Assembly: GCF_020177375.1 (NCBI RefSeq)
Contig: NZ_JAIWHV010000001.1
Coordinates: 186,001 to 250,000 of the forward strand
Source of the DNA: Saliphagus infecundisoli
GTDB taxonomy: Archaea; Halobacteriota; Halobacteria; Halobacteriales; Natrialbaceae
Reading direction: 5' to 3'
Length of the DNA stretch: 64,000 nt
The notes under the pieces were generated by a model. That model ran no database searches. It was not told the DNA's origin and was given only the letters and a program-made list of their open reading frames with translations. Both the position numbers and the translations under genes were made by a program. This document shows, in pieces, positions 1 to 64,000 of this stretch. Position 1 is the first letter of the stretch. Each line of letters opens with the position of its first letter.

Positions 1-177
1 GGATCAAATCCCGATTGGCTCGACAGTGGGGTCGAGATGCGCTGGTCAATGGCAGGTCCCGAAGCGACGCGGAAAGACCTACAGGCCTGTGGGTTCGAGG
101 TACGAGACGCATGGGACGTACCGGACCCAACCACCGACGACGGAATGAAGCCCTTCTTCCTCGCTACTCTTCCGTAA
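1..177 (+). CDS. C-terminal end of a probable SAM-dependent methyltransferase (partial)
   Basis: An open frame enters from the left edge in frame 1 and ends at a TAA at 175-177, giving 58 residues. It contains a GFEV strand and ends in KPFFLATLP. This arrangement, a GF-x-V strand, an acidic loop and then a terminal PFFLA(T/R) strand, is typical of the last two beta strands of haloarchaeal class I methyltransferases. The SAM-binding motif would lie outside the window, so the substrate cannot be stated. Codon use matches the neighbours. Confidence 0.5.
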   Translation, partial: GSNPDWLDSGVEMRWSMAGPEATRKDLQACGFEVRDAWDVPDPTTDDGMKPFFLATLP

Positions 178-260
178 CTGTTCAGTTCACCGCCTGTAGG
201 TAACGACGACTCAACCGTGCTGAGCGACACCGTCCGGCCTCTCACCAGTAGCGAACGGAC

Positions 261-1388
261 TCACCGTCGCCGCCCGAGTTCCCGCGAGACGAGGTCGATC
301 GCGTTCCCGACCGCACCCACCGATGAGAGGTAGCCGACGCCGACGGTCGTCTTCAGGGCCGTCGCCGCCCGCCCCGTCACCACGGAGGAGCCGACCTGTG
401 CGACCGCGTCGTCGCCGACGCTGACCAGCCAGCCCGGCGAGTCGAACGTAAAGGGCTCGAGTCGGGGCTCGAACTCCCCGCCCTCCCGGTCGTGGGCGAC
501 CAGTCGGGAGACGTTCTCGGCGACGGTCCGGGCCTCACGGACCGCGCTCTGGGCACTCGCGGGGACGGCCTCGCCGTCGGCATCGACGGCCCGGACCGCG
601 TCGCCCAGTCCGAACGTCCGGGGCGCCAGCCGGAGGTCGCTGCGGACCGTCGGGCGCTCGCCGAGGGCGTCGGCCCCTCGGATCCCGCCGGTCCAGACGA
701 ACACGTCGTAGGCGAGTTCGCCGGAGGCCAGATCGACCCGGTCGGCGTCGGCCCCCCGGACCGTCTCGCCGGCCCGTACCTCGACGCCCTTCCGTTCGAG
801 GGCCTCCCGGACTGCCCGGGAGAACGCCGGCGGGAATCCGGGGGCGACGCGCTCGAGGCGCTCGACGAGGACGATTTCGGGATCGACGCCCTCCTCGCGT
901 GCGAGTTCGGCGAGTTCGCCCGCGACCTGGACCCCCGAGAGGCCGGCGCCGCCGACGACCACCTGGGGGTCCCCGTGGTCGGTCGCCCGGAAGAACTCCC
1001 GGCGGATCCGTTCGGCGTGGGCCAGCCGTTTCAGGGGAATCGCGTGTTCGCGGACGCCATCGAGGCCGTAGAAGGCGGTCCGGGCGCCCAGACAGACCGC
1101 GCCGACGTCGTAGGAGAGGGTTCCCCTCGAGAGGGCGACCTCTCCGTTCTCGGGATCGACCGACTCGACGCGTGCGACCCGGACATCCGCGTCGACCGCG
1201 TCGGCGAGGGGGACGGTGATCCCGCGCGCGAGCTCAGGACGGCGGATGACCCGGTGGAGCTCGTGCTGGACGAGGTGGTTCGGGGAGGCGTCGACCAGCG
1301 TGAGGGTGGCGTCGGGGGAAAGCTCGCGCTCGAGCCGGCGCGTCAGCGTCAGGCCGGCGTAGCCCGCGCCGAGGACGGCGACGTGCAT
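261..1388 (-). CDS. Type II NADH dehydrogenase-like FAD oxidoreductase
   Basis: 375 residues. The N-terminus has the FAD-binding GAGYAG Rossmann motif at residues 7-12. A second dinucleotide fold begins near residue 145 (GGAGLSGVQ). A late GLGDA motif near residue 255 is the usual FAD-contact segment of the NDH-2/sulfide-quinone reductase group. Family knowledge: such single-subunit flavoproteins pass electrons from NAD(P)H to quinone at the inner face of the membrane. No membrane helix is obvious; the C-terminal part is amphipathic. I do not see the paired cysteines of sulfide:quinone reductase, so NDH-2-like is preferred. The electron acceptor is inferred; a quinone-reducing role would fit the cytochrome bc-type cluster a few kb away. 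Confidence 0.75.
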   Translation of the reverse strand: MHVAVLGAGYAGLTLTRRLERELSPDATLTLVDASPNHLVQHELHRVIRRPELARGITVPLADAVDADVRVARVESVDPENGEVALSRGTLSYDVGAVCLGARTAFYGLDGVREHAIPLKRLAHAERIRREFFRATDHGDPQVVVGGAGLSGVQVAGELAELAREEGVDPEIVLVERLERVAPGFPPAFSRAVREALERKGVEVRAGETVRGADADRVDLASGELAYDVFVWTGGIRGADALGERPTVRSDLRLAPRTFGLGDAVRAVDADGEAVPASAQSAVREARTVAENVSRLVAHDREGGEFEPRLEPFTFDSPGWLVSVGDDAVAQVGSSVVTGRAATALKTTVGVGYLSSVGAVGNAIDLVSRELGRRR

Positions 1389-1426
1389 ACGAGAACTTGG
1401 GCGCCCAGTCCCAAAAGCGTCGCCTC

Positions 1427-1508
1427 ACAGGGTCGGTTACAACGATTCACCGTTCGATCGCGCCACCGTATCGCGATCGACGGCGCACTGACTTGTAACC
1501 GGCTCTGT
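1427..1508. repeat. ~82 bp element with 16 bp terminal inverted repeats, copy A
   Basis: The left end (1427-1442) and right end (1493-1508) are inverted copies matching at 14 of 16 positions. The element fills most of the gap between mvaD and the NADH-dehydrogenase-like gene, and its right end touches the mvaD stop codon. Reverse-complemented, it aligns along its whole length with 10497-10575, including an identical 11-base core ACAAGTCAGTG. It carries no reading frame of note. It resembles a miniature inverted-repeat element or a conserved structured intergenic sequence; the sequence does not decide which. Confidence 0.7.
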
Positions 1509-2479
1509 CAGAACAGGTGGTCGTCTACCGTCCGGGCGGGGCCGCCGACCCCCCAGCGGGCTGTCTCGACGCCGCAGTCGGCGACGGCCTCCTCGACCCG
1601 ATCCGCATACGCCTCGCGGGTGTTGACGTAGACGCTCGCGCCCGTGTCCGTCGAGAAGTACACTGGTATCCCCTCCTCGCGGAGTTCTCGCACGCGAGTG
1701 AAGATTTCGAGGGTCCGGGGCTGCCAGTAGACCCAGCCCGCGGGCCCGGTCATCGTCGTCGCCGCCAGCGACAGCGAGTCGTGTTCGGCGGTCTCGAAGA
1801 CCCGGTCGAAGTCTCCCTCCCGGAGCGCGTCGCGCATCTCGACCATCTGGTCGTGGATGTGGGCGTTCCTGGCCCCGAACATGTGGCTCTCGGTTGCCTC
1901 CTCGTGGGCCGCTTCGGTCTCCTTGTGGTAGGGCACCAGCCCCGCGATGATCGTCAGATCATCGCCGACGTCGGTCTCCAGATGGCGCGACCGACAGTCC
2001 TCGTCGTTCAGTCCCGCCTCGAGCAGCGAGAAGCCGCCGGTGACCGACCGGGCGGCCGACGCCGAGCCGACGCGGGCGATGGTCGAGATTTCCGGGTGGG
2101 TGAGCTCGAGGCCCGCAGCCGAAACGAGGGCGGTCGCGGCGGCGGCGAAGCCCGACGACGACGAGCCGAGGCCGACGTTCGACCGGAAGCTGTTTTCGCT
2201 TTCGATCCGGACCGGTTCGTCGGCGTGGGCGGCCGTCGCCCGATCGCGGACTTTCTCGACGACGGCGTCGACGCGCTCTTTGCCGCGTCCGTCGAGTTCC
2301 TCGCCGTCGACGATGAAGCGATCCTCGTCGCTCGACCCGAACTCGACGGTCGTCGTCGTCCGGCTCGGGGCCGTACAGACGCTGATGCTGTCGTGGTAGG
2401 GCAGCCGCTCGACCGGGTCTCGCATCCCGTGGTACTTGACGAGTCCCTGGATCGGGTGGGCCACCGCCGTCGCTTTCAT
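1508..2479 (-). CDS. mvaD: Phosphomevalonate/diphosphomevalonate decarboxylase
   Basis: 323 residues, GHMP kinase superfamily. The glycine/serine-rich ATP loop NVGLGSSSSGFAAAA lies near residues 100-114, preceded by the mevalonate-decarboxylase-like start KYHGMRD. A TDTGASVYV segment near the C-terminus matches the family's conserved terminal domain. Family knowledge: the Haloferax volcanii homologue decarboxylates mevalonate 5-phosphate to isopentenyl phosphate in the alternative mevalonate pathway, feeding archaeal lipid synthesis. The prenyl synthase at 12141 acts further down the same route. The gene is divergent from nth and probably leaderless, given a TTTTAAGC box on the minus strand about 25 bases upstream of its ATG. 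Confidence 0.9.
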   Translation of the reverse strand: MKATAVAHPIQGLVKYHGMRDPVERLPYHDSISVCTAPSRTTTTVEFGSSDEDRFIVDGEELDGRGKERVDAVVEKVRDRATAAHADEPVRIESENSFRSNVGLGSSSSGFAAAATALVSAAGLELTHPEISTIARVGSASAARSVTGGFSLLEAGLNDEDCRSRHLETDVGDDLTIIAGLVPYHKETEAAHEEATESHMFGARNAHIHDQMVEMRDALREGDFDRVFETAEHDSLSLAATTMTGPAGWVYWQPRTLEIFTRVRELREEGIPVYFSTDTGASVYVNTREAYADRVEEAVADCGVETARWGVGGPARTVDDHLF

Positions 2480-2502
2480 ACCCCGACAGGGGCGTGTCGC
2501 CC

Positions 2503-2510
2503 GCTTAAAA
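2503..2510 (-). promoter_or_regulatory. A-box (TATA-like) for mvaD
   Basis: On the minus strand this reads TTTTAAGC, centred about 27 bases upstream of the mvaD ATG at 2479. That spacing places transcription start at or next to the start codon, the usual leaderless arrangement in haloarchaea. Confidence 0.5.
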
Positions 2511-2572
2511 CTCCCGACCCCCGTCCGTGCGAACCGAACCGCTCAAATGACCGCTCCCGAAAGACGGAGGCG

Positions 2573-3256
2573 ATGGGAACTCCCCTCGAGCCCCGCGAGG
2601 CCCAGGTCGAGGAAGTCACCGACCGGCTCCGGGAGACCTACCCCGATTCGACGATCTCGCTTCGGTACTCGAATCGCCTCGAGTTGCTTATCGCCGTCGT
2701 CCTCTCGGCGCAGTGTACCGACGAGCGCGTGAACGAGGTGACCGAGGAGCTCTTCGAGACGTACTCGACGCCCGCGGAGTACGCGAACGCCACAGAAGAA
2801 GAGCTCGCCGACGCGATCTACGGGATCACCTTTCACAACAACAAAGGTGGCTATCTCCAGGGGATCGGCGAACGCCTCGTCGCCGACCACGACGGCGAGG
2901 TTCCCGACACGATGGCCGAACTCACCGACCTCCCGGGGGTCGGCCGCAAGACCGCGAACGTCGTCCTCCAGCACGGCCACGACATCGTCGAGGGAATCGT
3001 GGTCGACACCCACGTCCAACGGCTCTCCCGGCGGCTCGGACTGACCGAGGAGCCCACGCCCGTGCGGATCGAAGAGGACCTCGTGGGGATCGTTCCCCGC
3101 GAGGACTGGCAGGAGTTCACCCACCTCTGTATCGACCACGGCCGGGCGACCTGTACCGCACGGAACCCCGACTGTGGGGACTGCGTGCTCGCGGCCATCT
3201 GTCCCTCCCAGAAGGGCGATAGCCCGGTCGACCTCGCCTCCGGCGAGCCCTGGTAG
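2573..3256 (+). CDS. nth: Endonuclease III (DNA glycosylase/AP lyase)
   Basis: 227 residues. It removes oxidised pyrimidines and cleaves the abasic site in base excision repair. The helix-hairpin-helix LPGVGRKTANVVL holds the catalytic lysine (K126), and D145 in the VDTHVQR motif is the catalytic aspartate. Cysteines 194, 201, 204 and 210 follow the C-X6-C-X2-C-X5-C pattern of the [4Fe-4S] cluster. The ATG at 2573 is chosen because it has GGAGG just upstream and gives the normal length; the reading frame extends further upstream only through sequence antisense to mvaD. Nothing is missing from the family's key residues. Confidence 0.95.
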   Translation: MGTPLEPREAQVEEVTDRLRETYPDSTISLRYSNRLELLIAVVLSAQCTDERVNEVTEELFETYSTPAEYANATEEELADAIYGITFHNNKGGYLQGIGERLVADHDGEVPDTMAELTDLPGVGRKTANVVLQHGHDIVEGIVVDTHVQRLSRRLGLTEEPTPVRIEEDLVGIVPREDWQEFTHLCIDHGRATCTARNPDCGDCVLAAICPSQKGDSPVDLASGEPW

Positions 3257-3336
3257 CGCGTCGGACGGGCCGCCCGGCCGGCTGTCGGGCGCAAGCCGAA
3301 CCCCTTTTCTTCCGGCGCCCGTACGACCGGGTTGCC

Positions 3337-3561
3337 ATGACCGACGACGACACCGACCACGGCCGCGACGTCGAACTCGCGAAGGAGGCCGACGAGGACG
3401 ACGACGAAGAGCTCACCGAAGCGGAGATGGAGGCCCGGCGGAAACAGGAGGAAGAACGGAAGCGCCAGGACATCGAACACGAATCCGACGAGCGAGAAAA
3501 CGACGCCCGGGAACACGAGAACCCGGACAACCACCGGGACGAGGAGCCGTTCAACAGCTAG
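3337..3561 (+). CDS. Small highly charged protein, unknown function
   Basis: 74 residues, almost entirely Asp, Glu, Arg, Lys, Asn and His, with a predicted long charged helix (residues 25-50) and no hydrophobic core. Coding bias fits the neighbours and the ATG follows the nth stop by about 80 bases. It is probably intrinsically disordered or a single charged helix. I do not recognise a family. It may be a small haloarchaeal conserved protein; function unknown. Confidence 0.6.
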   Translation: MTDDDTDHGRDVELAKEADEDDDEELTEAEMEARRKQEEERKRQDIEHESDERENDAREHENPDNHRDEEPFNS

Positions 3562-3629
3562 ACGGCACCGGTCGGGACCCCGTTTTCCTGTGGCGCTGTC
3601 GGCGACGATCGCATGGCGTGGAGCGTAAA

Positions 3630-3635
3630 TTTATA
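3630..3635 (+). promoter_or_regulatory. A-box for the PAS histidine kinase gene
   Basis: TTTATA within GTAAATTTATACG lies about 26 bases before the ATG at 3659. It stands out as an AT-rich island in GC-rich DNA and predicts a leaderless transcript. Confidence 0.6.
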
Positions 3636-3658
3636 CGCCTCGCTCCGGACGGTCCGCT

Positions 3659-4693
3659 ATGCCTCGTTCCTCGCTCGGACAGCGCCGTGATTTCCGAGCC
3701 CTGTTCGACCAGCTCGAGGACGTCGCGCTCTGGACGGCGACCGAACCCGGGCGGTTCGACTACATCAGCGACGGGTTCGAGGGGATCTGGGGGATCCCGT
3801 CGGAGGAAGTCGAGGACGACGTAGAGAGATTGCTCGACACCATCCATCCCGACGACCGGGACCGCGTTCGCGAGCAGATGGAGCCCGGCGGATCGCGCGA
3901 GAACTCCTACGAGGGCCGCGTCGTTCGACCGGACGGCTCGCTCCGGTGGGTGCTCACGCGCCAGGTCCTCGTCGGGGAGGGACGGGACGTCGAGGCCGTC
4001 GGCCTCACGACGGACATCACCGACCAGAAGCGCCGCGAGCAGGAACTCGAGCTGTTGAACCGGGTCGTCCGCCACGACATCCGAAACGACATCGCGGTCG
4101 TGCTCGGGTGGGCGGAACTGCTCTCCGATCACGTCGACGAGGAGGGCGAAGAGCACCTCCAGCGGATCCTCGACAGCGGGGAGCACATCGTCGAGCTCAC
4201 CGAGACCGCCCGCGACCTCGTGGAGACGGTGACCGAACGCGGGGACCTCGCCGTCGAACCGACCCCGCTGTCCTCGGTCCTCGACACCGAGCTGTCGCTT
4301 CGCGAGGAGTCGTTTCCGGAGGCGGAGTTCGTCCTCGAGGACCCGGTTCCGGACGTCGAGGTCGCGGTCAACGGGATGGCCAGCTCGCTGTTCAGGAACC
4401 TCCTGAACAACGCCGTCCAGCACAACGACGGCGAGACGCCCGTCGTCAAGGTCTCCTGTGAGGCGCGCCGGGAGGACGTCGTGGTCCGAATCGCCGACGA
4501 CGGACCCGGAATTCCGGACGCACAGAAGGAGGTCGTGTTCGCGAAAGGCGAGAAGAGTCTCGGGAGTCCCGGGTCGGGACTCGGGCTCCATCTCGTTCGA
4601 ACGCTGGTCGACCAGTACGGCGGCGACGTCCGGATCGAGGACAACGAGCCGACGGGTGCCGTCTTCGTCGTCTCGCTCCCGCGGGCCGACTGA
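3659..4693 (+). CDS. PAS-domain sensor histidine kinase
   Basis: 344 residues, soluble, with no membrane segment. A PAS domain with a PAC tail (TTDITDQKRREQE) occupies residues 10-128. The dimerisation/phosphoacceptor helix follows with His139 in RHDIRND. The ATPase domain shows the N-box NLLNNAVQHN near 243, the G1 motif DDGPGIP near 280 and the G2 motif GSGLGLHLV near 305. It is therefore a complete cytoplasmic kinase that senses an unknown internal signal. No response regulator is adjacent. Unlike the two kinases at 16993 and 37302, its N-box has no 48 bp repeat insertion. Confidence 0.9.
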   Translation: MPRSSLGQRRDFRALFDQLEDVALWTATEPGRFDYISDGFEGIWGIPSEEVEDDVERLLDTIHPDDRDRVREQMEPGGSRENSYEGRVVRPDGSLRWVLTRQVLVGEGRDVEAVGLTTDITDQKRREQELELLNRVVRHDIRNDIAVVLGWAELLSDHVDEEGEEHLQRILDSGEHIVELTETARDLVETVTERGDLAVEPTPLSSVLDTELSLREESFPEAEFVLEDPVPDVEVAVNGMASSLFRNLLNNAVQHNDGETPVVKVSCEARREDVVVRIADDGPGIPDAQKEVVFAKGEKSLGSPGSGLGLHLVRTLVDQYGGDVRIEDNEPTGAVFVVSLPRAD

Positions 4694-4727
4694 TCGAGTC
4701 TCGCCCCCACTGCCGGGACGTCGATCC

Positions 4728-5216
4728 CTACCAGAACATCTGGTACCGGAGGAGGTACCGGACGATCCCGATGAGGTAGGCGATCAGCCAGAGGAGGACG
4801 TAGCCGAAGACGCCGACCCGGAGCCGGCGGCGCCAGCCGGCCATGTTCTCGTGGAGGTCGTCGATCTCGACGTCCGCGGCCGCCCCGTCGGTGTAGAGGT
4901 CGTGATCGCGTTTGACCTGGAAGATCCGGACGATGCCGGTGAGCGCGACGGCGAGCATCGCGTACGCCTGGAGGCCGAAGAAGGCGTGGACGACGAGCAG
5001 CCCGCCCATCTGGGCGGCCGTGCGGGGGACCATCCAGCCGACCACGGGGAGAGTCGTCAGCGCCAGGCCGACCGCGATGAACTTCAGGTGGTAGACGAGG
5101 ACGTCCCAGGTGACGACCTCGGTGTCGATCATGATCCAGGCGCCGTAGAGGTAAAAGGGGAAGCTGGCGGTGACGAGGCCGGCGACGACCGTCGCGACCG
5201 CCAGCTCCTGGTCCAT
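4728..5216 (-). CDS. Four-to-five-helix membrane protein beside the cytochrome bc cluster
   Basis: 162 residues with hydrophobic segments near residues 8-28, 42-62, 72-95 and 135-157, and a short charged loop near 100-130. Histidines in or next to helices (YHLKF, VVHAFFGLQ) could be heme ligands, but this is inference. It is transcribed divergently from the 5312 gene that begins the respiratory cluster. I do not recognise a named family; similar proteins commonly accompany haloarchaeal halocyanin/cytochrome b clusters. Role unknown, possibly in respiratory assembly or electron transfer. Confidence 0.65.
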   Translation of the reverse strand: MDQELAVATVVAGLVTASFPFYLYGAWIMIDTEVVTWDVLVYHLKFIAVGLALTTLPVVGWMVPRTAAQMGGLLVVHAFFGLQAYAMLAVALTGIVRIFQVKRDHDLYTDGAAADVEIDDLHENMAGWRRRLRVGVFGYVLLWLIAYLIGIVRYLLRYQMFW

Positions 5217-5311
5217 GTCGGCGCTGGGGTCGCGCGCGGAATAAAGGGCCCGAAACCGGGCCCGGGGCCGGGTCGAAAAGGGTTTTGGCCGTCGGGCCCT
5301 GGGTTCGACCG

Positions 5312-6187
5312 ATGGCGGATCCCGGAGACGCCCCCGACCGATCGGGCGAGCGAGCCCCGCCCGAGGACGCGCCCGGCGAGCCCTCCCCGGGGAGCGGGGC
5401 CGACGGGGACGCAGAGAGCGTCGAGGCCCTCCGCGAGCGCGTCGAGGAGAAGTACGACTTCGAGGCGTTCGGCCCCCGGGAGATGGCCGAGATTACCCCC
5501 GAGGAGTGGGACGTCGCCTTCGACGACGAGAGCTGGATCACCGGCACGGAGCTTCTGGCGCGGGTCGAACGCGAACTCAAGTCCCGGATCGCCAGCCGGG
5601 AAGTCTTCGCGTCCCTGGAGTACGCCGAAGTCGAGGGCGAGCGGGCGCTGGTCGCCTACTCGGACACCGACTACGCGATCGTCTTCCCCGATGGAAGCGT
5701 CGAGGGTCGGGGGACGATCGTCCGGGACGTCAAGCCGACGGTCGCGCTCTGTTCGATGGACGACTACGAGGTCGACGACCCGCCCGAGGACTGGCGACTG
5801 CCCGACCCCGACTCGATCCCGGACTCGGGAAGCGAGGTAGGCAACTGGATGCTCCAGTTGCTCGCGGCCACCCAGCTGCTCGTGGGGCTTGGAACCTTAG
5901 TTGCCTGGCCGATCCTCGGCGCCCGGGACAACATGGTCCTGCTCGTGGTGGGTCTGGGCTTCACCGCCGTCGGCCTCGTCCTCTTCTTGATGGTCGCGAA
6001 CGCCCGACTCTCCGAGAAGTTCCGCCTCCGGGAGTACAAGGGACGGCTCCGCTCGACCGGGGCGGCCTCGGCCGACCGGCCCGACTTCCTCCCGATCGAG
6101 GACGACGCGTTCGAGGGGAGCGAGCCGGCCCTCTCCGGCGAGGACGAGGGGTCGAAACCCCGGGATGACGGCCCGGTCGGCCGGTAA
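5312..6187 (+). CDS. Acidic protein with two C-terminal membrane helices, upstream of halocyanin
   Basis: 291 residues. The N-terminus (1-45) is a disordered acidic, Gly/Pro-rich tail. A soluble domain spans about 50-175 and two transmembrane helices follow near 182-202 and 208-228, with a charged tail. The ATG at 5312 is chosen over an in-frame TTG at 5285 because it sits at the end of an AT-poor leader and gives the usual MADPGD-like start. It is co-oriented with the halocyanin/Rieske/cytochrome b genes 65 bases downstream. No enzyme motif is visible; a structural or assembly role in that complex is inferred only from position. Confidence 0.7.
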   Translation: MADPGDAPDRSGERAPPEDAPGEPSPGSGADGDAESVEALRERVEEKYDFEAFGPREMAEITPEEWDVAFDDESWITGTELLARVERELKSRIASREVFASLEYAEVEGERALVAYSDTDYAIVFPDGSVEGRGTIVRDVKPTVALCSMDDYEVDDPPEDWRLPDPDSIPDSGSEVGNWMLQLLAATQLLVGLGTLVAWPILGARDNMVLLVVGLGFTAVGLVLFLMVANARLSEKFRLREYKGRLRSTGAASADRPDFLPIEDDAFEGSEPALSGEDEGSKPRDDGPVGR

Positions 6188-6217
6188 CGGGAGCCGGTTC
6201 CCGGAGGTGCATCCGGA

Positions 6218-6226
6218 GGGTTTAAG
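6218..6226 (+). promoter_or_regulatory. A-box for the halocyanin-cytochrome bc operon
   Basis: GGGTTTAAG lies about 27-32 bases before the halocyanin ATG at 6253, in a 65-base gap that is otherwise GC-rich. It would start a near-leaderless transcript running through the six tightly packed genes to 10381. Confidence 0.55.
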
Positions 6227-6252
6227 CGAACAGGTTCCTGAACCCATCGTGT

Positions 6253-6933
6253 ATGAACAGACGGGAGGCTCTGGTAGCGGTCGGCAGCGTTCTCGGTGCC
6301 GGCTCGGCCGTGACTGCCGTGATGCCCGTCGGGGCCCAGGAGGACGGGAGCGGGGGCAACGAGAGCGGCGGTAACGAGACGGGAGGCGGGAGCGGCGGAA
6401 ACGAAACGCAGGGCGGGGGCAACGAGAGCGGCGGCGGAAACCAAAGCGGCAACGCAAGCGGCGGTGGCGGAGGCGGCGCCACGGAGACGGTCAACGTCGT
6501 CGACAACGCCTTCGAACCCGCCGAACTCACCATCGAGCCCGGGACGACCGTCGAGTGGGCCTGGCAGGGAACCCAGGCCCAGCACAACGTCGTCCCCGAC
6601 TCCCAGCCCGAGGGCGCCGGCTGGGAGGGACACACCTCCCTCGAGAGCGGCGACTTTTCCTTTTCGTCGACGTTCGAGACGGAAGGCGACTACGAGTACA
6701 TCTGTGAGCCCCACGTCTCCCAGGGGATGACCGGCACCATCACCGTCACCACCGACACGGGCGGGGGGCAGGCCGAGGCCGACGTCGACATCCACGACCT
6801 CGGCGTCCCGATCCAGAAGCAGTACGTCGGGGTCGCGAGTTTCCTCGCGACGTTCGTCTCGCTGGTCTTTACGTTCTACCTGCTGAAGTACGGCGAGTCG
6901 GCGAACACCAGCAGTCCGGGGAGGGATCGCTAA
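6253..6933 (+). CDS. Halocyanin: membrane-anchored blue copper protein
   Basis: 226 residues. A twin-arginine-like signal (MNRREAL, hydrophobic to about 28) is followed by a Gly/Asn/Ser-rich flexible linker (about 31-76). A plastocyanin-like domain covers 77-165. The type I copper ligands are visible: His in QAQHNVVPD, then Cys, His and Met in YICEPHVSQGM. A C-terminal helix (about 190-212) anchors it. Family knowledge: halocyanins carry electrons outside the membrane, here most likely accepting them from the cytochrome bc-type complex encoded by the next genes. The stop codon directly abuts the next ATG, so translation is probably coupled. Confidence 0.92.
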   Translation: MNRREALVAVGSVLGAGSAVTAVMPVGAQEDGSGGNESGGNETGGGSGGNETQGGGNESGGGNQSGNASGGGGGGATETVNVVDNAFEPAELTIEPGTTVEWAWQGTQAQHNVVPDSQPEGAGWEGHTSLESGDFSFSSTFETEGDYEYICEPHVSQGMTGTITVTTDTGGGQAEADVDIHDLGVPIQKQYVGVASFLATFVSLVFTFYLLKYGESANTSSPGRDR

Positions 6934-7338
6934 ATGTCCTCCTCCGGAAGCACCTACGGCGACATCCACCGCTACGAACCCCCCCGCGAGAGCACGGTCG
7001 CCGCGATCGCGATCGTCCTGCTCACCTTCGTCCAGATGATCTTCGTCGCGCTGTTCGTCTACGGGCTCGCGGACCAGTGGGCGATCGGCTCCCAGGCCGG
7101 AGGGACCGGGAACATGTTCCTCGGCTTCCTGCTGGCCGCGATCTTCGTCAATCTCGGATTCATCCTCATGCTCTATCGCAAGGAGTTCCTCCCCGACGTG
7201 ATGATCGTCAAGAAACGACGCCGGAAGTGGGAGGACGTCCACATCCGCGAGGACCAGGCCGAGGGACGGACCCTCGCCGACGAAACCGGCGCGTGGGACA
7301 CGGTCAAACGCGCGATTTACCCATACTACAAACGATAA
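6934..7338 (+). CDS. Two-helix membrane protein of the halocyanin/cytochrome bc operon
   Basis: 134 residues with membrane helices near 22-45 and 60-82, then a basic, conserved-looking tail (KKRRRKWED). It starts on the base after the halocyanin stop and ends two bases before the Rieske ATG, so it is surely part of the same transcript. No cofactor motif is seen. It likely serves as an accessory subunit of the complex; this is inferred from its strict position between halocyanin and Rieske genes. Confidence 0.8.
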   Translation: MSSSGSTYGDIHRYEPPRESTVAAIAIVLLTFVQMIFVALFVYGLADQWAIGSQAGGTGNMFLGFLLAAIFVNLGFILMLYRKEFLPDVMIVKKRRRKWEDVHIREDQAEGRTLADETGAWDTVKRAIYPYYKR

Positions 7339-7340
7339 CA

Positions 7341-8204
7341 ATGGCAGACGACGACAACTATCCGGTCGAATCCGATCGCCGTCGCTTCGTCAAGGGCGTC
7401 GTCGGCGGCGGCGTGCTCTCGGGGCTACTCACCGTCGGCGCCGCGAGCGTGACGATGGCGACGACTCCCTCCGGCGGCGGCGGCGGGAGAATGGACTACC
7501 GCGGCGCCGTCCGGGAGATGGGGCCGGCCCCGCGCGGGCTCCCCCAGATCCCGATCGAGATCGACGACGAGGGCTACCTCCAGGGCATCTGGCCCGAGCC
7601 CGAAACCGTCGAGCAAGGCAGCACCGAGTACCAGGTCTCCCGAACCGAGATCGCCGGCACGGAGTACTCGACGGAGTGGTACCAGTACTGTGGCGTCCAG
7701 ACGTTCCCGGGGATCGCCCCCGACGCCGACGGCCAGGACGCCTACTTCCGGTACGACACCTCCGCCTCCGGGGACTACCCGTGGATGGAGGAGGTAAGCG
7801 GAGGCGACCGGATCCACATCGAGGACCTCGAGGGCTACGAGGACTGGGGCAACGGCATCGGCGAGGACGGGCTGGGCAAGCCCGCCACCGCGACCTGGCG
7901 CTCCCAGAACGTCGCCGCCGAGAACACGATCCCCATCATCGTCATCCGGTCGACCCGGATCGAGGAAATGGCCCAGGACGACGAATGGGTCGCTGAAACG
8001 TGCCCGCAGGGCTGTGTCGCTTACCTCAACAAGTGTACCCACTTCTGTTGTGTCCCCGGCTACAAGCGCCTGGGCGAGTCGGGCAACTACGGGAACGGCG
8101 ACGACAGGATCTACTGTAACTGCCACCAGTCGGTGTACAACCCCTTCGATATCACCGAACAGCAACTCATCGCGCTCCCGCGCCCGGAGGGCGACGACGA
8201 ATGA
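7341..8204 (+). CDS. Rieske iron-sulfur protein of a cytochrome bc-type complex
   Basis: 287 residues. A twin-arginine segment (SDRRRFVKG, residues 10-18) precedes a hydrophobic helix (20-42). The C-terminal third carries the Rieske cluster motifs: C-T-H in NKCTHFCC and C-N-C-H in YCNCHQS, supplying two Cys and two His for the [2Fe-2S] centre. The extra cysteines in these loops match the disulfide of classical bc1/b6f Rieske proteins. It carries electrons from quinol oxidised at cytochrome b to the halocyanin-type acceptor. Its stop overlaps the next start as ATGA, indicating translational coupling. Confidence 0.93.
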   Translation: MADDDNYPVESDRRRFVKGVVGGGVLSGLLTVGAASVTMATTPSGGGGGRMDYRGAVREMGPAPRGLPQIPIEIDDEGYLQGIWPEPETVEQGSTEYQVSRTEIAGTEYSTEWYQYCGVQTFPGIAPDADGQDAYFRYDTSASGDYPWMEEVSGGDRIHIEDLEGYEDWGNGIGEDGLGKPATATWRSQNVAAENTIPIIVIRSTRIEEMAQDDEWVAETCPQGCVAYLNKCTHFCCVPGYKRLGESGNYGNGDDRIYCNCHQSVYNPFDITEQQLIALPRPEGDDE

Positions 8205-8995
8205 GCTTAGAGCCGAAGGACGAACACGATCACAACGCCTGGCTCGCCGAGCGCGACCTCTCAGTCATCGAGAAGACGTATCTGACGACGCTGGTCTGGC
8301 TCGACCGGCGCCTCCGGCTCGTCGACTATCTGGAGATCTTAGAGAACATGTACTACAAGATCAACCTCCAGATGCCAAAGAGCCACACCGAACAGTACAA
8401 CCTGGACAACAAGTTCTGGTACTGGTATCCCCTCTACGCGCTGGGCTCGTTTTCTTTACTGGCCTATCTCGTCGCGGCGATCAGCGGGGCCTTACTCGGG
8501 TTCTACTACGCGCCCGCGACCGCCGGGGAGACCCCCGCGGCGTACGCGACGATCTCGACGATCATGATGGACCAGAACTTCGGGTTCATGCTCCGGAGCA
8601 TCCACCGGTGGTCGGCCCAGGTGATGGCCGCCGTCGTCTTCCTCCACATGATCCGGGTCTACTTCACGGGCGCCTACAAAGAGCCCCGGGAGGTCAACTG
8701 GCTGATCGGCGTCGTCCTGCTCGCGCTGACCGTCGGCTTCGGCTACACCGGCTACCTGCTGCCCTGGAACCAGCTGGCGTTCTGGGCCGGCCAGATCGGC
8801 GTCGAGATGGCGCTTGCCGTCCCGGTCGTCGGCGAGTGGGGCGCCCAGCTGATCTTCGGCGGCTTCAGCCTGAGCCAGTCGACGCTCCAGCGGATGTACA
8901 TCCTCCACGTGTTCGTCCTCCCGTTCGTTGTGACGGGACTGATCGTGCTCCACATCGGCATCGTCTGGATGCAGGGCATCGCGGAACCCCACTGA
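8201..8995 (+). CDS. Cytochrome b, N-terminal (b6-like) subunit
   Basis: 264 residues. Four membrane helices follow an N-terminal extension of about 75 residues. The heme-ligand histidines appear as the expected two pairs: SIHRWSAQ and FLHMIRVYFTGAYK in helix B, and YILHVF and VLHIGIVW in helix D. A GYTGYLLPWNQ segment is the conserved quinol-site loop. The protein ends after helix D, so the cytochrome is split as in b6f complexes, with the remaining helices encoded by the next gene. It overlaps the Rieske gene by four bases. Confidence 0.93.
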   Translation: MSLEPKDEHDHNAWLAERDLSVIEKTYLTTLVWLDRRLRLVDYLEILENMYYKINLQMPKSHTEQYNLDNKFWYWYPLYALGSFSLLAYLVAAISGALLGFYYAPATAGETPAAYATISTIMMDQNFGFMLRSIHRWSAQVMAAVVFLHMIRVYFTGAYKEPREVNWLIGVVLLALTVGFGYTGYLLPWNQLAFWAGQIGVEMALAVPVVGEWGAQLIFGGFSLSQSTLQRMYILHVFVLPFVVTGLIVLHIGIVWMQGIAEPH

Positions 8996-8999
8996 TACA

Positions 9000-9758
9000 A
9001 TGAGCGACAACCAAGACCCACAGACCGACGGCAGCGGCCCCGGAATCGTCGCGCCCGACGACGAGACGCCCACCTGGCGCGAACGGAAGGAACGCCGGAC
9101 CGGCCTCTCGCGGCTCACCTACGAGTACTTCGAGCGCTCCCGCCGCGAGGACCAGGACCTCCGCCAGGAGTCGACCTACGTCGAACGCGACGTGCTCGGC
9201 TTTCCCGCCTGGCCCCACGAGACGGTCCGGAACCTCGCGATCTCGAGTTTCTTCGTCGGGATGCTGGTGTTCCTGGCGGCGATGCTCCCGCCCCACCTCG
9301 GGGACGTGGCCAACCCCGCCCAGACGCCCTCCGTCATCATCCCCGACTGGTATCTCTACTGGTCGTTCGGCCTGTTGAAGCTCGGCCCGCTCAACCCCGA
9401 GCTGTCGATCCTGGGCGGCGAGAAGCTCATGTCCGACGAGTTCTACGGCGTGCTCGCGAACGTCGCCGTCGTCGGCGTGATCGCAATCGTTCCCTTCCTC
9501 AACAAGGGCAGCGCCCGGCGCCCGGTCGAGCAGCCGTTCTGGACGGCCGTCGGCGTCGCCGGCGTCACCTTCGCGTTCACGATGAGCGTGGTGGCGGTCC
9601 AGAACCTCGTCCCGTTCAGCCACGGGATCACGTTCGACCTCTCGTTCCTGTTGCCGCTGGTGGCGGGAACGATCGCGTACTCGGTACTGAAGGCGATGCG
9701 CGAGGGGTACATGTACGACCTGAACCGACGGTACTACCGCCTCAGGCCGCCGAAGTAG
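9000..9758 (+). CDS. Cytochrome b, C-terminal (subunit IV-like) subunit
   Basis: 252 residues. A charged cytoplasmic N-terminal part (1-70) precedes four predicted helices. The quinol-oxidation (Qo) loop reads IIPDWYLYW, i.e. a PDWY version of the PEWY motif. Family knowledge links non-PEWY versions to low-potential quinones such as menaquinone, which haloarchaea use. It starts four bases after the b6-like gene and completes the split cytochrome b. No extra heme motif (CXXCH) is present. Confidence 0.9.
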   Translation: MSDNQDPQTDGSGPGIVAPDDETPTWRERKERRTGLSRLTYEYFERSRREDQDLRQESTYVERDVLGFPAWPHETVRNLAISSFFVGMLVFLAAMLPPHLGDVANPAQTPSVIIPDWYLYWSFGLLKLGPLNPELSILGGEKLMSDEFYGVLANVAVVGVIAIVPFLNKGSARRPVEQPFWTAVGVAGVTFAFTMSVVAVQNLVPFSHGITFDLSFLLPLVAGTIAYSVLKAMREGYMYDLNRRYYRLRPPK

Positions 9759-9771
9759 TGCGAGCACCCGA

Positions 9772-10125
9772 ATGACCGATCGAGACGGAAGGGACGGAAC
9801 GACCGATGAGGCCGGAGAGAACGCGGACGACGGCCCGGATCGACACGACGTCGTCGTCCCGCTCAGGCTCTACAAGACCGTCACCGTTTTCTCGACGCTG
9901 ATCGCCATCGTCTCGATTCTCGCGGGGTTTGCCCTGTTGGACGCCGCGACGAACCGTGCCCAGGCCGACATCGGCGAGATCGGCGTCGGGCTCTCGATCG
10001 TGGGCGTCGCCCTGATCGCGACCGGCGCGCTCACCTACGCGTTCTCGACGCGGTTTCGGGCCGCCGGGATGGGAAACGCTAAAGACGAGCCCGACGAAGG
10101 ATCGACTACGAACAATGGCCGATGA
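9772..10125 (+). CDS. Small two-helix membrane protein of the cytochrome bc operon
   Basis: 117 residues: a charged N-terminal tail (1-27), a helix near 40-62, a second near 72-95, and a short polar tail. It begins 13 bases after the cytochrome b gene and its end overlaps the next gene by 11 bases. No catalytic or metal motif is seen. Likely an accessory subunit, from context only. Confidence 0.75.
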   Translation: MTDRDGRDGTTDEAGENADDGPDRHDVVVPLRLYKTVTVFSTLIAIVSILAGFALLDAATNRAQADIGEIGVGLSIVGVALIATGALTYAFSTRFRAAGMGNAKDEPDEGSTTNNGR

Positions 10126-10381
10126 ATTCATCAAGGGGTTTGCCATCCTCACTGGGGGGTTGCTCATATGGTTGGTGTTCGCTGGCTGGTTCAACACCCC
10201 GAGCTTCTACGATACGCAGCTCATCGCACCGAACCCGGAGGATCCCGGCACCTACGCGGCCGTCGCGCTCGTGATCAAGGACGCGATGTTGTACTTCGCG
10301 CTGGTCGGAGCGTTCACCTTCTGGGTGCTCGTCCCGACCGGACGGCGCGCCCGGGAGTACTACGCGGAGACCGACAGCTGA
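10115..10381 (+). CDS. Small two-helix membrane protein, last gene of the cytochrome bc operon
   Basis: 88 residues with helices at about 5-27 and 50-72 and a short basic end. It overlaps the preceding gene by 11 bases in another frame, which strongly suggests co-translation. Length and hydrophobicity resemble the small single- or double-helix subunits of bc/b6f complexes, but there is no sequence motif to prove it. Unknown function. Confidence 0.75.
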   Translation: MADEFIKGFAILTGGLLIWLVFAGWFNTPSFYDTQLIAPNPEDPGTYAAVALVIKDAMLYFALVGAFTFWVLVPTGRRAREYYAETDS

Positions 10382-10496
10382 ACGCGCGGTCTCGAGTCCG
10401 GTCCGAACTGGTTTTCGGTGGTGACCGAACCCGGGAGCGCCCGCGTCGTCCGCGGAAACGGGGAGCCGGCCCGAAGACGAGACCGTCGGTGCTCTC

Positions 10497-10575
10497 ATAG
10501 GGTCGGTCACAAGTCAGTGTCCCGTCGATCGAAACACGGCACTGCGAGACCGGCAGATCGTCGTAACGACCCTCT
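10497..10575. repeat. ~79 bp element with terminal inverted repeats, copy B
   Basis: Aligns with the reverse complement of 1427-1508 over its full length at roughly three quarters identity by eye, with an identical ACAAGTCAGTG core and two small gaps. Its ends (10497-10512 and about 10561-10575) are imperfect inverted copies of each other. Both copies sit in intergenic DNA and lie in opposite orientation. Divergence suggests an old pair. Confidence 0.65.
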
Positions 10576-10701
10576 CGGCTGTGTTCGAGCCGAAGCCTCC
10601 CAAGGGGTGAACGAGTCGCTCGATGCTGCCCGGTCTTTGACGGGGACGCCACGAGTGACTGGAACTGAAGCGACGACCGTGCGCCGAGAACCGGGATCGA
10701 A

Positions 10702-10722
10702 GCCCCTCCCGGACCGAGGGGC
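10702..10722. terminator. GC-rich hairpin, possible terminator for the minus-strand gene
   Basis: GCCCCTC (10702-10708) pairs perfectly with GAGGGGC (10716-10722) around a 7-base loop. It lies about 22 bases beyond the stop codon of the 10745 gene. There is no T-run after it, so its role in archaeal termination is uncertain; it could equally be a stabilising 3' hairpin. Confidence 0.35.
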
Positions 10723-10744
10723 GTCTGGGAGGAACGGGGAGAGG

Positions 10745-11200
10745 TCACACGATCGCGTCCCAGACCGGACTGACGATGAAGAAAAGCGACTGGTAGGCGA
10801 TGTAGGCGAAGACGAGCGCCGACGCGAACAGCGCGCCGTTCGGGCGCTCGATGGGCCGCTCAGTGCGCGCCTCGACGAGGCGGGCCTCGAACTCGAAGAC
10901 GTCGGCGATCACGAGCGCGAGGACGAGGGTCGTCAGGACGACGCCGCCGTGGAGGTGGACCGTGATGTAGTAGAACGACCCGAGCACGAGCGCGACGTTC
11001 GTGGCGTCGAGGGCGGTGCTCCGGGTGATCGCCTCGGCGCCGCCCTCGCGTGCGGCGCTGGCGTAGTCGCGGTAGGCGAGCGCGCGGATCGCGAGGTTCG
11101 CAACCACGACGACGAGCAGGACGAACTCGATGGCCGCGACGCCGCTGACCACCTCCTGGGCGAGGACGTCGATCGGCCCGAACAGCGATGACGTGATCAT
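10745..11200 (-). CDS. Four-helix membrane protein, unknown function
   Basis: 151 residues with helices near 14-38, 65-83, 88-105 and 125-145. A histidine (YYITVHLHGG) sits at the start of helix 3. It looks like a small integral membrane protein with a cytoplasmic charged loop (residues 42-60). It is convergent to the cytochrome operon and alone on its strand. I do not recognise a functional family; a link with the respiratory genes is only positional. Confidence 0.65.
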   Translation of the reverse strand: MITSSLFGPIDVLAQEVVSGVAAIEFVLLVVVVANLAIRALAYRDYASAAREGGAEAITRSTALDATNVALVLGSFYYITVHLHGGVVLTTLVLALVIADVFEFEARLVEARTERPIERPNGALFASALVFAYIAYQSLFFIVSPVWDAIV

Positions 11201-11285
11201 ACCCGAAACACGGTGGTTCGACCATTAGAGTGTTTCCAATGTGGACGGGTGCCAACGGTCGTCGGCCGGTGCGTCCACATCCGGT

Positions 11286-12047
11286 TCACTCGAGGCCGGG
11301 GTCAGCGACCACCGCGAGGTTGCCGTCGGTGCCGATCGAGACCGGCGAGCCGACGCCGACGGTGGCGACGGTCCGGTCGTCGGCCTGGAGGGAGACGGCT
11401 CCCTCGTCGCGTTCGACGGCGAGCGCGAGGGCGTCGTCGGGGAGGATCCACTGCTTGGTCTTCGTGACGAAGGGGGCGACCGGAACGACGGCGACGCCCG
11501 CGAGGGACGCCGAGAGCACCGGGGCGCCGGCGGCGCTCGCGTAGCCGTGGCTCCCCTGGGGGGTCGCGACGACGACGCCGTCGGCCCGGAACCGCGCGAC
11601 CGTCTCCCCCCGGCTCGAGACGCTGTACTCCGAGATGCGCGCGGGTTCGGCGGTCAGGAGGCCGACGTCGAAAAACGCTCGCTTGGAAACCCCCTCCGTC
11701 TCGACCCGGAGGACCGGCCGGCGGACCGTCCGCGGGTTGCCCGGGAGGGCGTCCCGGACCGCTTCCGGAAGCCGGTCGGGCGCGACCGAGGGGACGCCAT
11801 CGATCCCGACGGCGAGGACCGGGGCGTCCACGCCCGCCCGGGCGACCGCCGACAGGGAGGGCTCGTCCGGACAGACGACGACGTCGGGCGCTCGCTCGAG
11901 ATCCGGGGCCGGGCCGACCACCAGTCGCCCGCCCTCTCTCTCGACCGTCTCCGAGAGGGCGTCGAGCTCGAGTGAGGAGCCGCCACTCTCGCCCTCGACG
12001 ACGGCAACGCGGCTCTCCCCCTCGTTCGCCCGCCCCGGCGGTCCCAT
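11286..12047 (-). CDS. NAD kinase-like protein with altered GGDG motif
   Basis: 253 residues. The C-terminal half resembles ATP-NAD kinases, with VVATPQGSHGYASAAG in place of the family's STPTGSTAY..SAGG signature and a beta-rich end. In the N-terminal half the usual GGDGT nucleotide motif is not present; the equivalent position reads CPDEPSLS. The aspartate may be conserved but the glycines are lost. Family knowledge: haloarchaea often carry two NAD kinase paralogues. This one may have changed substrate or lost kinase activity; that is inference. The ATG at 12047 is taken because upstream sequence runs into the promoter of the prenyl synthase gene. Confidence 0.7.
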   Translation of the reverse strand: MGPPGRANEGESRVAVVEGESGGSSLELDALSETVEREGGRLVVGPAPDLERAPDVVVCPDEPSLSAVARAGVDAPVLAVGIDGVPSVAPDRLPEAVRDALPGNPRTVRRPVLRVETEGVSKRAFFDVGLLTAEPARISEYSVSSRGETVARFRADGVVVATPQGSHGYASAAGAPVLSASLAGVAVVPVAPFVTKTKQWILPDDALALAVERDEGAVSLQADDRTVATVGVGSPVSIGTDGNLAVVADPGLE

Positions 12048-12140
12048 ACGGGCCGTTCCGGCGCGCCGGTCAAAAGCATGCGGTTTGGATGCCGGGACGT
12101 CGAACTGAATCTTTTTCACCCCGCTCCGTGACCGGCCCGT

Positions 12141-13205
12141 ATGCGGGAGACGCTCGCGGCGTGGCGGCCGGCGATCGACGACGCGATCGCCGACCTGCTC
12201 CCACGGGAAATCGACGCCGACTACCTCGAGGACTTCTTCGGCGCGCCCACCTACGTGTACGACCCCGAAAGCATCCAGCGGGGCCTCGCGGACCCGGTTT
12301 GGGACCTGCTCGACCGGGGCGGGAAACGCTGGCGGGCCGTCCTCTTTCTGGTCCTCGTCGAGGGGTTCGGCGAGGACCCCGAGGAACTCCTCGCTTACGC
12401 CTGCATCCCCGAGATCCTCCACAACGGGACGATCATCGTCGACGACGTCGAGGACGAGGCCGCGATCCGCCGGGGCGAGCCCGCCCTCCACCGCGTCTAC
12501 GGCGAGGACGTCGCGCTGAACGCCGGCAACGCGCTGTACTTTCTCCCCCTGAAAGTTCTCGAACGCGATCCGGGCGACCTCCCCGCCGAGGCCCGGCTGG
12601 CGGCCTACGAGATGCTCACCCACGAACTCAACCGGACCCACCTCGGCCAGGGAATGGACATCGCCTGGCACAACGAGCGCGACGTCCGGATCTCCCGGGC
12701 GGAGTACCTCGAGATGTGTGCGTGCAAGACGGGCTGTCTCGGCCGGATCGTCGCCCGTCTGGCGGCGATCGTCGCCGGGCAGTCCGAAGCAATCGAGCGC
12801 CACGCCGCCGCCTACGCCGAACTCACCTCGGTCGCCTTCCAGATCGGCGACGACATCTTGGACGTCGAGAACTCCCTCGGCCGGGCCGGCGACTTCGGCA
12901 AGGAGTTCGGCAACGACGTCCGGGAGGGCAAGAAGACGCTGCTGGCGATCCACGCCCTCGAGGAGGCCGACCCCGCCGACGCGGAGCGCCTCCGGGGGAT
13001 CCTCGGTGCCGACACGAACACCGACGAGGAGATCCGGGAGGCCCTCGCGATCCTCGAGTCGGCCGGCAGCGTCGAGTACGCCCGCGAGCGCGCCCTCGAG
13101 CTGGCCGCCGAGGCCAGAGAGCACGTCGATGCCCTCGGGGTCGACCCTGACACGGCGGAGAAACTCGCGGCGTTCACGACGTTCGTCATCGACCGGGACG
13201 CCTGA
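12141..13205 (+). CDS. idsA: Polyprenyl (geranylgeranyl/farnesyl-type) diphosphate synthase
   Basis: 354 residues, trans-isoprenyl diphosphate synthase. The first aspartate-rich motif DDVED is at residues 101-105, followed by RRGEPALH. The second is GDDILD near residue 237, followed by a G-K-E-F lysine. These bind Mg2+ and the allylic and homoallylic diphosphates. Residues four and five before the first motif are Thr and Gly, not bulky aromatics, which would allow a C20 or longer product; that is inference. It supplies the chains of archaeal ether lipids, from precursors made via mvaD. Confidence 0.88.
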   Translation: MRETLAAWRPAIDDAIADLLPREIDADYLEDFFGAPTYVYDPESIQRGLADPVWDLLDRGGKRWRAVLFLVLVEGFGEDPEELLAYACIPEILHNGTIIVDDVEDEAAIRRGEPALHRVYGEDVALNAGNALYFLPLKVLERDPGDLPAEARLAAYEMLTHELNRTHLGQGMDIAWHNERDVRISRAEYLEMCACKTGCLGRIVARLAAIVAGQSEAIERHAAAYAELTSVAFQIGDDILDVENSLGRAGDFGKEFGNDVREGKKTLLAIHALEEADPADAERLRGILGADTNTDEEIREALAILESAGSVEYARERALELAAEAREHVDALGVDPDTAEKLAAFTTFVIDRDA

Positions 13206-13206
13206 G

Positions 13207-13500
13207 CTATCGGACGTCGGGGCCGCTCTCGTCGGGGCGGCCGACGAGTTCGAGTTCGATCTCCAACCCCTCGTCGCCGACGCCCTCGAACTCGATCTCG
13301 AGTTCGGCGGGCTCGCCGAACGCGAAGGGGAGTTCCCAGTCGTCGCCCTTGATCGTCAGCTCCTCGCCGTCGCGGAGTTGGTTCCCGAGGTCGATCAGGA
13401 ACCGGCCCGCTTCCTCCGTCGAGAGGCGGTACTCGCGTTCGAAGTTCCGGCCGGGTCGGATCGTCGTCCGTCCTTCCGGGTCGTCGTCGGAATCGGTCAT
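13207..13500 (-). CDS. Amphi-Trp domain protein
   Basis: 97 residues. It has the layout of the amphi-Trp domain: a helix with SAEEAG-like residues (STEEAGRFLIDLGNQLRDG), then alternating strands ending in E-x-E-x-E repeats (ELEIEFEG, LEIELELVG). The ATG at 13500 is preferred to one at 13563 because the extra N-terminus would be low-complexity. It converges on the prenyl synthase gene, one base between the stops. Function of this domain is not established. Confidence 0.75.
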   Translation of the reverse strand: MTDSDDDPEGRTTIRPGRNFEREYRLSTEEAGRFLIDLGNQLRDGEELTIKGDDWELPFAFGEPAELEIEFEGVGDEGLEIELELVGRPDESGPDVR

Positions 13501-13566
13501 GAACGGGTGAGGAGTGGCGACGAGGATAGCGGTTGCGGTCCGCCCGGTCACCGCGACCCGCATCGT

Positions 13567-14877
13567 CTACGTCGGGGCGAGCCGGACGATCGGGGCGTCC
13601 TCGGCGTCGACGGCGACGTAGACGACGCTCGAATCGCCGACGACGACGTCCCGGACGCGCCACCCGCGATCGACCAGCAGCGGCTCTCGCTCCCGGACGG
13701 AGACGTCGTCGGTCCCCGCCCCTTCGACGGAAAAGCGCCCAAGGTATCCCTCGGCCAGGTTGCCGACGAGGAGGTCGCCCTGCCACGGGAGGGCCGTCCC
13801 GTCGTAGAACGCGGCGCCGCTCGGCGGGAACCCGCCCGAGCCACACTCCCAGTAGTGGACGGGCTCGACCGTCCCCTCGCGTTCGTCGGGGCGGTCGCCG
13901 ACGGGGTCGTCGGTGCCGTACTCGCAGGCGTAGGTCGCGACCGGCCAGCCGTAGTTGCCGCCCGCCTCGAGCCGATTGATCTCGTCGCCGTCCTCCTCGC
14001 CGTGTTCGGCCTGCCAGATCCCGCCGGTTTCGGGGTGGACCGCCATCGCCTGGGGGTTCCGGTGGCCGTAGCTGTAGATCGCCTCCCGGACGGCCTCATC
14101 GCCGCCGACGAACGGGTTATCCTCGGGGATCGAGCCGTCCGGACGGAGCCGCAGCGTCGTCCCGAGATCCGTCCCCAGGTCCTGGGCGACGTGGTCCGGG
14201 CCGAACTCCTTTGACTGGCGGTCGCCGACGGTCACGTAGAGCATCCCGTCGGCGCCGAAGACGGCCCGGGAGCCGTAGTGGCCGCTCGAGCCCGCGGCGT
14301 CGGCGACGTACAGTTCCTCGAAGCCCTCTACGGCCATCGCCTCGGCGTCGAACCGGCCTCGCCCGAGGTGGGTTGCCGACTCTCCGTCGCCGGTCCCGGC
14401 GGCGTAGGTGAGGTAGATCCAGGGCTCCTCGTCGAAGTCGGGGGCCAACTCGACGTCGAGCAGGCCGCCCTGCCCCTCCGGGAGGACCTCCGGCACGCCG
14501 TCGATCGGGTCGACGTCCCCGGAGTCCGGATCGATTCGGACGAGCCGACCCTCGCGCTCGGTGACGAGGAGCCCGCCCGGCGGGAGAATTGCGATCGCCC
14601 ACGGGTGGGACAGCCCGGTCGCGACCTCCGTGACCGCGAGGGAGGGTTCCTCGGGGTCCGGGTCCGCCTCGGATTCGGTGCCTCCGGACTCGTCCTCGGA
14701 CCCCTCTCCGTCGCGTCCGTCCTCCGTTTCGTCGTCTACGGAACCCGCGGGATCGTCTTCCCGATCCGCCGCGGACCCGCTTGCGTCATCGTCGAACCCG
14801 AGACAGCCGGTAGCGGGAACGGGCGCGATCGCCGCCCCGAGAAGGACCGCCCGTCGCGAGTACCGGGAGGAGGTCAT
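13567..14877 (-). CDS. Exported PQQ-type sugar dehydrogenase lipoprotein
   Basis: 436 residues. The N-terminus has a twin-arginine-like start (SRRAVLLG) and a lipobox ending ATGC at residues 22-25, so export and lipid anchoring are likely. An acidic linker rich in Asp/Glu/Ser (about 30-80) follows. From residue 85 the protein shows the six-bladed beta-propeller pattern of glucose/sorbosone dehydrogenases: SHPWAIAILPPGGLLVTER, then QGGLLDVELAPDF and HRNPQAMAVHPETG. Family knowledge: these oxidise aldose sugars outside the cell with PQQ. Whether this organism has PQQ is not shown in the window. Confidence 0.85.
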   Translation of the reverse strand: MTSSRYSRRAVLLGAAIAPVPATGCLGFDDDASGSAADREDDPAGSVDDETEDGRDGEGSEDESGGTESEADPDPEEPSLAVTEVATGLSHPWAIAILPPGGLLVTEREGRLVRIDPDSGDVDPIDGVPEVLPEGQGGLLDVELAPDFDEEPWIYLTYAAGTGDGESATHLGRGRFDAEAMAVEGFEELYVADAAGSSGHYGSRAVFGADGMLYVTVGDRQSKEFGPDHVAQDLGTDLGTTLRLRPDGSIPEDNPFVGGDEAVREAIYSYGHRNPQAMAVHPETGGIWQAEHGEEDGDEINRLEAGGNYGWPVATYACEYGTDDPVGDRPDEREGTVEPVHYWECGSGGFPPSGAAFYDGTALPWQGDLLVGNLAEGYLGRFSVEGAGTDDVSVREREPLLVDRGWRVRDVVVGDSSVVYVAVDAEDAPIVRLAPT

Positions 14878-14925
14878 CGGGACCGAATGGGGGTCCCCGC
14901 CGTATCACGCTTCCGGGGGAGGAGG

Positions 14926-16926
14926 TCAGTCGTCGCCGACCTGGGCAGCGATGTCGTCGACGACGTCGGGGTTGCGCAGGGTGGAGGTGTCCCCGAGGTC
15001 GTTGCCGCTGGCGAGGTCCTCGAGGAGTCGGCGCATGATCTTGCCCGATCTGGTTTTGGGGAGTTCGGGCGTGAAGACGACCTCTTCGGGGCGGGCGATG
15101 GGACCGATGGCCTCCTCGACGCCTTCGACGATGCGCTCGCGGAGGTCGTCGCTTCCCTCGTAGTCGTCCTCAACGATGACGTAGGCGTAGACGGCTTCGC
15201 CCTTGAGGTCGTGGTCGCCGCCGACGACGGCGGCTTCGGCGACGCCCTCGGTGCCGACGATGGCGCTTTCGATCTCCATCGTGCCCAGGCGGTGGCCCGA
15301 AACGTTGATGACGTCGTCGACGCGCCCGAGGATGGTGATATACCCATCCGAGTCGATCTTGGCACCGTCCTCGGGGAAGTAGACCCACTCGTCGGCGTCG
15401 GGATCCGAATACTCGCGCCAGTACTCTTCGAGGAAGCGCTCGTCGTTGTTGTAGAGCGTCCGGAGCATCCCGGGCCAGGGGTTGTCGACCGTGAGATAGC
15501 CCGCGTCACCCGCCTCTACCTCATCGCCGCCCGAATCGACGATCCGGGCGTCGATGCCGGGCAGTGGCGGGCCCGCCGACCCGGGCTTCATCGTCCCGAT
15601 GCCCGGGAGCGTGGTGATCATCATGCCGCCGGTTTCGGTTTGCCACCAGGTATCGACGATCGGGCATTCCTCGCCACCGACATGGGTATAGTACCACTTC
15701 CAAGCACGAGGATTGATCGGCTCGCCCACGGTGCCGAGCAATCGGAGCGAGGAGAGGTCGTGTTCTTTGGGGTAGTCCTGGCCCCACTTCATGAACGCCC
15801 GAATCGCGGTGGGCGCCGTATAGAAGATATCGACGCCATAGTCCTCGACGAGCTCCCAGAGCCGATCTTTCTCGGGGTAGTCCGGAGTTCCCTCGTACAT
15901 TACGCTCGTCGTCCCCAACGCGAGCGGACCGTAGACGATGTACGAATGGCCCGTGATCCAGCCGATGTCCGCGGCACACCAGTAGGTATCGTCGGGCTCG
16001 ACGTCCAGAACCGCGTGGGAGGTCCACGCAGCGTAGGAGAGATACCCCCCGGTGGTGTGTTTGACGCCCTTTGGCTCTCCAGTGGTTCCGGAGGTGTACA
16101 TGAGAAAGAGCATGTCCTCGGCGTCCCGGGAGACCGGATCGACCGACGCGCCCTCCTGCTCGGCGAGCAACTCGTCGTAATCGTACTGGTTCTCACCGAG
16201 CGAGTGCTCGAGTTCGTCTCCGAGCCGATCGACGACGACGGTAGTAGTATCGCCGTCGACGCTTTCGAGGCCCTCGTCGGCCTTCTCCTTGTGATCCAGC
16301 GCATCGCCCCGACGGTAGTAGCCGTCACAGGTGACGAGATGATCGCTGTCGGCGGCGTTCATCCGGGTGGCGAGTGCATCCGCCGAAAAGCCCGCGAAGA
16401 CGACTGAGTGGGGCGCGCCGATGCGCGCACACGCGAGCATGGCGATCGGGAGTTCGGGGATCATCGGCAAGTAGAGCGTCACCACGTCGTCCTCCGCGAC
16501 GCCGAGCTCCCGAAGGACGGCCGCGAACTCCTCGACCTCGCCCAGCAACTCCTCGTAGGTGAACTCGCGGGTGTCGCCCAACTCTCCTTCCCACTGGATG
16601 GCGAGCTCGTCGCCCCGGCCCTCCTCGACGTGTCGGTCCAGACAGTTCGCCGAGGCGTTCAACTCCCCGCCCGTAAACCACTCGTAGAACGGTTCGTCGC
16701 CGTCGTCGAGTACGGTGTCGTACTCCTGGTCCCACGAGAGCAGGTCGGCGGCGCGCTCCCAACACTCCGGCCAGTTCTGCTCGAACTCGTCGTAAATCGC
16801 GGGATCGGAGACGTTGGCCTGAGAAACGAACTCCGCGGAGGGCTCGAACGTCTCCTGGTCGGCGAGCCGTGCCTCGAGTTCTACCGGTGGGTCGTCGTCG
16901 CTTGGCATATCCACGGGATCGTTCAT
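14926..16926 (-). CDS. acs: Acetyl-CoA synthetase (AMP-forming)
   Basis: 666 residues, full family length. It converts acetate, ATP and CoA to acetyl-CoA. The AMP-binding signature YTSGTTGEPKGVKHTTGGYL is near residues 272-291, WWQTETGG near 424, and the C-terminal PKTRSGKIMRR carries the catalytic lysine that is a known acetylation site in homologues. The ATG at 16926 gives an acidic haloarchaeal N-terminal extension. It stands alone; the histidine kinase upstream (16993) is on the same strand with a 66-base gap and could share a transcript. Confidence 0.95.
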   Translation of the reverse strand: MNDPVDMPSDDDPPVELEARLADQETFEPSAEFVSQANVSDPAIYDEFEQNWPECWERAADLLSWDQEYDTVLDDGDEPFYEWFTGGELNASANCLDRHVEEGRGDELAIQWEGELGDTREFTYEELLGEVEEFAAVLRELGVAEDDVVTLYLPMIPELPIAMLACARIGAPHSVVFAGFSADALATRMNAADSDHLVTCDGYYRRGDALDHKEKADEGLESVDGDTTTVVVDRLGDELEHSLGENQYDYDELLAEQEGASVDPVSRDAEDMLFLMYTSGTTGEPKGVKHTTGGYLSYAAWTSHAVLDVEPDDTYWCAADIGWITGHSYIVYGPLALGTTSVMYEGTPDYPEKDRLWELVEDYGVDIFYTAPTAIRAFMKWGQDYPKEHDLSSLRLLGTVGEPINPRAWKWYYTHVGGEECPIVDTWWQTETGGMMITTLPGIGTMKPGSAGPPLPGIDARIVDSGGDEVEAGDAGYLTVDNPWPGMLRTLYNNDERFLEEYWREYSDPDADEWVYFPEDGAKIDSDGYITILGRVDDVINVSGHRLGTMEIESAIVGTEGVAEAAVVGGDHDLKGEAVYAYVIVEDDYEGSDDLRERIVEGVEEAIGPIARPEEVVFTPELPKTRSGKIMRRLLEDLASGNDLGDTSTLRNPDVVDDIAAQVGDD

Positions 16927-16992
16927 CGGAGGAATAAACGTTCCCCCTCCGGAAGGCGAGCGGGCGGGGAGAGGTCGGTCGCGGGTCGCCGA

Positions 16993-18120
16993 TCAGACGT
17001 GGAACTCGAAGCGCGCGCCGCCCTCCTCGCTCTCCCCGACCCGGACCGTCCAGTCGTGGGCGTCGGCGACCTCCTCGACGATCGAGAGCCCGATCCCGGT
17101 CCCCTCCGCGCTCGTCGTGTAGCCCTGCTCGAAGACCGCCGTCCGGGCGTCCTCGGGGATCCCCTCGCCGCTGTCCTCGACGTAGAACCCCTCGCCGTCC
17201 TCAAGGCCGCCCACGCGGACGGTGACGTCGTTCCCGCCGTGTTCGACGGCGTCATCGCGAGCCTGCGAGCGATGGCTCGGGGAACCGTGTTCGACGGCGT
17301 TCCGAAAGAGGTTCTCCAGCAGGGAGGCCAGCCGGCTCCGGTCGGCGTCGATCGATCCCGGCGCCTCGACGGTCAGATCCGCGTCGTCGGTCCTGACCCA
17401 GCCCCAGGTCTCCCGGACGACCTCTTCGACCGAAAGCCGCCGCGTCGTTCCGAGCCCGCCTTCCTGCTGGGCGAGCTCGAGCATGTCCTCGATGAGCTCC
17501 TCCATCCGATCCAGTGACTCCGCGAGTTCCTCGACCCGTTCGTCCCCGTCTCCGTCCTCGTTCTCGGCGGCGATGAGTTCGGTGTACCCCTGGGCGACGT
17601 TCAACGGGTTCCGCAGGTCGTGGCTGAGGACGCTCGCGAACCGCTCCAAGCGTTCGTTCTGGTCCTCGAGGCGTTCCTCCTGGGCTTTCTCCCGGGAGAC
17701 GTCCCGGAAGATCCCGGTGAACAGCCGTTCGCCCCGGAACTCGTGTTCCCGGAGGCTGATCGTGACCGGGACCTCGTGGCCGTCCTCGTGGCGGGCGGGG
17801 AGCTCGACGCCGTCCCAGTCGATGTTTCGCTCGCCGGTCTCGATGTATTGCTGGAGGCGACGTTCGTGGACCGCCTTCAGGCGATCGGGGATGATCTCGA
17901 GCTTCGAGCTGCCGACGAGTTCGGCGGGCTCGTAGCCGAGGATCCGCTCGATCGCCGGGTTGGCAAAGAGGATCGTGCTCTCGGCGTCGATCGTGAGGAT
18001 CCCCTCGGAGGTGTTCTCGACCAGGGTTCGGAAGAACGCCTCGTCGGCGTCCCGGAGCCGGGGATGGAGCAGATCCGCGATCGATTCTTCCTCGCGTGTC
18101 GCCTCGTCACCGCTCGTCAT
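16993..18120 (-). CDS. PAS-domain histidine kinase with a 48 bp in-frame repeat in its ATPase N-box
   Basis: 375 residues from the ATG at 18120; an in-frame GTG at 18162 would add 14. A PAS domain spans about 24-145 (ILFANPAIERILGYEP). The phosphoacceptor histidine lies in SHDLRNPLNV. The ATPase domain has the N-box NLFRNAVEHG, G1 DSGEGIP and G2 GTGIGLSIV. Between N-box and G1 the sequence reads AVEHGSPSHRSQARDDAVEHG, i.e. the N-box end AVEHG is repeated after a 16-residue insert. Soluble; signal unknown. No adjacent receiver protein. Confidence 0.9.
   Translation of the reverse strand: MTSGDEATREEESIADLLHPRLRDADEAFFRTLVENTSEGILTIDAESTILFANPAIERILGYEPAELVGSSKLEIIPDRLKAVHERRLQQYIETGERNIDWDGVELPARHEDGHEVPVTISLREHEFRGERLFTGIFRDVSREKAQEERLEDQNERLERFASVLSHDLRNPLNVAQGYTELIAAENEDGDGDERVEELAESLDRMEELIEDMLELAQQEGGLGTTRRLSVEEVVRETWGWVRTDDADLTVEAPGSIDADRSRLASLLENLFRNAVEHGSPSHRSQARDDAVEHGGNDVTVRVGGLEDGEGFYVEDSGEGIPEDARTAVFEQGYTTSAEGTGIGLSIVEEVADAHDWTVRVGESEEGGARFEFHV
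17246..17293 (-). repeat. 48 bp coding repeat unit in histidine kinase (single copy)
   Basis: From the ACGGCGT at 17246 to the next ACGGCGT at 17294 is exactly 48 bases (16 codons). The segment around 17245-17273 is identical to 38175-38203 in another kinase gene. The unit encodes a Ser/Arg/Gln-Ala-Arg-Asp-Asp-Ala-Val peptide and duplicates the flanking GCCGTCGAACACGG. Confidence 0.85.
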
Positions 18121-18203
18121 CTCGACCCCCTCCGGAGCGCCGGCGACGTTCGATCCCACCACCGTCGGGTCCGCGAGTGACGTCGGAGGCGTTCATGAAC
18201 TGT

Positions 18204-18220
18204 CCCTACGCCCCGTAGGG
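18204..18220. terminator. Hairpin between asparagine-synthase-like gene and histidine kinase
   Basis: CCCTACG (18204-18210) pairs with CGTAGGG (18214-18220) around a 3-base loop. It lies about 50 bases past the stop of the minus-strand gene ending at 18270 and upstream of the kinase start. On the minus strand TTATTCAAGTACC precedes it and could be an A-box for the kinase, so the hairpin may lie in the kinase leader rather than terminate the upstream gene. Confidence 0.35.
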
Positions 18221-18269
18221 GCGGGTCGGTACTTGAATAACGATGGTCGAGTCGGTGCATGGGGTAGCG

Positions 18270-20048
18270 TCACACTCCCTTCGGTGTCGTCTCCGTATCG
18301 GGCCCGGTCCCCGCAACCGTCCGGGTCATCGGCATCTCGAGCAGCGTGAGGAGCCCACACAGCGCCCCGGTGTGGGCGCCACCGGCCGCGTGTTCGCGAT
18401 GGGTTTCGAGAACGCGCCCGTAGTCGATCCCGGGGAGCGCCCGGATCGTCGCCTCGTTGGCCCGGAGATACGGGCCGACCCACTCCTGGCCGCGCAGCCG
18501 GGCCGCGTTCCCGTCCCCGGGCGATCGCAGCGCGGAGCCGACCGCGCCGAGGCGGTGGAGCCACCGCGGGCGCGAGACGGCGATCCCGGTCCGGTCGTGG
18601 GGGATCGCGGCGAGGTCGGGGGCGAGCCGGGAGAGCGCGCGCCCGACGACGTCGTACCGGAGGCCGTGGGACCGCGGGAGCTCGAGCGAGAGGTCGACGA
18701 GCCGCCGGTCCAGAAACGGGTAGACCGTCGGCAGGACCTGTTCGTCGGCGTAGCGGTCGAACGACGTCTCGTTGGTCAGCGGGAACCAGAAGCCAAACCG
18801 GGCGAGCGCGCTCGCCGAGGGGTACGCCACGCCGTGGTCCTCGACTCCCTCCCCGGTCGGAACGACCTCCCCGGCGAGGGTCCTCGAGAGGACCGGCTCG
18901 GCGAAGGGGACCGACCGTGGCGTCTGCCAGTCGAGGTACGCCTCCCGGTTCTCGACCCGGCGCTCGATCGGTACCGGGATCGAGAGCCCCGGAAACGGGC
19001 GGTGGGTCGGCGTCGCCCACCCCTTGAACAGCACGTCGGCGTACAGCCCCGAGACGAGCGCATCGACTTCCTCCCGGAGGCGGTCGGCGACGCCGAGGGT
19101 TCGACCCTCGTTGAACCAGCCGACGAAGTTCGCGTGGGGGGCGATATCGGACAGCAACGTCCGGTAGCGGTCGCTGCCGGCGGGAAGGCGCGCGAACCGC
19201 AGGCCTGCCCGGGCTGCGACCCGGCTCGCGACGGCGACCTCCCTCGAGCCGTCGTCGAAGCCGTAGACCCGCTCGACCCTTCCCAGTGCCGTCAGGAGCC
19301 GCGAGTCGCTCCCTCCCGAGAGCAACAGGCCGTGATCGCGACCGGGTCGGAGCCGATCGGCGAGGGCCGCCCGGAACCGCTCGACGAACCGGTCGACGAA
19401 CGCCCCGATCGGCCGGTCGGCGGGCCGGTAGGTCGGCTCCCGGTAGCGCCGGCTCTCGACTCCCTCCGGCCCGATCGTCGTCACCGATGCCGGCGGAAGC
19501 CGCTCGACTCCCTCGAGGGGCGTCCTGATCCCCCGGACGGTGCCGGTGGCGAGGTACTCGGCGAGGGGTGCGGGCTCGAACCCCGTCTCGACCGCCGGGT
19601 GGCGGGCGAGGGGCTGGATCGCGGTCGCACAGAGCAGCCAGCCCTCCCCCCGGTAGCAGTAGACGGGCCGGCTCCCCAGACGGTCGGTGACGACGTGGAG
19701 CCGACGGCGCTCGCGGTCGACGACCAGACAGACGAACTCGCCGTTCAGCCCCGCGAGCCCGTCGAGCCCGTCGGCGGCGTACTGCTCGGCACAGAACTCC
19801 CCGGTCGACGTCCCGGGTGGCCGGCGCTCGTAGCCGTCCCCCCGTTCCCCGCTGTAGACCGGCCCGACGACGTGGAGAGTGGTGTCTCCACCGGGAACGG
19901 CTGCCGGATCGTCCTCCCGACGGCGCACGCGGCCCGCGACGCTCGCGAACGGTTCCCGGACGGAGACTCTCGCCCCGGAACCGAGCCCGTCGACGACCGG
20001 CGCCACCGGCGGGCGGTCGTGGCCGTACGCCCAACAGAGCCCGACCAT
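18270..20048 (-). CDS. Asparagine synthase-like protein lacking the N-terminal glutaminase cysteine
   Basis: 592 residues. The N-terminal domain (about 1-190) follows the class II glutamine amidotransferase fold (LNGEFVCLVVDRERRRLHVVTDRLGSRPVY), but the protein starts MVGLCWAYG, so the nucleophilic Cys2 is not in place. The C-terminal domain has the PP-loop LLLSGGSDSRLL for ATP activation of a carboxylate, and a late Y-A-D-E-Q region. Family knowledge: such proteins amidate a carboxyl group, or form other amide/lactam products, using ammonia or glutamine. The ATG at 20048 is chosen because the upstream extension is low complexity. No biosynthetic partners flank it; substrate unknown. Confidence 0.75.
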   Translation of the reverse strand: MVGLCWAYGHDRPPVAPVVDGLGSGARVSVREPFASVAGRVRRREDDPAAVPGGDTTLHVVGPVYSGERGDGYERRPPGTSTGEFCAEQYAADGLDGLAGLNGEFVCLVVDRERRRLHVVTDRLGSRPVYCYRGEGWLLCATAIQPLARHPAVETGFEPAPLAEYLATGTVRGIRTPLEGVERLPPASVTTIGPEGVESRRYREPTYRPADRPIGAFVDRFVERFRAALADRLRPGRDHGLLLSGGSDSRLLTALGRVERVYGFDDGSREVAVASRVAARAGLRFARLPAGSDRYRTLLSDIAPHANFVGWFNEGRTLGVADRLREEVDALVSGLYADVLFKGWATPTHRPFPGLSIPVPIERRVENREAYLDWQTPRSVPFAEPVLSRTLAGEVVPTGEGVEDHGVAYPSASALARFGFWFPLTNETSFDRYADEQVLPTVYPFLDRRLVDLSLELPRSHGLRYDVVGRALSRLAPDLAAIPHDRTGIAVSRPRWLHRLGAVGSALRSPGDGNAARLRGQEWVGPYLRANEATIRALPGIDYGRVLETHREHAAGGAHTGALCGLLTLLEMPMTRTVAGTGPDTETTPKGV

Positions 20049-20321
20049 CACCTCGCCGCCCTCGCCGTCCGGACGGCTCGACTTCGCTCCCGACACGGGG
20101 CGGGGACGGGGTTCGATCCGTTCACTGTTCGTGCTTCGAACGTCGTCCCTCCACCGCATGAGCGCGCCACCTAACCAGTGAGGTCCCGGCGACGCCCGGC
20201 GGGGACGACGGCTACCCGCCGGAGCCGCTCGCGTCGGCCGCCTCTCCCGGAGCCGGCCTCGAGAAGGGTCGATGGCTGGAGACGTCCACGGGGCCCGAGA
20301 GGGCGACCGTCGTCCCGCGTG

Positions 20322-21191
20322 CTATCGCTGGCCGGCACCGTCCGTCTGGAGGCCGTACTCGCCCAACAGCCCGCTCACGGCCGACTCCATCCATCCGATT
20401 CGCGTCGGGAGGTCGGTGTCGTCCTCGGTGACCTCCACGATGTATCCGGGCCGGTCGAGCTCGCCGACGACCTTGTGGGCCAGCATCGGCTCCGAGCCGT
20501 CGATCGTCGCTCCGACCGTGAACTCGTAGGACTCGGGATACGCGTCGCGAACGCCCCTGTTCAGCGCGGCGACGGTCTGCTCGGCCGGCTCGAGCGCGGC
20601 GGTCGACGGTGCCGAGAAGATCGCCTGTCCGTAGCCGTCGAACGCGGTCTCGGCGCCCCAGATCCCCCGGGAGCTGTGCATGTCGATCACGATCCCCGGG
20701 TCGTGCATCTCCACGACCTCCCAGATGTCACGGGCGAGCCCGGATCCGGGCTCGCTCCCGGTCGGGAACTGCCGGTTCAGGTGTCCGACGGCTCCGTGGC
20801 GGGTTCCGCGCCGGATCGCGTCCGCGTCGGCCTCGGGGATCACCACCAGTCGGCCCCGCTCGAGTCCCCAGTCGAGCATCCGGGCGCCGACCTCGTACCC
20901 CGCGGCCTCGTCGCCGTGGATGCCGCCGACCACGACGGCTGTCGGTCCGGCCCGTCTCCCGTCGATCACGTGAATCGACGTCTCGTACGGCGTGTTCGCC
21001 TGGATGGTGTAGACGACGCTCGAGACCGAACACGACTCCGATGCGCTCACAGTGCCCGCAGCTCCGCCCACTCCGGCGAGAACGCCGGCAGTTCCGGCCA
21101 GAAACCGCCGGCGCGACGGCTCGGGAGCCGACCGGACGGCCGACGTCTTCGAACCGAGCTCGCTCGCGCATTTCTCGATGAACGGTAACAT
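20322..21191 (-). CDS. Exported AstE/AspA-like zinc deacylase or carboxypeptidase
   Basis: 289 residues. A twin-arginine signal (PSRRRFLAGTAG, residues 26-37) leads into a hydrophobic stretch ending SASES. The mature part has zinc-ligand motifs of the succinylglutamate desuccinylase/aspartoacylase branch of M14 peptidases: GGIHGDEAAG (His and Glu) and IDMHSS (His). The C-terminal glutamate in YIVEVTEDD could be catalytic. Homologues are mostly cytoplasmic deacylases of N-acyl amino acids, so export is notable. The real substrate is unknown; cell-wall or peptide trimming is possible. Confidence 0.75.
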   Translation of the reverse strand: MLPFIEKCASELGSKTSAVRSAPEPSRRRFLAGTAGVLAGVGGAAGTVSASESCSVSSVVYTIQANTPYETSIHVIDGRRAGPTAVVVGGIHGDEAAGYEVGARMLDWGLERGRLVVIPEADADAIRRGTRHGAVGHLNRQFPTGSEPGSGLARDIWEVVEMHDPGIVIDMHSSRGIWGAETAFDGYGQAIFSAPSTAALEPAEQTVAALNRGVRDAYPESYEFTVGATIDGSEPMLAHKVVGELDRPGYIVEVTEDDTDLPTRIGWMESAVSGLLGEYGLQTDGAGQR

Positions 21192-21328
21192 TCGAGCCGA
21201 CGGTCGGATCGTTCCCAGTTAATGACCACGATAGCAGATAGCTTTGCCCAATTACCAATGGTTAGATGGGGTGAATTTCGGCGCTAGCGACCGTTCAGGC
21301 GACTTCGAGACGATAATCGTGTGGGGTA

Positions 21329-21335
21329 AGAAAAA
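21329..21335 (-). terminator. T-rich stretch downstream of tRNA-Thr
   Basis: On the minus strand CGGTTTTTCTTACC lies about 65 bases after the tRNA 3' end. T-runs are the usual archaeal termination signal and are rare in this GC-rich sequence. Confidence 0.4.
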
Positions 21336-21397
21336 CCGATACGGGCTTTCGTCGCCTCACCGCTTCCGGATCGAGGGTGTTCGAACCTGAGGATGCA

Positions 21398-21471
21398 AGC
21401 CGGTGGAGGGATTTGAACCCTCGGCCTAATCCTTACGAAGGATTCGCTCTGCCAGTCTGAGCTACACCGGC
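21398..21471 (-). tRNA. tRNA-Thr (anticodon CGU)
   Basis: 74 bases including the discriminator. On the minus strand the acceptor arms GCCGGTG and CACCGGC pair over 7 bases and are followed by a U discriminator, as expected for threonine tRNA. The D-arm holds TAGCTCAGACTGGCAGAGC. The anticodon stem AATCC/GGATT closes a 7-base loop TTCGTAA, so the anticodon is CGU. The T-arm is AGGGTTCAAATCCCT with the invariant TTCAAAT. No intron, and no encoded CCA. The next minus-strand gene upstream is trm5, whose product modifies G37 in tRNAs. Confidence 0.95.
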
Positions 21472-21496
21472 GCATCCGAACATACGCCCGACGCCG

Positions 21497-21506
21497 GGCA
21501 TAAGGA
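21497..21506 (-). promoter_or_regulatory. A-box for tRNA-Thr
   Basis: On the minus strand CCTTATGCCC is centred about 30 bases upstream of the tRNA 5' end (21471), the expected TBP-site spacing for a tRNA promoter. Confidence 0.45.
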
Positions 21507-21533
21507 TTGCGAATCCCCCCTGCTACGCGGCGA

Positions 21534-22577
21534 TCACCGCTCGAGGCGGACGTCGAGACAGACGTTCTCCTCGTGGGGCGCGTACGACCGGACCGTGTGC
21601 CGGGTTTCGACGGTGACCTCGTACTCCCCGCCCGCGGCCGCTCGGATCGCCCGCTCGCCGGGGCCGAACGGGTCCTTCTCGTGCTGGATGTCGTAGTAGT
21701 GGATCACGCAGTCGTCGCCCGCCAGCGCGATCGCGGTCTCGAGGAACTCGTCGGCGCTGTGGGGGAGGTTCATCACGATCCGGTCGGCCCAGTCCCCGTA
21801 GTCGTCGGCGGCCTCGCGGACGTCGCCTTCGATCGCCGTCACCCGATCGGCGACCCCGTTTCGCCGGGCGTTCTCCCGGAGGTACTCGATCGCGCGCCCG
21901 TTGACGTCACAGCCCACGGCCGTCGCCCCCCGCTTTGCGGCCGGGATCACGAACGGGCCGACGCCGGCGAACATGTCGAAGACCCGCTCGCCCTCCCGTA
22001 TTTGCTCCGTAACACGATGGCGCTCGGTCGCCAGCCGCGGCGAGAAGTAGACCGCAGCGAGGTCGAGGAGGTACTCGCAGCCGTACTCGCGGTGGACCGT
22101 CTCGGTTCCCTCCCCGGCCAGCAGTTCCCACTCCCGGACCCGCTTCTCGCCTTTCACCTTCGAGGCCTTGTTCAGGACGGTTTCGACGGGGAGATCCGAC
22201 TCGACGACCGCGCGAGCGATCGCGCGGGCCCGCTCGGGGTCGTCCTCGTCGATCAGGACGACGTCGCCGATGCGTTCGTAGGAGGGCTCGGAGCCGAGCA
22301 GGTCCGCGGGGGTCGTCTGGCGCTCGCGCTCCCCGACCGCGTGGGTGGCGAGCTCGAGGCCCTCGGGGACAGCAGCGGGGTCGGTGACGGGGATGTAGAG
22401 GTGGCCGTCCTCACCGGCGATCTCGTAGCTCTCGGCGATCAGCTCCGCCTCGGCGAGCTCACGACGGGTCGCCTCGCCCTCGGCGCGGGGGACCCGGACG
22501 CAGGCGACGGGCGTCTCCGCCTCGCCGCCGGCGGCGTCGTTTTCGTCTCCGTCTCCGTTCGGGGCCCCCGAGTCCAT
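21534..22577 (-). CDS. trm5: tRNA (guanine37-N1)-methyltransferase Trm5
   Basis: 347 residues. It transfers methyl from SAM to G37 next to the anticodon, preventing frameshifts. Visible parts: an N-terminal D1-like domain, a middle region with AVYFSPRLATERHRV (binding the tRNA), the SAM motif VFDMFAGVGPFVIPAAKRG near residues 198-216, and the NLPHSADEFL motif IV near 268. An acidic N-terminal tail of about 22 residues is typical of halophiles. The tRNA-Thr gene lies just downstream on the same strand. Confidence 0.93.
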   Translation of the reverse strand: MDSGAPNGDGDENDAAGGEAETPVACVRVPRAEGEATRRELAEAELIAESYEIAGEDGHLYIPVTDPAAVPEGLELATHAVGERERQTTPADLLGSEPSYERIGDVVLIDEDDPERARAIARAVVESDLPVETVLNKASKVKGEKRVREWELLAGEGTETVHREYGCEYLLDLAAVYFSPRLATERHRVTEQIREGERVFDMFAGVGPFVIPAAKRGATAVGCDVNGRAIEYLRENARRNGVADRVTAIEGDVREAADDYGDWADRIVMNLPHSADEFLETAIALAGDDCVIHYYDIQHEKDPFGPGERAIRAAAGGEYEVTVETRHTVRSYAPHEENVCLDVRLER

Positions 22578-22615
22578 ATCTCGAGTACCGGATCGCCGAC
22601 CCTAACGCTGACGCA

Positions 22616-23038
22616 TCAGGCCTCGATCAGTTCGACGAGGTTCCCCTCGGGATCCCGGACGAAGAGGATGGTCGACCCGGTCTCGGTCGTCCGTGGCTCG
22701 CTCACCGTCTCGACGTCGTCGGGCAGGTCGGCATAGAAGGCCGCGACGTCCTCGACGGCGAGGCCGAGGTGGCTCGCGCCGGGCTGATCGACGCGCTCGC
22801 GAGAGCGCTCCTCGCCGGCGGGGTCGTAGGAGACGAGTTCGACCCGGGCGCCGTCGGCGTCGAGGTGGACGAAGCGCCCGGTCGCGCCCTCGATGCCGAC
22901 CGCGGTCGCGAAGGCCTCTCCCGAGACGGTAAAGCGATCGAGCACGGGGAGGCCGAGGACGTCCCGGTAGAAGCCGAGACAGCGATCGAGGTCCGAGACG
23001 GTGATGCCGACGTGGTGGGCGCGCGTGGATTCCGACAT
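22616..23038 (-). CDS. VOC family (glyoxalase/dioxygenase-like) protein
   Basis: 140 residues, one full vicinal oxygen chelate module of two beta-alpha-beta-beta-beta repeats. Likely metal ligands are His8 or His9 (AHHVGIT), Glu (VELVSYD), His (SHLGLAV) and a C-terminal Glu (GNLVELIEA). Such proteins include glyoxalase I, methylmalonyl-CoA epimerase and ring-cleaving dioxygenases; the sequence does not decide. The ATG at 23038 is used because it opens directly into the first VOC strand. It is 38 bases from trm5 on the same strand, so the two may be co-transcribed. Confidence 0.85.
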   Translation of the reverse strand: MSESTRAHHVGITVSDLDRCLGFYRDVLGLPVLDRFTVSGEAFATAVGIEGATGRFVHLDADGARVELVSYDPAGEERSRERVDQPGASHLGLAVEDVAAFYADLPDDVETVSEPRTTETGSTILFVRDPEGNLVELIEA

Positions 23039-23165
23039 ACGAGAGTGCCCGTAGGGCGCTCGCAAAAACGCTTCGTCCCGGATGTGGTTCCGTGGATTTC
23101 GGCCGGATCCGGACGGCCCCGAACGGTCCCGGGCGGTATATGGCCCTCGGGACGTAATCGAGGGC

Positions 23166-23996
23166 ATGCTCACCTTCATCGGCCTCGGACTCTACGACGA
23201 GCGTTCGATCACCGTCGAGGGCCGGGAGGCGCTCAGGGACGCCGACCGGGCGTTCGCCGAACGCTACACCAGCCACCTCGTCGGCGCCTCCATGGCGGAT
23301 CTCGAGGCTCACCACGGCACGCCCATCGAGGTCCGCGGCCGCGAGGGCGTCGAGCGCGACCCCGAACCGATCCTCGCGGCCGCCGATGGAGGGGAGGTCG
23401 CCTTCCTCACCGCGGGCGACACGATGATCTCGACGACCCACGTCGACCTCCGTCTGCGGGCTCACGACCGCGGGATCGACACGCGAGTGATCCACGGCGT
23501 CACGGCACAGACCGCCGCGAGCGCGCTCACGGGCCTCCAGAACTACCGCTTCGGCCGGGCGACCACTCTCCCCTTCCCCTACGCCCACGGCGCCGACGGC
23601 CTGCCCGAGAGCGTCACCGCCCCGATAGCGGACAACCGCGAGCGAGGGCTGCACACGGTCGTCTACCTCGACATCAAGGTCGGCGAGGAGGCGCGTCGGT
23701 CGCCGAACGTCACTGGCGGGGACGGCGATGGCGCCGAGGAACTCGCCGAATACATGACGGCCGATGTCGCCGCTTCCCTGCTCGCGGCGGCGTACCCCGA
23801 GGTCGTCGGCGTCGCCGTCGCCCGCGCGGGCAGCCCCGATCCCCTGGTCGTCGCCGCACCCCTCGCCGAGCTCGCCGACCGCGAGTTCGGCGACCCCCTT
23901 CATCTGCTCGTGATTCCCGGAAAGTGCCACCCGATCGAGGCCGATGCCCTGGTCTCGCTCGCGGGCGCGGACCGCGGGGACCTCGATACGGTCTGA
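23166..23996 (+). CDS. dphB: Diphthine synthase
   Basis: 276 residues, tetrapyrrole-methylase fold. It methylates the modified histidine of translation factor aEF2 on the way to diphthamide. It begins MLTFIGLGLYDERSIT, the typical N-terminus, with the SAM-binding FLTAGDTMISTTH near residue 80 and HGVTAQTAASALTGLQNYRFG near 112. The late segment VIPGKCHPIEADAL is also diagnostic. Start ATG at 23166 matches family starts. It is divergent from the VOC gene. Confidence 0.93.
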   Translation: MLTFIGLGLYDERSITVEGREALRDADRAFAERYTSHLVGASMADLEAHHGTPIEVRGREGVERDPEPILAAADGGEVAFLTAGDTMISTTHVDLRLRAHDRGIDTRVIHGVTAQTAASALTGLQNYRFGRATTLPFPYAHGADGLPESVTAPIADNRERGLHTVVYLDIKVGEEARRSPNVTGGDGDGAEELAEYMTADVAASLLAAAYPEVVGVAVARAGSPDPLVVAAPLAELADREFGDPLHLLVIPGKCHPIEADALVSLAGADRGDLDTV

Positions 23997-24018
23997 CGAT
24001 CCGGAGCTTCCGACCGCG

Positions 24019-25002
24019 TCAGTCCAGCCGGGAGACGACGGCCTCCGTCACGTCGTCGGTCGAGGCGTCCCCGCCGAGGTCGGGCGTTCGCGGTCCCTCC
24101 GAGAGGACCGTTTTCATCGCCTCCCGGACTGCGCCTCCCTCCTCGTCGTGGCCGAGGTATTCTAAGAGCATCGCCGCCGAGAAGATCGCCGCGGCAGGGT
24201 TGGCGACGCCCTCGCCGGCGATGTCGGGTGCCGAGCCGTGGACGGGCTCGAACAGCGCCCGGTCGGGGCCGACGTTTGCGGAGGGGAGCATTCCGAGACC
24301 GCCGACCAGCCCCGCCGCCAGATCCGAGAGCACGTCGCCTGCGAGGTTAGGGCAGACGACGACGGCGAACTCGTCGGGCTCGAGACAGACTCGGGTCGCG
24401 AAGGCGTCCATCAGCACCTCCTCGCAGTCGACCCCTCGGTCGTCGGCGACCCCGATGACGGCGTCCCGGAAGCGGCCGTCGGTCTCGCGCATCACGTTCG
24501 CCTTGTGGGCGACGTGAAACCCCTCGTACTCTCCCTCGTCGACGTACTCGCAGGCGAACTCCGCGAGGCGCTCGGAGGCCGAGGTCGTGACGACCCTGGT
24601 CAGCGTCGAGAGATCGCCGGAGAGTCGGCTCTCGTGGCCCGAATAGACGCCCTCGGTGTTCTCTCTGAGGAAGACGAGGTCGGTCTCGGGGCGGACGGAA
24701 TCGACCCCCGGGTACGCGCGGGCCGGCCGGACGTTGACGAACGAGCCGACGGCCTCCCGGAGCGGGAGGATGACGTCGGCGGCGGTCTCGCCCGCGGCTC
24801 CGAACAGCGTCGCGTCCGCCTCGGCCGCGAGGTCGTAGGTCTCGGAGGGGAGGGCCGCGCCCGTCTCCGTGGCGACGCGGTCGCCCGCCTTCCCGTCCAC
24901 GAACTCGAACTCGGGGCCGGTCGCCTTGAGGACGGACACTGCGGCGGGGGTCACTTCCCGGCCGATCCCGTCGCCGGGAATGACGGCGATCTCGGTTGGC
25001 AT
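24019..25002 (-). CDS. leuB: 3-isopropylmalate dehydrogenase
   Basis: 327 residues. It oxidatively decarboxylates 3-isopropylmalate in leucine biosynthesis. The NAD/metal motifs are seen: [15 protein letters not shown] at the N-terminus, [14 protein letters not shown] near 113, and the signature segment [27 protein letters not shown] around 217-243, followed by [12 protein letters not shown]. The isocitrate dehydrogenase substrate loop is absent and length fits LeuB. It stands apart from other leucine genes in this window. Related beta-decarboxylating dehydrogenases cannot be wholly excluded. Confidence 0.85.
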
Positions 25003-25148
25003 GGCCGTACCTCACAGGGGGGCAAAAAGAGGGTGTCGATCGCGTGTCCGCCGCCTTCGGGGCCGCCATCCCTACCGGAATCGAGGACGACCCGCTCGTC
25101 GTCCCGGCCCAACGACCGGAGCGGCCGCCCGAACACGGTCCGATCCGA

Positions 25149-26501
25149 CTACGACAGCGCCGGCAGATACTCCCCGTTTGCCGCCAGCAGATCGTCTACC
25201 ATCGCGTCCGCCTCCTCCAAGGTACAGACCGCGCTCGTCAGCGGGTCGAGCTTGATGGCCCGACGGAGTGCCGCCTCGTCGCCCTCCGTGGCCGCCTGAA
25301 CCCCCAGGGCCTGGACGTTGACGTTCGTCCGGTTCAGCGCCGCGAGCTGGGCGGGGAGGTCGCCAGCCGAACACGGGTGGACGCCGGTCCCGTCCACGAG
25401 AGAGGGCACCTCGACCAGCGCGTCTGCGGGGAGGTTCGAGATCAGCGCACCCGCCCGCGAGCCGGCCGTGTTCGGGACGTTCAGGTTCATCCGGCGGACC
25501 GCGCCGGTCTCCAAGGAATGGACGATCCGGGCGGCGTACTCGTCGCTGCGGTCGAGTTGGGTGTCCATCGCCTCGGGGTCGAACGCCTCGCCCGGGTCGA
25601 TCGAACTCCACTGTTCTAAGTACTCGCCCGTCGGCAGCCAGCAGACCGGCGAGTACTCGAACTCCTCGGGGTCCGCCCGGTAGCTGCTCCGGTCGATGAG
25701 GTCGTCGATCTCCTCCTCGCTTTGCCGGAAATAGGGGAGATACTCCGAGAGGTGCTGGCTCGACTCCGTGATGAACGAGCCGAAGTGATCCATCGTCTCG
25801 AAGCGGACGACGTCGTCGGCGTACGCCTCGCCCCGCTTGGCGAGGACCGCCTCGAGATCCGGATAGAGATCTCTGCCGTCGTGTTCGAGTTCGAGAAACC
25901 ACGCCATGTGGTTGATGCCGGCGACCCAGTACTCGATCTCGTCAGACGGAACCCCGACGTAGCTCGCGAGGTCGTGGGCCGTGCCCTGGACGCTGTGACA
26001 GATGCCGTAGACGTCGATTTCGGTCTCCGCCGCGACCGCCCAGCAGACCATCGCCATCGGGTTCGTATGCTGGAGCAGCGGGGCGTCGGGACAGAGCTCC
26101 TCCATGTCCCGAGCGAGGTCGACCATCGTCGGGATCGTCCGCAGTGCTCGAAAGACCCCGCCCGGACCCAACGTGTCGCCGACGGCCTGGTAGACGCCGT
26201 ACTCCTCGGGGATCTCGATCTCGTTGCGAAACGGCTCCTCGCCGCCGACGTGGATCGCACAGATTACGTAGTCGGCGTCCGCGAGGGCCTCGCGCCGATC
26301 GGTCGTCGCCTCGACCGTCGCCGGCAGGTCGTTCGCCTCGACCAGCCGGCGGGCCATCGCCTCGCTTTCGGCCAGCCGGTCGTCGTCGATGTCCATCAGG
26401 GCAAGCGTCGCGCCCTGGAGCGCGGGAAAGGAGAGGAGGTCGCGGACGAGTGTCTGCGTGAAGGTGATGCTGCCGGCGCCGATGAAGGCGATCCTCGTCA
26501 T
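25149..26501 (-). CDS. GH4 family glycosidase, alpha-galactosidase (MelA)-like
   Basis: 450 residues. GH4 enzymes cleave glycosides by an NAD+- and Mn2+-dependent redox mechanism in the cytoplasm. The N-terminal Rossmann motif GAGSITFTQTLVRDL, the CHSVQGT segment (metal-binding Cys and His), QHTNPMA and VAGINHMAW match the alpha-galactosidase branch more than the 6-phospho-glucosidase branch. The ATG at 26501 starts directly at the Rossmann strand; an upstream ATG at 26516 would add five residues. No sugar transporter or regulator is adjacent, so the natural substrate is uncertain. Confidence 0.85.
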   Translation of the reverse strand: MTRIAFIGAGSITFTQTLVRDLLSFPALQGATLALMDIDDDRLAESEAMARRLVEANDLPATVEATTDRREALADADYVICAIHVGGEEPFRNEIEIPEEYGVYQAVGDTLGPGGVFRALRTIPTMVDLARDMEELCPDAPLLQHTNPMAMVCWAVAAETEIDVYGICHSVQGTAHDLASYVGVPSDEIEYWVAGINHMAWFLELEHDGRDLYPDLEAVLAKRGEAYADDVVRFETMDHFGSFITESSQHLSEYLPYFRQSEEEIDDLIDRSSYRADPEEFEYSPVCWLPTGEYLEQWSSIDPGEAFDPEAMDTQLDRSDEYAARIVHSLETGAVRRMNLNVPNTAGSRAGALISNLPADALVEVPSLVDGTGVHPCSAGDLPAQLAALNRTNVNVQALGVQAATEGDEAALRRAIKLDPLTSAVCTLEEADAMVDDLLAANGEYLPALS

Positions 26502-26562
26502 GCCCTGGATCCACATACCACCGCCCTAAACGTTGCTATCGCGTGGCGCGATCCCCGTCCGG

Positions 26563-28377
26563 TCAGGGCGCGTAGTAGTACTCGCCCTCGCGTTTCTGCT
26601 GGCTGTCAAGTTGCGAGCCGGGCTTGTTGATCCGGGGTCGGGACGTCCGCTCGTCCCGGCGGAAGGTCACCTCCAGGTTCGCGAGGAAGTCGTTCATCCC
26701 CGAACGCATCGCCTGGGGAGTGCCCGCGTGACCCTCCACGGCGGGTTCGCCCTCGAAGACCATCAGCCGGTCTGCGAGCAGGTCGATCATGTAGATGTCG
26801 TGATCGATGACCAGCACCGTCGCGTCCTGTTGTTCTGCGTACCGCCGGATCGCGCGGGTCGCCTGGACCCGCTGTTCGACGTCCAAGTGGGCGGAGGGCT
26901 CGTCGAGCAGGTAGAGGTCGGCCGACTCCGAGAGGCAGGCCGCGATCGCGACCCGCTGGCGCTCGCCGCCCGAGAGGTCCGAGAGGTTCTGCTCCATGAT
27001 GCGCTCGAGCTGGAGCGGTTGGGCGATCTCGGTGGTCCAGTACGAGGAGCCGAACTGGTCGGTGATCGAGGAGAGAAAGGCGTCCACCCGCATCCGCTGG
27101 TCGATCGTGACGTACTGGGGTTTGTAGGAGATGTCCAGATCGAGGTCGGCGTCTCCCTCGTCGGGTTCCAGCTCTCCCGTCAGCAACCGGGCGAACGTGG
27201 ACTTCCCGATCCCGTTCGGGCCGACGATCCCCAGGACCTCATTCTCGTGGATCTCGCCGCCCTCGACGGTAAGGGAGAACTCGCCGTCGCCGTAGGACTT
27301 CGAGATATCGGGGTAGGAGACCAGAGTGTCGCCGCGTTCGACGGTCCGGGGGGCGTGTTCCTCGAACCCGATCGCCTCGGGGCGGATCCGCATGTTCTCG
27401 TTGTCGAGGTAGCCCCCGAGGTACTCGTTGATTCCATTGCGGACGGATTTCGGCGAGGTGATCACGCCGTAGGCGCCGGGTTCGCCGTAGGCGACGTGGA
27501 GGGTGTCCGCGAGCAGGTCGAGGATCGCGAGGTCGTGTTCGACGACCAGCATCGACTTGTCCTCCTCGGCGGCGAGTTCCCGGATCAGCCGTGCGGCGAT
27601 CACCCGCTGGCCGATGTCGAGGTAGGGGGTGATCTCGTCTAAGAAGTAGAAGTCGGTGTCCCGCGCCAGGGTCGCGGCGAGCGCGACCCGCTGGAGTTCG
27701 CCGCCCGAGAGGTCATCGATCGCCTGGTCGAGTACGGGTTCGATCGAGAGCCGGGAGGCGAGTTCCTCCAAGACGCCGCGTTCGTCCGCCCTTTCGAGCA
27801 ACTCGCGGGTGTTGCCCTCGAACTGCTCGGGGATCTGATCGACGTACTGTGGTTTGCGTGCGACGGTGATCTCGCCGTCGCGGATCGACTCGATGTAGTC
27901 CTGCAGTTCGGTCCCTCGATAGGCATCCAGAACCGCGTCCCAGCCCGGCGGCTCTTCGTGTTCGCCCAGGTTGGGCTCGAGTTCGCCCGCCAGGATCCGG
28001 ACGGCGGTCGTTTTCCCGATGCCGTTGGGTCCCAGAATGCCCGTCACCTTCCCCTCCTCGGGGACGGGAAGCCCGTAGAGCGCGAAGGCGTTCTCGCCGT
28101 AGCGGTGGGCCGGCTGGTCGTCGAGTTCCTGGGGGAGATTGAGGATCTCGATGGCGTCGAAGGGACACTTCTCGACGCAGATCCCGCAGGTCTCGCCCAG
28201 ACAGATCTCCTCGCTGATCCGGATCTGGTCGGGTTGGCCCTCCGCCGTCTCCTCGCCCCGGAGGGTGATACACTCCTTGCCCGTTCGATTCGGCGGACAG
28301 AAGTTCTTGCACTCGTAGTTACACCGGTCGGGCTGACACCGGTCGAGATCGACGACGGCGATGCTGTCGTCGGCCAT
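26563..28377 (-). CDS. ABCE1/RLI ribosome-recycling ATPase
   Basis: 604 residues. It splits ribosomes after termination, working with aPelota/aRF1. The N-terminus has cysteine motifs for two [4Fe-4S] clusters (DLDRCQPDRCNYECKNFC and CLGETCGICVEKCP). Two ABC domains follow, each with a Walker A (GPNGIGKTTA; GPNGIGKSTF) and a signature (LSGGELQRVA; LSGGERQRVA). A hinge region links them. The ATG at 28377 overlaps the stop of the upstream EMC6-like gene by one base (TGATG), so the two are translationally coupled. Confidence 0.96.
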   Translation of the reverse strand: MADDSIAVVDLDRCQPDRCNYECKNFCPPNRTGKECITLRGEETAEGQPDQIRISEEICLGETCGICVEKCPFDAIEILNLPQELDDQPAHRYGENAFALYGLPVPEEGKVTGILGPNGIGKTTAVRILAGELEPNLGEHEEPPGWDAVLDAYRGTELQDYIESIRDGEITVARKPQYVDQIPEQFEGNTRELLERADERGVLEELASRLSIEPVLDQAIDDLSGGELQRVALAATLARDTDFYFLDEITPYLDIGQRVIAARLIRELAAEEDKSMLVVEHDLAILDLLADTLHVAYGEPGAYGVITSPKSVRNGINEYLGGYLDNENMRIRPEAIGFEEHAPRTVERGDTLVSYPDISKSYGDGEFSLTVEGGEIHENEVLGIVGPNGIGKSTFARLLTGELEPDEGDADLDLDISYKPQYVTIDQRMRVDAFLSSITDQFGSSYWTTEIAQPLQLERIMEQNLSDLSGGERQRVAIAACLSESADLYLLDEPSAHLDVEQRVQATRAIRRYAEQQDATVLVIDHDIYMIDLLADRLMVFEGEPAVEGHAGTPQAMRSGMNDFLANLEVTFRRDERTSRPRINKPGSQLDSQQKREGEYYYAP

Positions 28378-28700
28378 CAGCCCGTGTACTCCGTCGTGAG
28401 CAGGATTCCCCACGTGATGAACCACAGCGAGAAGGTCATCAGGGTGATGAAGAGGTAGTGTTTGACCCCGAACTCATCGTCGCCGTAGATTCCGAGCGCC
28501 TGGATCAGCGGGAACTGGAGGACGATCGTCCCGACGACGATCAGGAGCGCCCGGGTGTCGGTCGCGGCCGTCGCCGGCGCGGCGTCGCCCGTGATGATCG
28601 AGGAGGCGATCGCCGCCCCGATGCCGAGCAGAGCCGCGAACGACGTCACGCCGATCGAGCGGACGTGCTCGCGTCGGTCGCTGAGCGATTCGGTCGCCAT
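28377..28700 (-). CDS. EMC6-like three-helix membrane protein
   Basis: 107 residues with helices near 18-38, 52-72 and 82-102 and a short basic N-terminus (SLSDRREHVRSIG). Size and layout match archaeal EMC6-like proteins, found in the eukaryotic ER membrane complex that inserts membrane proteins. I rely on topology and the conserved ABCE1 linkage, since motifs are weak. The ATG at 28700 is favoured over 28727 because it sits just before the conserved basic stretch. Confidence 0.65.
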   Translation of the reverse strand: MATESLSDRREHVRSIGVTSFAALLGIGAAIASSIITGDAAPATAATDTRALLIVVGTIVLQFPLIQALGIYGDDEFGVKHYLFITLMTFSLWFITWGILLTTEYTG

Positions 28701-28785
28701 GTCCGTGAGTCCGACCCGGGCGTTCAAAAGCCGTTCGGGTTCGCTGGCGAGCCCTCCCGCGCCGACGGAACGCGACCGTCCCCTT

Positions 28786-28794
28786 TATGGCCGT
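28786..28794 (+). promoter_or_regulatory. A-box for the 28816 exported-protein gene
   Basis: CCTTTATGG lies about 26 bases upstream of the ATG at 28816, consistent with a leaderless or near-leaderless transcript. Confidence 0.45.
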
Positions 28795-28815
28795 GAACGT
28801 TCAATTAGTCGTACA

Positions 28816-29970
28816 ATGGTGCGGAGATCCCGGTCGCGGTCGCGCGGGGGCGGGGGAGCCCTTTCCCGCCGGGCCCTTCTCGGCGGCGGAGTGGTCGCCG
28901 TCGGTGGGGCCGGACTCGTGGCCCGCTCGGGCGCGTTCTCACAGAGCACTGCGACCCGGGAGGCGAGCATCGACTCTGCCGGCGACGACGAGGCGTTGGT
29001 CGGGGTCGCGGTCGCGTCCGTCGTCGCCGGGGAGGACGACCAGGAACTGGCGACGATCACGAACAACGCGGGCCGGGAGCTCTCGGTCACGGTGACGCTT
29101 GCCGACCCCGAGGACGGCGAGGTCGGAGAGCCGGCGGCGACGATCGGGCCCGACGACGAGCACACGTTTTCAGTTTCAGTCGCCCGGGGCATCGATACCG
29201 GTGAGAAGGCACTCCCGTTCGATATCGAGGCGACCGGCGACGACTCCTTTCACGCCACGATGGAACGGCGGGCGGACGTCGAGGCGGGCGAGGAGCCCGG
29301 CGAGCCGACCCTCAAGCGGAAGATTATCGACGAGACGAAGAACACCAACGCCGCGTTCACCATCGAGTACGACGTCGAATCGGTGGCCGACTTCGACCGC
29401 CTCGAACTGGACGTCGAGAACGCGAGCGTCGGCTGGATCGCGGGCGAGTCGTTCGTCCGCGAGAGCCCCGAGGGCGTGCTCTCCTATCCCTCGAGCGGCC
29501 ACGACGGCGGCGCCGAGGGCCACACCTACACGTTCACGTTCCGGGTCTACGACTCGAACGGGGTAGTGCTCACCCGAAGCACCGAACGGGTCGCCGGCGA
29601 GGAGAGCGACGACGACGACGGGATCGGCGGCGCGGACGACCCCGAGCTCGAGTGGTTCGCCGTCGAGGACGACAGCAGCCCCCAGCACGGGACGACGCTG
29701 GCAGTCGAGTACCAGACCGCCGTCGCCGATCCCGACCGGTTCGGGTCGGTCCGCGTCGAGTTCGACACCGACGCCGATCCGGGCGGACACTGGGCCGACG
29801 AGACGATCTACGGCGAGGGGTCGAGCGATACCGTGACCCACACGAGGGACGGCACCGTCGGCTCGACCTACGAGGTGACCGTCGCCGTCGAACGACCCAG
29901 CGGGGTCACGGTCGACTCGGGGACGGTCACGATCGAATCGGGCTCGAACGAGACGATCGACTGGCCGTAG
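28816..29970 (+). CDS. Exported multi-domain protein with SipW-type signal region
   Basis: 384 residues. The N-terminus has a basic arginine-rich tail, then SRRALLGGG and a hydrophobic core to about residue 36, followed by the SGAFSQ motif (38-43). That motif recurs in the DUF1102 protein at 30764, with the same AGD..AL spacing afterwards. The rest looks like three beta-sandwich, Ig-like modules (about 50-155, 160-265, 275-384) separated by acidic linkers. No enzyme motif. It is probably processed by the signal peptidase encoded at 32025 and may be a matrix or filament-associated protein. The assignment rests on the shared signal and position. Confidence 0.7.
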   Translation: MVRRSRSRSRGGGGALSRRALLGGGVVAVGGAGLVARSGAFSQSTATREASIDSAGDDEALVGVAVASVVAGEDDQELATITNNAGRELSVTVTLADPEDGEVGEPAATIGPDDEHTFSVSVARGIDTGEKALPFDIEATGDDSFHATMERRADVEAGEEPGEPTLKRKIIDETKNTNAAFTIEYDVESVADFDRLELDVENASVGWIAGESFVRESPEGVLSYPSSGHDGGAEGHTYTFTFRVYDSNGVVLTRSTERVAGEESDDDDGIGGADDPELEWFAVEDDSSPQHGTTLAVEYQTAVADPDRFGSVRVEFDTDADPGGHWADETIYGEGSSDTVTHTRDGTVGSTYEVTVAVERPSGVTVDSGTVTIESGSNETIDWP

Positions 29971-29999
29971 TCGCTCGGTTTTCCCGTTCGAACGTCGGA

Positions 30000-30587
30000 C
30001 TACGGCGGCCGATCGCCGGCTCCGAGCCGGCTCCGGCGGTTCTCGACGGTGTGGACGGCCGCCGATATCCCGAAGAGCGCGACGAGCAGCGTCGCCCAGC
30101 CGAGGGTCGGAACGGTCTCGGTGGGGACGACCTCGAGCCAGAGGCCGGCGATCACGGCGCCCGCGACCGCCGAGAGTCCGAGGTAGTAGACGCCCCAGGG
30201 GATCGAGTCGCCGGGAACGATGTCGAGATAGACGTCGAGGTCGGCGGCGGAGTCGGTGAGTGCGATCGTCCGGTCGTCGAACTCGACCATGTTCGCGCGT
30301 TCGAGGGTCGGCAGGTGGGTCTGCTGGAGGGAGGTGTAGACCCGCTTTCGCTCGGCGGAAGTGAGTTCCGCGACCTCCTTGTCGAGTTCCCAGGCCGCGA
30401 CGTGCTCGGCGAGGTCGCCGAGTTCCACGGGGTCGTCCTGCTGTTTGCAGTAGTGGATCGCGTACCGCCGGCGGTGGTTGCTGAGCAGGTCGAAGATCTC
30501 GCCGCGGGTCGGCCGGTCGTCCGTTTCGGACTCCGGGCCCGGGGCCGATTCGTTTTCACCCTTCTCCTTCCCTTCTGTCAGCGCCAT
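30000..30587 (-). CDS. HTH regulator (DUF7344-like) with two membrane helices
   Basis: 195 residues. A winged-helix domain (about 25-115) begins EIFDLLSNHRRRYAIHYC and includes a second helical part with SLQQTHLPTLERANMVEF. Two hydrophobic helices follow (about 140-160 and 165-183). The start at 30587 has GAGGAG close upstream. It is divergent from the DUF1102 gene and convergent with the 28816 gene, so it sits inside the export locus and is the obvious candidate regulator. Membrane tethering would suit sensing of the cell surface, but that is inference. Confidence 0.75.
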   Translation of the reverse strand: MALTEGKEKGENESAPGPESETDDRPTRGEIFDLLSNHRRRYAIHYCKQQDDPVELGDLAEHVAAWELDKEVAELTSAERKRVYTSLQQTHLPTLERANMVEFDDRTIALTDSAADLDVYLDIVPGDSIPWGVYYLGLSAVAGAVIAGLWLEVVPTETVPTLGWATLLVALFGISAAVHTVENRRSRLGAGDRPP

Positions 30588-30763
30588 CGACTCCTCACTT
30601 TTCGTGAAAATCAGACGGGAGAGGTATAAGTCTAGCGACCGTTCCGGCACCGTTTCGGCAACAGTTGTCGGAGAAAGGCCGGCTTGAAACGGCTCTGGCC
30701 CGGCCAGACGACGTTCTGGCGACTCAATACAAAGGGGAGTGGGTCCCAAGGAGGGGATACACC
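30588..30763. promoter_or_regulatory. Divergent promoter region of the SipW/TasA-like locus
   Basis: 176 bases between two divergent starts. On the minus strand ACTTATACC (about 30623-30631) is an A-box for the regulator. On the plus side AAGGAGGGG (30749-30757) is a strong Shine-Dalgarno sequence about 7 bases before the ATG at 30764, so this gene has a leader, unlike most neighbours. An AT-richer CTCAATACAAAG (30723-30734) precedes it. Any operator for the regulator would lie here; I see no clear palindrome. Confidence 0.5.
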
Positions 30764-31243
30764 ATGAGGATGAACAGACGGAACGTGCTCGCGGGAATCG
30801 GTATGACGGTCGTTGCCGGCGGCGGCGCCCTCGCGTCGGGCGCGTTCAGCCAGGTGGAAGCGGATCGATCGGTGAGCGTCACCACGGCGGGCGACGGGAG
30901 CGCACTCCTCCAGTTCGACGTCGACGACAGCTACAACGGGATCGACGACACTGGTGACGGGGTAGTCGCCCTCACGTTCCAGGACATCAACCAGGACGCA
31001 GTGACGACCTTCGAGGGCGCGCTGACCGTCACCAACAACGGGAGCGACGACGTGTCGCTCTCGGCCTCGAACGTCCCGGCCGCGATCACGTTTACGGATG
31101 CGAACGGAACGGATCTCGCGAACGGCGTGGATATACCGTCCGGCGGAAACAGCGCGAACTTCGACATCGAGATCGATCTGGTCGACAACTCCGAGCCGAG
31201 CGACCAGGACATCACGTTCAACGCCCAGGCCCAGAGCAACTGA
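30764..31243 (+). CDS. DUF1102/TasA-like exported subunit
   Basis: 159 residues. A double-arginine start (MNRRNVLAG) and hydrophobic core lead to SGAFSQVEADR at residues 25-35. The mature protein is almost all beta-strand: repeated strands with Asn/Asp/Ser, no cysteine, and an ending NAQAQSN. Family knowledge: DUF1102/camelysin-type proteins are processed by a SipW-like signal peptidase, and related TasA (Bacillus) and AbpA (Pyrobaculum) polymerise by donor-strand exchange of the mature N-terminus into matrix fibres or bundling pili. The strong ribosome-binding site suggests high expression. Filament formation here is inference. Confidence 0.8.
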   Translation: MRMNRRNVLAGIGMTVVAGGGALASGAFSQVEADRSVSVTTAGDGSALLQFDVDDSYNGIDDTGDGVVALTFQDINQDAVTTFEGALTVTNNGSDDVSLSASNVPAAITFTDANGTDLANGVDIPSGGNSANFDIEIDLVDNSEPSDQDITFNAQAQSN

Positions 31244-31307
31244 GCCTCCCGTCACCGACTTCCTTCGTCGGTGAACCGACCGCAAGATCGATCGGATAAT
31301 ACATCCA

Positions 31308-31889
31308 ATGTCCCGAAACACTCGTTTCCTGGCCCTGCTCGCCGTCGTGACGGGCACCACCTTCATCGTGCTCGGTCTGGCGGTGCCGACGGGAGCGATC
31401 GTTTCGGGAGCGCCCGACGAGGGTCGGTCGAGAGCCGTCGCCCTCGAGCCCACCTCCGACCACGCCGGACTCTCAGGGGACGAACTCGTCGTCGAACTCG
31501 CTAGTGTGAACAGGGACGCGACCTCGAGGTTCGACAGCGTCTTCACGATCACCGCCCGGGAAGCGGGAGCGATCCGCCTCGAGACCGACGTCGAGGGCGT
31601 CGCCTTCCATCGGGATGGGCAAGCCATCGCACCGGAGGAACCCCTCCGGCTCGAGGCCGGCGAGACCGTCCCGGTGGGGGTGATCGTCGAGACGGCCGAC
31701 GCCGACCCCGAGGGCGGGACGTTCACGGTCTACGTCGAGGGCGAGTCCACGGCACCGACCTACGCCGTCGGCAGCCGGATCTTCACGGATCGGTTGACCG
31801 CGCTGGTCGCCGTTCCGATCGCCGTCGGGCTCCTCTCGGTCGCCGGGCTCGTCCGCCGTCGCCGGGATCTCTGGCCCGTGCTCCCGTGA
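31308..31889 (+). CDS. Exported protein with C-terminal membrane anchor in the SipW locus
   Basis: 193 residues. Signal-like helix at about 8-30, a beta-rich extracellular part (35-160), and a terminal helix (165-183) followed by arginines (VRRRRDL), so the bulk faces outside and is anchored at its end. It lacks the SGAFSQ motif. Located between the TasA-like subunit and the signal peptidase, it could anchor or nucleate a filament, by analogy with TapA; there is no direct sequence similarity to show that. No cysteine pair or enzyme motif. Confidence 0.7.
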   Translation: MSRNTRFLALLAVVTGTTFIVLGLAVPTGAIVSGAPDEGRSRAVALEPTSDHAGLSGDELVVELASVNRDATSRFDSVFTITAREAGAIRLETDVEGVAFHRDGQAIAPEEPLRLEAGETVPVGVIVETADADPEGGTFTVYVEGESTAPTYAVGSRIFTDRLTALVAVPIAVGLLSVAGLVRRRRDLWPVLP

Positions 31890-32024
31890 TAGCGGCCGAA
31901 ACGTTCATCCGACCTGACACGGTAGCCATCGCCGGAGCAGACGGATGGACGGACTGAGAGGAGACGAATCGTCGCGGCCGATCGCCGGGCGGAGAGTGCC
32001 GGACGGGGAGCACCGGGGACGGCG

Positions 32025-33182
32025 ATGAGCGGCGGAAGCCTCCTCGGAAAACTGTTCACGATCGTTTTCGCGATCGTTCTCCTCTCGCTGGTCGTCGGGC
32101 AGGTGCTGGGCCAGCCGATACTCCTTGGATACGTCACGACGGGGAGCATGGAGCCGACGATTGACGCCGGCGACGGCTTCGTCGCGATCCCGGCGGCGGT
32201 GACGGGCGAGCCCGAACCCGGAGACGTCGTCACCTTCGAGGCGACCGAACTCCACGACGGCGGGCTAACGACCCACCGGATCGTCGGCGAGGCCGAGGGA
32301 GGGTACGTCACCCAGGGCGACGCCAACCCCTTCACCGATCAGGACGGCGGGGAGCCGCCCGTTACTGAGGGACAGATCGTCGCGAGCGCCCTCCAGGTCG
32401 GGGACACCGTCGTGACGATCCCCCACCTCGGGACCGCGGTCATGGGGATCGGGTCGGTCCTCGAGACCGGATACGCCGCCGTCGCCTCGACGCTCGGCTT
32501 CACGACGACGCCCGACGGCGAGGGCGGCGGGGCGGTGCTGGTCGGTCTCGGGGTCGTTCTGGTCGGCCTCGGCGCCCTCTTTGGTTCCGGCCGGGACGTC
32601 GGCCGTTCGACGGCCCGGGAGAACGTGCTCGCGGTCCGGGTCGCGATCGCAGCCGTCCTCGTCGTTTTCGTCGCCGTCGCGACGGTCGCGATGGTCGTCC
32701 CCGCGGGGGTCTACGAGTACGAGGTCGTGAGCACGACCGAGCCGACCGACGATCCCCAGGTGCTCGCACCCGGCGAGTCCGGCGAGCTGGCCCGGACCGT
32801 CGACAACGCGGGCTTCGTTCCGACCGTCGCCATCGTCGAACCGCAGAGCCTCGGGATCGCCTCCGAGCCCGACCGCCTGACCGTCGGCGCCCGGGGGGAG
32901 GCCGAGACGACGGTCACGCTGACCGCGCCTGAGGAGGAAGGCGAGTACGTCCGCCACGTCGGCGAGTACCGCTACCTGCTCGTCCTCCCGCCGTCGGTCC
33001 TCGCCGCGCTCCACGGCGTCCACCCGCTCGTCGCGATCGCCGCCGTCGACGCCGTCGTCGTCGCCGTCGTCGTCGTGACGATGGTCGCGCTCCTGGGATC
33101 GGGTGATCTCCGATTTCGCCGGCCCGGCGGGAACGTCCCCGCCAGGCGCCGCCTCGAGCGCAAACTCCGGAAGTGGCGCTGA
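32025..33182 (+). CDS. SipW/Sec11-type signal peptidase I with extra extracellular domain
   Basis: 385 residues. Helix 1 is at about 8-30. The catalytic part has Ser41 in TTGSMEPTI and His84 in LTTHRIVG in place of the bacterial Lys, plus GDAN (Asp99); this Ser/His pattern marks the ER/archaeal/SipW class. Beyond the usual end (about 150) come two helices (near 167-187 and 205-228), a beta-rich domain of about 90 residues (230-318) that reads like an Ig/CARDB fold, and a last helix (330-352) with a basic tail. The fused domain could present or hold substrates. Flanking exported proteins are its likely clients. Confidence 0.85.
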   Translation: MSGGSLLGKLFTIVFAIVLLSLVVGQVLGQPILLGYVTTGSMEPTIDAGDGFVAIPAAVTGEPEPGDVVTFEATELHDGGLTTHRIVGEAEGGYVTQGDANPFTDQDGGEPPVTEGQIVASALQVGDTVVTIPHLGTAVMGIGSVLETGYAAVASTLGFTTTPDGEGGGAVLVGLGVVLVGLGALFGSGRDVGRSTARENVLAVRVAIAAVLVVFVAVATVAMVVPAGVYEYEVVSTTEPTDDPQVLAPGESGELARTVDNAGFVPTVAIVEPQSLGIASEPDRLTVGARGEAETTVTLTAPEEEGEYVRHVGEYRYLLVLPPSVLAALHGVHPLVAIAAVDAVVVAVVVVTMVALLGSGDLRFRRPGGNVPARRRLERKLRKWR

Positions 33183-33204
33183 AGCGCCGTCGGCGAAACA
33201 CTAG

Positions 33205-33240
33205 TATTATATCTCGTGAATGTCTGTAATTGAGTATACT
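33205..33240 (+). promoter_or_regulatory. AT-rich promoter candidates for the DUF5305-type gene
   Basis: TATTATAT (33205-33212) and GTATACT (33234-33240) form the most AT-rich stretch of the locus, between the signal peptidase stop and the next start. The second box is about 42 bases from the GTG, leaving room for a short leader with a ribosome-binding site. The gene may thus be expressed separately from the upstream genes. Confidence 0.5.
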
Positions 33241-33270
33241 GGTTCGGGGGACCGACTCCCCCGATTCGGG

Positions 33271-33277
33271 AGGGAGG
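33271..33277 (+). promoter_or_regulatory. Shine-Dalgarno sequence that supports a GTG start
   Basis: AGGGAGG ends four bases before the GTG at 33282. It decides the start: the GTG opens straight into a short N-terminus before a membrane helix, and no ATG in this frame lies close by. Confidence 0.6.
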
Positions 33278-33281
33278 ACAC

Positions 33282-34487
33282 GTGATCGACAACCCGCGGA
33301 TCGATCTCCTGGTCGCCAGACACGGGCGAGCGATCGCGATCGCCGCGGTCGCCGTCGGCGTCCTCGCGCTAGTCGCGACCGGCTGGGCGGCCGCGAACCC
33401 ACAGACGACGACCGCGCCCGCCGGGGTCGCCGAGGATCGCGTCGAGACCGAGGTCGCCACGAGCGCCGAGGTCGTCCGGGACGGCCTCTGGGAGTCGGGA
33501 ACGGAACTCCGGGACAACCCCCTCTACACCCGCAACGACACCCCCGTCGTCGCCGTCGAACCCCGGACGACCGTTCCCGAGGACAGCGAGGTGACGGTCG
33601 ATCACGTCGTTTCGATCTGCTACGAGGCGGTCCGCGACGAGACCGTCTTCTGGGAGGACGGTGAGGAGGTGCTGAACGAAACGGTGACCGCCGAGGGCGG
33701 CGTCGCGACCTCGAGCACCGAGATCGACGTCGAGTCGGTCGCCGACCGCCGCGAGGCGATCGAAGCGGACCTCGGCGACGTCGGGACGGTCGCGCTCTCG
33801 GTCGTCGTCGACGTCCGGTACTCGGGCGACCTCGACGGCGGCTACGAACTCTCCACGCCCCTCGCGATGGACGAGGAGGCCTACTGGTTCGAGGAATCGA
33901 TGTCGGAGTCGGTGAGCCACGACCGGGCGGCCGGAGCGGAGACCACCGAGCCCCGGAGCACGCTCGTCGCGGGATTCGGCCTGCTCGCGCTCGCGGCGTT
34001 CGGCGTCGCGGCCGTCGTCGCCCGGCGAGGAACGGTCGACCCCGACGTCGCCCGGCGCCGGCTCCACGAGCGCCGACACGCCGAGTGGATCTCCCACGGG
34101 ACGATCCCGATGTGGATCGGCGACCACCACGTCGCACTGGACACCTTAGAGGACGTCGTCGACGTTGCGATCGACACCAACGAGCGGGTGGTCCACGACC
34201 GCGACCGGGAGCTGTTCGCGGTCGTCAGCGACGACGTCGTCTACTACTACAGCGAGCGGGGCCTCTGGGAGGAGACCGCCTGGCCCGACTTCGACCTGCA
34301 AAGCGGGGAGCGCCCGCCGATGCCCGACGACGCCGGAGGGAAGACCGCGAGACCCCCGGAAATGGACGGCGGGAGCCCGGCCCTCGAGGGCGACGGCTCC
34401 GCGTCCGTTCCGGGCGGGACCGACCCGGCTTCCGACGACGACTCGCTGCCCGATCCCGACGACGACGACGCCTGGGAACAGCTCTGA
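33282..34487 (+). CDS. DUF5305-type membrane protein of the SipW locus
   Basis: 401 residues starting at GTG. One helix near residues 17-38, an extracellular beta-rich region (about 40-220) with several acidic strands, and a second helix (228-248) before a cytoplasmic domain (250-345) that contains HHVALDTLEDVVDVAIDTNERVV, then an acidic low-complexity tail. This matches the DUF5305 proteins that accompany SipW-like peptidases in haloarchaea. It may couple extracellular assembly to the cytoplasm. No enzyme motif is seen. Confidence 0.75.
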   Translation: MIDNPRIDLLVARHGRAIAIAAVAVGVLALVATGWAAANPQTTTAPAGVAEDRVETEVATSAEVVRDGLWESGTELRDNPLYTRNDTPVVAVEPRTTVPEDSEVTVDHVVSICYEAVRDETVFWEDGEEVLNETVTAEGGVATSSTEIDVESVADRREAIEADLGDVGTVALSVVVDVRYSGDLDGGYELSTPLAMDEEAYWFEESMSESVSHDRAAGAETTEPRSTLVAGFGLLALAAFGVAAVVARRGTVDPDVARRRLHERRHAEWISHGTIPMWIGDHHVALDTLEDVVDVAIDTNERVVHDRDRELFAVVSDDVVYYYSERGLWEETAWPDFDLQSGERPPMPDDAGGKTARPPEMDGGSPALEGDGSASVPGGTDPASDDDSLPDPDDDDAWEQL

Positions 34488-34509
34488 TCCCCGACCCAGG
34501 TAGACTCAA

Positions 34510-34518
34510 CTTTTATAC
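34510..34518 (+). promoter_or_regulatory. A-box for the small HTH gene
   Basis: CTTTTATAC-like sequence (TTTTATACT, 34510-34518) about 26-34 bases before the ATG at 34544, a near-consensus haloarchaeal A-box. Confidence 0.6.
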
Positions 34519-34543
34519 TGCTGGGACGTTTCGATTCGCAACG

Positions 34544-34840
34544 ATGGCCGACACCGACGGGGAGGACATGACGGACCTGCCGCCGAGCGCCAAACTCGTT
34601 TTCAAGGTGCTCGAGTACGACGGGCCCCTGACCCAGAAACAGATCGTCGAGGAATCGATGCTGTCGGCGCGAACGGTCCGCTACGCTCTCGAACGCCTCG
34701 AGGGGATCGGGATCGTCGACGAGGACATCTACTTCGCGGACGCCCGACAGAGCCTCTATCGGATCGACGAGCCGGTCGCAGCCGACGGCTACGGCGCCGA
34801 CGAGAAGCGCGAGGACGCCTGCTGTGCGGGCGGCCAGTAG
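34544..34840 (+). CDS. Small winged-helix (MarR/TrmB-like) DNA-binding protein
   Basis: 98 residues. The core (14-70) is a winged helix with LTQKQIVEESMLSARTVRYALERLEGIGIV as the recognition region, followed by a beta wing (DEDIYFADARQSLYRI). The tail ends DACCAGGQ with paired cysteines. It has its own A-box. It follows the DUF5305 gene by 56 bases and could regulate the export locus, but equally may belong to the following membrane protein gene. Ligand unknown. Confidence 0.75.
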   Translation: MADTDGEDMTDLPPSAKLVFKVLEYDGPLTQKQIVEESMLSARTVRYALERLEGIGIVDEDIYFADARQSLYRIDEPVAADGYGADEKREDACCAGGQ

Positions 34841-34877
34841 CACCACAGTTATTTTCCGGCACTCGGGGAGTTCGTGT

Positions 34878-35291
34878 ATGGACAAGGACACCCTGCCCCG
34901 CTGGGGCTGGCTGCTCGCCGCGCTCTTTGCCGCCGCGATCACGGCGTCGCTCGCGAACGTCGCGCTGTTCCGGCCGATCGGCCTCCCCCAGTCCTACGAC
35001 GTCGTCACCACGATCGCGCTGATGGCGCCCGTGCTCATCTACGTCGGGCTCTGGCACGACGACGAGCGCCAGGCCTACTGGACCAACTCGCGGCCGAAGA
35101 TCGTCGGCGACGCCGTCTTTACCCTTCTGGGGGCCCTGCTCGGCGCCGGCTTCGCCATCGCCGCGCTGATCGACGTCGGGATCCCGCGGCTCGCGACCGA
35201 CGTGATCGCGATGCTCGCGGGCTTTCTCCTCGCCTGGGGTCTGTTCTGGTGGCGCAATACGGAACTCTACCGGGAGGACGACACACGCTAA
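34878..35291 (+). CDS. Four-helix membrane protein, unknown function
   Basis: 137 residues with helices near 10-32, 40-60, 76-98 and 103-125. The first loop is short and the ends are charged. The ATG at 34878 is preferred over an in-frame ATG at 34824, which lies inside the upstream HTH gene. No motif suggests transport or catalysis. Unrecognised. Confidence 0.65.
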   Translation: MDKDTLPRWGWLLAALFAAAITASLANVALFRPIGLPQSYDVVTTIALMAPVLIYVGLWHDDERQAYWTNSRPKIVGDAVFTLLGALLGAGFAIAALIDVGIPRLATDVIAMLAGFLLAWGLFWWRNTELYREDDTR

Positions 35292-35311
35292 GGGATTTCA
35301 GGGCCGACCGG

Positions 35312-37210
35312 TTACGACGGCACGACCGTGATCGGCTCCTGGCGGTCGATCGCGTCCTCTAACTCCTCGGCGATCGCACTCCCCCGCGACACCTGGATCT
35401 CTCCCCCGCGGCTCACCGTCGCGGTAAACAGGTAGTCGCCGCCGGCACGGATCTCGACGGTCTCACCCTGGTTGCCCTCGACGGGGACGACGACGTGTCT
35501 GGAGGTGATCTCGGGGGTGGTGATCCGGCCCTCGGGCTGTCCGGCGCTCCCGCCGCCGGCGGCGCCCGATCCGCTTGAGCCGTCTGAAGCAGCCCCGCCG
35601 GAGTGGGGGTTCTCGTCGTGGGTCCGGACGTCGATGTCGATCCCCAGCCTGTTCTCGATGTCGGTGATCCGGCCGCCGCCTTTCCCGATCACCGTCGAGA
35701 TGTCGTCGTCGTCGACGTAGACGACCGCTCGGTCCTGGCCCGAGAGCTGGACGTCGACGTAGCCTCTGGCGACCGAGCGGATCTCGCGTTCGATCTCGCC
35801 TTTCGCGAGGCGATCGACGCCCGACTCGGTTCCGGGCCCACCGTCCTCGTCGTCGAGAGGGACGGTGACGACCTGGCGGTTGAAGGTGTAGATCTCGTAC
35901 TCGGGCTCGCCGCTTTCGAACTCCGAGACGAGGATCACCGGCCGGGCTAAGTCCTCCTCGGTGAGCCCCGCGGGCACCTTCACCTCGGTCGTGACGTCGT
36001 ACACCTTCGCGACCTCGCCGGCCTCGATGTAGACGACCGTGTCGACGACCTGGGGGATCATCCCCAGTTCGACCCGTCCCACGAGGCGCTGGAGGGCGTC
36101 GATCGCCCGGGTGGCGTGGACGACGCCGATCATCCCTACCCCGGCGAGGCGCATGTCCGCGAAGACCTCGAAGTCGTCGGTCTTGCGGACCTCGTCGTAG
36201 ATGGTGTAGTCGGGCCGGACCATCAACAGGGCGTCGGCCGTCTTCGCCATCTCGCCGCCCAACTCGGTGTACTGGGTGATCTCCGGGCCGACCTGGAGGT
36301 CGCGGGGCTTCTCCATCGTCTTGACCGCGTACTCCTCGTCGTTCAGGTACCTGGCGACCGCCTGGGCGAACGTAGACTTGCCCGCGCCGGGCGCCCCCGA
36401 GATGAGCACGCCCCGCTGGTGCTCGCCGAGTCGGTCCTTGAGTTCCTCTGCGTGTTCGTAGTCCTCGATGTCGGTCTGTGCGATCGGCTTGACCGCGGTG
36501 ATCTCGATGCCGTCGGAAAAGGGCGGTCTGGCGATCGCGATCCGGTAGTCCCGGAACTGGACGATCTTCATGCCGGGTTCCGAGAGCTCGACGAAGCCGC
36601 CGCTTGCCTCCTTGGCGCCGTCGACGACCTCGCGGGCGTACTCGTCCATCTCCTCCTCGGAGAGCGGGTCGTCGGCGATGGCCTCGTAGCGCATCTCGTC
36701 GAGTGCGCCCCGCTTTGCCATCGGGCGGGTATCGGTCTTCAGGTGGACGCTCATCGTCTCGTCGTCGAAGAACTCCTCGAGGGCAAGGGTGCCGACCTCG
36801 CGGGACTTCGGCGAGATGTAGGCGACCTCCAGGCCCTTCGCTTCTGCCACTTCGGCCTGGACGATGTCACTCGTGACGAAGGTGGCCTTGAGCTCCTCGG
36901 CGAGGTCGCGGATCAGCGCGTCGATCTCGCCCTCGGCGGCGTGGCCCCGCTCGATCGCGTCGGGGCGGTCGCCGACGTACTCCAGGTCGATCCGTCTGCC
37001 CTCGGCGAGGTCGGCCAGCGTCTGGAGCTCCGAGAGGCCGTCCCAGCCGCTCTCGAGGCCGTCGTTGGCCTGGGCCTCGAGTTCGGCGACGACCGCCTCC
37101 GGCACCGAGACTGTCGCTCCCTCGAACGTCACCTCCACGTCCTCTTCGCCCTCGATCGCGGCCGAGACGCGGCCGTCGATGACCACGCTCGTGTCCGGTA
37201 CGACGTTCAT
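35312..37210 (-). CDS. PINA-type ATPase: PIN domain, type II/IV secretion-like ATPase, KH domain
   Basis: 632 residues. An N-terminal PIN domain (about 1-140) carries the acidic residues of the nuclease fold (VPDTSVVIDG; TSDIVQAEVAE). A RecA-like ATPase follows, with Walker A GAPGAGKSTF near 274 and a DEVRKTDDFEVF-type Walker B region. A C-terminal KH segment (VIGKGGGRITDIENRLGIDI) precedes a Ser/Gly-rich linker and a TRAM-like beta end. Family knowledge: the Sulfolobus homologue PINA forms hexamers and interacts with Holliday-junction proteins. Conserved across archaea. Confidence 0.9.
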   Translation of the reverse strand: MNVVPDTSVVIDGRVSAAIEGEEDVEVTFEGATVSVPEAVVAELEAQANDGLESGWDGLSELQTLADLAEGRRIDLEYVGDRPDAIERGHAAEGEIDALIRDLAEELKATFVTSDIVQAEVAEAKGLEVAYISPKSREVGTLALEEFFDDETMSVHLKTDTRPMAKRGALDEMRYEAIADDPLSEEEMDEYAREVVDGAKEASGGFVELSEPGMKIVQFRDYRIAIARPPFSDGIEITAVKPIAQTDIEDYEHAEELKDRLGEHQRGVLISGAPGAGKSTFAQAVARYLNDEEYAVKTMEKPRDLQVGPEITQYTELGGEMAKTADALLMVRPDYTIYDEVRKTDDFEVFADMRLAGVGMIGVVHATRAIDALQRLVGRVELGMIPQVVDTVVYIEAGEVAKVYDVTTEVKVPAGLTEEDLARPVILVSEFESGEPEYEIYTFNRQVVTVPLDDEDGGPGTESGVDRLAKGEIEREIRSVARGYVDVQLSGQDRAVVYVDDDDISTVIGKGGGRITDIENRLGIDIDVRTHDENPHSGGAASDGSSGSGAAGGGSAGQPEGRITTPEITSRHVVVPVEGNQGETVEIRAGGDYLFTATVSRGGEIQVSRGSAIAEELEDAIDRQEPITVVPS

Positions 37211-37301
37211 GCCGGCGGATTCGGCCCTCGCGGGTATAAGGCTGCGGAACGCAGGTGACGGGTTCGGCCGCCTGCCCCCGGCAGCAGGCCGACAAAGGAG
37301 T

Positions 37302-39398
37302 TCAGTCGCCGGACGCTCGGTCGAGGGAGGCGACCGTGGCGTCCTCGAAGACCGCCTCGCAGCGACGACCGGGGACGGCGCTACAGACGACGATCCCGGC
37401 GTGGACCGGCCCGGTTCGCTCGATCGGGCGCTGGTCGACCGGGGTCCACCGGTCGCCGCCGGGAGAGACGAAACAGGTCAGGCGCTCGCCGAGGAGGTCG
37501 GCCCGGAGCCATTCGGCTCCGATCCCCTCGAGCTGGTGGCTGACGCCCGCCTCACCCGGGCGGGTCCGCCACAGTAGCTCCGTGCCGAACTCCGGGGTAT
37601 CGCCGACGTAGCCGTACGTCGAGGCCCCATCGCGCCCGCTCCGGATCATCACGCCCGCCTTGCTACACGGATCGACGCCCTCGAGGGCGACGAGCCGGGC
37701 CCGGACGGTGACGTCGCCGTCGGCGGTCGCGTAGACGAACTGGAGGTCGTTCAGGTCGTCCCGGACGTCGTCGCCGTCGGCGGCGACCGTCCACCGGTTT
37801 GCGCCCGGGTCGAACGCGACGGTCCCGCCGGCCTCGAGGTCGCCGATCTCGACGTCGGACTCGAGATCGAGGCGGTCGCCGCGCCCGACGTCCGTGCGCT
37901 CATCGGCGGTCGGTGCCGACACGAGCGGACAGTTCCGAAACGAAAAGCGGGCGCCGCCCTCGGCGCTCTCGCCGACCGCCATTTTCCATCCCTGGGCGTC
38001 ACAGATGTCGGAGACGAGGCCGAGCCCCACGCCGGTCCCCTCCGGGTCGGTGGTGTACCCCGGCTCAAGGACGGTTTCGCGCTCGGACTCGGGGATTCCC
38101 CGGCCCGTATCCTCGACGTAGAACCCGTCGTCGAGGGCTCCGATCCGGACGGTCACGTCCTCGCCACTGTTGGCGACGGCGTCATCGCGAGCCTGCGAGC
38201 GATTGCTCGTCGGACCGTGTTCCACGGCGTCATCGCGAATCTGCGAGCGGTGGCTCGTGGAACCGTGTTCCACGGCGTTCGTAAAGAGGTTCTCGAGGGC
38301 CGGCCGGATCGTCTCCTCGTCGACGGGCGTGTTCGTCGCCGCGGGGAGCCGGTTCTCCAGGGTCGCCTCCCCGGGGTAGACGCTCCAGACGTCCTCGACG
38401 ACGTCGGCGAGCGACCCGGCCCCGCCGTCGGAACCGCCGGTCGAGCCGTTCGCGACCGTCTCGAGGTCCTCGATCATCTCGTCGATCCGACTGAGTGCCG
38501 CCCGAACCCGGTCGAGGTGGTCCTCGTCGCCGGTCTCCTCGGCGAGTTCGAGGTGGCCGGCGGCGACCTGCAGGGGGTTGCGGAGGTCGTGGCGGACGTT
38601 TCGGGCGAACGTCTCGAAGCGCTCCCGGAGCTCCTCGAGTTCCCGCTCGCTTCGTTTGAGGTCGGTGACGTCGACGGAGACGCCGACGAGTCCCTCCCGC
38701 CCGCCGTCGCTCCAGGGGATCTTCGTCGTCCGGACGGTGTGGGCGGTCGAGTCGTGGTCGTAGCGTTCGTCCTGGCCCCGGATCGACGCTCCGGTCTCGA
38801 CGACCCGGCGGTCGTCCGCCGTGGTCCGGCGTGCCATCTCCGGGTTCGTCTCCCCGTAGAGGTCGAGGTCCGTCCGGCCGATCGCGTCCTCGGGATCGAC
38901 GATCCTGGGGGTGGGGGTGGCATGGAGGTATCGCCCCTTCCCGTCCTTGACGTAGACGTTCGGCTCCGGGCCCTCGAGCAGCGCCGTGAGCGCGGCGCGT
39001 TCGACGCGGGCCTCCAGTCGCCGTCCGTACGTCTCGAGGCAATCGTCCACGGCGTGGCGCACGGTTTCGAGGGGATCGGCGGGGGTGTAGTAGCCGTCCG
39101 CGCCCGCGTTGAGGAGTTTCCGGGGGACTCCCTCGGAGTCGTCGGCGTAGAAGACGACCGGGAACGCGGCGTCGCGGGCGCGGACCTCCCGACAGAGGTC
39201 GGTGCCGGTCGTTTCCGGAAGCCGGTCGGCCAGCAGACACCCTACCTCTGGATCGCGGGCGGCATCGACCGCCGCCGCCGGCTCGAGGGATCGAATCTCC
39301 GTGGCCCGTCCCTCGAGGAGCGCGTCCCGGAGCTCCGGCGAGCGCACGGAGTCGCCGACGCCGACGACGACCGTCGGCGCGGGAAGGGGCCGGCTCAT
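37302..39398 (-). CDS. Receiver-PAS-histidine kinase with C-terminal jelly-roll (DUF1349/LamG-like) domain
   Basis: 698 residues from the ATG at 39398. A receiver-like domain (about 8-125) keeps the phospho-acceptor type aspartate (CLLADRLPETTG) but lacks the usual late lysine (YYTPADP). A PAS domain (about 150-275), the phosphoacceptor His in RHDLRNPLQV, and an ATPase domain with NLFTNAVEHG, DTGRGIP and GTGVGLGLV follow. After residue about 500 there is a beta-rich domain of about 185 residues with KAGVMIRSG and EWLRADLLGERLTCFVSPGG, resembling DUF1349/concanavalin-like folds. No membrane helix. Two tandem 48 bp repeat units interrupt the N-box. Confidence 0.85.
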   Translation of the reverse strand: MSRPLPAPTVVVGVGDSVRSPELRDALLEGRATEIRSLEPAAAVDAARDPEVGCLLADRLPETTGTDLCREVRARDAAFPVVFYADDSEGVPRKLLNAGADGYYTPADPLETVRHAVDDCLETYGRRLEARVERAALTALLEGPEPNVYVKDGKGRYLHATPTPRIVDPEDAIGRTDLDLYGETNPEMARRTTADDRRVVETGASIRGQDERYDHDSTAHTVRTTKIPWSDGGREGLVGVSVDVTDLKRSERELEELRERFETFARNVRHDLRNPLQVAAGHLELAEETGDEDHLDRVRAALSRIDEMIEDLETVANGSTGGSDGGAGSLADVVEDVWSVYPGEATLENRLPAATNTPVDEETIRPALENLFTNAVEHGSTSHRSQIRDDAVEHGPTSNRSQARDDAVANSGEDVTVRIGALDDGFYVEDTGRGIPESERETVLEPGYTTDPEGTGVGLGLVSDICDAQGWKMAVGESAEGGARFSFRNCPLVSAPTADERTDVGRGDRLDLESDVEIGDLEAGGTVAFDPGANRWTVAADGDDVRDDLNDLQFVYATADGDVTVRARLVALEGVDPCSKAGVMIRSGRDGASTYGYVGDTPEFGTELLWRTRPGEAGVSHQLEGIGAEWLRADLLGERLTCFVSPGGDRWTPVDQRPIERTGPVHAGIVVCSAVPGRRCEAVFEDATVASLDRASGD
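38176..38271 (-). repeat. Two tandem 48 bp coding repeat units in histidine kinase
   Basis: Units at 38176-38223 and 38224-38271 each begin ACGGCGTCATCGCGA and are followed by a third ACGGCGT. Each adds 16 residues of the form (E/P)xSxRSQxRDDAV. Unit 1 shares a 29-base identical stretch with the single unit in the kinase gene at 16993; unit 2 differs at a few bases. Confidence 0.88.
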
Positions 39399-39521
39399 CG
39401 ATCCGTCCCGTGGGGCCGGTCGTAGGGCTCCGCCGGCCCTCGAAAACGTCCTCGCTCGTCGCACATGGCCTCCCCTTTCCCTTCTCGGGATATAAGGCTA
39501 CGGAACGTTCACGATAGTTTA

Positions 39522-40274
39522 TCAGTCGCGGGCGACGACCGTCGAGCGCTCGCGGTAGCGCTCGTAGACGTCCTTGACCCACTCCCGGAAGGCGGGCGTG
39601 TCGTTCTCGACGCAGGCGGCGAACGTCCCGTCCTCGTAGCGGCCGACGAGCGCGGTGTCGTCGGTCAGCGTCAGCCCGAAGTCGACGGAGTCCTCGAGCG
39701 TCCGGAGGGTGAACGCCCCCGGCGGGGGCTCCTCGGGTTCGGGTACCCGCTCTAGGACCGGCCGGGGCATGATCAGCTCGGTCTCGACGCCGTCGGCCAG
39801 GAGCCGTCCGTGGACCTCGATGAAGAGGTCGCTGACGATCGGCGAGATCCCGCGGACCGACGACGTCTCGGAGTCGGTCATCGCCGTCCGGTAGTGGCTG
39901 ATCGGCGCGTGGGGGTTCGTCGGGGTGGCGACGGTCACCGTCGCCTCCTCCAGCAACAGCGGGTCGAACGCGGGATCCCGGTCGGCGAACGTCCCGACGA
40001 CCGGACCGTGGCGCTCGAGGGCCGAGAGCCGGTCGAGAAACCGCTTCGCCGACAGGTAGACCAGGTCGCCGACGGCGGTTAGCTCGTAGCGTCCGTCCAC
40101 CTTCTCGACCCAGCCGAGTTCGCCACACGCGTTGAGGTGGCGCTGGACGGTCACCCGCGAGGCCGACAACTCCTCGGTCAGCCCCCGCGTGTCCGTCGGT
40201 TCCTCGTGGAGCGACCCCAACACGTCGAACCGGTGTGGCGACGAGAACAGGTCGGTTCCCCACTCGTATCCCAT
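39522..40274 (-). CDS. HTH transcriptional regulator, FilR1-like
   Basis: 250 residues. An N-terminal winged helix (about 8-75) includes LTEELSASRVTVQRHLNACGELGWV as the DNA-reading segment. The remainder (90-245) looks like the FilR1-type sensing domain, with a strand-loop pattern ending FREWVKDVYERYRERS. It is probably a sensor of a metabolite or cell state. It is transcribed toward the histidine kinase, with 123 bases between. Target genes unknown. Confidence 0.75.
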   Translation of the reverse strand: MGYEWGTDLFSSPHRFDVLGSLHEEPTDTRGLTEELSASRVTVQRHLNACGELGWVEKVDGRYELTAVGDLVYLSAKRFLDRLSALERHGPVVGTFADRDPAFDPLLLEEATVTVATPTNPHAPISHYRTAMTDSETSSVRGISPIVSDLFIEVHGRLLADGVETELIMPRPVLERVPEPEEPPPGAFTLRTLEDSVDFGLTLTDDTALVGRYEDGTFAACVENDTPAFREWVKDVYERYRERSTVVARD

Positions 40275-40637
40275 CGGCCGAACCCATTCGACCGACGAAC
40301 GTATGCTTTCCGGTCATGATCCGTCGAAGGCGGCGTATCCGGTGGATTCGACCCCTCCATCGGCCGTGTTGGTCGTCCCGTATCCGTTTCAGGGGGTGTT
40401 CTCGAGGTCGAAAACGATCACCTCCTGAACGGGAGTGCAGTGGGTAAGGTAAGACCGTACCGAGTGGTACCAGAAACTGGCAGCACGACGACCCCGGTTC
40501 GGCCGGCCGCCGAACCCGCTCGATCGTGTGCCTCTGACATCACGGGGTCGGTTGGCCGCCGCCCCCTGTACTTCCTCTCCAGCCGTGGCTCCGCCGGACC
40601 CGCTACACTCACGGTCCTGGCCTCGAAAGCCGGTGCC
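40275..40637. other. 363-base divergent intergenic region with hairpin
   Basis: Lies between the minus-strand regulator and the plus-strand M20 peptidase. It contains a perfect hairpin, GGTTCGG (40496-40502) with CCGAACC (40510-40516), and a GGTAAGGTAAGACCGTACC repeat-like stretch (40442-40460). No coding frame with a recognisable domain is seen. It is unusually long for this gene-dense window and may hold a small RNA or an extended regulatory region. Confidence 0.45.
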
Positions 40638-41735
40638 ATGGCAACGACGATCGCCGAACTGACCGAGGCCCTCGTCGGGATCGCGAGCCACGACGACGAG
40701 ACCGCCGCCGGCGACCGCATCGAGGCGTGGCTCGCCGACGAGACGGAAGCGGCGGTCCGCCGCGACGGGATCGGGAACGTGATCGCCCGGCGAGGTGACG
40801 ATGAAGGGGTCTCGGTCGCGCTCGTCGGCCACCACGACGTCGTCCCGCCCGAGGGGCCCCAGCTCGCCGAGGACGGCAGCTACCGCGTCGAGCGCCGGGA
40901 GGGCCGGATCCACGGCCGGGGCGCGGCGGACATGAAGGGCGCGCTCGCGGCGCAGCTGGTCACCTTCCGGGAGGCGGAGCTCCCTCCAGGAATCGAGCTC
41001 GTCTTCGCGAGCTTCGTCGGGGAGGAGACCGGCGGCGTCGGCGCCCGGTACGCGATCGACGACGGCTTCCTCCCCGACTACGCCGTCGTCGGCGAGGGCT
41101 CGACGAACTACTCGGGGCCGGACGTCACCGACGTCGTCGTCGCCCACCGGGGCCGGCGGGGGAGCACCGTCACCGCCCGCGGGACCGCCGCCCACGCCAG
41201 CGAGCCCGAGGCCGGCGAGAACGCGATCTACCGGGCGACGGCGGCGATCGACGCGATCCGGGAACTCGACGTTCCTCCGGTCTCGGTCGCCGGCGGCCGG
41301 CTCTCCGGAAGCGTCGTCGTCACCGAGATCGAGGGTGGCTCGGCGATGAACGTCGTTCCCGAGCGGTGTACGCTGACGGTCGACGAGCGGACGGTGCCCG
41401 GCGAGCGCGCCGACCTCGACGGTCTGGAACGGTTACCGGGAATCGAGTGGGCGGTCGAACAGGACCTCCCGCCGATGGAGTGCACCGACGAGACGTTCGC
41501 CGAGCGGGTCCTCGCGGCCGCCGCCGAGGCCCAGTCGGCCCCTCCCGAACTCGCGACCAAACCCCATGCGACCGACGCGGGCTGGCTCTCGCGGGCGGGG
41601 ACCGAGTGCGTGATCTGTGGTCCCTCCGAACCCGGCGAGGCCCACACGCGCGAGGAGAGCGTTTCCATCCAGGCCCTCGAGCGGTGTTACCGGATCTATC
41701 GCGGGACCGTCGAGTCGTGGCCGGCCCACGGCTGA
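40638..41735 (+). CDS. M20 family metallo-amidohydrolase (DapE/ArgE-like)
   Basis: 365 residues. Metal and catalytic motifs of the M20 family are present: VGHHDVVPP (His, Asp), GRGAADMKGA (bridging Asp) and SFVGEETGGVG (catalytic and metal Glu), then a dimerisation insert (about 165-275) and a late HATDAGWLS His. These enzymes remove succinyl or acetyl groups in lysine or arginine synthesis, or act as peptidases. The DapE role is likely but not proven. The ATG at 40638 opens directly into the family start. Confidence 0.8.
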   Translation: MATTIAELTEALVGIASHDDETAAGDRIEAWLADETEAAVRRDGIGNVIARRGDDEGVSVALVGHHDVVPPEGPQLAEDGSYRVERREGRIHGRGAADMKGALAAQLVTFREAELPPGIELVFASFVGEETGGVGARYAIDDGFLPDYAVVGEGSTNYSGPDVTDVVVAHRGRRGSTVTARGTAAHASEPEAGENAIYRATAAIDAIRELDVPPVSVAGGRLSGSVVVTEIEGGSAMNVVPERCTLTVDERTVPGERADLDGLERLPGIEWAVEQDLPPMECTDETFAERVLAAAAEAQSAPPELATKPHATDAGWLSRAGTECVICGPSEPGEAHTREESVSIQALERCYRIYRGTVESWPAHG

Positions 41736-41787
41736 CCTCCCTGGCCGGAACCCCGGCGTTGATGGGACCGGCCCTCGTTCGTCCGCC

Positions 41788-43311
41788 ATGGCGAGCGATC
41801 AGCCCTCCGAGACGGGAGAGGACACCTACGAGCAGTTCGAGGAACGCGTCGAGCGCATCAGCAACGTCGGCAACGCCGCCGGAATCCTCCGGTGGGACCA
41901 GGAGGTGATGATGCCCGAGGGCGGCACGCCCGCACGGGCCAAACAGCTCTCGACGCTCTCGTCGATCAGTCACGAACTGCTCACTGCCGAGGAAACCGGC
42001 GACTATCTCGACGAACTCGAGGGCGAGGACCTCGACGGCGACCGCGAGGCGGTCGTCCGCGAGACCCGCCGGGAGTACGATCGGGCGACGACGGTCCCCG
42101 AGGAACTCGTCACCGAGATCTCGGAGACGACCTCGAACGCCCATCCCGTCTGGATGGAGGCCCGCGAGGAGGACGAGTTCTCGACGTTCGCGCCGACCCT
42201 CGAGAAACTCGTCTCGCTCAAACGCGAGTACGCCGAGCACATCGACCCCGACGCCGACCCCTACGCCGTCCTCTTCGCCGACTACGAACCGTATCTTGAT
42301 CTCGAGACCGCAGAGCGAGTCCTGACTCGCCTGCGCGAGGAGCTGGTCCCGCTGATCTCCGCGATCGACGATTCGGATACCGAGATCGAGACCGACGCGT
42401 TCTCGGGGGAGTTCGACGACGACACCCAGGAGGAACTCGCCCGCGACGCCCTCGACACGCTGGGCTACGACTGGGACCGGGGCCGGATCGACACCGCCCC
42501 CCACCCCTTCTCCTCGGGGACGCAGTTCGACGCCCGCGTGACGACCCGGTTCGACGAGGAGGACCTCTTGGGATCGATCACCTCGACGATCCACGAGTTC
42601 GGCCACGCCAACTACACCCTCGGGCTGCCCGACGAGGGCTACGGCACCCCGCTGGGCGAGGCTCGCGACCTGACGGTCCACGAGTCCCAGTCTCGGCTCT
42701 GGGAGAACCACGTCGGACGCTCGGAGGCGTTCTGGGAGCGGTTTCTCCCGCAGGTCCGCGAGCGGTTTCCCGAGGTCGAGGCCACCCCCCGGGAGGCCTA
42801 CGAGTCGGCGAACCAGGTGTACGACGACAACCTCATCCGGGTCGAGGCCGACGAACTCACCTACCACCTCCACATCGTGATCCGCTTCGAGATCGAACGC
42901 GACCTCATCGCGGGCGATCTGGACGTCGAGGAGGTCCCGGAGGTCTGGAACGACAAGTACGAGGAATACCTCGGCGTTCGCCCCGAAACCGACGCCGAGG
43001 GCTGTCTTCAGGACATCCACTGGTCTCACGGCTCCTTCGGCTACTTCCCGACCTACTCGCTGGGATCGGTGCTGGCCGCTCAACTGTACGACGCCGCCAC
43101 CGACGCGGTCGGCGACGTCGACTCCCGGGTCCGCGAGGGCGAGTTCGACGAGCTGAACGGCTGGCTCCGCGAGGAGATCCACGCCCACGGCAAGCGTTAC
43201 ACGACCCCCGAACTGATCGAACGGGCGACCGGCAAGGCGTACTCCGCCGACGACTTCCTCGCGTACGCGAAGGCGAAGTACGGCGAGCTCTACGACCTCG
43301 AGGCGTACTGA
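41788..43311 (+). CDS. Carboxypeptidase Taq (M32 metallopeptidase)
   Basis: 507 residues. The zinc site HEFGH lies in TIHEFGHANYTLG near residue 268, with the downstream ESQSRLWEN segment supplying the third ligand. The N-terminal helical domain begins with an EVMMPEGG segment typical of the family. It trims residues from peptide C-termini in the cytoplasm. The ATG at 41788 is 52 bases after the M20 gene stop, suggesting joint expression in peptide metabolism. Confidence 0.93.
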   Translation: MASDQPSETGEDTYEQFEERVERISNVGNAAGILRWDQEVMMPEGGTPARAKQLSTLSSISHELLTAEETGDYLDELEGEDLDGDREAVVRETRREYDRATTVPEELVTEISETTSNAHPVWMEAREEDEFSTFAPTLEKLVSLKREYAEHIDPDADPYAVLFADYEPYLDLETAERVLTRLREELVPLISAIDDSDTEIETDAFSGEFDDDTQEELARDALDTLGYDWDRGRIDTAPHPFSSGTQFDARVTTRFDEEDLLGSITSTIHEFGHANYTLGLPDEGYGTPLGEARDLTVHESQSRLWENHVGRSEAFWERFLPQVRERFPEVEATPREAYESANQVYDDNLIRVEADELTYHLHIVIRFEIERDLIAGDLDVEEVPEVWNDKYEEYLGVRPETDAEGCLQDIHWSHGSFGYFPTYSLGSVLAAQLYDAATDAVGDVDSRVREGEFDELNGWLREEIHAHGKRYTTPELIERATGKAYSADDFLAYAKAKYGELYDLEAY

Positions 43312-43522
43312 AACCGGCCGGTTCTCGACCCATCCGTTCTCGGACGCCGTGAGCGTCGTTTCCCACTTCGGCAGGCGGGAACACGTCTGCCCGAGACCGA
43401 TCGAAGCCGACTACTGAACGCTCGCAGTCGTTCGGACCGGGCTGACACCCACTGTGAACCGGAGCGACGACGGGCAAACCACTATCCCGTCGGCGCTGGT
43501 AGGACGTCGAACCACGATCCGA

Positions 43523-44914
43523 ATGGCTACCGAGTACGTCTTCATCAGCGACCTTCACATGGGCGGCGACGAGCAACTCACCACGCTCGACTTCGAGGAC
43601 GAACTCGTCTCGTTTCTCGAGGATCTGAAGGAGGATGGCGGCGACGTCGAGTTGATCATCAACGGCGACGCCTTCGGCCTCTGGGAGTACGCCGAGGCGA
43701 CGGGCACCGACACGCTCGAGCGGGTGATCGAGGACCACCCGCGCGTCTTCGAGCAGTTCCGGGCGACCGGCGAGGAGATCGACATCACGCTGATCCCGGG
43801 CAACCACGACTACGACCTCGCGTGTTACCCCTCCTACGTGGATCGGCTCGCGGAGTACAACCTGACCCTCGAGCCCGAGGTCGCCATTACCAGGGAGGTC
43901 GCCGACGGAACGGTCTGGATCGAGCACGGCCAGCAACACGACGCGAACAACCGCATGCCCGACTGGGGCAACCCAGACGCACTGCCAGTTGGCTACTTCG
44001 TCGTCCAGCGGGTCGTCGCCGCCGCAGGGCGCTACTCCGAGCACGCTAGAGGCGACTGGCTCCGGGACATCCAGTCGGTCGCGCCGATGGAGGAGATCCC
44101 GCGCTGGCTGGTCTCGAACTACTTCTACCGCGAGATGAGCCCGCTGTTGCGAGCGATCGTCGTCCCCCTGTTGCTCTTTTTCAACATCACGATCCTCTAC
44201 CTGTTCGGTACCGTCCTCGAGACGATCGGTCTCCTCCCGCCGCACGTGTTCACCGACAACCCCCTCATCCGAGCTCTCGGTGCCGCCGATTATCTCCTCG
44301 AACTCATCATCGCCATCAACGTCGTCGTCATCGGCATGTTGCTCGTGCTCGCGATCCCGTTCTGGTTTTTCAGGCGGGACCTGCGACGAACCCTCGGGCG
44401 CTTCGGCGTCATGCTGTCGGGGGTGCGGGTCGGCCAGGGCGATCGGCCGTTCCTGAACGCGGCCAGGGACGTCTTCGAGTCCCACCCCGACGTGGCCGTC
44501 TTCGTCTACGGCCACACCCACCGCGCGTCGCTCACGAAGTGGGGCGACCGCGTCGTCGTCAACACCGGCACCTGGCTGAAGAAGCTCCAGCACGTCGAAA
44601 CGTGGTTCTCCCGGCTGCCCGGGCTCTACTATCCCTCGTTCCGGCTGAACTACTTCCGGATCTTCCCCGAGGGCGATCGGATCGTCGTCGAGTACGAGGA
44701 GATCGAAACGCGCCAACCCCGGGACCTCACCCGGTTTCAACAACTGGTCGCACGCAGACCGCCAGCACCGACGACGATCCCGGAACGCACGGCGGTCGAT
44801 CCCGCAGGGCCCCTCGAGCTCCCGGACGCGGGATCGGGCCCCGATCCCGAACCGGCGACCGGGGGTGATCCGGAACGCGAACCGACGCGTGCGCCCGACC
44901 CCGAGGACGACTAG
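43523..44914 (+). CDS. Metallophosphoesterase with two internal membrane helices
   Basis: 463 residues. Calcineurin-like metal motifs appear in order: SDLHMGG (9-15), INGDAFGLWEY (46-56), PGNHDYDL (92-99), His135 in IEHGQQHD, and YGHTHRAS (329-336). Two helices (about 208-232 and 257-283) lie between the fourth and fifth motifs, so the catalytic domain is threaded through the membrane. The tail (about 430-463) is Pro/Asp-rich and disordered. Related enzymes hydrolyse UDP-diacylglucosamine or nucleotides; the archaeal substrate is unknown. Confidence 0.85.
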   Translation: MATEYVFISDLHMGGDEQLTTLDFEDELVSFLEDLKEDGGDVELIINGDAFGLWEYAEATGTDTLERVIEDHPRVFEQFRATGEEIDITLIPGNHDYDLACYPSYVDRLAEYNLTLEPEVAITREVADGTVWIEHGQQHDANNRMPDWGNPDALPVGYFVVQRVVAAAGRYSEHARGDWLRDIQSVAPMEEIPRWLVSNYFYREMSPLLRAIVVPLLLFFNITILYLFGTVLETIGLLPPHVFTDNPLIRALGAADYLLELIIAINVVVIGMLLVLAIPFWFFRRDLRRTLGRFGVMLSGVRVGQGDRPFLNAARDVFESHPDVAVFVYGHTHRASLTKWGDRVVVNTGTWLKKLQHVETWFSRLPGLYYPSFRLNYFRIFPEGDRIVVEYEEIETRQPRDLTRFQQLVARRPPAPTTIPERTAVDPAGPLELPDAGSGPDPEPATGGDPEREPTRAPDPEDD

Positions 44915-45192
44915 CTCGTGAGGACCTCGATCACGCCCGCGATGCGGCGCTCGAACTGGCGGAGAACCGCCGCCCCATCGCGTCGGGGAAGCCGTCGCCG
45001 CCCCCGCCGGGGGACCGTCGACGACGCCTACTCGTACGGACGCCGCATCGGCGCCGGCGACTCCGTGAACGGTCGCGGTTTCGCCGATCGACCGTTGGAC
45101 GGACCGTACGAGCCTGCGATAGGTCGCGGCGGGACAGCTATCGGGAGGTGTGAAAAACGGTTATCTCCCGTCGCGTCGTCCGTCTGCAGGTC

Positions 45193-45573
45193 ATGGAACG
45201 ATACGTAGACGGGTTCGTTCTCGCGGTGCCCAAGGAGAAACTGGACGCCTACCGCGACATGGCGAGCGAGGCCGGGGAGCTGTGGATCGACCACGGCGCG
45301 CTCGAGTACTTCGAAGGGGTCGGAGACGACATGGAGCCCGACATGGGCGGGATGGCGGTCCGGACCTTTCCGGAGCTCGCCGACACCGACGAGGACGACG
45401 CGGTCGTGTTCTCCTTTATCGTCTTCGAGTCCCGGGAGCACCGCGACGAGGTCAACGCGAAGGTGATGGACGATCCCGCGATGGATCCGGACGCCTTCGA
45501 CGAGGAGATGCCCTTCGACTCCGAGCGCATGGCCTACGGCGGCTTCCGGTCGATCGTCGGCCACGAGCGGTGA
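45193..45573 (+). CDS. DUF1428 family protein
   Basis: 126 residues. It begins MERYVDGFVLAVPKEKLDAY, the characteristic start, and has the ferredoxin-like (dimeric alpha-beta barrel) pattern, with FPELADTDEDDAVVFSFIVF and MPFDSERMAYGGF. Function in bacteria and archaea is not established. The upstream CGGTTATCTC (about 45160) may be its A-box. Alone on its transcript by spacing. Confidence 0.88.
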   Translation: MERYVDGFVLAVPKEKLDAYRDMASEAGELWIDHGALEYFEGVGDDMEPDMGGMAVRTFPELADTDEDDAVVFSFIVFESREHRDEVNAKVMDDPAMDPDAFDEEMPFDSERMAYGGFRSIVGHER

Positions 45574-45704
45574 TCGACGGAAAACGGCAACCGCACGCGG
45601 CGGCGTACGGCCTCGAGTACGCGGCGACGTCCGCCGAACTCTCCGACGTACCGAAATACTGACCCGACGGAAATACGGAAGGGGCCTCCCCCCGAACGGA
45701 CCGT

Positions 45705-46445
45705 ATGGCATTCGACAGTCTGGCAGGGAGGGCGGTCGTCGTCACTGGCGCGAGTTCGGGCATCGGCGAGGCGACGGTCCACGCGCTCGCAGAGGCCGGC
45801 GCGAACGTCGTGTTGGCGGCGAGATCTGGGGAGACGCTCGAGGAAATCGCCGACGACGTCGAGGCCGAGTACGACACGGAAACGCTCGTCGCTCCGACCG
45901 ACGTCACCGAGGAGGACGCCGTCGAGGCGCTGATCGAGGCGACGGTCTCGGAGTTCGGCGAGCTCTACGGGCTGGTGAACAATGCCGGCCTCGGGCTGGG
46001 CGACGACGTCGAGTCGATGGACACCGACGACTTCGCGACGATGCAGGCGGTCAACGTCGACGGCGTCTTCTATGCGACCCGGGCGGCGATCCCCCACGTC
46101 CGGGAGTCGGGCGGCCACCTCCTGTTCGTCGGGAGCTTCGCGGGCCACTATCCCCGCCCCGGAAACCCGGTGTATGCGGCGACGAAGTGGTGGGTCCGCG
46201 GGTTCGCCCACAGCGTCGCGGGCCAGGTGGGCGAGGAGGGGATCGGCGTCACCGTCGTCAACCCCTCGGAGGTCCGCTCGGAGTTCGGCGGGGGCGACGG
46301 CGAGTCCTTTGCCGAACGGTTCGAGCCCGGCGAGGTCACCGAACCCGAGGAGATCGCCGAGGCGATCGCCTTCGCGCTCTCCCAGGAGCGGTCGTCGGCC
46401 AGCGAGATCGACCTCTACCGGCGGGACAAGTTCGCGGAGTTCTGA
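45705..46445 (+). CDS. Short-chain dehydrogenase/reductase
   Basis: 246 residues. Classical SDR: TGASSGIGEA (cofactor site, 14-23), LVNNAGLG near 90, catalytic Ser in FVGSFAG, and YAATK (Tyr and Lys, near 152-156). The Asp/Arg after the second strand (AARSGE) suggests NADP(H). Substrate not evident. The neighbours do not form a pathway with it. Confidence 0.9.
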   Translation: MAFDSLAGRAVVVTGASSGIGEATVHALAEAGANVVLAARSGETLEEIADDVEAEYDTETLVAPTDVTEEDAVEALIEATVSEFGELYGLVNNAGLGLGDDVESMDTDDFATMQAVNVDGVFYATRAAIPHVRESGGHLLFVGSFAGHYPRPGNPVYAATKWWVRGFAHSVAGQVGEEGIGVTVVNPSEVRSEFGGGDGESFAERFEPGEVTEPEEIAEAIAFALSQERSSASEIDLYRRDKFAEF

Positions 46446-46510
46446 GTCCCTAAAACGGCGGTGCGTGTGCCGGGGATGGAGCCATCCGCCCCGCGTACCT
46501 CGATGGAGGC

Positions 46511-46912
46511 ATGAAGATCACCGTTCCCGGACTGCCCGGCGTCTCCTACGACACCGACGCGGAGTCGACCGCGATCAGCGCGACGCTCACCGCCGCCGGA
46601 CGGAAAGCGCCCAAGCCCCAGGGGTACGCGATCCAGCTCCTGCCCCTGCTGTGGTCGATCGACGTCGACCTCCAGGAAGCCCCCAACGAGCACCCGATCC
46701 AGTACCTCCATCCGGAGGGCGTCCACAGCCTCGACGAACTCCCGACGGACCATCGCCTCCGGCGGCTCGCCCGCGAGGCCGACGGCGCCCTCCGCCTCGT
46801 GGGGGACGTAAACGCCGAGACCGAAGCCGCGGTCGGCGAGCTCATGGGCCACGAGCGCGCCGACGGCGAGGAGTGGACCGAGATCGAGATCGAGGACGGC
46901 GACGCCCGATAA
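46511..46912 (+). CDS. Conserved haloarchaeal protein, unknown function
   Basis: 133 residues, acidic, with alternating strand and helix prediction and a conserved-looking LLPLLWSIDVDLQEAP stretch. No cysteine, no membrane helix, no known motif. It starts at an ATG 65 bases after the dehydrogenase and ends 38 bases before the cobalamin-binding gene. I do not recognise it. Confidence 0.65.
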   Translation: MKITVPGLPGVSYDTDAESTAISATLTAAGRKAPKPQGYAIQLLPLLWSIDVDLQEAPNEHPIQYLHPEGVHSLDELPTDHRLRRLAREADGALRLVGDVNAETEAAVGELMGHERADGEEWTEIEIEDGDAR

Positions 46913-46950
46913 GCACGCACGCCTTTTAGGCTCCGGCACGTCCCTCCGCC

Positions 46951-47910
46951 ATGCGCGTCGTCACGACCCTCCCCTCGGGGACGGAGCTTCTCGCTTCCCT
47001 CGGAATCGATCCCGTCGGCGTCTCCCACGAGTGTGACTTCCCCCCCCGGATGGCCGACCGGCCGGCGATCACCCGCTCGCGGATCGACGCCTCGGCGTCG
47101 AGCGACGAGATCGACCGACAGGTACTCGAAGCCGAGACGGACGCCGAGGGCGTCTACGAAATCGACTGCGAGACTCTCGAGGAACTCGAGCCCGACCTGA
47201 TCGTCACCCAGGGGATCTGTGACGTCTGTGCGGTCGATGCCGCGGTCGTCGAGCGCGCGGTCGATCGAATCGAGCCCGACCCCGAAATCCTCTCGACCGA
47301 CCCGAGCACCGTCGGCGACGTCCTCGCGGATCTCCGGCGGATCGGCCGCGCGGTCGGTCGGGAGGAGTGTGCCGAACGGGTCGCCGGCGATCTGGCGGAG
47401 CGCCTCGAGACGGTCCGCGACCGGACTCCCGACGAGGGGCCGCGGGTCGCGGTCCTCGACTGGACCGACCCCGCGATGGTCGCGGGCCACTGGATCCCCG
47501 AACTCGTTGCCGCGGCCGGCGGCGAGTACGGGATGGCCGACCCGGGCGACCGCTCGACCCCGCGGGAGTGGGCGGCGATCCGCGAGTACGACCCCGAGGT
47601 CCTGGTCGTCGCGCCCTGTGGGTTCGAACTCGATCAGACCGCCGAGAACCGAAGCAATCTCACCGATCGTGAGGGCTGGGACGAGCTTTCGGCGGTTCGG
47701 GACGGACAGGTCTGGGCGATGGACGGCCACCACTACGTCAACCGGCCGGGGCCACGCCTCGTCGATACCGCCGAACGTCTCGCGGAGGTCCTCGACCCCG
47801 AGCGGTTCGGGTCGCCTCCCGAGTCGGTCGCGGTGCCGTTTCCGGCGCTCGCGGACCTCGACCGGCGCGGGGAGCGTCAGTCCGCGGGAACCGTACACCG
47901 GCCCTCGTAG
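46951..47910 (+). CDS. btuF: BtuF-like cobalamin-binding periplasmic-fold protein (no signal peptide)
   Basis: 319 residues. It begins MRVVTTLPSGTELLASLGIDPVGVSHECDFPP, the typical start of haloarchaeal cobalamin-binding proteins, with VTQGICDVCAVD and MDGHHYVNRPGPRL further on. There is no signal peptide or lipobox, so it appears to be cytoplasmic, unlike classical BtuF. Transport genes are not adjacent. It may be a corrinoid-binding or salvage protein. Its last 34 bases overlap the 3' end of ubaA on the opposite strand. Confidence 0.78.
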   Translation: MRVVTTLPSGTELLASLGIDPVGVSHECDFPPRMADRPAITRSRIDASASSDEIDRQVLEAETDAEGVYEIDCETLEELEPDLIVTQGICDVCAVDAAVVERAVDRIEPDPEILSTDPSTVGDVLADLRRIGRAVGREECAERVAGDLAERLETVRDRTPDEGPRVAVLDWTDPAMVAGHWIPELVAAAGGEYGMADPGDRSTPREWAAIREYDPEVLVVAPCGFELDQTAENRSNLTDREGWDELSAVRDGQVWAMDGHHYVNRPGPRLVDTAERLAEVLDPERFGSPPESVAVPFPALADLDRRGERQSAGTVHRPS

Positions 47911-48701
47911 GAGACGTCCCGGATCGACTCGATCTCGGGGTCCTCGCCACAGACCGGACACGCCGGGTTTCGGGCGATCTCGACCGTCTCGAAGGAGAGC
48001 CCCATCGCGTCGTAGGTCAGCAGTCGGCCGTCGAGGAGGTCGCCGACGCCGAGCAAGTATTTGACCGCCTCGGTCGCCTGGATCGTGCCGACGGTGCCCG
48101 GGAGGACCCCGAGCACGCCGGTGGTCGCACAGTTCGGTACGGTCCCGGGTTCGGGCGCGTCGGGGAACAGACAGCGGTAGCAGGGCCCCTCGCCGTCGTT
48201 TTCGAACGTCGTGGCCTGTCCCTCGAAGCGGTAGATCGCACCGTGTGAGAGGGGGATCCCCTCGAGGGCACAGAAGTCGTTACAGAGATAGCGGGTCGCG
48301 AAGTTGTCGCTGGCGTCGACGACGACGTCGGCGCCGGCGAGCAGGTCGGGAGCGGTCTCGGCGGTGAGGCGGGTCTCGTGGGCATCGACCCGGATATCGG
48401 GATTGAGGTCGGCGACGCGTTCGGCGGCGCTCTCGACTTTCGGTCTGCCGAGGTCTCCCTCGCCGTGGATCACCTGGCGCTGGAGGTTCGAGCGCTCGAC
48501 GCGGTCGTCGTCGATTATCCCGATCCGGCCGACGCCCGCGGCCGCGAGGTACTGGACGACCGGCGAGCCGAGGCCGCCGGCGCCGACGACGACGACGTGG
48601 CCGTCGAGGAGCCGTTTCTGGCCCTCGGGGCCGACCTCGTCCATGATGACGTGGCGGGCGTAGCGCTCGAGGCCGGTCGCGTCGAGAGCCAGATCGGTCA
48701 T
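47877..48701 (-). CDS. ubaA: Ubiquitin-like activating enzyme UbaA (E1-like)
   Basis: 274 residues, MoeB/ThiF/E1 family. The adenylation site is VVVGAGGLGSPVVQYLAAAG (about 34-53), with IDDDRVERSNLQRQ following. Zinc-binding pairs are CYRC and CPVC, and the NCATTGVLG cysteine is the likely active-site residue. Family knowledge: in Haloferax volcanii UbaA activates the SAMP proteins for protein conjugation, tRNA thiolation and molybdopterin synthesis. The ATG at 48701 is used because the upstream extension crosses the promoter region of the zinc-finger gene. Confidence 0.92.
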   Translation of the reverse strand: MTDLALDATGLERYARHVIMDEVGPEGQKRLLDGHVVVVGAGGLGSPVVQYLAAAGVGRIGIIDDDRVERSNLQRQVIHGEGDLGRPKVESAAERVADLNPDIRVDAHETRLTAETAPDLLAGADVVVDASDNFATRYLCNDFCALEGIPLSHGAIYRFEGQATTFENDGEGPCYRCLFPDAPEPGTVPNCATTGVLGVLPGTVGTIQATEAVKYLLGVGDLLDGRLLTYDAMGLSFETVEIARNPACPVCGEDPEIESIRDVSYEGRCTVPAD

Positions 48702-48771
48702 ATCCGACCCTGGGCGGGAGCGACCGTAAGTCCGTGGGTCGTGTGTGGCAGGGACTGTCACGACCCAACGA

Positions 48772-48778
48772 TTTATTA
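48772..48778 (+). promoter_or_regulatory. A-box for the 48802 zinc-finger gene
   Basis: TTTATTA about 27 bases before the ATG at 48802, in the 100-base divergent gap shared with ubaA. Leaderless transcript predicted. Confidence 0.6.
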
Positions 48779-48801
48779 GCGTGGTACGCGATACCGTCAC
48801 T

Positions 48802-48984
48802 ATGGCATCAGCCCCCACCGATGCCGACGACGAGTTGTTCGACGAATTCCTCACGGACCGCGGCCATCAGGTACGACGAGCAGGGTGGGAGCGAGACTAT
48901 AACAAGAAGAAGTGTCCGGAGTGTTCGGGGCTCCACGATTCGGAGGCGACCTCCTGTAACGTCTGTGGGTGGGCCCCGCGATAG
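48802..48984 (+). CDS. Small zinc-finger protein (HVO_0416-like)
   Basis: 60 residues with two CPxCG-like knuckles: KKCPECSGLHD and TSCNVCGWAP. The N-terminal half is acidic (DDELFDEFLTDRG), as in halophilic small zinc-finger proteins. It looks like the haloarchaeal HVO_0416 family. Family knowledge: several such tiny proteins in Haloferax affect motility, biofilm or stress, but the role of this one is unknown. It is divergent from ubaA. Confidence 0.8.
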   Translation: MASAPTDADDELFDEFLTDRGHQVRRAGWERDYNKKKCPECSGLHDSEATSCNVCGWAPR

Positions 48985-49036
48985 GGCCCGTCGCGACCGC
49001 TCCTGAGCCGGCGTTTCCCGACGTAAGAAACCCACG

Positions 49037-49045
49037 TGACTTATG
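49037..49045 (+). promoter_or_regulatory. A-box for the UvrD-like helicase gene
   Basis: TGACTTATG-type box about 27-34 bases before the ATG at 49071, in a short AT-richer stretch after the zinc-finger gene. Predicts a near-leaderless transcript. Confidence 0.45.
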
Positions 49046-49070
49046 AGTGTCGGGTCCCTGAACGGGGACA

Positions 49071-50930
49071 ATGGCTCCCACGGAGACGCAGGTGACTCGG
49101 TTGTTCGGCGGTCCGGGCAGCGGGAAGACGACGGCACTGCTCGACCACGTCGAGGAGGTCCTCGAGCCGGAGGGCGTCACGTTCCGTGACATCCTCGTCG
49201 TCTCCTACACCCGGGCGGCCGCCCAGGAGATCCGCGAGCGCCTCGCCGAGCGCCTGGACGAGAGTCCCCGCGCGCTCCAGGGCAACGTCTGTACGATGCA
49301 CGCGAAGGCCTACGACCTGCTCGATCTCTCCCGTGGGGACGTCGTCGGCGAGAGCGAGAAGGAGGCGTTCTGCGAGGAGTTCGGCCTCGAGTACGAAGAC
49401 GAGTACTCGGGTGCGGGCCGGCGGACCGCCCGCTCGACGACGATCGGGAACAAGGTGATCGCGACGAGCCAGTGGCTCCAGCGGACCCGCCGGGAGGTCG
49501 GCGACTGGTACGACGTCCCCTTCCAGTGGGACGAAGAGGAAGTGCGGTTGCCGCCGGAGATCGACCCGAACGCCCAGGAGGGCAACAAGTACACGCCGAC
49601 GTGGCCCTCCGACGACGACCGGATCGACGTCCCCGAGGCGATCCGGGGCTGGCGTTCCTACAAGGGCCGGGAGGGGAAGATCGGCTTCGCGGACATGCTA
49701 GAGCGGGTCAAACAGCGCTCGCTGATCCCGAACGTCGAGTATCTGGTGATCGACGAGTTCCAGGACATCACCACCCTCCAGTACGACGTCTACGAGGAGT
49801 GGAAGCCCCACGTCGAGCAGGTGTTCATCGCCGGCGACGACGACCAGGTCGTCTACTCCTGGCAGGGCGCCGATCCCGCACTCCTTCTCGACGAGGAGGT
49901 CGACGAGGACATCATCCTCCCGAACTCCTACCGGCTGCCCTCGAACGTCCTGAACACCGTCAACCGCGAGATCCGTCACATCGACCACCGCCAGGACAAG
50001 GATCTCGAACCGCGCAAGGAAGGCGGCGCCGTCGAGGGCCACCGCAACGCCTCGATGCTCGACGTCGTCCGGATGGTCCGGCGCACCCTCGTCGAGGGCG
50101 ACGGAACGATCATGGTCCTCTTTCGGGCGCGCTACCAAATGTTCCAGTTCATCGATGAGTTCATCACCGAGGGGGTACCCTTTACCGCCCTCACCGACCA
50201 GCGGATGTGGACCGATCGGCTCTCCCAGTACGTAAGCGCCGTCGAGAAAGTCGAGGACGGCGAGGACGTCAACGGACTCGAGGCCCGCCGGCTCGCGGAC
50301 ATGCTGATGGAGTCGGCCTTCGGCACCAACGACCGCGACGCGCTCTTCGATACGATCGACGACCGCGAGGAGGCCGCGGGGGTCGAGGACCTCACTGACC
50401 TCTCGATACCCGCCGAGGTGATCACCGACCACGCGCCGTTCATGCCGGGGCCGAACTCCGCCTCGGACATGGTCCGGAAGGTCACCAGCTTCCAGAAGAA
50501 GAGCATCAAGTCCTACTTCGCGGTGGGCAGTTACAAGGGGATGGACACCGACCGCGTCCGCGTCGGCACGATCCACTCCGCGAAGGGCCGGGAGGCAGAC
50601 CACGTCCTCGTCGGCACCGACCTCACCGAGAAGGTCGTCGAGCAGATGGTCGCCACCGTCGACGACCCCACCGCAGTCGAGGGTGTAGAGGAGTTCACGA
50701 AGACGACCTCGCCGGTGCCGATCCTCACGGACAACGAACGCCGGGTGTTCTACGTCGGGATGTCGCGGGCCCGCGAGCGACTCGTCCTCCTCGAGAACCT
50801 AGTCGACGGCGCTCCGACGCTCCCCATCGACGTCCTGCTCAACAACCGGCCGACCGAGACCGATCTGGAAGAGCTGATCGAGGCGGCAGTCGAGCCCCAG
50901 GAGCGGGAGGTCGAGGCCGAAGCACCCTGA
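49071..50930 (+). CDS. UvrD/Rep-type superfamily 1 DNA helicase
   Basis: 619 residues. Helicase motifs in order: GGPGSGKTTALLD (I), SYTRAAAQEIRERL (Ia), IDEFQDITTLQ (II), AGDDDQVVYSWQGAD (III), SYRLPSNVL (IV), TIHSAKGREADHVLVG (V) and FYVGMSRARERLVLL (VI). It unwinds DNA 3' to 5' during repair or clears bound proteins. Length is close to the archaeal UvrD-like group; the long bacterial 2B insert is partly shortened. No nuclease domain is attached. Confidence 0.93.
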   Translation: MAPTETQVTRLFGGPGSGKTTALLDHVEEVLEPEGVTFRDILVVSYTRAAAQEIRERLAERLDESPRALQGNVCTMHAKAYDLLDLSRGDVVGESEKEAFCEEFGLEYEDEYSGAGRRTARSTTIGNKVIATSQWLQRTRREVGDWYDVPFQWDEEEVRLPPEIDPNAQEGNKYTPTWPSDDDRIDVPEAIRGWRSYKGREGKIGFADMLERVKQRSLIPNVEYLVIDEFQDITTLQYDVYEEWKPHVEQVFIAGDDDQVVYSWQGADPALLLDEEVDEDIILPNSYRLPSNVLNTVNREIRHIDHRQDKDLEPRKEGGAVEGHRNASMLDVVRMVRRTLVEGDGTIMVLFRARYQMFQFIDEFITEGVPFTALTDQRMWTDRLSQYVSAVEKVEDGEDVNGLEARRLADMLMESAFGTNDRDALFDTIDDREEAAGVEDLTDLSIPAEVITDHAPFMPGPNSASDMVRKVTSFQKKSIKSYFAVGSYKGMDTDRVRVGTIHSAKGREADHVLVGTDLTEKVVEQMVATVDDPTAVEGVEEFTKTTSPVPILTDNERRVFYVGMSRARERLVLLENLVDGAPTLPIDVLLNNRPTETDLEELIEAAVEPQEREVEAEAP

Positions 50931-50987
50931 CTCGCCCTCGCGGACACTGCAGTCGATCGGTTCGGTCGGTGACCCCGGCGGGAACGG

Positions 50988-51233
50988 TCACTCGCGCGGT
51001 TCGTCGGGATCCTTGCTCACCGCGCCGGCGACCCGCTGTGCGACCATGCCCGGGACGTCCCCCGGCAGGGTGACGTATCGCTGGACGAGGACGAGCGCGA
51101 CCGCGAGCCCGATCAGGACGGCGCCCACGACGGGCTGACCCCGGACGAGGAGGAACTCGAGGCCGGCCAGCGCGGCGGGAATCGCGAACACGAGCACGCC
51201 CGCCAGCGAGAGCGTCTCGATGATGCTTGCCAT
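50988..51233 (-). CDS. Small two-helix membrane protein
   Basis: 81 residues, helices about 6-28 and 34-55, followed by a polar tail that ends with an acidic cluster (SKDPDEPRE). Starts at an ATG at 51233, divergent from riboflavin synthase. Unrecognised family with a typical haloarchaeal layout. Function unknown. Confidence 0.65.
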   Translation of the reverse strand: MASIIETLSLAGVLVFAIPAALAGLEFLLVRGQPVVGAVLIGLAVALVLVQRYVTLPGDVPGMVAQRVAGAVSKDPDEPRE

Positions 51234-51365
51234 CGGTCGGTGGTCGCTCCGGAGCGATAAAAACGCGCCGACCCCGCTCGGGTACGGTCCCGCACCGAAC
51301 CGTCACGGTTTCGTGACGCGTTTCGGTATCGGTGGGCATTTCACCACGCCCGCCGACGGTCGGGT

Positions 51366-51986
51366 ATGTTCACGGGAATCGTCGAGGGAACCGGCGAGGT
51401 CATCGCCCGGTCGCGGACCGACGACGGGATACGTCTCCGGATCGCGACCGAGGAGGTCGCGGCGGGCCTGGTCGAGGGCCAGAGCATCAGCGTCAGCGGC
51501 GCCTGCCTGACGGTCGAACGCTTCGAGGACGGGGCGTGGTTCGAGGCCTTCCTCGCGAGCGAGACCGTAGCGCGGACCTACCTCGGCGATCTGGCGGTCG
51601 GCGACCGGATCAATCTCGAACGGGCGATGCCCGCCGACGGCCGGTTCGACGGCCACGTCGTCCAGGGCCACGTCGATGCGGTGGCCCGTCTCGACTCCCG
51701 GGAGCCGGTCGGCGACGACTGGCGGTTTGCTTTCGAGCTTCCGGAGGGGTACGACCGCTACGTCGTCGAGAAGGGGTCGATCACGCTCGACGGGATCAGC
51801 CTCACGGTCGCCCGTCTCGAGGGCAGTCGGGTCGAGGTCGCGATCGTTCCGACGACCCACGAGCTGACGACGCTCTCGGAGAAGGCGGTCGGCGATCCGG
51901 TCCATCTCGAGGTGGACGTGCTCGCGAAGTACGTCGAGGGGTTGCTCGAATCGGGAGTCAGCGGTTGGGCGGATCGATCTCGGTGA
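51366..51986 (+). CDS. ribE: Riboflavin synthase (alpha chain type)
   Basis: 206 residues. It dismutates two molecules of 6,7-dimethyl-8-ribityllumazine into riboflavin. It begins MFTGIVEGTGEV, the invariant family start, and shows two barrel repeats with SISVSGACLTVERFED (first) and GSITLDGISLTVARLEG (second). The GHVVQGHVDAVA segment is also diagnostic. This is the bacterial-type enzyme, not the unrelated archaeal RibC, as is known for haloarchaea. Its end overlaps the convergent PrsW gene by 29 bases. Confidence 0.94.
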   Translation: MFTGIVEGTGEVIARSRTDDGIRLRIATEEVAAGLVEGQSISVSGACLTVERFEDGAWFEAFLASETVARTYLGDLAVGDRINLERAMPADGRFDGHVVQGHVDAVARLDSREPVGDDWRFAFELPEGYDRYVVEKGSITLDGISLTVARLEGSRVEVAIVPTTHELTTLSEKAVGDPVHLEVDVLAKYVEGLLESGVSGWADRSR

Positions 51987-52968
51987 CCTCGGTCGCGGGG
52001 TCGCCCTCGCCGACGCGGTACTGGCGGTAGCGCCGGCGGTAGCGGGTGATCTTCCGGTAGAGGTAGTAGCCGGCGGCGGCGTCGAACGCGACGACGTAGC
52101 CGACGAACGCGAGCCCGGGGCCGATCCCGGTCGCGCCCGCGATGAGGTCGGGGGCGACCTGGGCCGTCGAGTTGTAGGTGGCGTGGATGACGGCGGCGAC
52201 GAGCAGCCCCTTCACGACGAGGGGACCGGCGTTCTCAGGGTTGAACTTCGCGAGCCCGAGGTAGTAGCCCGCGATGGCGGAGTAGATGACGTGGCCCGGG
52301 CCGACGAGCGCGCGGACGGTAGTGATCCCGGTCGCGGCGGCGAGCAGCCCCGCCGACCCCTCGACCTCGGCGACGACTCCGGAGATGTAGATCGCGTTCT
52401 CGATGGCGGCGAAGCCGAGGCCGGCGACGGCGCCGTACACCGCGCCGTCGATGACCGCGTCGAAGGAGTCGCTCCGGAAGGCGAGGACGCGGACGGCCAG
52501 TAGCTTGACGGCCTCCTCTAGGGGGCCGACGATCAGGTAGAAAAAGAGGACCATCCCGACGACCGGGATCGACTGAAGAACGGCGCCGCCGGCGGCGTTG
52601 CCCAGGGCGGCGAACGTCGCAAAGAGGATCGTGAGGACGAAGGTGCCGACGAGCAAGGAGAGCGGCTCGCTCGTGGTGACGTCGGCGTACCAGATGTAGG
52701 CCGCAAGCGCCAGCGCCGGGACGGCCGACAGCGCGAAGAACGCACCCAGGAACGGCTCCTCGACGACGAGCAGGGCCGGCGAGACGAGAAGGGAGAGCGT
52801 GATCAGGGCGGCGACCGCGAGGACGATGCCGCGGAACCCGTAGCTGATCGCGCGGTAGAGCCGGACCGCGAGGCGATCGACGAGAGTGCGGGGCTCCCAG
52901 GTCGAGACGTCGTAGAGATCGACGCCCTCGCCGGCCGAGCGCTCGATCGGGTCACGAAGGGGTGACAT
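51958..52968 (-). CDS. PrsW-family intramembrane protease-like protein
   Basis: 336 residues with eight to nine predicted helices. The family motifs are visible: GPLEEAVKLLAV (EExxK type, near 186), FDAVIDGAVYGAVAGLGFAA, a conserved histidine in ALVGPGHVIYSA, and HATYNST near 286. These residues are thought to form the metalloprotease site. The known PrsW of Bacillus cleaves an anti-sigma factor; archaea lack sigma factors, so the substrate differs. The start at 52968 avoids extending into an acidic antisense stretch. Confidence 0.85.
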   Translation of the reverse strand: MSPLRDPIERSAGEGVDLYDVSTWEPRTLVDRLAVRLYRAISYGFRGIVLAVAALITLSLLVSPALLVVEEPFLGAFFALSAVPALALAAYIWYADVTTSEPLSLLVGTFVLTILFATFAALGNAAGGAVLQSIPVVGMVLFFYLIVGPLEEAVKLLAVRVLAFRSDSFDAVIDGAVYGAVAGLGFAAIENAIYISGVVAEVEGSAGLLAAATGITTVRALVGPGHVIYSAIAGYYLGLAKFNPENAGPLVVKGLLVAAVIHATYNSTAQVAPDLIAGATGIGPGLAFVGYVVAFDAAAGYYLYRKITRYRRRYRQYRVGEGDPATEVTEIDPPNR

Positions 52969-53076
52969 ACCTCCTGTAGGGCGAGGCCGGTGGAAATAGT
53001 TTGGCCGACGGACAGTCCCTGCGACCGTCGTCCACGAGAGGGATGGCTTGAAAGTCCCGCGGCCCAACCCCCGGAC

Positions 53077-53454
53077 ATGCACTTCGACCAGCGGACCCAA
53101 CGCGCGCTCCGGGCGGTCGGCCTCGAGACGGACGACCTGCGGGCGGCGAGCGAGGCGGTCGTCGAGAGCGTCGCTGACGACGCCGCCGATCTGGTGACCT
53201 TCTTCGACGCCCACGACGTCGTCTACTCGGACATGGATCTCGCCCACAGCACCGCGGAGTTCCCCGAACACGAGGTGGAGTACGCCGACATCACGACCCA
53301 CGCGGCGGAGATGCGGGGCTGGCTCCGGTTCGATACGTGGGGCGTTCCGATCGAGGACGGCCGCGTGCTCGGAGAGGAGCACGTCGAGCTGACCCTCGGC
53401 CCGACGATCCACGACCGGGTCCGCTTCGGGTCCGACCGGGAGGTCCTCCGGTGA
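53077..53454 (+). CDS. Haloarchaeal conserved protein, unknown function
   Basis: 125 residues, acidic and soluble, containing VVYSDMDLAHSTAEFPEHEVEYAD and a tail with WGVPIEDGRVLGEEHVELTLGPT. No known catalytic motif. The ATG at 53077 opens cleanly after a gap. It ends 16 bases before FAU-1 on the same strand, so the two are likely co-transcribed; the function may be linked to RNA handling, by position only. Confidence 0.7.
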   Translation: MHFDQRTQRALRAVGLETDDLRAASEAVVESVADDAADLVTFFDAHDVVYSDMDLAHSTAEFPEHEVEYADITTHAAEMRGWLRFDTWGVPIEDGRVLGEEHVELTLGPTIHDRVRFGSDREVLR

Positions 53455-53470
53455 TCGGCGGGGGGCCGCG

Positions 53471-54883
53471 ATGACCGCCGTCCGGATCCGGGGGATCTAC
53501 ACGACGGCGCTCACCCGCCTGCTCCGCCAGGACGGTCTGGAGGTCGTCCAGCCCTCCCCGCCGATCCGCGAGCGCTTCGAGGACGGACTCGATACGGTGC
53601 CCGCCGACGTCCGGATCGACACGAGCCGGGATCGCCAGGGGGTCTCGGTGTCGGGCGATCCCGACGGCGTCGAGGCGGTCGCGGCGCGTCTCGCCGACGC
53701 GGGGATCGACGCCTTTCGCTGGGACGACCCGATCCCCGAGGGGGCGGTCTTCGACTGCGAGGTCCTCGAGGCGGGCGGCGGGGGCGGCGCGACGGTCGAT
53801 CTCGGCGACGGCCGGCGTGGCTACCTGCCCTACGACGCCGTCTCCGGCTACGTCGGAGATGGCGACCGCTATCGCGTCCAGGTCCGAGAGTCGGCCTCGC
53901 CGTGGGGCGACGACCGGGCCCGCGTCGAGCCCGGGTTCTCGGTCGGGGACGGGCTCTGCTCGCTCTCGCGGGACCGATCGGGGATATCGGCGGCCGTCGG
54001 CGGCGAGCGCGGGGAGGAGCTCGTCGGCCTGACCGAGCTCCTCTCGATCGAGGTGCCGGAGGGATGGGGCCTGCGCTGGGAGCGGGCCGCGGCCGACGCC
54101 GACCTCGAGGCGATGGGAGAGGCCGTCGCCGACGCCGGAGACCGGGCGCGGGAGTTGGAGGCGACCCTCGCCGACGCGCCCGACGAGCCGGGCGACCCTG
54201 CCCTTCTCGCCGAGCCCGAGGGAACCGTCTGGTGCTGGTTCGGCCGGGAGTCCCGGTTCGCGCTTGACGACTCCCGCTGCGCCGTGACGGCGACGATGGC
54301 GGGTCACCACCGGATCAAGGCCGGAAGCTCGGCGGCGAGTTCGGCCGTGGACTTCGCGGAGGCGGTCTGTGGCGGCGGCGGGGAGTTTCCCTTCGGCGCG
54401 GTCGCCGGCCAGTTCGGTCCCGAGGCCGGCGACCGGATCGCGCTCGGCCACGGCAAGCCCGACGGGCGTCTGATCACGCTCGGAACCGGCACGGTCACCG
54501 ACTGGAGCGGGGACGGCAGCGTCTCCCTCGAACGCGAGATGACGGCCGGAGGAACGTACGACGCCCTCGAGGTTCCGATCGAGCGAGGCGACGTCGCGGT
54601 CACGAAGCTCCGCGAGGGGCGGTGGTGGTATCCGACGACCTACCGCGATTCGGAGGGTGTCGCGAAGGGGACGTACGTCAACGTCTGTACGCCCGTCGAA
54701 CTCTTTCCCGACTGCGCGCGCTACGTCGACCTCTACGTCGACGTGATCCGACGGGCCGACGGCTCGGTCGCCGTCGTCGATCGGGAGGAACTCGCCGAAG
54801 CGGTCGCCGACGGGCTCGTAGACGAGGAGTTAGCGGAGAAGGCGCGGAACGTCGCGTCGGCGGTCGAACGGGCGCTCTCCTAA
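53471..54883 (+). CDS. FAU-1-type ribonuclease/RNA-binding protein (DUF402)
   Basis: 470 residues. The N-terminal part (1-160) resembles an S1-like/RNase E/G-type RNA-binding module. A middle linker and a C-terminal DUF402 domain (about 330-450) follow, with GTYVNVCTPVELFPDCARYVDLYVDV, whose acidic residues bind metal. Family knowledge: archaeal FAU-1 binds AU-rich RNA and has ribonuclease activity, thought to act in rRNA processing. Its stop overlaps the convergent regulator gene by four bases. Confidence 0.85.
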   Translation: MTAVRIRGIYTTALTRLLRQDGLEVVQPSPPIRERFEDGLDTVPADVRIDTSRDRQGVSVSGDPDGVEAVAARLADAGIDAFRWDDPIPEGAVFDCEVLEAGGGGGATVDLGDGRRGYLPYDAVSGYVGDGDRYRVQVRESASPWGDDRARVEPGFSVGDGLCSLSRDRSGISAAVGGERGEELVGLTELLSIEVPEGWGLRWERAAADADLEAMGEAVADAGDRARELEATLADAPDEPGDPALLAEPEGTVWCWFGRESRFALDDSRCAVTATMAGHHRIKAGSSAASSAVDFAEAVCGGGGEFPFGAVAGQFGPEAGDRIALGHGKPDGRLITLGTGTVTDWSGDGSVSLEREMTAGGTYDALEVPIERGDVAVTKLREGRWWYPTTYRDSEGVAKGTYVNVCTPVELFPDCARYVDLYVDVIRRADGSVAVVDREELAEAVADGLVDEELAEKARNVASAVERALS

Positions 54884-55533
54884 CCCCCAAGAACTGCCTG
54901 GAGGACGGCGCCCTCGCCCTTCCGGAGGTGTTCGGCGGCGGTACTGGGCGCACAGCCGAGCTCGGCCGCAACGTCCTCGTGGCTCGCCTCGCGGGGTACC
55001 TCGTAGTAGCCGACGGCGAGGGCGACCTCGAGGGCCTCCCGCTGGCGGTCGGTGACCAGCGAGTCGGCTAGCTCCGTCACCCCGCGCATGCCCCCGACCG
55101 CCTCGACCCGGACCTCGATCGGATCGGGGACGCGCTCGATCGCCGCCTCGATCTCCTCTCCGGGACCGAACACCGAGTACGAGACGGTTTCCTCCGCGTA
55201 CTCGATGGGCGGGATCACGACCGCGGTGCTCTCCGCGACGGCTCCGAACAGTTCCCGAAGCGGTTCGGTGGTCGCGTCCCGGACGTAGGCGTAGAAGGCC
55301 TCGCCCGCGGGCGTTATCTCGAACTCCCGGACCTCCGGAATCGTCTCGAGGCGCTGGCGAAACGCCTCGCGGTCGCCTTCCAGATAGTGCATGATCCCGA
55401 GTTCGTCGCCCGCGAAGCTCCAGTGGGTGGCGGTCGCGTGCTCGACCGCGGGGTCGTTGACCAGCACGTCGTACATCGGGTGGATCTCGGCCTCCCGGCC
55501 GCCCGCGTCGAGGCTCAGCCGGACGTGGTTCAT
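54880..55533 (-). CDS. Bat-type HTH regulator (HTH_10)
   Basis: 217 residues. The C-terminal 50 residues hold the bacterio-opsin-activator type helix-turn-helix: LVTDRQREALEVALAVGYYEVPREASHEDVA.. then CAPSTAAEHLRKGE. The N-terminal 150 residues form a sensor-like alpha-beta domain. The ATG at 55533 is preferred over a GTG at 55554. It likely controls a nearby or distant operon; no target is evident. Convergent with FAU-1. Confidence 0.82.
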   Translation of the reverse strand: MNHVRLSLDAGGREAEIHPMYDVLVNDPAVEHATATHWSFAGDELGIMHYLEGDREAFRQRLETIPEVREFEITPAGEAFYAYVRDATTEPLRELFGAVAESTAVVIPPIEYAEETVSYSVFGPGEEIEAAIERVPDPIEVRVEAVGGMRGVTELADSLVTDRQREALEVALAVGYYEVPREASHEDVAAELGCAPSTAAEHLRKGEGAVLQAVLGG

Positions 55534-55617
55534 GTGGGTTGCCTCGCCGTCCACGACTTAAACCCCACAGACGGATCCGGCGACATCGCTTCGGAAGCCG
55601 GGACCGAACCGATCCCC

Positions 55618-56391
55618 ATGAGCGAACCACGAACGCTGCTCACCGGCGCGACCGGCACGCTCGGCGACGAGCTACGCCCCCGCCTCCGAAAAACGGGCCA
55701 CGACGTCCGATCGGCGAGCCGGTCCCCACCCGCCGACGCCGACGGCGAGTGGGTCGAACTCGACCTGGCCGACGGGACCGGGATCGAACGGGCCCTCGAG
55801 GGGATCGACGTCGTCGTCCACGCTGCGACCGCGCCCCGGGGCGATAGCGAGGCAGTCGACGCCGGCGGGACCGAACGGCTCCTCGAGGCGGCCGCCGAAG
55901 CCGGCGTCGAGAACGTCTGTTATCCCTCGATCGTCGGCATCGATTCGATCCCGCTGTCGTACTACGAGCACAAACTGGCGGCCGAGCGCGCCCTCGAGAA
56001 AAGCGACGTGTCGGCGACGGTCGTCCGGATCACCCAGTTCCACGAGTTCGTCCTCGAACTGTGCGGGACGATCGAGCGGCTGCCGGTCTGGCCCGTGCCC
56101 TCGGGGTTCTGGGTCCAGCCGATCGCTGCCGGCGAGGCGGCCGACGCCGTCGTCGAACACGCGACCGTCGAGCCGGCTGGGCGGGTCGAGCCCGTCGGCG
56201 GCCCTGAGGTCCGGACGGCCGCCGACCTCGTCCGGAGCTACCGCGAGGTCGCCGGGCTCCGCCGGCCCGTCGTCGGGCTCCCGGTGCCGGGTTCGGTGGC
56301 GTCCGGCTTCCGGTCGGGCGCCGCGACCCGTCCGGATCGGGCCGTGGGATCGACTACGTGGGGGGAGTGGCTCCGGAAAGAGGTGGAGTAA
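55618..56391 (+). CDS. NAD(P)-binding atypical short-chain dehydrogenase (NmrA/UDP-sugar epimerase-like)
   Basis: 257 residues. The Rossmann motif is TGATGTLG (9-16). The protein lacks the classical YxxxK dyad in the usual place; a YYEHKLAAE tyrosine/lysine pair near residue 122 could serve. The VVRITQFHEFVLEL segment and missing C-terminal helices place it among NmrA-like or epimerase-like proteins. It is divergent from the bat-type regulator, which could control it. Substrate unknown. Confidence 0.8.
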   Translation: MSEPRTLLTGATGTLGDELRPRLRKTGHDVRSASRSPPADADGEWVELDLADGTGIERALEGIDVVVHAATAPRGDSEAVDAGGTERLLEAAAEAGVENVCYPSIVGIDSIPLSYYEHKLAAERALEKSDVSATVVRITQFHEFVLELCGTIERLPVWPVPSGFWVQPIAAGEAADAVVEHATVEPAGRVEPVGGPEVRTAADLVRSYREVAGLRRPVVGLPVPGSVASGFRSGAATRPDRAVGSTTWGEWLRKEVE

Positions 56392-56397
56392 GCCCGA

Positions 56398-57465
56398 TCA
56401 GTCAGCCGCCAGCTCGTCAAGCCCCGCCGACCGGAGGTCCTCGCCGTCGAGCGAGGATCGCAGACCGTCCATCCCGTCGTCGCGGTCGATGCCGAAGCCA
56501 CCGGCGTAGAGCTCTTCGACCCGTACCATCTCCTCGTCGCTCAGTTTCGGGACGTCGCTCGCGGCGGCCCACTCGTCGATGTCCGCCTTGGTGCGGAACG
56601 TCGGCGTGACCGTCGCGACGGCGTCGTGAGAGAGCAGCCAGGCCAGCGAGGCCTGGCCCATCGTGCGCCGGCCGTCCGCGTGCTTCGGGTCCTCCAAAAA
56701 GCGGAGCTTCTCGACTTTCTCCCAGCCCGTCTCGTACCACTCGTCGGGCCGGAATCCCCGATGATCTCCCTCGCCGAGTTCGGTGTCGGGGGTGACCTGC
56801 TCGTTCAGGATTCCCGAGGAGTGGGGCACCCGCGGAATCAGGCTCGTGGTCGATCCCGTCCGCTCGATGGTCTCGAGGAAGTGGCTGCCGACCTCCTGTT
56901 CGAGGACGTTCCAGACCAGTTGGACGGCGTCGAACTCCGCCTCGATTGCCAGATCGCCCTCGGCGAGCCAGCCGATCGAGGGCCCGAGCGCGAGCCCTCG
57001 CGCGCGGATCAGCCCCTCCTCCTCGAGTTCGTCGAGCGTCTCGAGGACGTCGGGAGTGATCTCGTCGGCGTCGGCGTTGTGGAGCTGGAGGACGTCGATG
57101 GTATCGACGCCGAGGCGATCCGCGCTCTTCTCGACCGCCGTCCGGACGTAGTCGGGGTCGATCTCCTTGGGGAGTTCGCCGTGGCCGGCCTGGGGATTGT
57201 CGTAGAAGTCGTAGCCGACCTTCGTGGCGAGGGTCACGTCCTCGCGGACGTCGGCGATTGCCTCGCCGATCAGTTCCTCGCTGCGGCCGTGGCCGTAGAC
57301 GTCGCCGGTGTCGATGTAGGTGATCCCCCGGTCGATCGCGTGGCGGACCATCTCGATCGCCTGGTCCTCGGAGCGGTCGCCCCACCAGTCGGTGCCGACG
57401 ACCCACGCGCCGAAGCCAATCTCGCTGACCTGGATTCCGGAGTCGCCCAGTTCCCGGTAGTGCAT
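56398..57465 (-). CDS. Aldo/keto reductase
   Basis: 355 residues, (beta/alpha)8 barrel. Tetrad residues are seen in YIDTGDVYGHGRSEELIG (Asp and Tyr), LATKVGYD (Lys) and VDVLQLHNAD-type (His near 128) segments. Cofactor-binding residues lie near the C-terminus. It resembles the AKR group with general predicted oxidoreductase roles. Convergent with the dehydrogenase at 55618, which ends six bases away. Confidence 0.9.
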   Translation of the reverse strand: MHYRELGDSGIQVSEIGFGAWVVGTDWWGDRSEDQAIEMVRHAIDRGITYIDTGDVYGHGRSEELIGEAIADVREDVTLATKVGYDFYDNPQAGHGELPKEIDPDYVRTAVEKSADRLGVDTIDVLQLHNADADEITPDVLETLDELEEEGLIRARGLALGPSIGWLAEGDLAIEAEFDAVQLVWNVLEQEVGSHFLETIERTGSTTSLIPRVPHSSGILNEQVTPDTELGEGDHRGFRPDEWYETGWEKVEKLRFLEDPKHADGRRTMGQASLAWLLSHDAVATVTPTFRTKADIDEWAAASDVPKLSDEEMVRVEELYAGGFGIDRDDGMDGLRSSLDGEDLRSAGLDELAAD

Positions 57466-57530
57466 GTTCCGGAATTGGGGGCGCGGGCACTTATCGGATA
57501 CGGAAGCCGCGTGGTTCGGGACGAACGTTT

Positions 57531-57794
57531 ATGGTGTCGGCGAGACGGGACGACCGTGTGGGCGATGACCTGACCCGCCGTCTCGACCGGATCACGCTGC
57601 TGCTCGGGGCTATCCTGGGCGTCCAGACCGCGACGCTCCTCGTCCTGGCCGCCGCCACCGGCGTCTCGATCGTCGCGCTCGCGAGCGCGAGCGTGATCGC
57701 GCTCGTGGTCGTCGGGCTGCTCGTCGCGCTCCTCGGCGGGGCCCTCACGGAGGCGAACCCGTTCGGGGGAACCGACCGGCCCCGAGGACGGTGA
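57531..57794 (+). CDS. Small two-helix membrane protein
   Basis: 87 residues: charged N-terminus (1-20), helices about 24-44 and 47-70, then a Pro/Arg tail. Starts at an ATG 65 bases from the divergent reductase. No motif; unrecognised. Confidence 0.6.
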   Translation: MVSARRDDRVGDDLTRRLDRITLLLGAILGVQTATLLVLAAATGVSIVALASASVIALVVVGLLVALLGGALTEANPFGGTDRPRGR

Positions 57795-57898
57795 TCCCCG
57801 GCGCTGTCCATGCCCGACTCGGGGGTCGCCGAGGGGCGATGGGGCAAGACGGACGCACAACCGAACCCCTATGAAGCAGGCACCAGTAGCCATCGACC

Positions 57899-58798
57899 AT
57901 GACAAAGCGGCACGTCTCGCTCCCCGACGAGGCCGAAGCCGGCATGCGCGACTTTCTCGACGAAGTGGACCGACGACTGTCGAGCGACGAGGACACCTGT
58001 TCGGTCGTCGAGGACGTCCTCATCGACCTCTCGGGCGACCGGGAGGCCTACGAGCGGTTCCAGGCCGGCGAGTCGATGTCGCCCGCCGAACGCGTCCGCG
58101 TCCAGAGCTACGATCCCTGCAACACGACCCTCGAAAGCGAGTACTACGCCGAGAAGGACGAAGAGAAGTTCCGCCGGTCCAAGCATCTCCAGTGGCTCTG
58201 GCGCCAGTTCGACAGCCTCCCGATCGCCGACAACGTCGAGTTCGCGCTCCGATTTCGCCGGATGCTCGCCGACCACCTCTTCGAGTCCTGTGGCGAGGGC
58301 TGTCGGTTCTTCAAGGGGATCTCGTTTACCTACGGCCACAACATCACGATCGGTGACAACGCCGTCGTCCACGACGAGGTCCACCTCGACGACCGCGGAA
58401 AGCTAACGATCGGCGACCGGGTTTCCGTCTCCGACGGCGTCCACGTCTACAGCCACGACCACGACGTCGTCGACCAGACCGAGGTCAGAAACTACCACAC
58501 GATCGTCGAGGACGACGTCCGCCTGACGTACGACTCGATGGTCCGGGCGGGCAACAGGGTCGGCGAGAACGCCATCGTCGGCGCCCGCGGCATCGTCCAA
58601 CACGACATTCCTGCCCACCACATCGCCGTCGGGATGCCCGCGAAAAGCGTCAAGATCAAACCTGGCTGGGAGGACGTCGCGACTCCCATCGACGACGCCG
58701 GCGAGAACCGCCAGGAGGAACGCCATCTCGACTACGACCTCCCGCCCGACCTAGAGCAGTTCGACGAGTTCCAGCGCGACCGTCTGCCGCCGAACTGA
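57899..58798 (+). CDS. Left-handed beta-helix acyltransferase (hexapeptide repeat)
   Basis: 299 residues. The C-terminal half (about 140-250) carries hexapeptide repeats ([LIV]-G-x-x-x-x) including ITIGDNAVVHDEVHLDD, LTIGDRVSVSDGVHVYSH and VGENAIVGARGIVQHD, with the active-site His in YSHDHDVVD. The N-terminal 130 residues are helical and acidic. It resembles acetyltransferases of the LbH-MAT group; substrate unknown, possibly a sugar or cell-surface component. It ends at a clean stop, with no neighbour in a pathway. Confidence 0.85.
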   Translation: MTKRHVSLPDEAEAGMRDFLDEVDRRLSSDEDTCSVVEDVLIDLSGDREAYERFQAGESMSPAERVRVQSYDPCNTTLESEYYAEKDEEKFRRSKHLQWLWRQFDSLPIADNVEFALRFRRMLADHLFESCGEGCRFFKGISFTYGHNITIGDNAVVHDEVHLDDRGKLTIGDRVSVSDGVHVYSHDHDVVDQTEVRNYHTIVEDDVRLTYDSMVRAGNRVGENAIVGARGIVQHDIPAHHIAVGMPAKSVKIKPGWEDVATPIDDAGENRQEERHLDYDLPPDLEQFDEFQRDRLPPN

Positions 58799-58850
58799 AC
58801 GCCTGCGAACGGACACAACGCCCAAGTCCCTTGAGATCGTACCACACGGC

Positions 58851-59144
58851 ATGGAGCTGTGGGGATGGATCGCGGGGTACGCCGTCCTCTTTGCACTCCT
58901 CCAGGCGGTACTGTACTACCGCTACGTCTACCGCGGGGACGGTCCGTCGACGGCACTCCCGGAGGCCGGAGCCGCCGACCGCGGCTCGCCTCCCGTCGAG
59001 GGGTCGGCGCCGGGAGACGACCGGGAGCCGGAGCCGGAACCGGACGACGGCGAGACGATGCACTGTCCCCATTGTGGAGGGCCGAACGAGATCGATCCCA
59101 GCTTCACCTACTGTCGTCACTGCGTCTCGTCGCTTCGCCGTTAG
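58851..59144 (+). CDS. Membrane-anchored zinc-ribbon protein
   Basis: 97 residues. A single N-terminal helix (about 4-26), a Pro/Glu linker, and a C-terminal zinc ribbon: [20 protein letters not shown] (two CxxC pairs). Stops four bases inside the 3' end of the convergent lrp gene. Probably a small cytoplasmic-facing or external zinc-binding protein; role unknown. Confidence 0.75.
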
Positions 59145-59605
59145 TCCTCGTTGAGGATCTCGAGGTCGAACTGTTCGTTCTCGGTGACGGCGTTCAGGAC
59201 GACGCTGGTGTTGGACTCGTTGATGTCGGGGTCGGTCAGCAGCGTCTTGATCTGGCCGTTCATCCCGTCGGTGTCGGTGAACTTGCCGACGGCGATCACG
59301 TCGTAGTCGCCGGTGACCTCGTAGACGGAGGTCATCTGGTCGTGTTCGCGCAGGCGATCGGTGATCTCGGGGAGGGCGTTGCCCTCGACCTTCAACTGGA
59401 TGACCGCGGTGACGTCGAAGCCGAGCGCGTCGTAATCGACTTTCGGGGTGTAGCCCTGAATGACACCCTGCTCCTCGAGGTCAGAGAGGTGATTCGAGAC
59501 GGTGGTGACCGAGACGTCCAGGTCCTCCGCGAGACTCCGGAGGCTCGCCCGGCCGTCGCCCAGAAGTGCATTCACTAGCTTCGCGTCGAGATTTTCGTAC
59601 GTCAT
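59141..59605 (-). CDS. lrp: Lrp/AsnC-family regulator
   Basis: 154 residues. An N-terminal HTH (about 5-50) with [28 protein letters not shown], then an ACT/RAM domain (65-145) with [16 protein letters not shown]. It is divergent from glnA. Family knowledge: in Halobacterium salinarum an Lrp gene is next to glnA and the protein regulates it. An A-box (ATTATAAG on the plus strand at 59629-59636) sits about 25 bases upstream of its ATG, so it is likely leaderless. Confidence 0.9.
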
Positions 59606-59729
59606 CACGCCCGCTACGGCCTCCACCCATTATAAGTTTACGAATATCCAATTACAGTGTTCGGAGAGAAGATTTGCTCGGAACAGCAGGGCTTTAATAG
59701 TGGGGATAGTTGGATACGCCGACGAGAAG
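59606..59729. promoter_or_regulatory. Divergent lrp/glnA promoter region
   Basis: 124 bases holding the lrp A-box (59629-59636) and the glnA A-box CTTTAATA (59692-59699). Between them an imperfect dyad, TGTTCGG (59658-59664) with CGGAACA (59679-59685), could be an Lrp site. It is the AT-richest stretch near here. Confidence 0.55.
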
Positions 59730-61082
59730 ATGACAAGCGGAAATCTCACTGCGACCGAACAGGGGGTATTAGACGAGATCGACGACGAAGGCGTCGATTT
59801 CCTCCGACTCCAGTTTACGGACATTCTGGGGACGGTAAAGAACGTCGCGATCCCGGCCCGCCAGGCCGAGAAGGCGTTCACCGACGGGATCTACTTCGAC
59901 GGCTCCTCGATCGAGGGCTTCGTTCGAATCCAGGAGTCGGACATGCGGCTCAAACCCGACCCCGAGACGTTCGAGGTGCTCCCGTGGCGAAACGACGAGA
60001 ACGGTGCGGCCGCCCGGATGATCTGTGACATCATCAACACCTCGACGGACGAACCCTTCGAGGGCGACCCCCGGTACGTGCTCCAGCAGGCCATCGAGCG
60101 CGCCGAGGAGATGGGGTACGAGGTCAACTTCGCGCCCGAACCGGAGTTCTTCATGTTCGAGGAGGACGAGGACGGCCGGGCCACCACGAAAACCGCCGAC
60201 ACCGGCGGCTACTTCGACGTCGCACCCAAGGACCTCGCCAGCGACGTCCGCCGGGACATCATCTACGGGCTCGAGTCGATGGGCTTCGAGATCGAGGCCA
60301 GCCACCACGAGGTCGCCGAGGGCCAGTACGAGATCAACTTCGAGTACGACGACGCCCTCGCGACCGCGGACAACGTCGCGACCTTCCGGATGGTCGTCCG
60401 TGCGATCGCGGCCCAACACGACCTCCACGCGACGTTCATGCCCAAGCCGATCCCGCGGATCAACGGTTCGGGGATGCACACCCACATGTCGCTGATGGAA
60501 GACGGCGAGAACGCCTTCCACGACGAGGACGACGAGTTCAACCTGAGCGACGTCGCCCACTCCTATCTCGCGGGCGTCCTCGAACACGCGCCCGCGATTA
60601 CCGCGGTCTCGAACCCCACCGTCAACAGCTACAAGCGCCTGGTTCCCGGCTACGAGGCGCCCGTCTACGTCGCGTGGTCCGACCGCAACCGCTCGGCGCT
60701 CATCCGCAAGCCCGCCGCGCGAATCCCGGCCGCAAGCCGGATCGAGGCGCGCTTCCCCGATCCCTCGTGTAACCCCTACCTCGCCTTTGCCGCCTTGATT
60801 CAGGCGGGCCTCGACGGGATCGAGAACGATCTCGAGGCGCCCGACCCGATCCGGGAGAACATCTACGAGTTCGACGAGGAGAAACGCGAGGAGTACGGCA
60901 TCGAGACGCTGCCGACGAACCTCGGCGAGGCCATCGAGGCCCTAGAGGAGGACGAGGTCGTCTACGACGCGCTGGGCGAACACGTCGGCCCCAAGTTCGT
61001 CGAGGCCAAGTCCCAGGAGTTCGAGGACTACCTCGTCGACGTCTCCCAGTGGGAGCTCGATCGCTACCTCGAGACGTTCTAA
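59730..61082 (+). CDS. glnA: Glutamine synthetase (type I)
   Basis: 450 residues. It makes glutamine from glutamate, ammonia and ATP. Motifs: [12 protein letters not shown] (near 55-66), the glutamate/metal site PEPEFFMFE, the ATP motif [11 protein letters not shown] (near 245), and [20 protein letters not shown] (about 330-349). The adenylylation tyrosine loop of bacterial GSI-beta is not evident, so regulation by Lrp and feedback is likely. The ATG at 59730 is about 31 bases from its A-box. Confidence 0.96.
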
Positions 61083-61164
61083 CGCCACACCCGTTCTGCC
61101 ATCACGTCTTTTTCGAGCGCGATTCGACCGAGAACTCCTTGCCGGCCGAGCACGTAGAACGGCG

Positions 61165-61443
61165 ATGGACGTCGATCCGACCCGCCTCCGACGGGAGTTC
61201 GGCGGGACCGACGGCGAGGTTCGCGTCGTCGCCAGGCAGGCCGGCGACCTCCTCGATTCGGGCCGGCTCGGGGCCGACCGCGGCCACGAACTGACCGCCG
61301 AGGAGATCCTCTCTCACCTGCGGGACGCGCCCGCCGGCTCGAGCCCGGTCGAGCGATGGAACTGGTGGATGGGCGCACTCGAGATCGCTTACGGCGGCTA
61401 CGAGCAGTTCACGATCCGCGCCGACGGCTCGGTGGACGGGTAG
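61165..61443 (+). CDS. Conserved small protein, unknown function
   Basis: 92 residues. Helical N-terminus with MDVDPTRLRREFGG, a conserved-looking WNWWMGALEIAYGGYEQF near residues 65-82, and an acidic end. No cysteine. It begins 83 bases after glnA in the same direction and may be co-transcribed with it. I do not recognise a function. Confidence 0.65.
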   Translation: MDVDPTRLRREFGGTDGEVRVVARQAGDLLDSGRLGADRGHELTAEEILSHLRDAPAGSSPVERWNWWMGALEIAYGGYEQFTIRADGSVDG

Positions 61444-61446
61444 TCG

Positions 61447-62766
61447 CTACGAGCGCCACTCACCGATCCGGTCGCGGAGACGGCCGGGGACGCCGAGCGC
61501 GGAGATCCCGCCGCCGATCAACACCATGAGCCCGTAGACGCCCAGCGTCGAGGTCCAGACGACGAACATCGCCAGAACGGCCCACCCTCCCGAGAGGAAG
61601 TAGAAGGCGGCGATCGACATCGCGGTACCATAGAGGAGCACGAGATAGGGGCCCCAGCCGCGGGCGTGGCTCCGGCGGACCCGGCTCCGGACGTAGCGTT
61701 CGAGCTCCGCCTCGAGGGACTCCTTTCGAACCGTACGGGACTCGACGCGCTCCTCGACGTCCTCGAGTTCGTCGCGCAGCCGTTCGATCTCCTCGCGAAG
61801 CGCCGCGGGGTCGCCCGAGCGGTCCCGGGTGCGGGCGCTCTCGGCGGGCGGGTCGACCGGCTCCTCCTCGACTCCCGTGGCGTCGTCGGTCATCGCTTCC
61901 GTCCGAGACTCTCTCGGGCGGGGACTTTGTAGCTGCCGGTCTCCCGACGGACCGTCGTCGTCGGGGCCGTCGATCCGGTCGATCTCCCGATCGTGTCCGG
62001 CGAGGACGGCGTTCAGGACGGCTCCGAGGACGACGAGGACGGAGCCGGCGTAGAGCCAGGTGAGCACGAGGAAGACCGCGCCCAGCGCGCCGTAGATGGC
62101 GTAGGTGGACGCGAGGCCGGCGTAGATCCCGAACGCGCGCCCGAGGACGGTCCAGCCGGCGGCGGCGAAGGCGGCTCCCGGGAGGGCCTCCCGGAGGGTG
62201 ACGTCGGCGTTGGGAAAGACGAGGTACACCGGGACGAACGCCATGAGGACGGTGAGGAAGACGAAGACGGGGGCGATGATCCGGAGGAGCCCGCTGGCGG
62301 CGGCGGCGAGGAGGCCCTCGGCGACCGCGACGGTGGTGATCCCCAGGAGGATCGCGACCGCGACGATCCCCGCGTTCCGGAAGCTTCGGAGGACCGTGGT
62401 CGCGGCGACGGTGCCGTAGACCTCCGAGAAGGTCCGGTCCAGGCCACGGAGGACCCGCGAGCCGGTCCAGAGGAGCCCGACCGTGCCGACGACAGTCGCG
62501 CCGCCCCGGCCCGACTCCTCGGTGATCGCCTCGGCGAGCAGCGACTGGGCGCTGGGCGTCAGGACGTCGCTCACCGACTCGGTGACCCGTGCCGCGAGCC
62601 CCTCGCCACCGGCGACCGTCGCCACGACGATCCCCAGGAGCGCCAGCGGGACCAGCGAGAAGAAGGCGTAGAAGGCGACGCCGGCCGCCAGAAGCGTTAG
62701 CTGTCGGTGCTTTGCGACCCGGCGCATGCGGGTCAGGAGGGCCACGGCCTCCCGGAAGGAGTACAT
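61447..62766 (-). CDS. YihY/BrkB-family membrane protein with coiled coil
   Basis: 439 residues. Six helices with the BrkB pattern (ARRKHRQLTLLAAGVAFYAFFSLVPL-like start, FVPVYLVFPN, and YAGLASTYAIYGALGAVFLVLTWLYAGSVL) cover 1-265. A disordered, acidic segment follows (270-325), then a coiled coil (about 330-375) and two more helices (about 382-425). The extra C-terminal part is not in bacterial YihY. Function unknown; sometimes annotated as a possible ribonuclease-like protein in error. The ATG at 62766 is favoured over an upstream start. Confidence 0.82.
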   Translation of the reverse strand: MYSFREAVALLTRMRRVAKHRQLTLLAAGVAFYAFFSLVPLALLGIVVATVAGGEGLAARVTESVSDVLTPSAQSLLAEAITEESGRGGATVVGTVGLLWTGSRVLRGLDRTFSEVYGTVAATTVLRSFRNAGIVAVAILLGITTVAVAEGLLAAAASGLLRIIAPVFVFLTVLMAFVPVYLVFPNADVTLREALPGAAFAAAGWTVLGRAFGIYAGLASTYAIYGALGAVFLVLTWLYAGSVLVVLGAVLNAVLAGHDREIDRIDGPDDDGPSGDRQLQSPRPRESRTEAMTDDATGVEEEPVDPPAESARTRDRSGDPAALREEIERLRDELEDVEERVESRTVRKESLEAELERYVRSRVRRSHARGWGPYLVLLYGTAMSIAAFYFLSGGWAVLAMFVVWTSTLGVYGLMVLIGGGISALGVPGRLRDRIGEWRS

Positions 62767-62861
62767 GCCCCCGGGTTCGGCCCGGACGCGCAAATACCGA
62801 CCGCCGGCACTGTCGTCGTCGCGGCGGTGGACTTTTCTCGCGTCCGGGGAGTGAGAGGGGT

Positions 62862-63062
62862 ATGGACGAGCGGCGCTGTCCCGACTGTGGCGTGGGGATG
62901 GAGGAGACGTCCGTCAGGACCGGTGACGGAATGAAGCTCTCGATTTCAACGGGGAAACGCGAGGGACTGCTCGGGAAACTCGGCGTCGGATCGACGACGA
63001 GCCTCGATGCCGTCCGCTGTCCGGAGTGTAGGCTGGTACGACTGTACGCCGCGGGCGATTAG
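62862..63062 (+). CDS. Small zinc-ribbon protein
   Basis: 66 residues. Two CxxC pairs (RRCPDCGVGM at the N-terminus and VRCPECRLVRLY near the end) flank a short polar region (ISTGKREGLLGKLGVG). It starts at an ATG in a clean gap and its stop overlaps the end of the convergent Trm1 gene by four bases. Function unknown; similar to other tiny haloarchaeal zinc-finger proteins. Confidence 0.75.
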   Translation: MDERRCPDCGVGMEETSVRTGDGMKLSISTGKREGLLGKLGVGSTTSLDAVRCPECRLVRLYAAGD

Positions 63063-64000
63063 CCGAGGTTCGGCGCGGTCGCGGCCCGGATCTCGGCGAC
63101 GTCGGCGTCGGTCTTGAACGCCGTTCCGCCGTAGTGAGCCGGCGAGGCCGAAAAGCCCGCGGCCCGGAGATCCCCCAGAAAGTCGTCCATCGCGTTCGCG
63201 GGCAGTCCCCACGACTTACAGAGCTTGTGCTGGTCGTAGTGGGTCGGCTCGTCGAGCTCGCCCGCGAGCTCGGAGAGCAGCTCGTCGAGCTTCGAGGCGG
63301 TTCCGAACGAATCGGGGACCTCGCCGCGGACCGCCTCGAGGAACCCCCGGTCACGGGTCGGACCGAGCCAGACCGGCCCGGCGACCAGCAGCCGCTGGCC
63401 CCCGCAGTTCGGGCACGTGTCGGGGGCGTCGGCGATCAACCCCTCGCTCGTCTCCCGGTAGAGGCAGTCCTCGCAGTGGACGATGTGACCGAGTTCCTCG
63501 AGAGCGGCGTCGGCGGCGGTCGGCTTGTGGGTGAGCTCCAGCAGCGTTCGGACGTAGTGGCTCCGGGCGTAGGTGACGATCGGGGCGACGCCGACGTCGA
63601 AGCGGGCGGCAGATCGGGCGAGCGCCGAGAGGAGTATCCGGACGCCCATCTCGGCGTGGTACTCCGTGTTCCGTGGCACCGCCGAGTACGACCGGATCCC
63701 GCTTTGCAGGTGGGCGCCACACAGCGGCGCGGTGTCGGTCGCGGTGACACAGACCAGATCGCGCGCGCTCGCGAACGCGGCGTCGGCGAACGGCATCGGC
63801 GTCCCGTAGGGATCGAGGTCGATGACGTCGACGGGAGCCTCGGCGTGCATCACCGCGTTCGCGTCGCCCTCGATCACGCGCGTCCCGTCGTCCTCTGCGA
63901 GGTTCTCGCGGGCGAGCGCCACCGCCTCGCCGTCGGTATCACAGCAGGTCACGCGCCAGCCGTCGGCGGCGGCCCGGAGCCCGCGGATACCGCTTGCAGT
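63059..64000 (-). CDS. trm1: tRNA (guanine26-N2)-dimethyltransferase Trm1 (5' end outside window)
   Basis: 314 codons visible; the N-terminus lies beyond the right edge. It dimethylates G26 in tRNA using SAM. The frame continues upstream of 63952 as SGIRGLRAAADGWRV, the usual Trm1 segment before the SAM site. DLDPYGTPMPF is motif IV. Zinc cysteine pairs appear in HCEDCLYRE and CPNCGGQRL. The late YDQHKLCKSWG segment is also typical. Only the start is missing. Confidence 0.93.
   Translation of the reverse strand, partial: TASGIRGLRAAADGWRVTCCDTDGEAVALARENLAEDDGTRVIEGDANAVMHAEAPVDVIDLDPYGTPMPFADAAFASARDLVCVTATDTAPLCGAHLQSGIRSYSAVPRNTEYHAEMGVRILLSALARSAARFDVGVAPIVTYARSHYVRTLLELTHKPTAADAALEELGHIVHCEDCLYRETSEGLIADAPDTCPNCGGQRLLVAGPVWLGPTRDRGFLEAVRGEVPDSFGTASKLDELLSELAGELDEPTHYDQHKLCKSWGLPANAMDDFLGDLRAAGFSASPAHYGGTAFKTDADVAEIRAATAPNLG

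Follow-up and report, generated by a model that had tools for sequence, protein, structure and literature searches.

A cluster of six genes in the genome of Saliphagus infecundisoli is probably a compact Tat-fimbria (tafi) locus that builds thin surface fibres. All six genes are intact in the 64-kb stretch of DNA that we analysed, referred to here as the window; the locus itself is real and compact, and it is from its genes that we infer fibre formation by this organism. Tat-fimbriae, with the components TafA, TafC, TafE and TafF, are cited in PMC12687288 as Galeva et al. (iScience 2025, 28:111793). The window shares with that system, within one locus, a TafE-type pilin with a Tat signal, a TafC-like protein, a TafF-like anchor, a DUF7344 regulator and a Ser/His peptidase, and the locus most likely represents a slimmed-down, ordinary member of a known system, nothing new in kind. 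The features are listed below.

28816..29970, + strand: P1, TafC-like protein of 384 aa, predicted to be Tat-exported, with a Tat signal, SGAFSQ and three tandem Ig/FN3-like domains (TafC match, AlphaFold model, FN3 matches)
30000..30587, - strand: P2, DUF7344 winged-HTH protein with two C-terminal hydrophobic/TM segments (Pfam DUF7344, E=1e-29)
30750..30754, + strand: GGAGG Shine-Dalgarno sequence before P3, with a 9-nt spacer to the ATG at 30764
30764..31243, + strand: P3, TafE-type pilin of 159 aa, probable filament subunit (NCBIfam TafE, PDB 9P0A, fold match, tree)
30764..30841, + strand: signal peptide of P3 with a twin-arginine motif (MRMNRRNVLAG...LASG), whose end is predicted to lie before A27 or F28 (invariant R5, R6, G26 and A27; modelled length of 9P0A)
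30842..30892, + strand: putative donor strand of P3, residues 27-43 (AFSQVEADRSVSVTTAG; alternating conservation, low pLDDT)
31308..31889, + strand: P4, short TafF-like protein of 193 aa with an N-terminal signal, one beta domain and a C-terminal TM (homology to longer CARDB-repeat relatives)
32025..33182, + strand: P5, Ser/His-type signal peptidase I, extended at its C-terminus by a TM-beta-TM region (TIGR02228, E=1.3e-13; SipW model, E=2.9e-8)
33282..34487, + strand: P6, DUF5305 membrane protein, conserved partner of the peptidase (Pfam DUF5305, E=9e-46)

The identification turns on P3. In profile searches P3 matches NCBIfam TafE with E=1e-27 and TafA with E=5e-10, and in our tree both P3 and the pilin of PDB entry 9P0A fall inside the TafE clade, split from TafA with support 100/100. 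That entry, titled 'Structure of Natrinema sp. J7-2 Tafi pilus', is the only sequence match of P3 in the PDB (E=3.8e-17; about 43% identity over 155 residues, the 9P0A pilin being 215 aa long against the 159 of P3), and is also the top Foldseek match of the P3 AlphaFold model (E=9e-5), albeit with modest TM-scores of 0.58/0.50. A literature search found no paper on the Natrinema pilus structure. The P3 model has a mean pLDDT of 78 overall, with a confident sandwich from approximately residue 48 to residue 156. At 97 of 155 bits P3 lies under the curated TafE equivalog cut-off, and we counted this against the tafi reading, together with the below-cut-off score of P1, the position of most P1 relatives outside taf loci, the pLDDT of 78 and the modest TM-score. 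The 9P0A pilin itself likewise scores under the TafE cut-off, at 73.5 of 155 bits, and for this reason we take the TafE and TafC cut-offs to identify orthologues of the type proteins rather than members of the system.

The gene order around P3 is conserved. Eighteen loci of P3 relatives were chosen regardless of their neighbours, and in 16 of them genes for a TafF-like protein, a signal peptidase and a DUF5305 protein come after the TafE-type pilin gene, in its orientation (one locus having extra pilin genes between); the exceptions are L015, which lies at a contig end, and L020. A DUF7344 gene stands divergently upstream in most of these loci. A second set of 19 regions was selected by TafE or TafA matches; every one of them has the peptidase, and 17 have DUF5305. 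The gene identical to 9P0A (G159:C49, 100% identity) lies in a locus that reads EMC6, DUF7344, TafE-type, TafF-like, signal peptidase, DUF5305, wHTH (L124), which is the order of the window. Canonical taf loci in which TafA and TafE score over their cut-offs (L062-L065) carry the same DUF7344 and peptidase families and, in part, DUF5305; in L062, scans for TafC and TafF likewise gave scores over cut-off. In Natrinema salsiterrestre a true TafA (212 bits) adjoins orthologues of P3-P6 (L007). Another locus (L068, G188:C3:202000-220000) holds six TafE-type or pilin-like genes with a peptidase and DUF5305, possibly a pilin expansion.

These results bear on a preliminary description of this DNA, which had proposed a locus that builds a surface fibre and encodes a peptidase, an anchor and a regulator of its own. 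The elements from which it argued (the six genes, two SGAFSQ motifs, a Ser41/His84 peptidase, a DUF5305 protein and a strong Shine-Dalgarno sequence before the gene at 30764) are all present in the sequence, and the proposal agrees with the co-location of their relatives in other haloarchaea and with a solved archaeal pilus as the best structural match of P3. It had also set beforehand, as tests, a beta-sandwich with a flexible N-terminus in P3, which the model predicts, and joint conservation of the locus genes in other genomes, which we found.

The window's genome differs from the described tafi system in having no TafA: a genome-wide profile search for TafA returned P3 itself as its sole match. 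We counted this absence too against the tafi reading, and it raises the possibility that P3 is only an adapter, the major subunit TafA having been lost to leave a short stub or a decaying locus. NCBIfam names TafE 'fimbrial adapter protein', and P4 is shortened, as such a reading would have it. However, the solved tafi pilus 9P0A belongs to the TafE clade, and its encoding genome likewise has no TafA above cut-off; the window genes are all intact; and in many relatives the only pilin at the locus is of the TafE type. We therefore regard the adapter reading as unlikely. Since the genome encoding 9P0A, with the window's gene order, has no TafA above cut-off, a lone TafE-type pilin at the locus seems to be enough for a pilus, and since that pilus was deposited as a tafi pilus, we treat TafA as not defining for Tat-fimbriae. 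Across the order, TafE-like matches occur in 118 of 195 genomes and TafA above cut-off in 11 of 195; matches in the wider phylum, sampled with 247 genomes, came from 33 genomes, all of them of the same order.

Turning to export and processing, both P1 and P3 carry twin arginines in their signals (SRRALLGG in P1, NRRNVLAG in P3), and a search of all six frames of the window finds SGAFSQ only in P1 and in P3, once in each, following a Tat-type hydrophobic signal. Across 35 aligned sequences, P3 residues R5, R6, G26, A27, A33 and R35 never vary and F28 is kept in 34, and an alignment of 35 signal peptidases shows no variation at S41 and H84 of P5; judged from these alignments, the conservation of the motifs in P3 and P5 is not chance. 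Because the twin arginine is invariant, P3 is probably exported via Tat rather than Sec. The 9P0A structure models 188 of 215 residues, which would fit a mature N-terminus near A27/F28 if its C-terminus is complete. Just beyond this point, P3 positions 31, 33, 35, 37, 39 and 41 are conserved or mostly hydrophobic (V31, A33, R35, V37, V39), with polar, more variable residues between them (n=35), and residues 28-41, most of which have pLDDT below 50 (28-30 and 32-41), lie outside the predicted sandwich. Such an alternating pattern is the one expected of a donor strand that fills a groove, and suggests that this segment acts as one.

The exported proteins could instead be cell-surface proteins that are matured by a dedicated peptidase and do not polymerise. 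Polymerisation of P3 is something that we infer, and Ig-like sandwiches are common among surface proteins; yet the closest solved relative of P3 is a pilus, and a conserved amphipathic N-terminal strand outside the fold of the P3 monomer is not what this explanation would lead one to expect, so that we think it quite improbable.

The preliminary description had called the system TasA/AbpA-like, and a true TasA/camelysin or AbpA system would be a Sec-exported, SipW-processed fibre. There is something to be said for this: the SipW model does match P5, and the A-F pair where cleavage is predicted is reminiscent of TasA, a protein with Phe at P2' that SipW, a Ser/His peptidase, processes and that E. 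coli LepB cleaves poorly (PMC10269814). The Bacillus TasA-SipW pair thus resembles the locus in combining a fibre protein, a dedicated Ser/His signal peptidase and a Phe near the cleavage site, and the invariant G-A-F site and dedicated peptidase of the locus may parallel it. TasA, however, is a Sec-exported protein of the Peptidase_M73 type with no sequence match at the locus, and we rejected TasA/camelysin membership since no Peptidase_M73 Pfam match was found at E up to 1. The archaeal bundling pilus AbpA (7UEG) is a fold neighbour of P3 (E=0.023, probability 1.00, TM 0.52/0.47), and it and the Sulfolobus thread (7PNB) share the sandwich fold, although sequence similarity of either to P3 is undetectable. 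With the match to tafi stronger and the twin arginine invariant, we hold membership of a TasA or AbpA system to be extremely improbable; of known systems, the haloarchaeal Tat-fimbria is the closest. The likeness to AbpA in the preliminary description therefore survives as a weakly supported resemblance of fold and fails as an identification of the system, and of the signals of P1 and P3 it had recognised the hydrophobic segments and overlooked the twin arginines. Since AbpA and the Sulfolobus thread are weaker fold neighbours, it is reasonable to compare the way in which P3 would work with theirs; the thread assembles by donor-strand complementation, with a subunit predicted to be Sec-exported (PMC9715654). 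A type IV pilin was also considered and rejected, neither P1 nor P3 having a Pilin_N match in Pfam.

The remaining proteins can be placed around P3 with varying assurance. P1 matches NCBIfam TafC with E=4.5e-8 over residues 27-157 only, its N-terminal third, at 33 of 410 bits and so under the cut-off. It is modelled as a TafC-like N-terminal domain followed by two more Ig/FN3-like domains, in the place where canonical TafC carries a lectin-like Laminin_G_3 domain. P1 may be a minor subunit, either tip or adapter. Its membership of the locus is less sure, because its relatives mostly lie away from taf loci: in all eight genomes inspected, which were picked by their P1 relative, that relative is outside the taf locus, and we therefore rejected P1 as an obligate member. 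In Natrarchaeobius and Halostella a P1 relative does lie inside the taf locus. Several of the P1 relatives that stand alone, away from taf loci (L112-L119), adjoin a chorismate synthase-like gene.

P4 begins with a Sec-type hydrophobic segment and consists of an N-terminal beta domain and a C-terminal TM. It is homologous to relatives of 300-408 aa in related genomes, which have one or two CARDB-like repeats between these two parts; it thus differs from canonical TafF in being short, with neither the CARDB repeats nor the linker, and from the long TafF-like neighbour of the 9P0A gene (394 aa). One of its relatives matches NCBIfam TafF (E=1e-11), while a profile search found no TafF match for P4 itself. 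P4 is a probable basal anchor. The conserved C-terminal extension of P5 (residues about 165-385) has several TM segments and no Pfam name, and could hold subunits during processing. P6 is the only DUF5305 copy in the genome, and our literature search found no account of DUF5305 together with signal peptidases.

P2, divergent from P3, is a probable membrane-bound regulator, and DUF7344 proteins occur in the majority of taf loci, among them canonical ones. The EMC6 and ABC ATPase genes upstream (26563-28727) and the wHTH gene downstream (34544-34840) are conserved neighbours across Natrialbaceae. We rejected them as parts of the system, because several Natrinema have a gene for an AMP-binding enzyme between DUF5305 and the wHTH gene. 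Many Natrialbaceae relatives also have, divergent beside the pilin genes, a gene for a protein of ~1,030 aa that matches DUF7289 at its N-terminus (in one, Pilin_N with E=3.5e-4), for example L008:4461-7559(-) and L007:2555-5638(-). This protein, possibly a type IV pilin-like giant adhesin, is missing from the window.

Taken as a tafi locus, the six genes suggest the following course of assembly. P3 and P1 would leave the cell via the Tat pathway, after which P5 would cleave the conserved G-A-F site and so release the N-terminal strand of P3, residues about 27-43. The freed strand would complete the beta-sandwich of an adjacent P3 subunit, so that P3 would form a thin fibre through donor-strand exchange, with P1 as a putative minor tip or adapter subunit and P4 as the membrane anchor at the fibre base. 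P6 may work together with P5 in assembly or processing, and P2 would regulate the divergent promoters. Tat normally transports folded proteins, and such a route raises the question of how Tat-exported pilins keep open a groove for donor-strand exchange.

We offer one generalisation tentatively, as somewhat less than an even prospect: that TafE-type pilins, not TafA, are the general filament subunit of Tat-fimbriae, and that a SipW-like peptidase acting at a TasA-like A-F site processes donor-strand pilins that are exported by Tat, not Sec. If this is true, the name 'adapter' for TafE would be valid only in lineages that added TafA. For S. infecundisoli, a previously unannotated locus can now be assigned to a class of archaeal surface fibres that was described only recently, and provides a minimal gene set (one TafE-type pilin, a short anchor, a peptidase, a DUF5305 protein and a regulator) with which to test what parts such a fibre needs.
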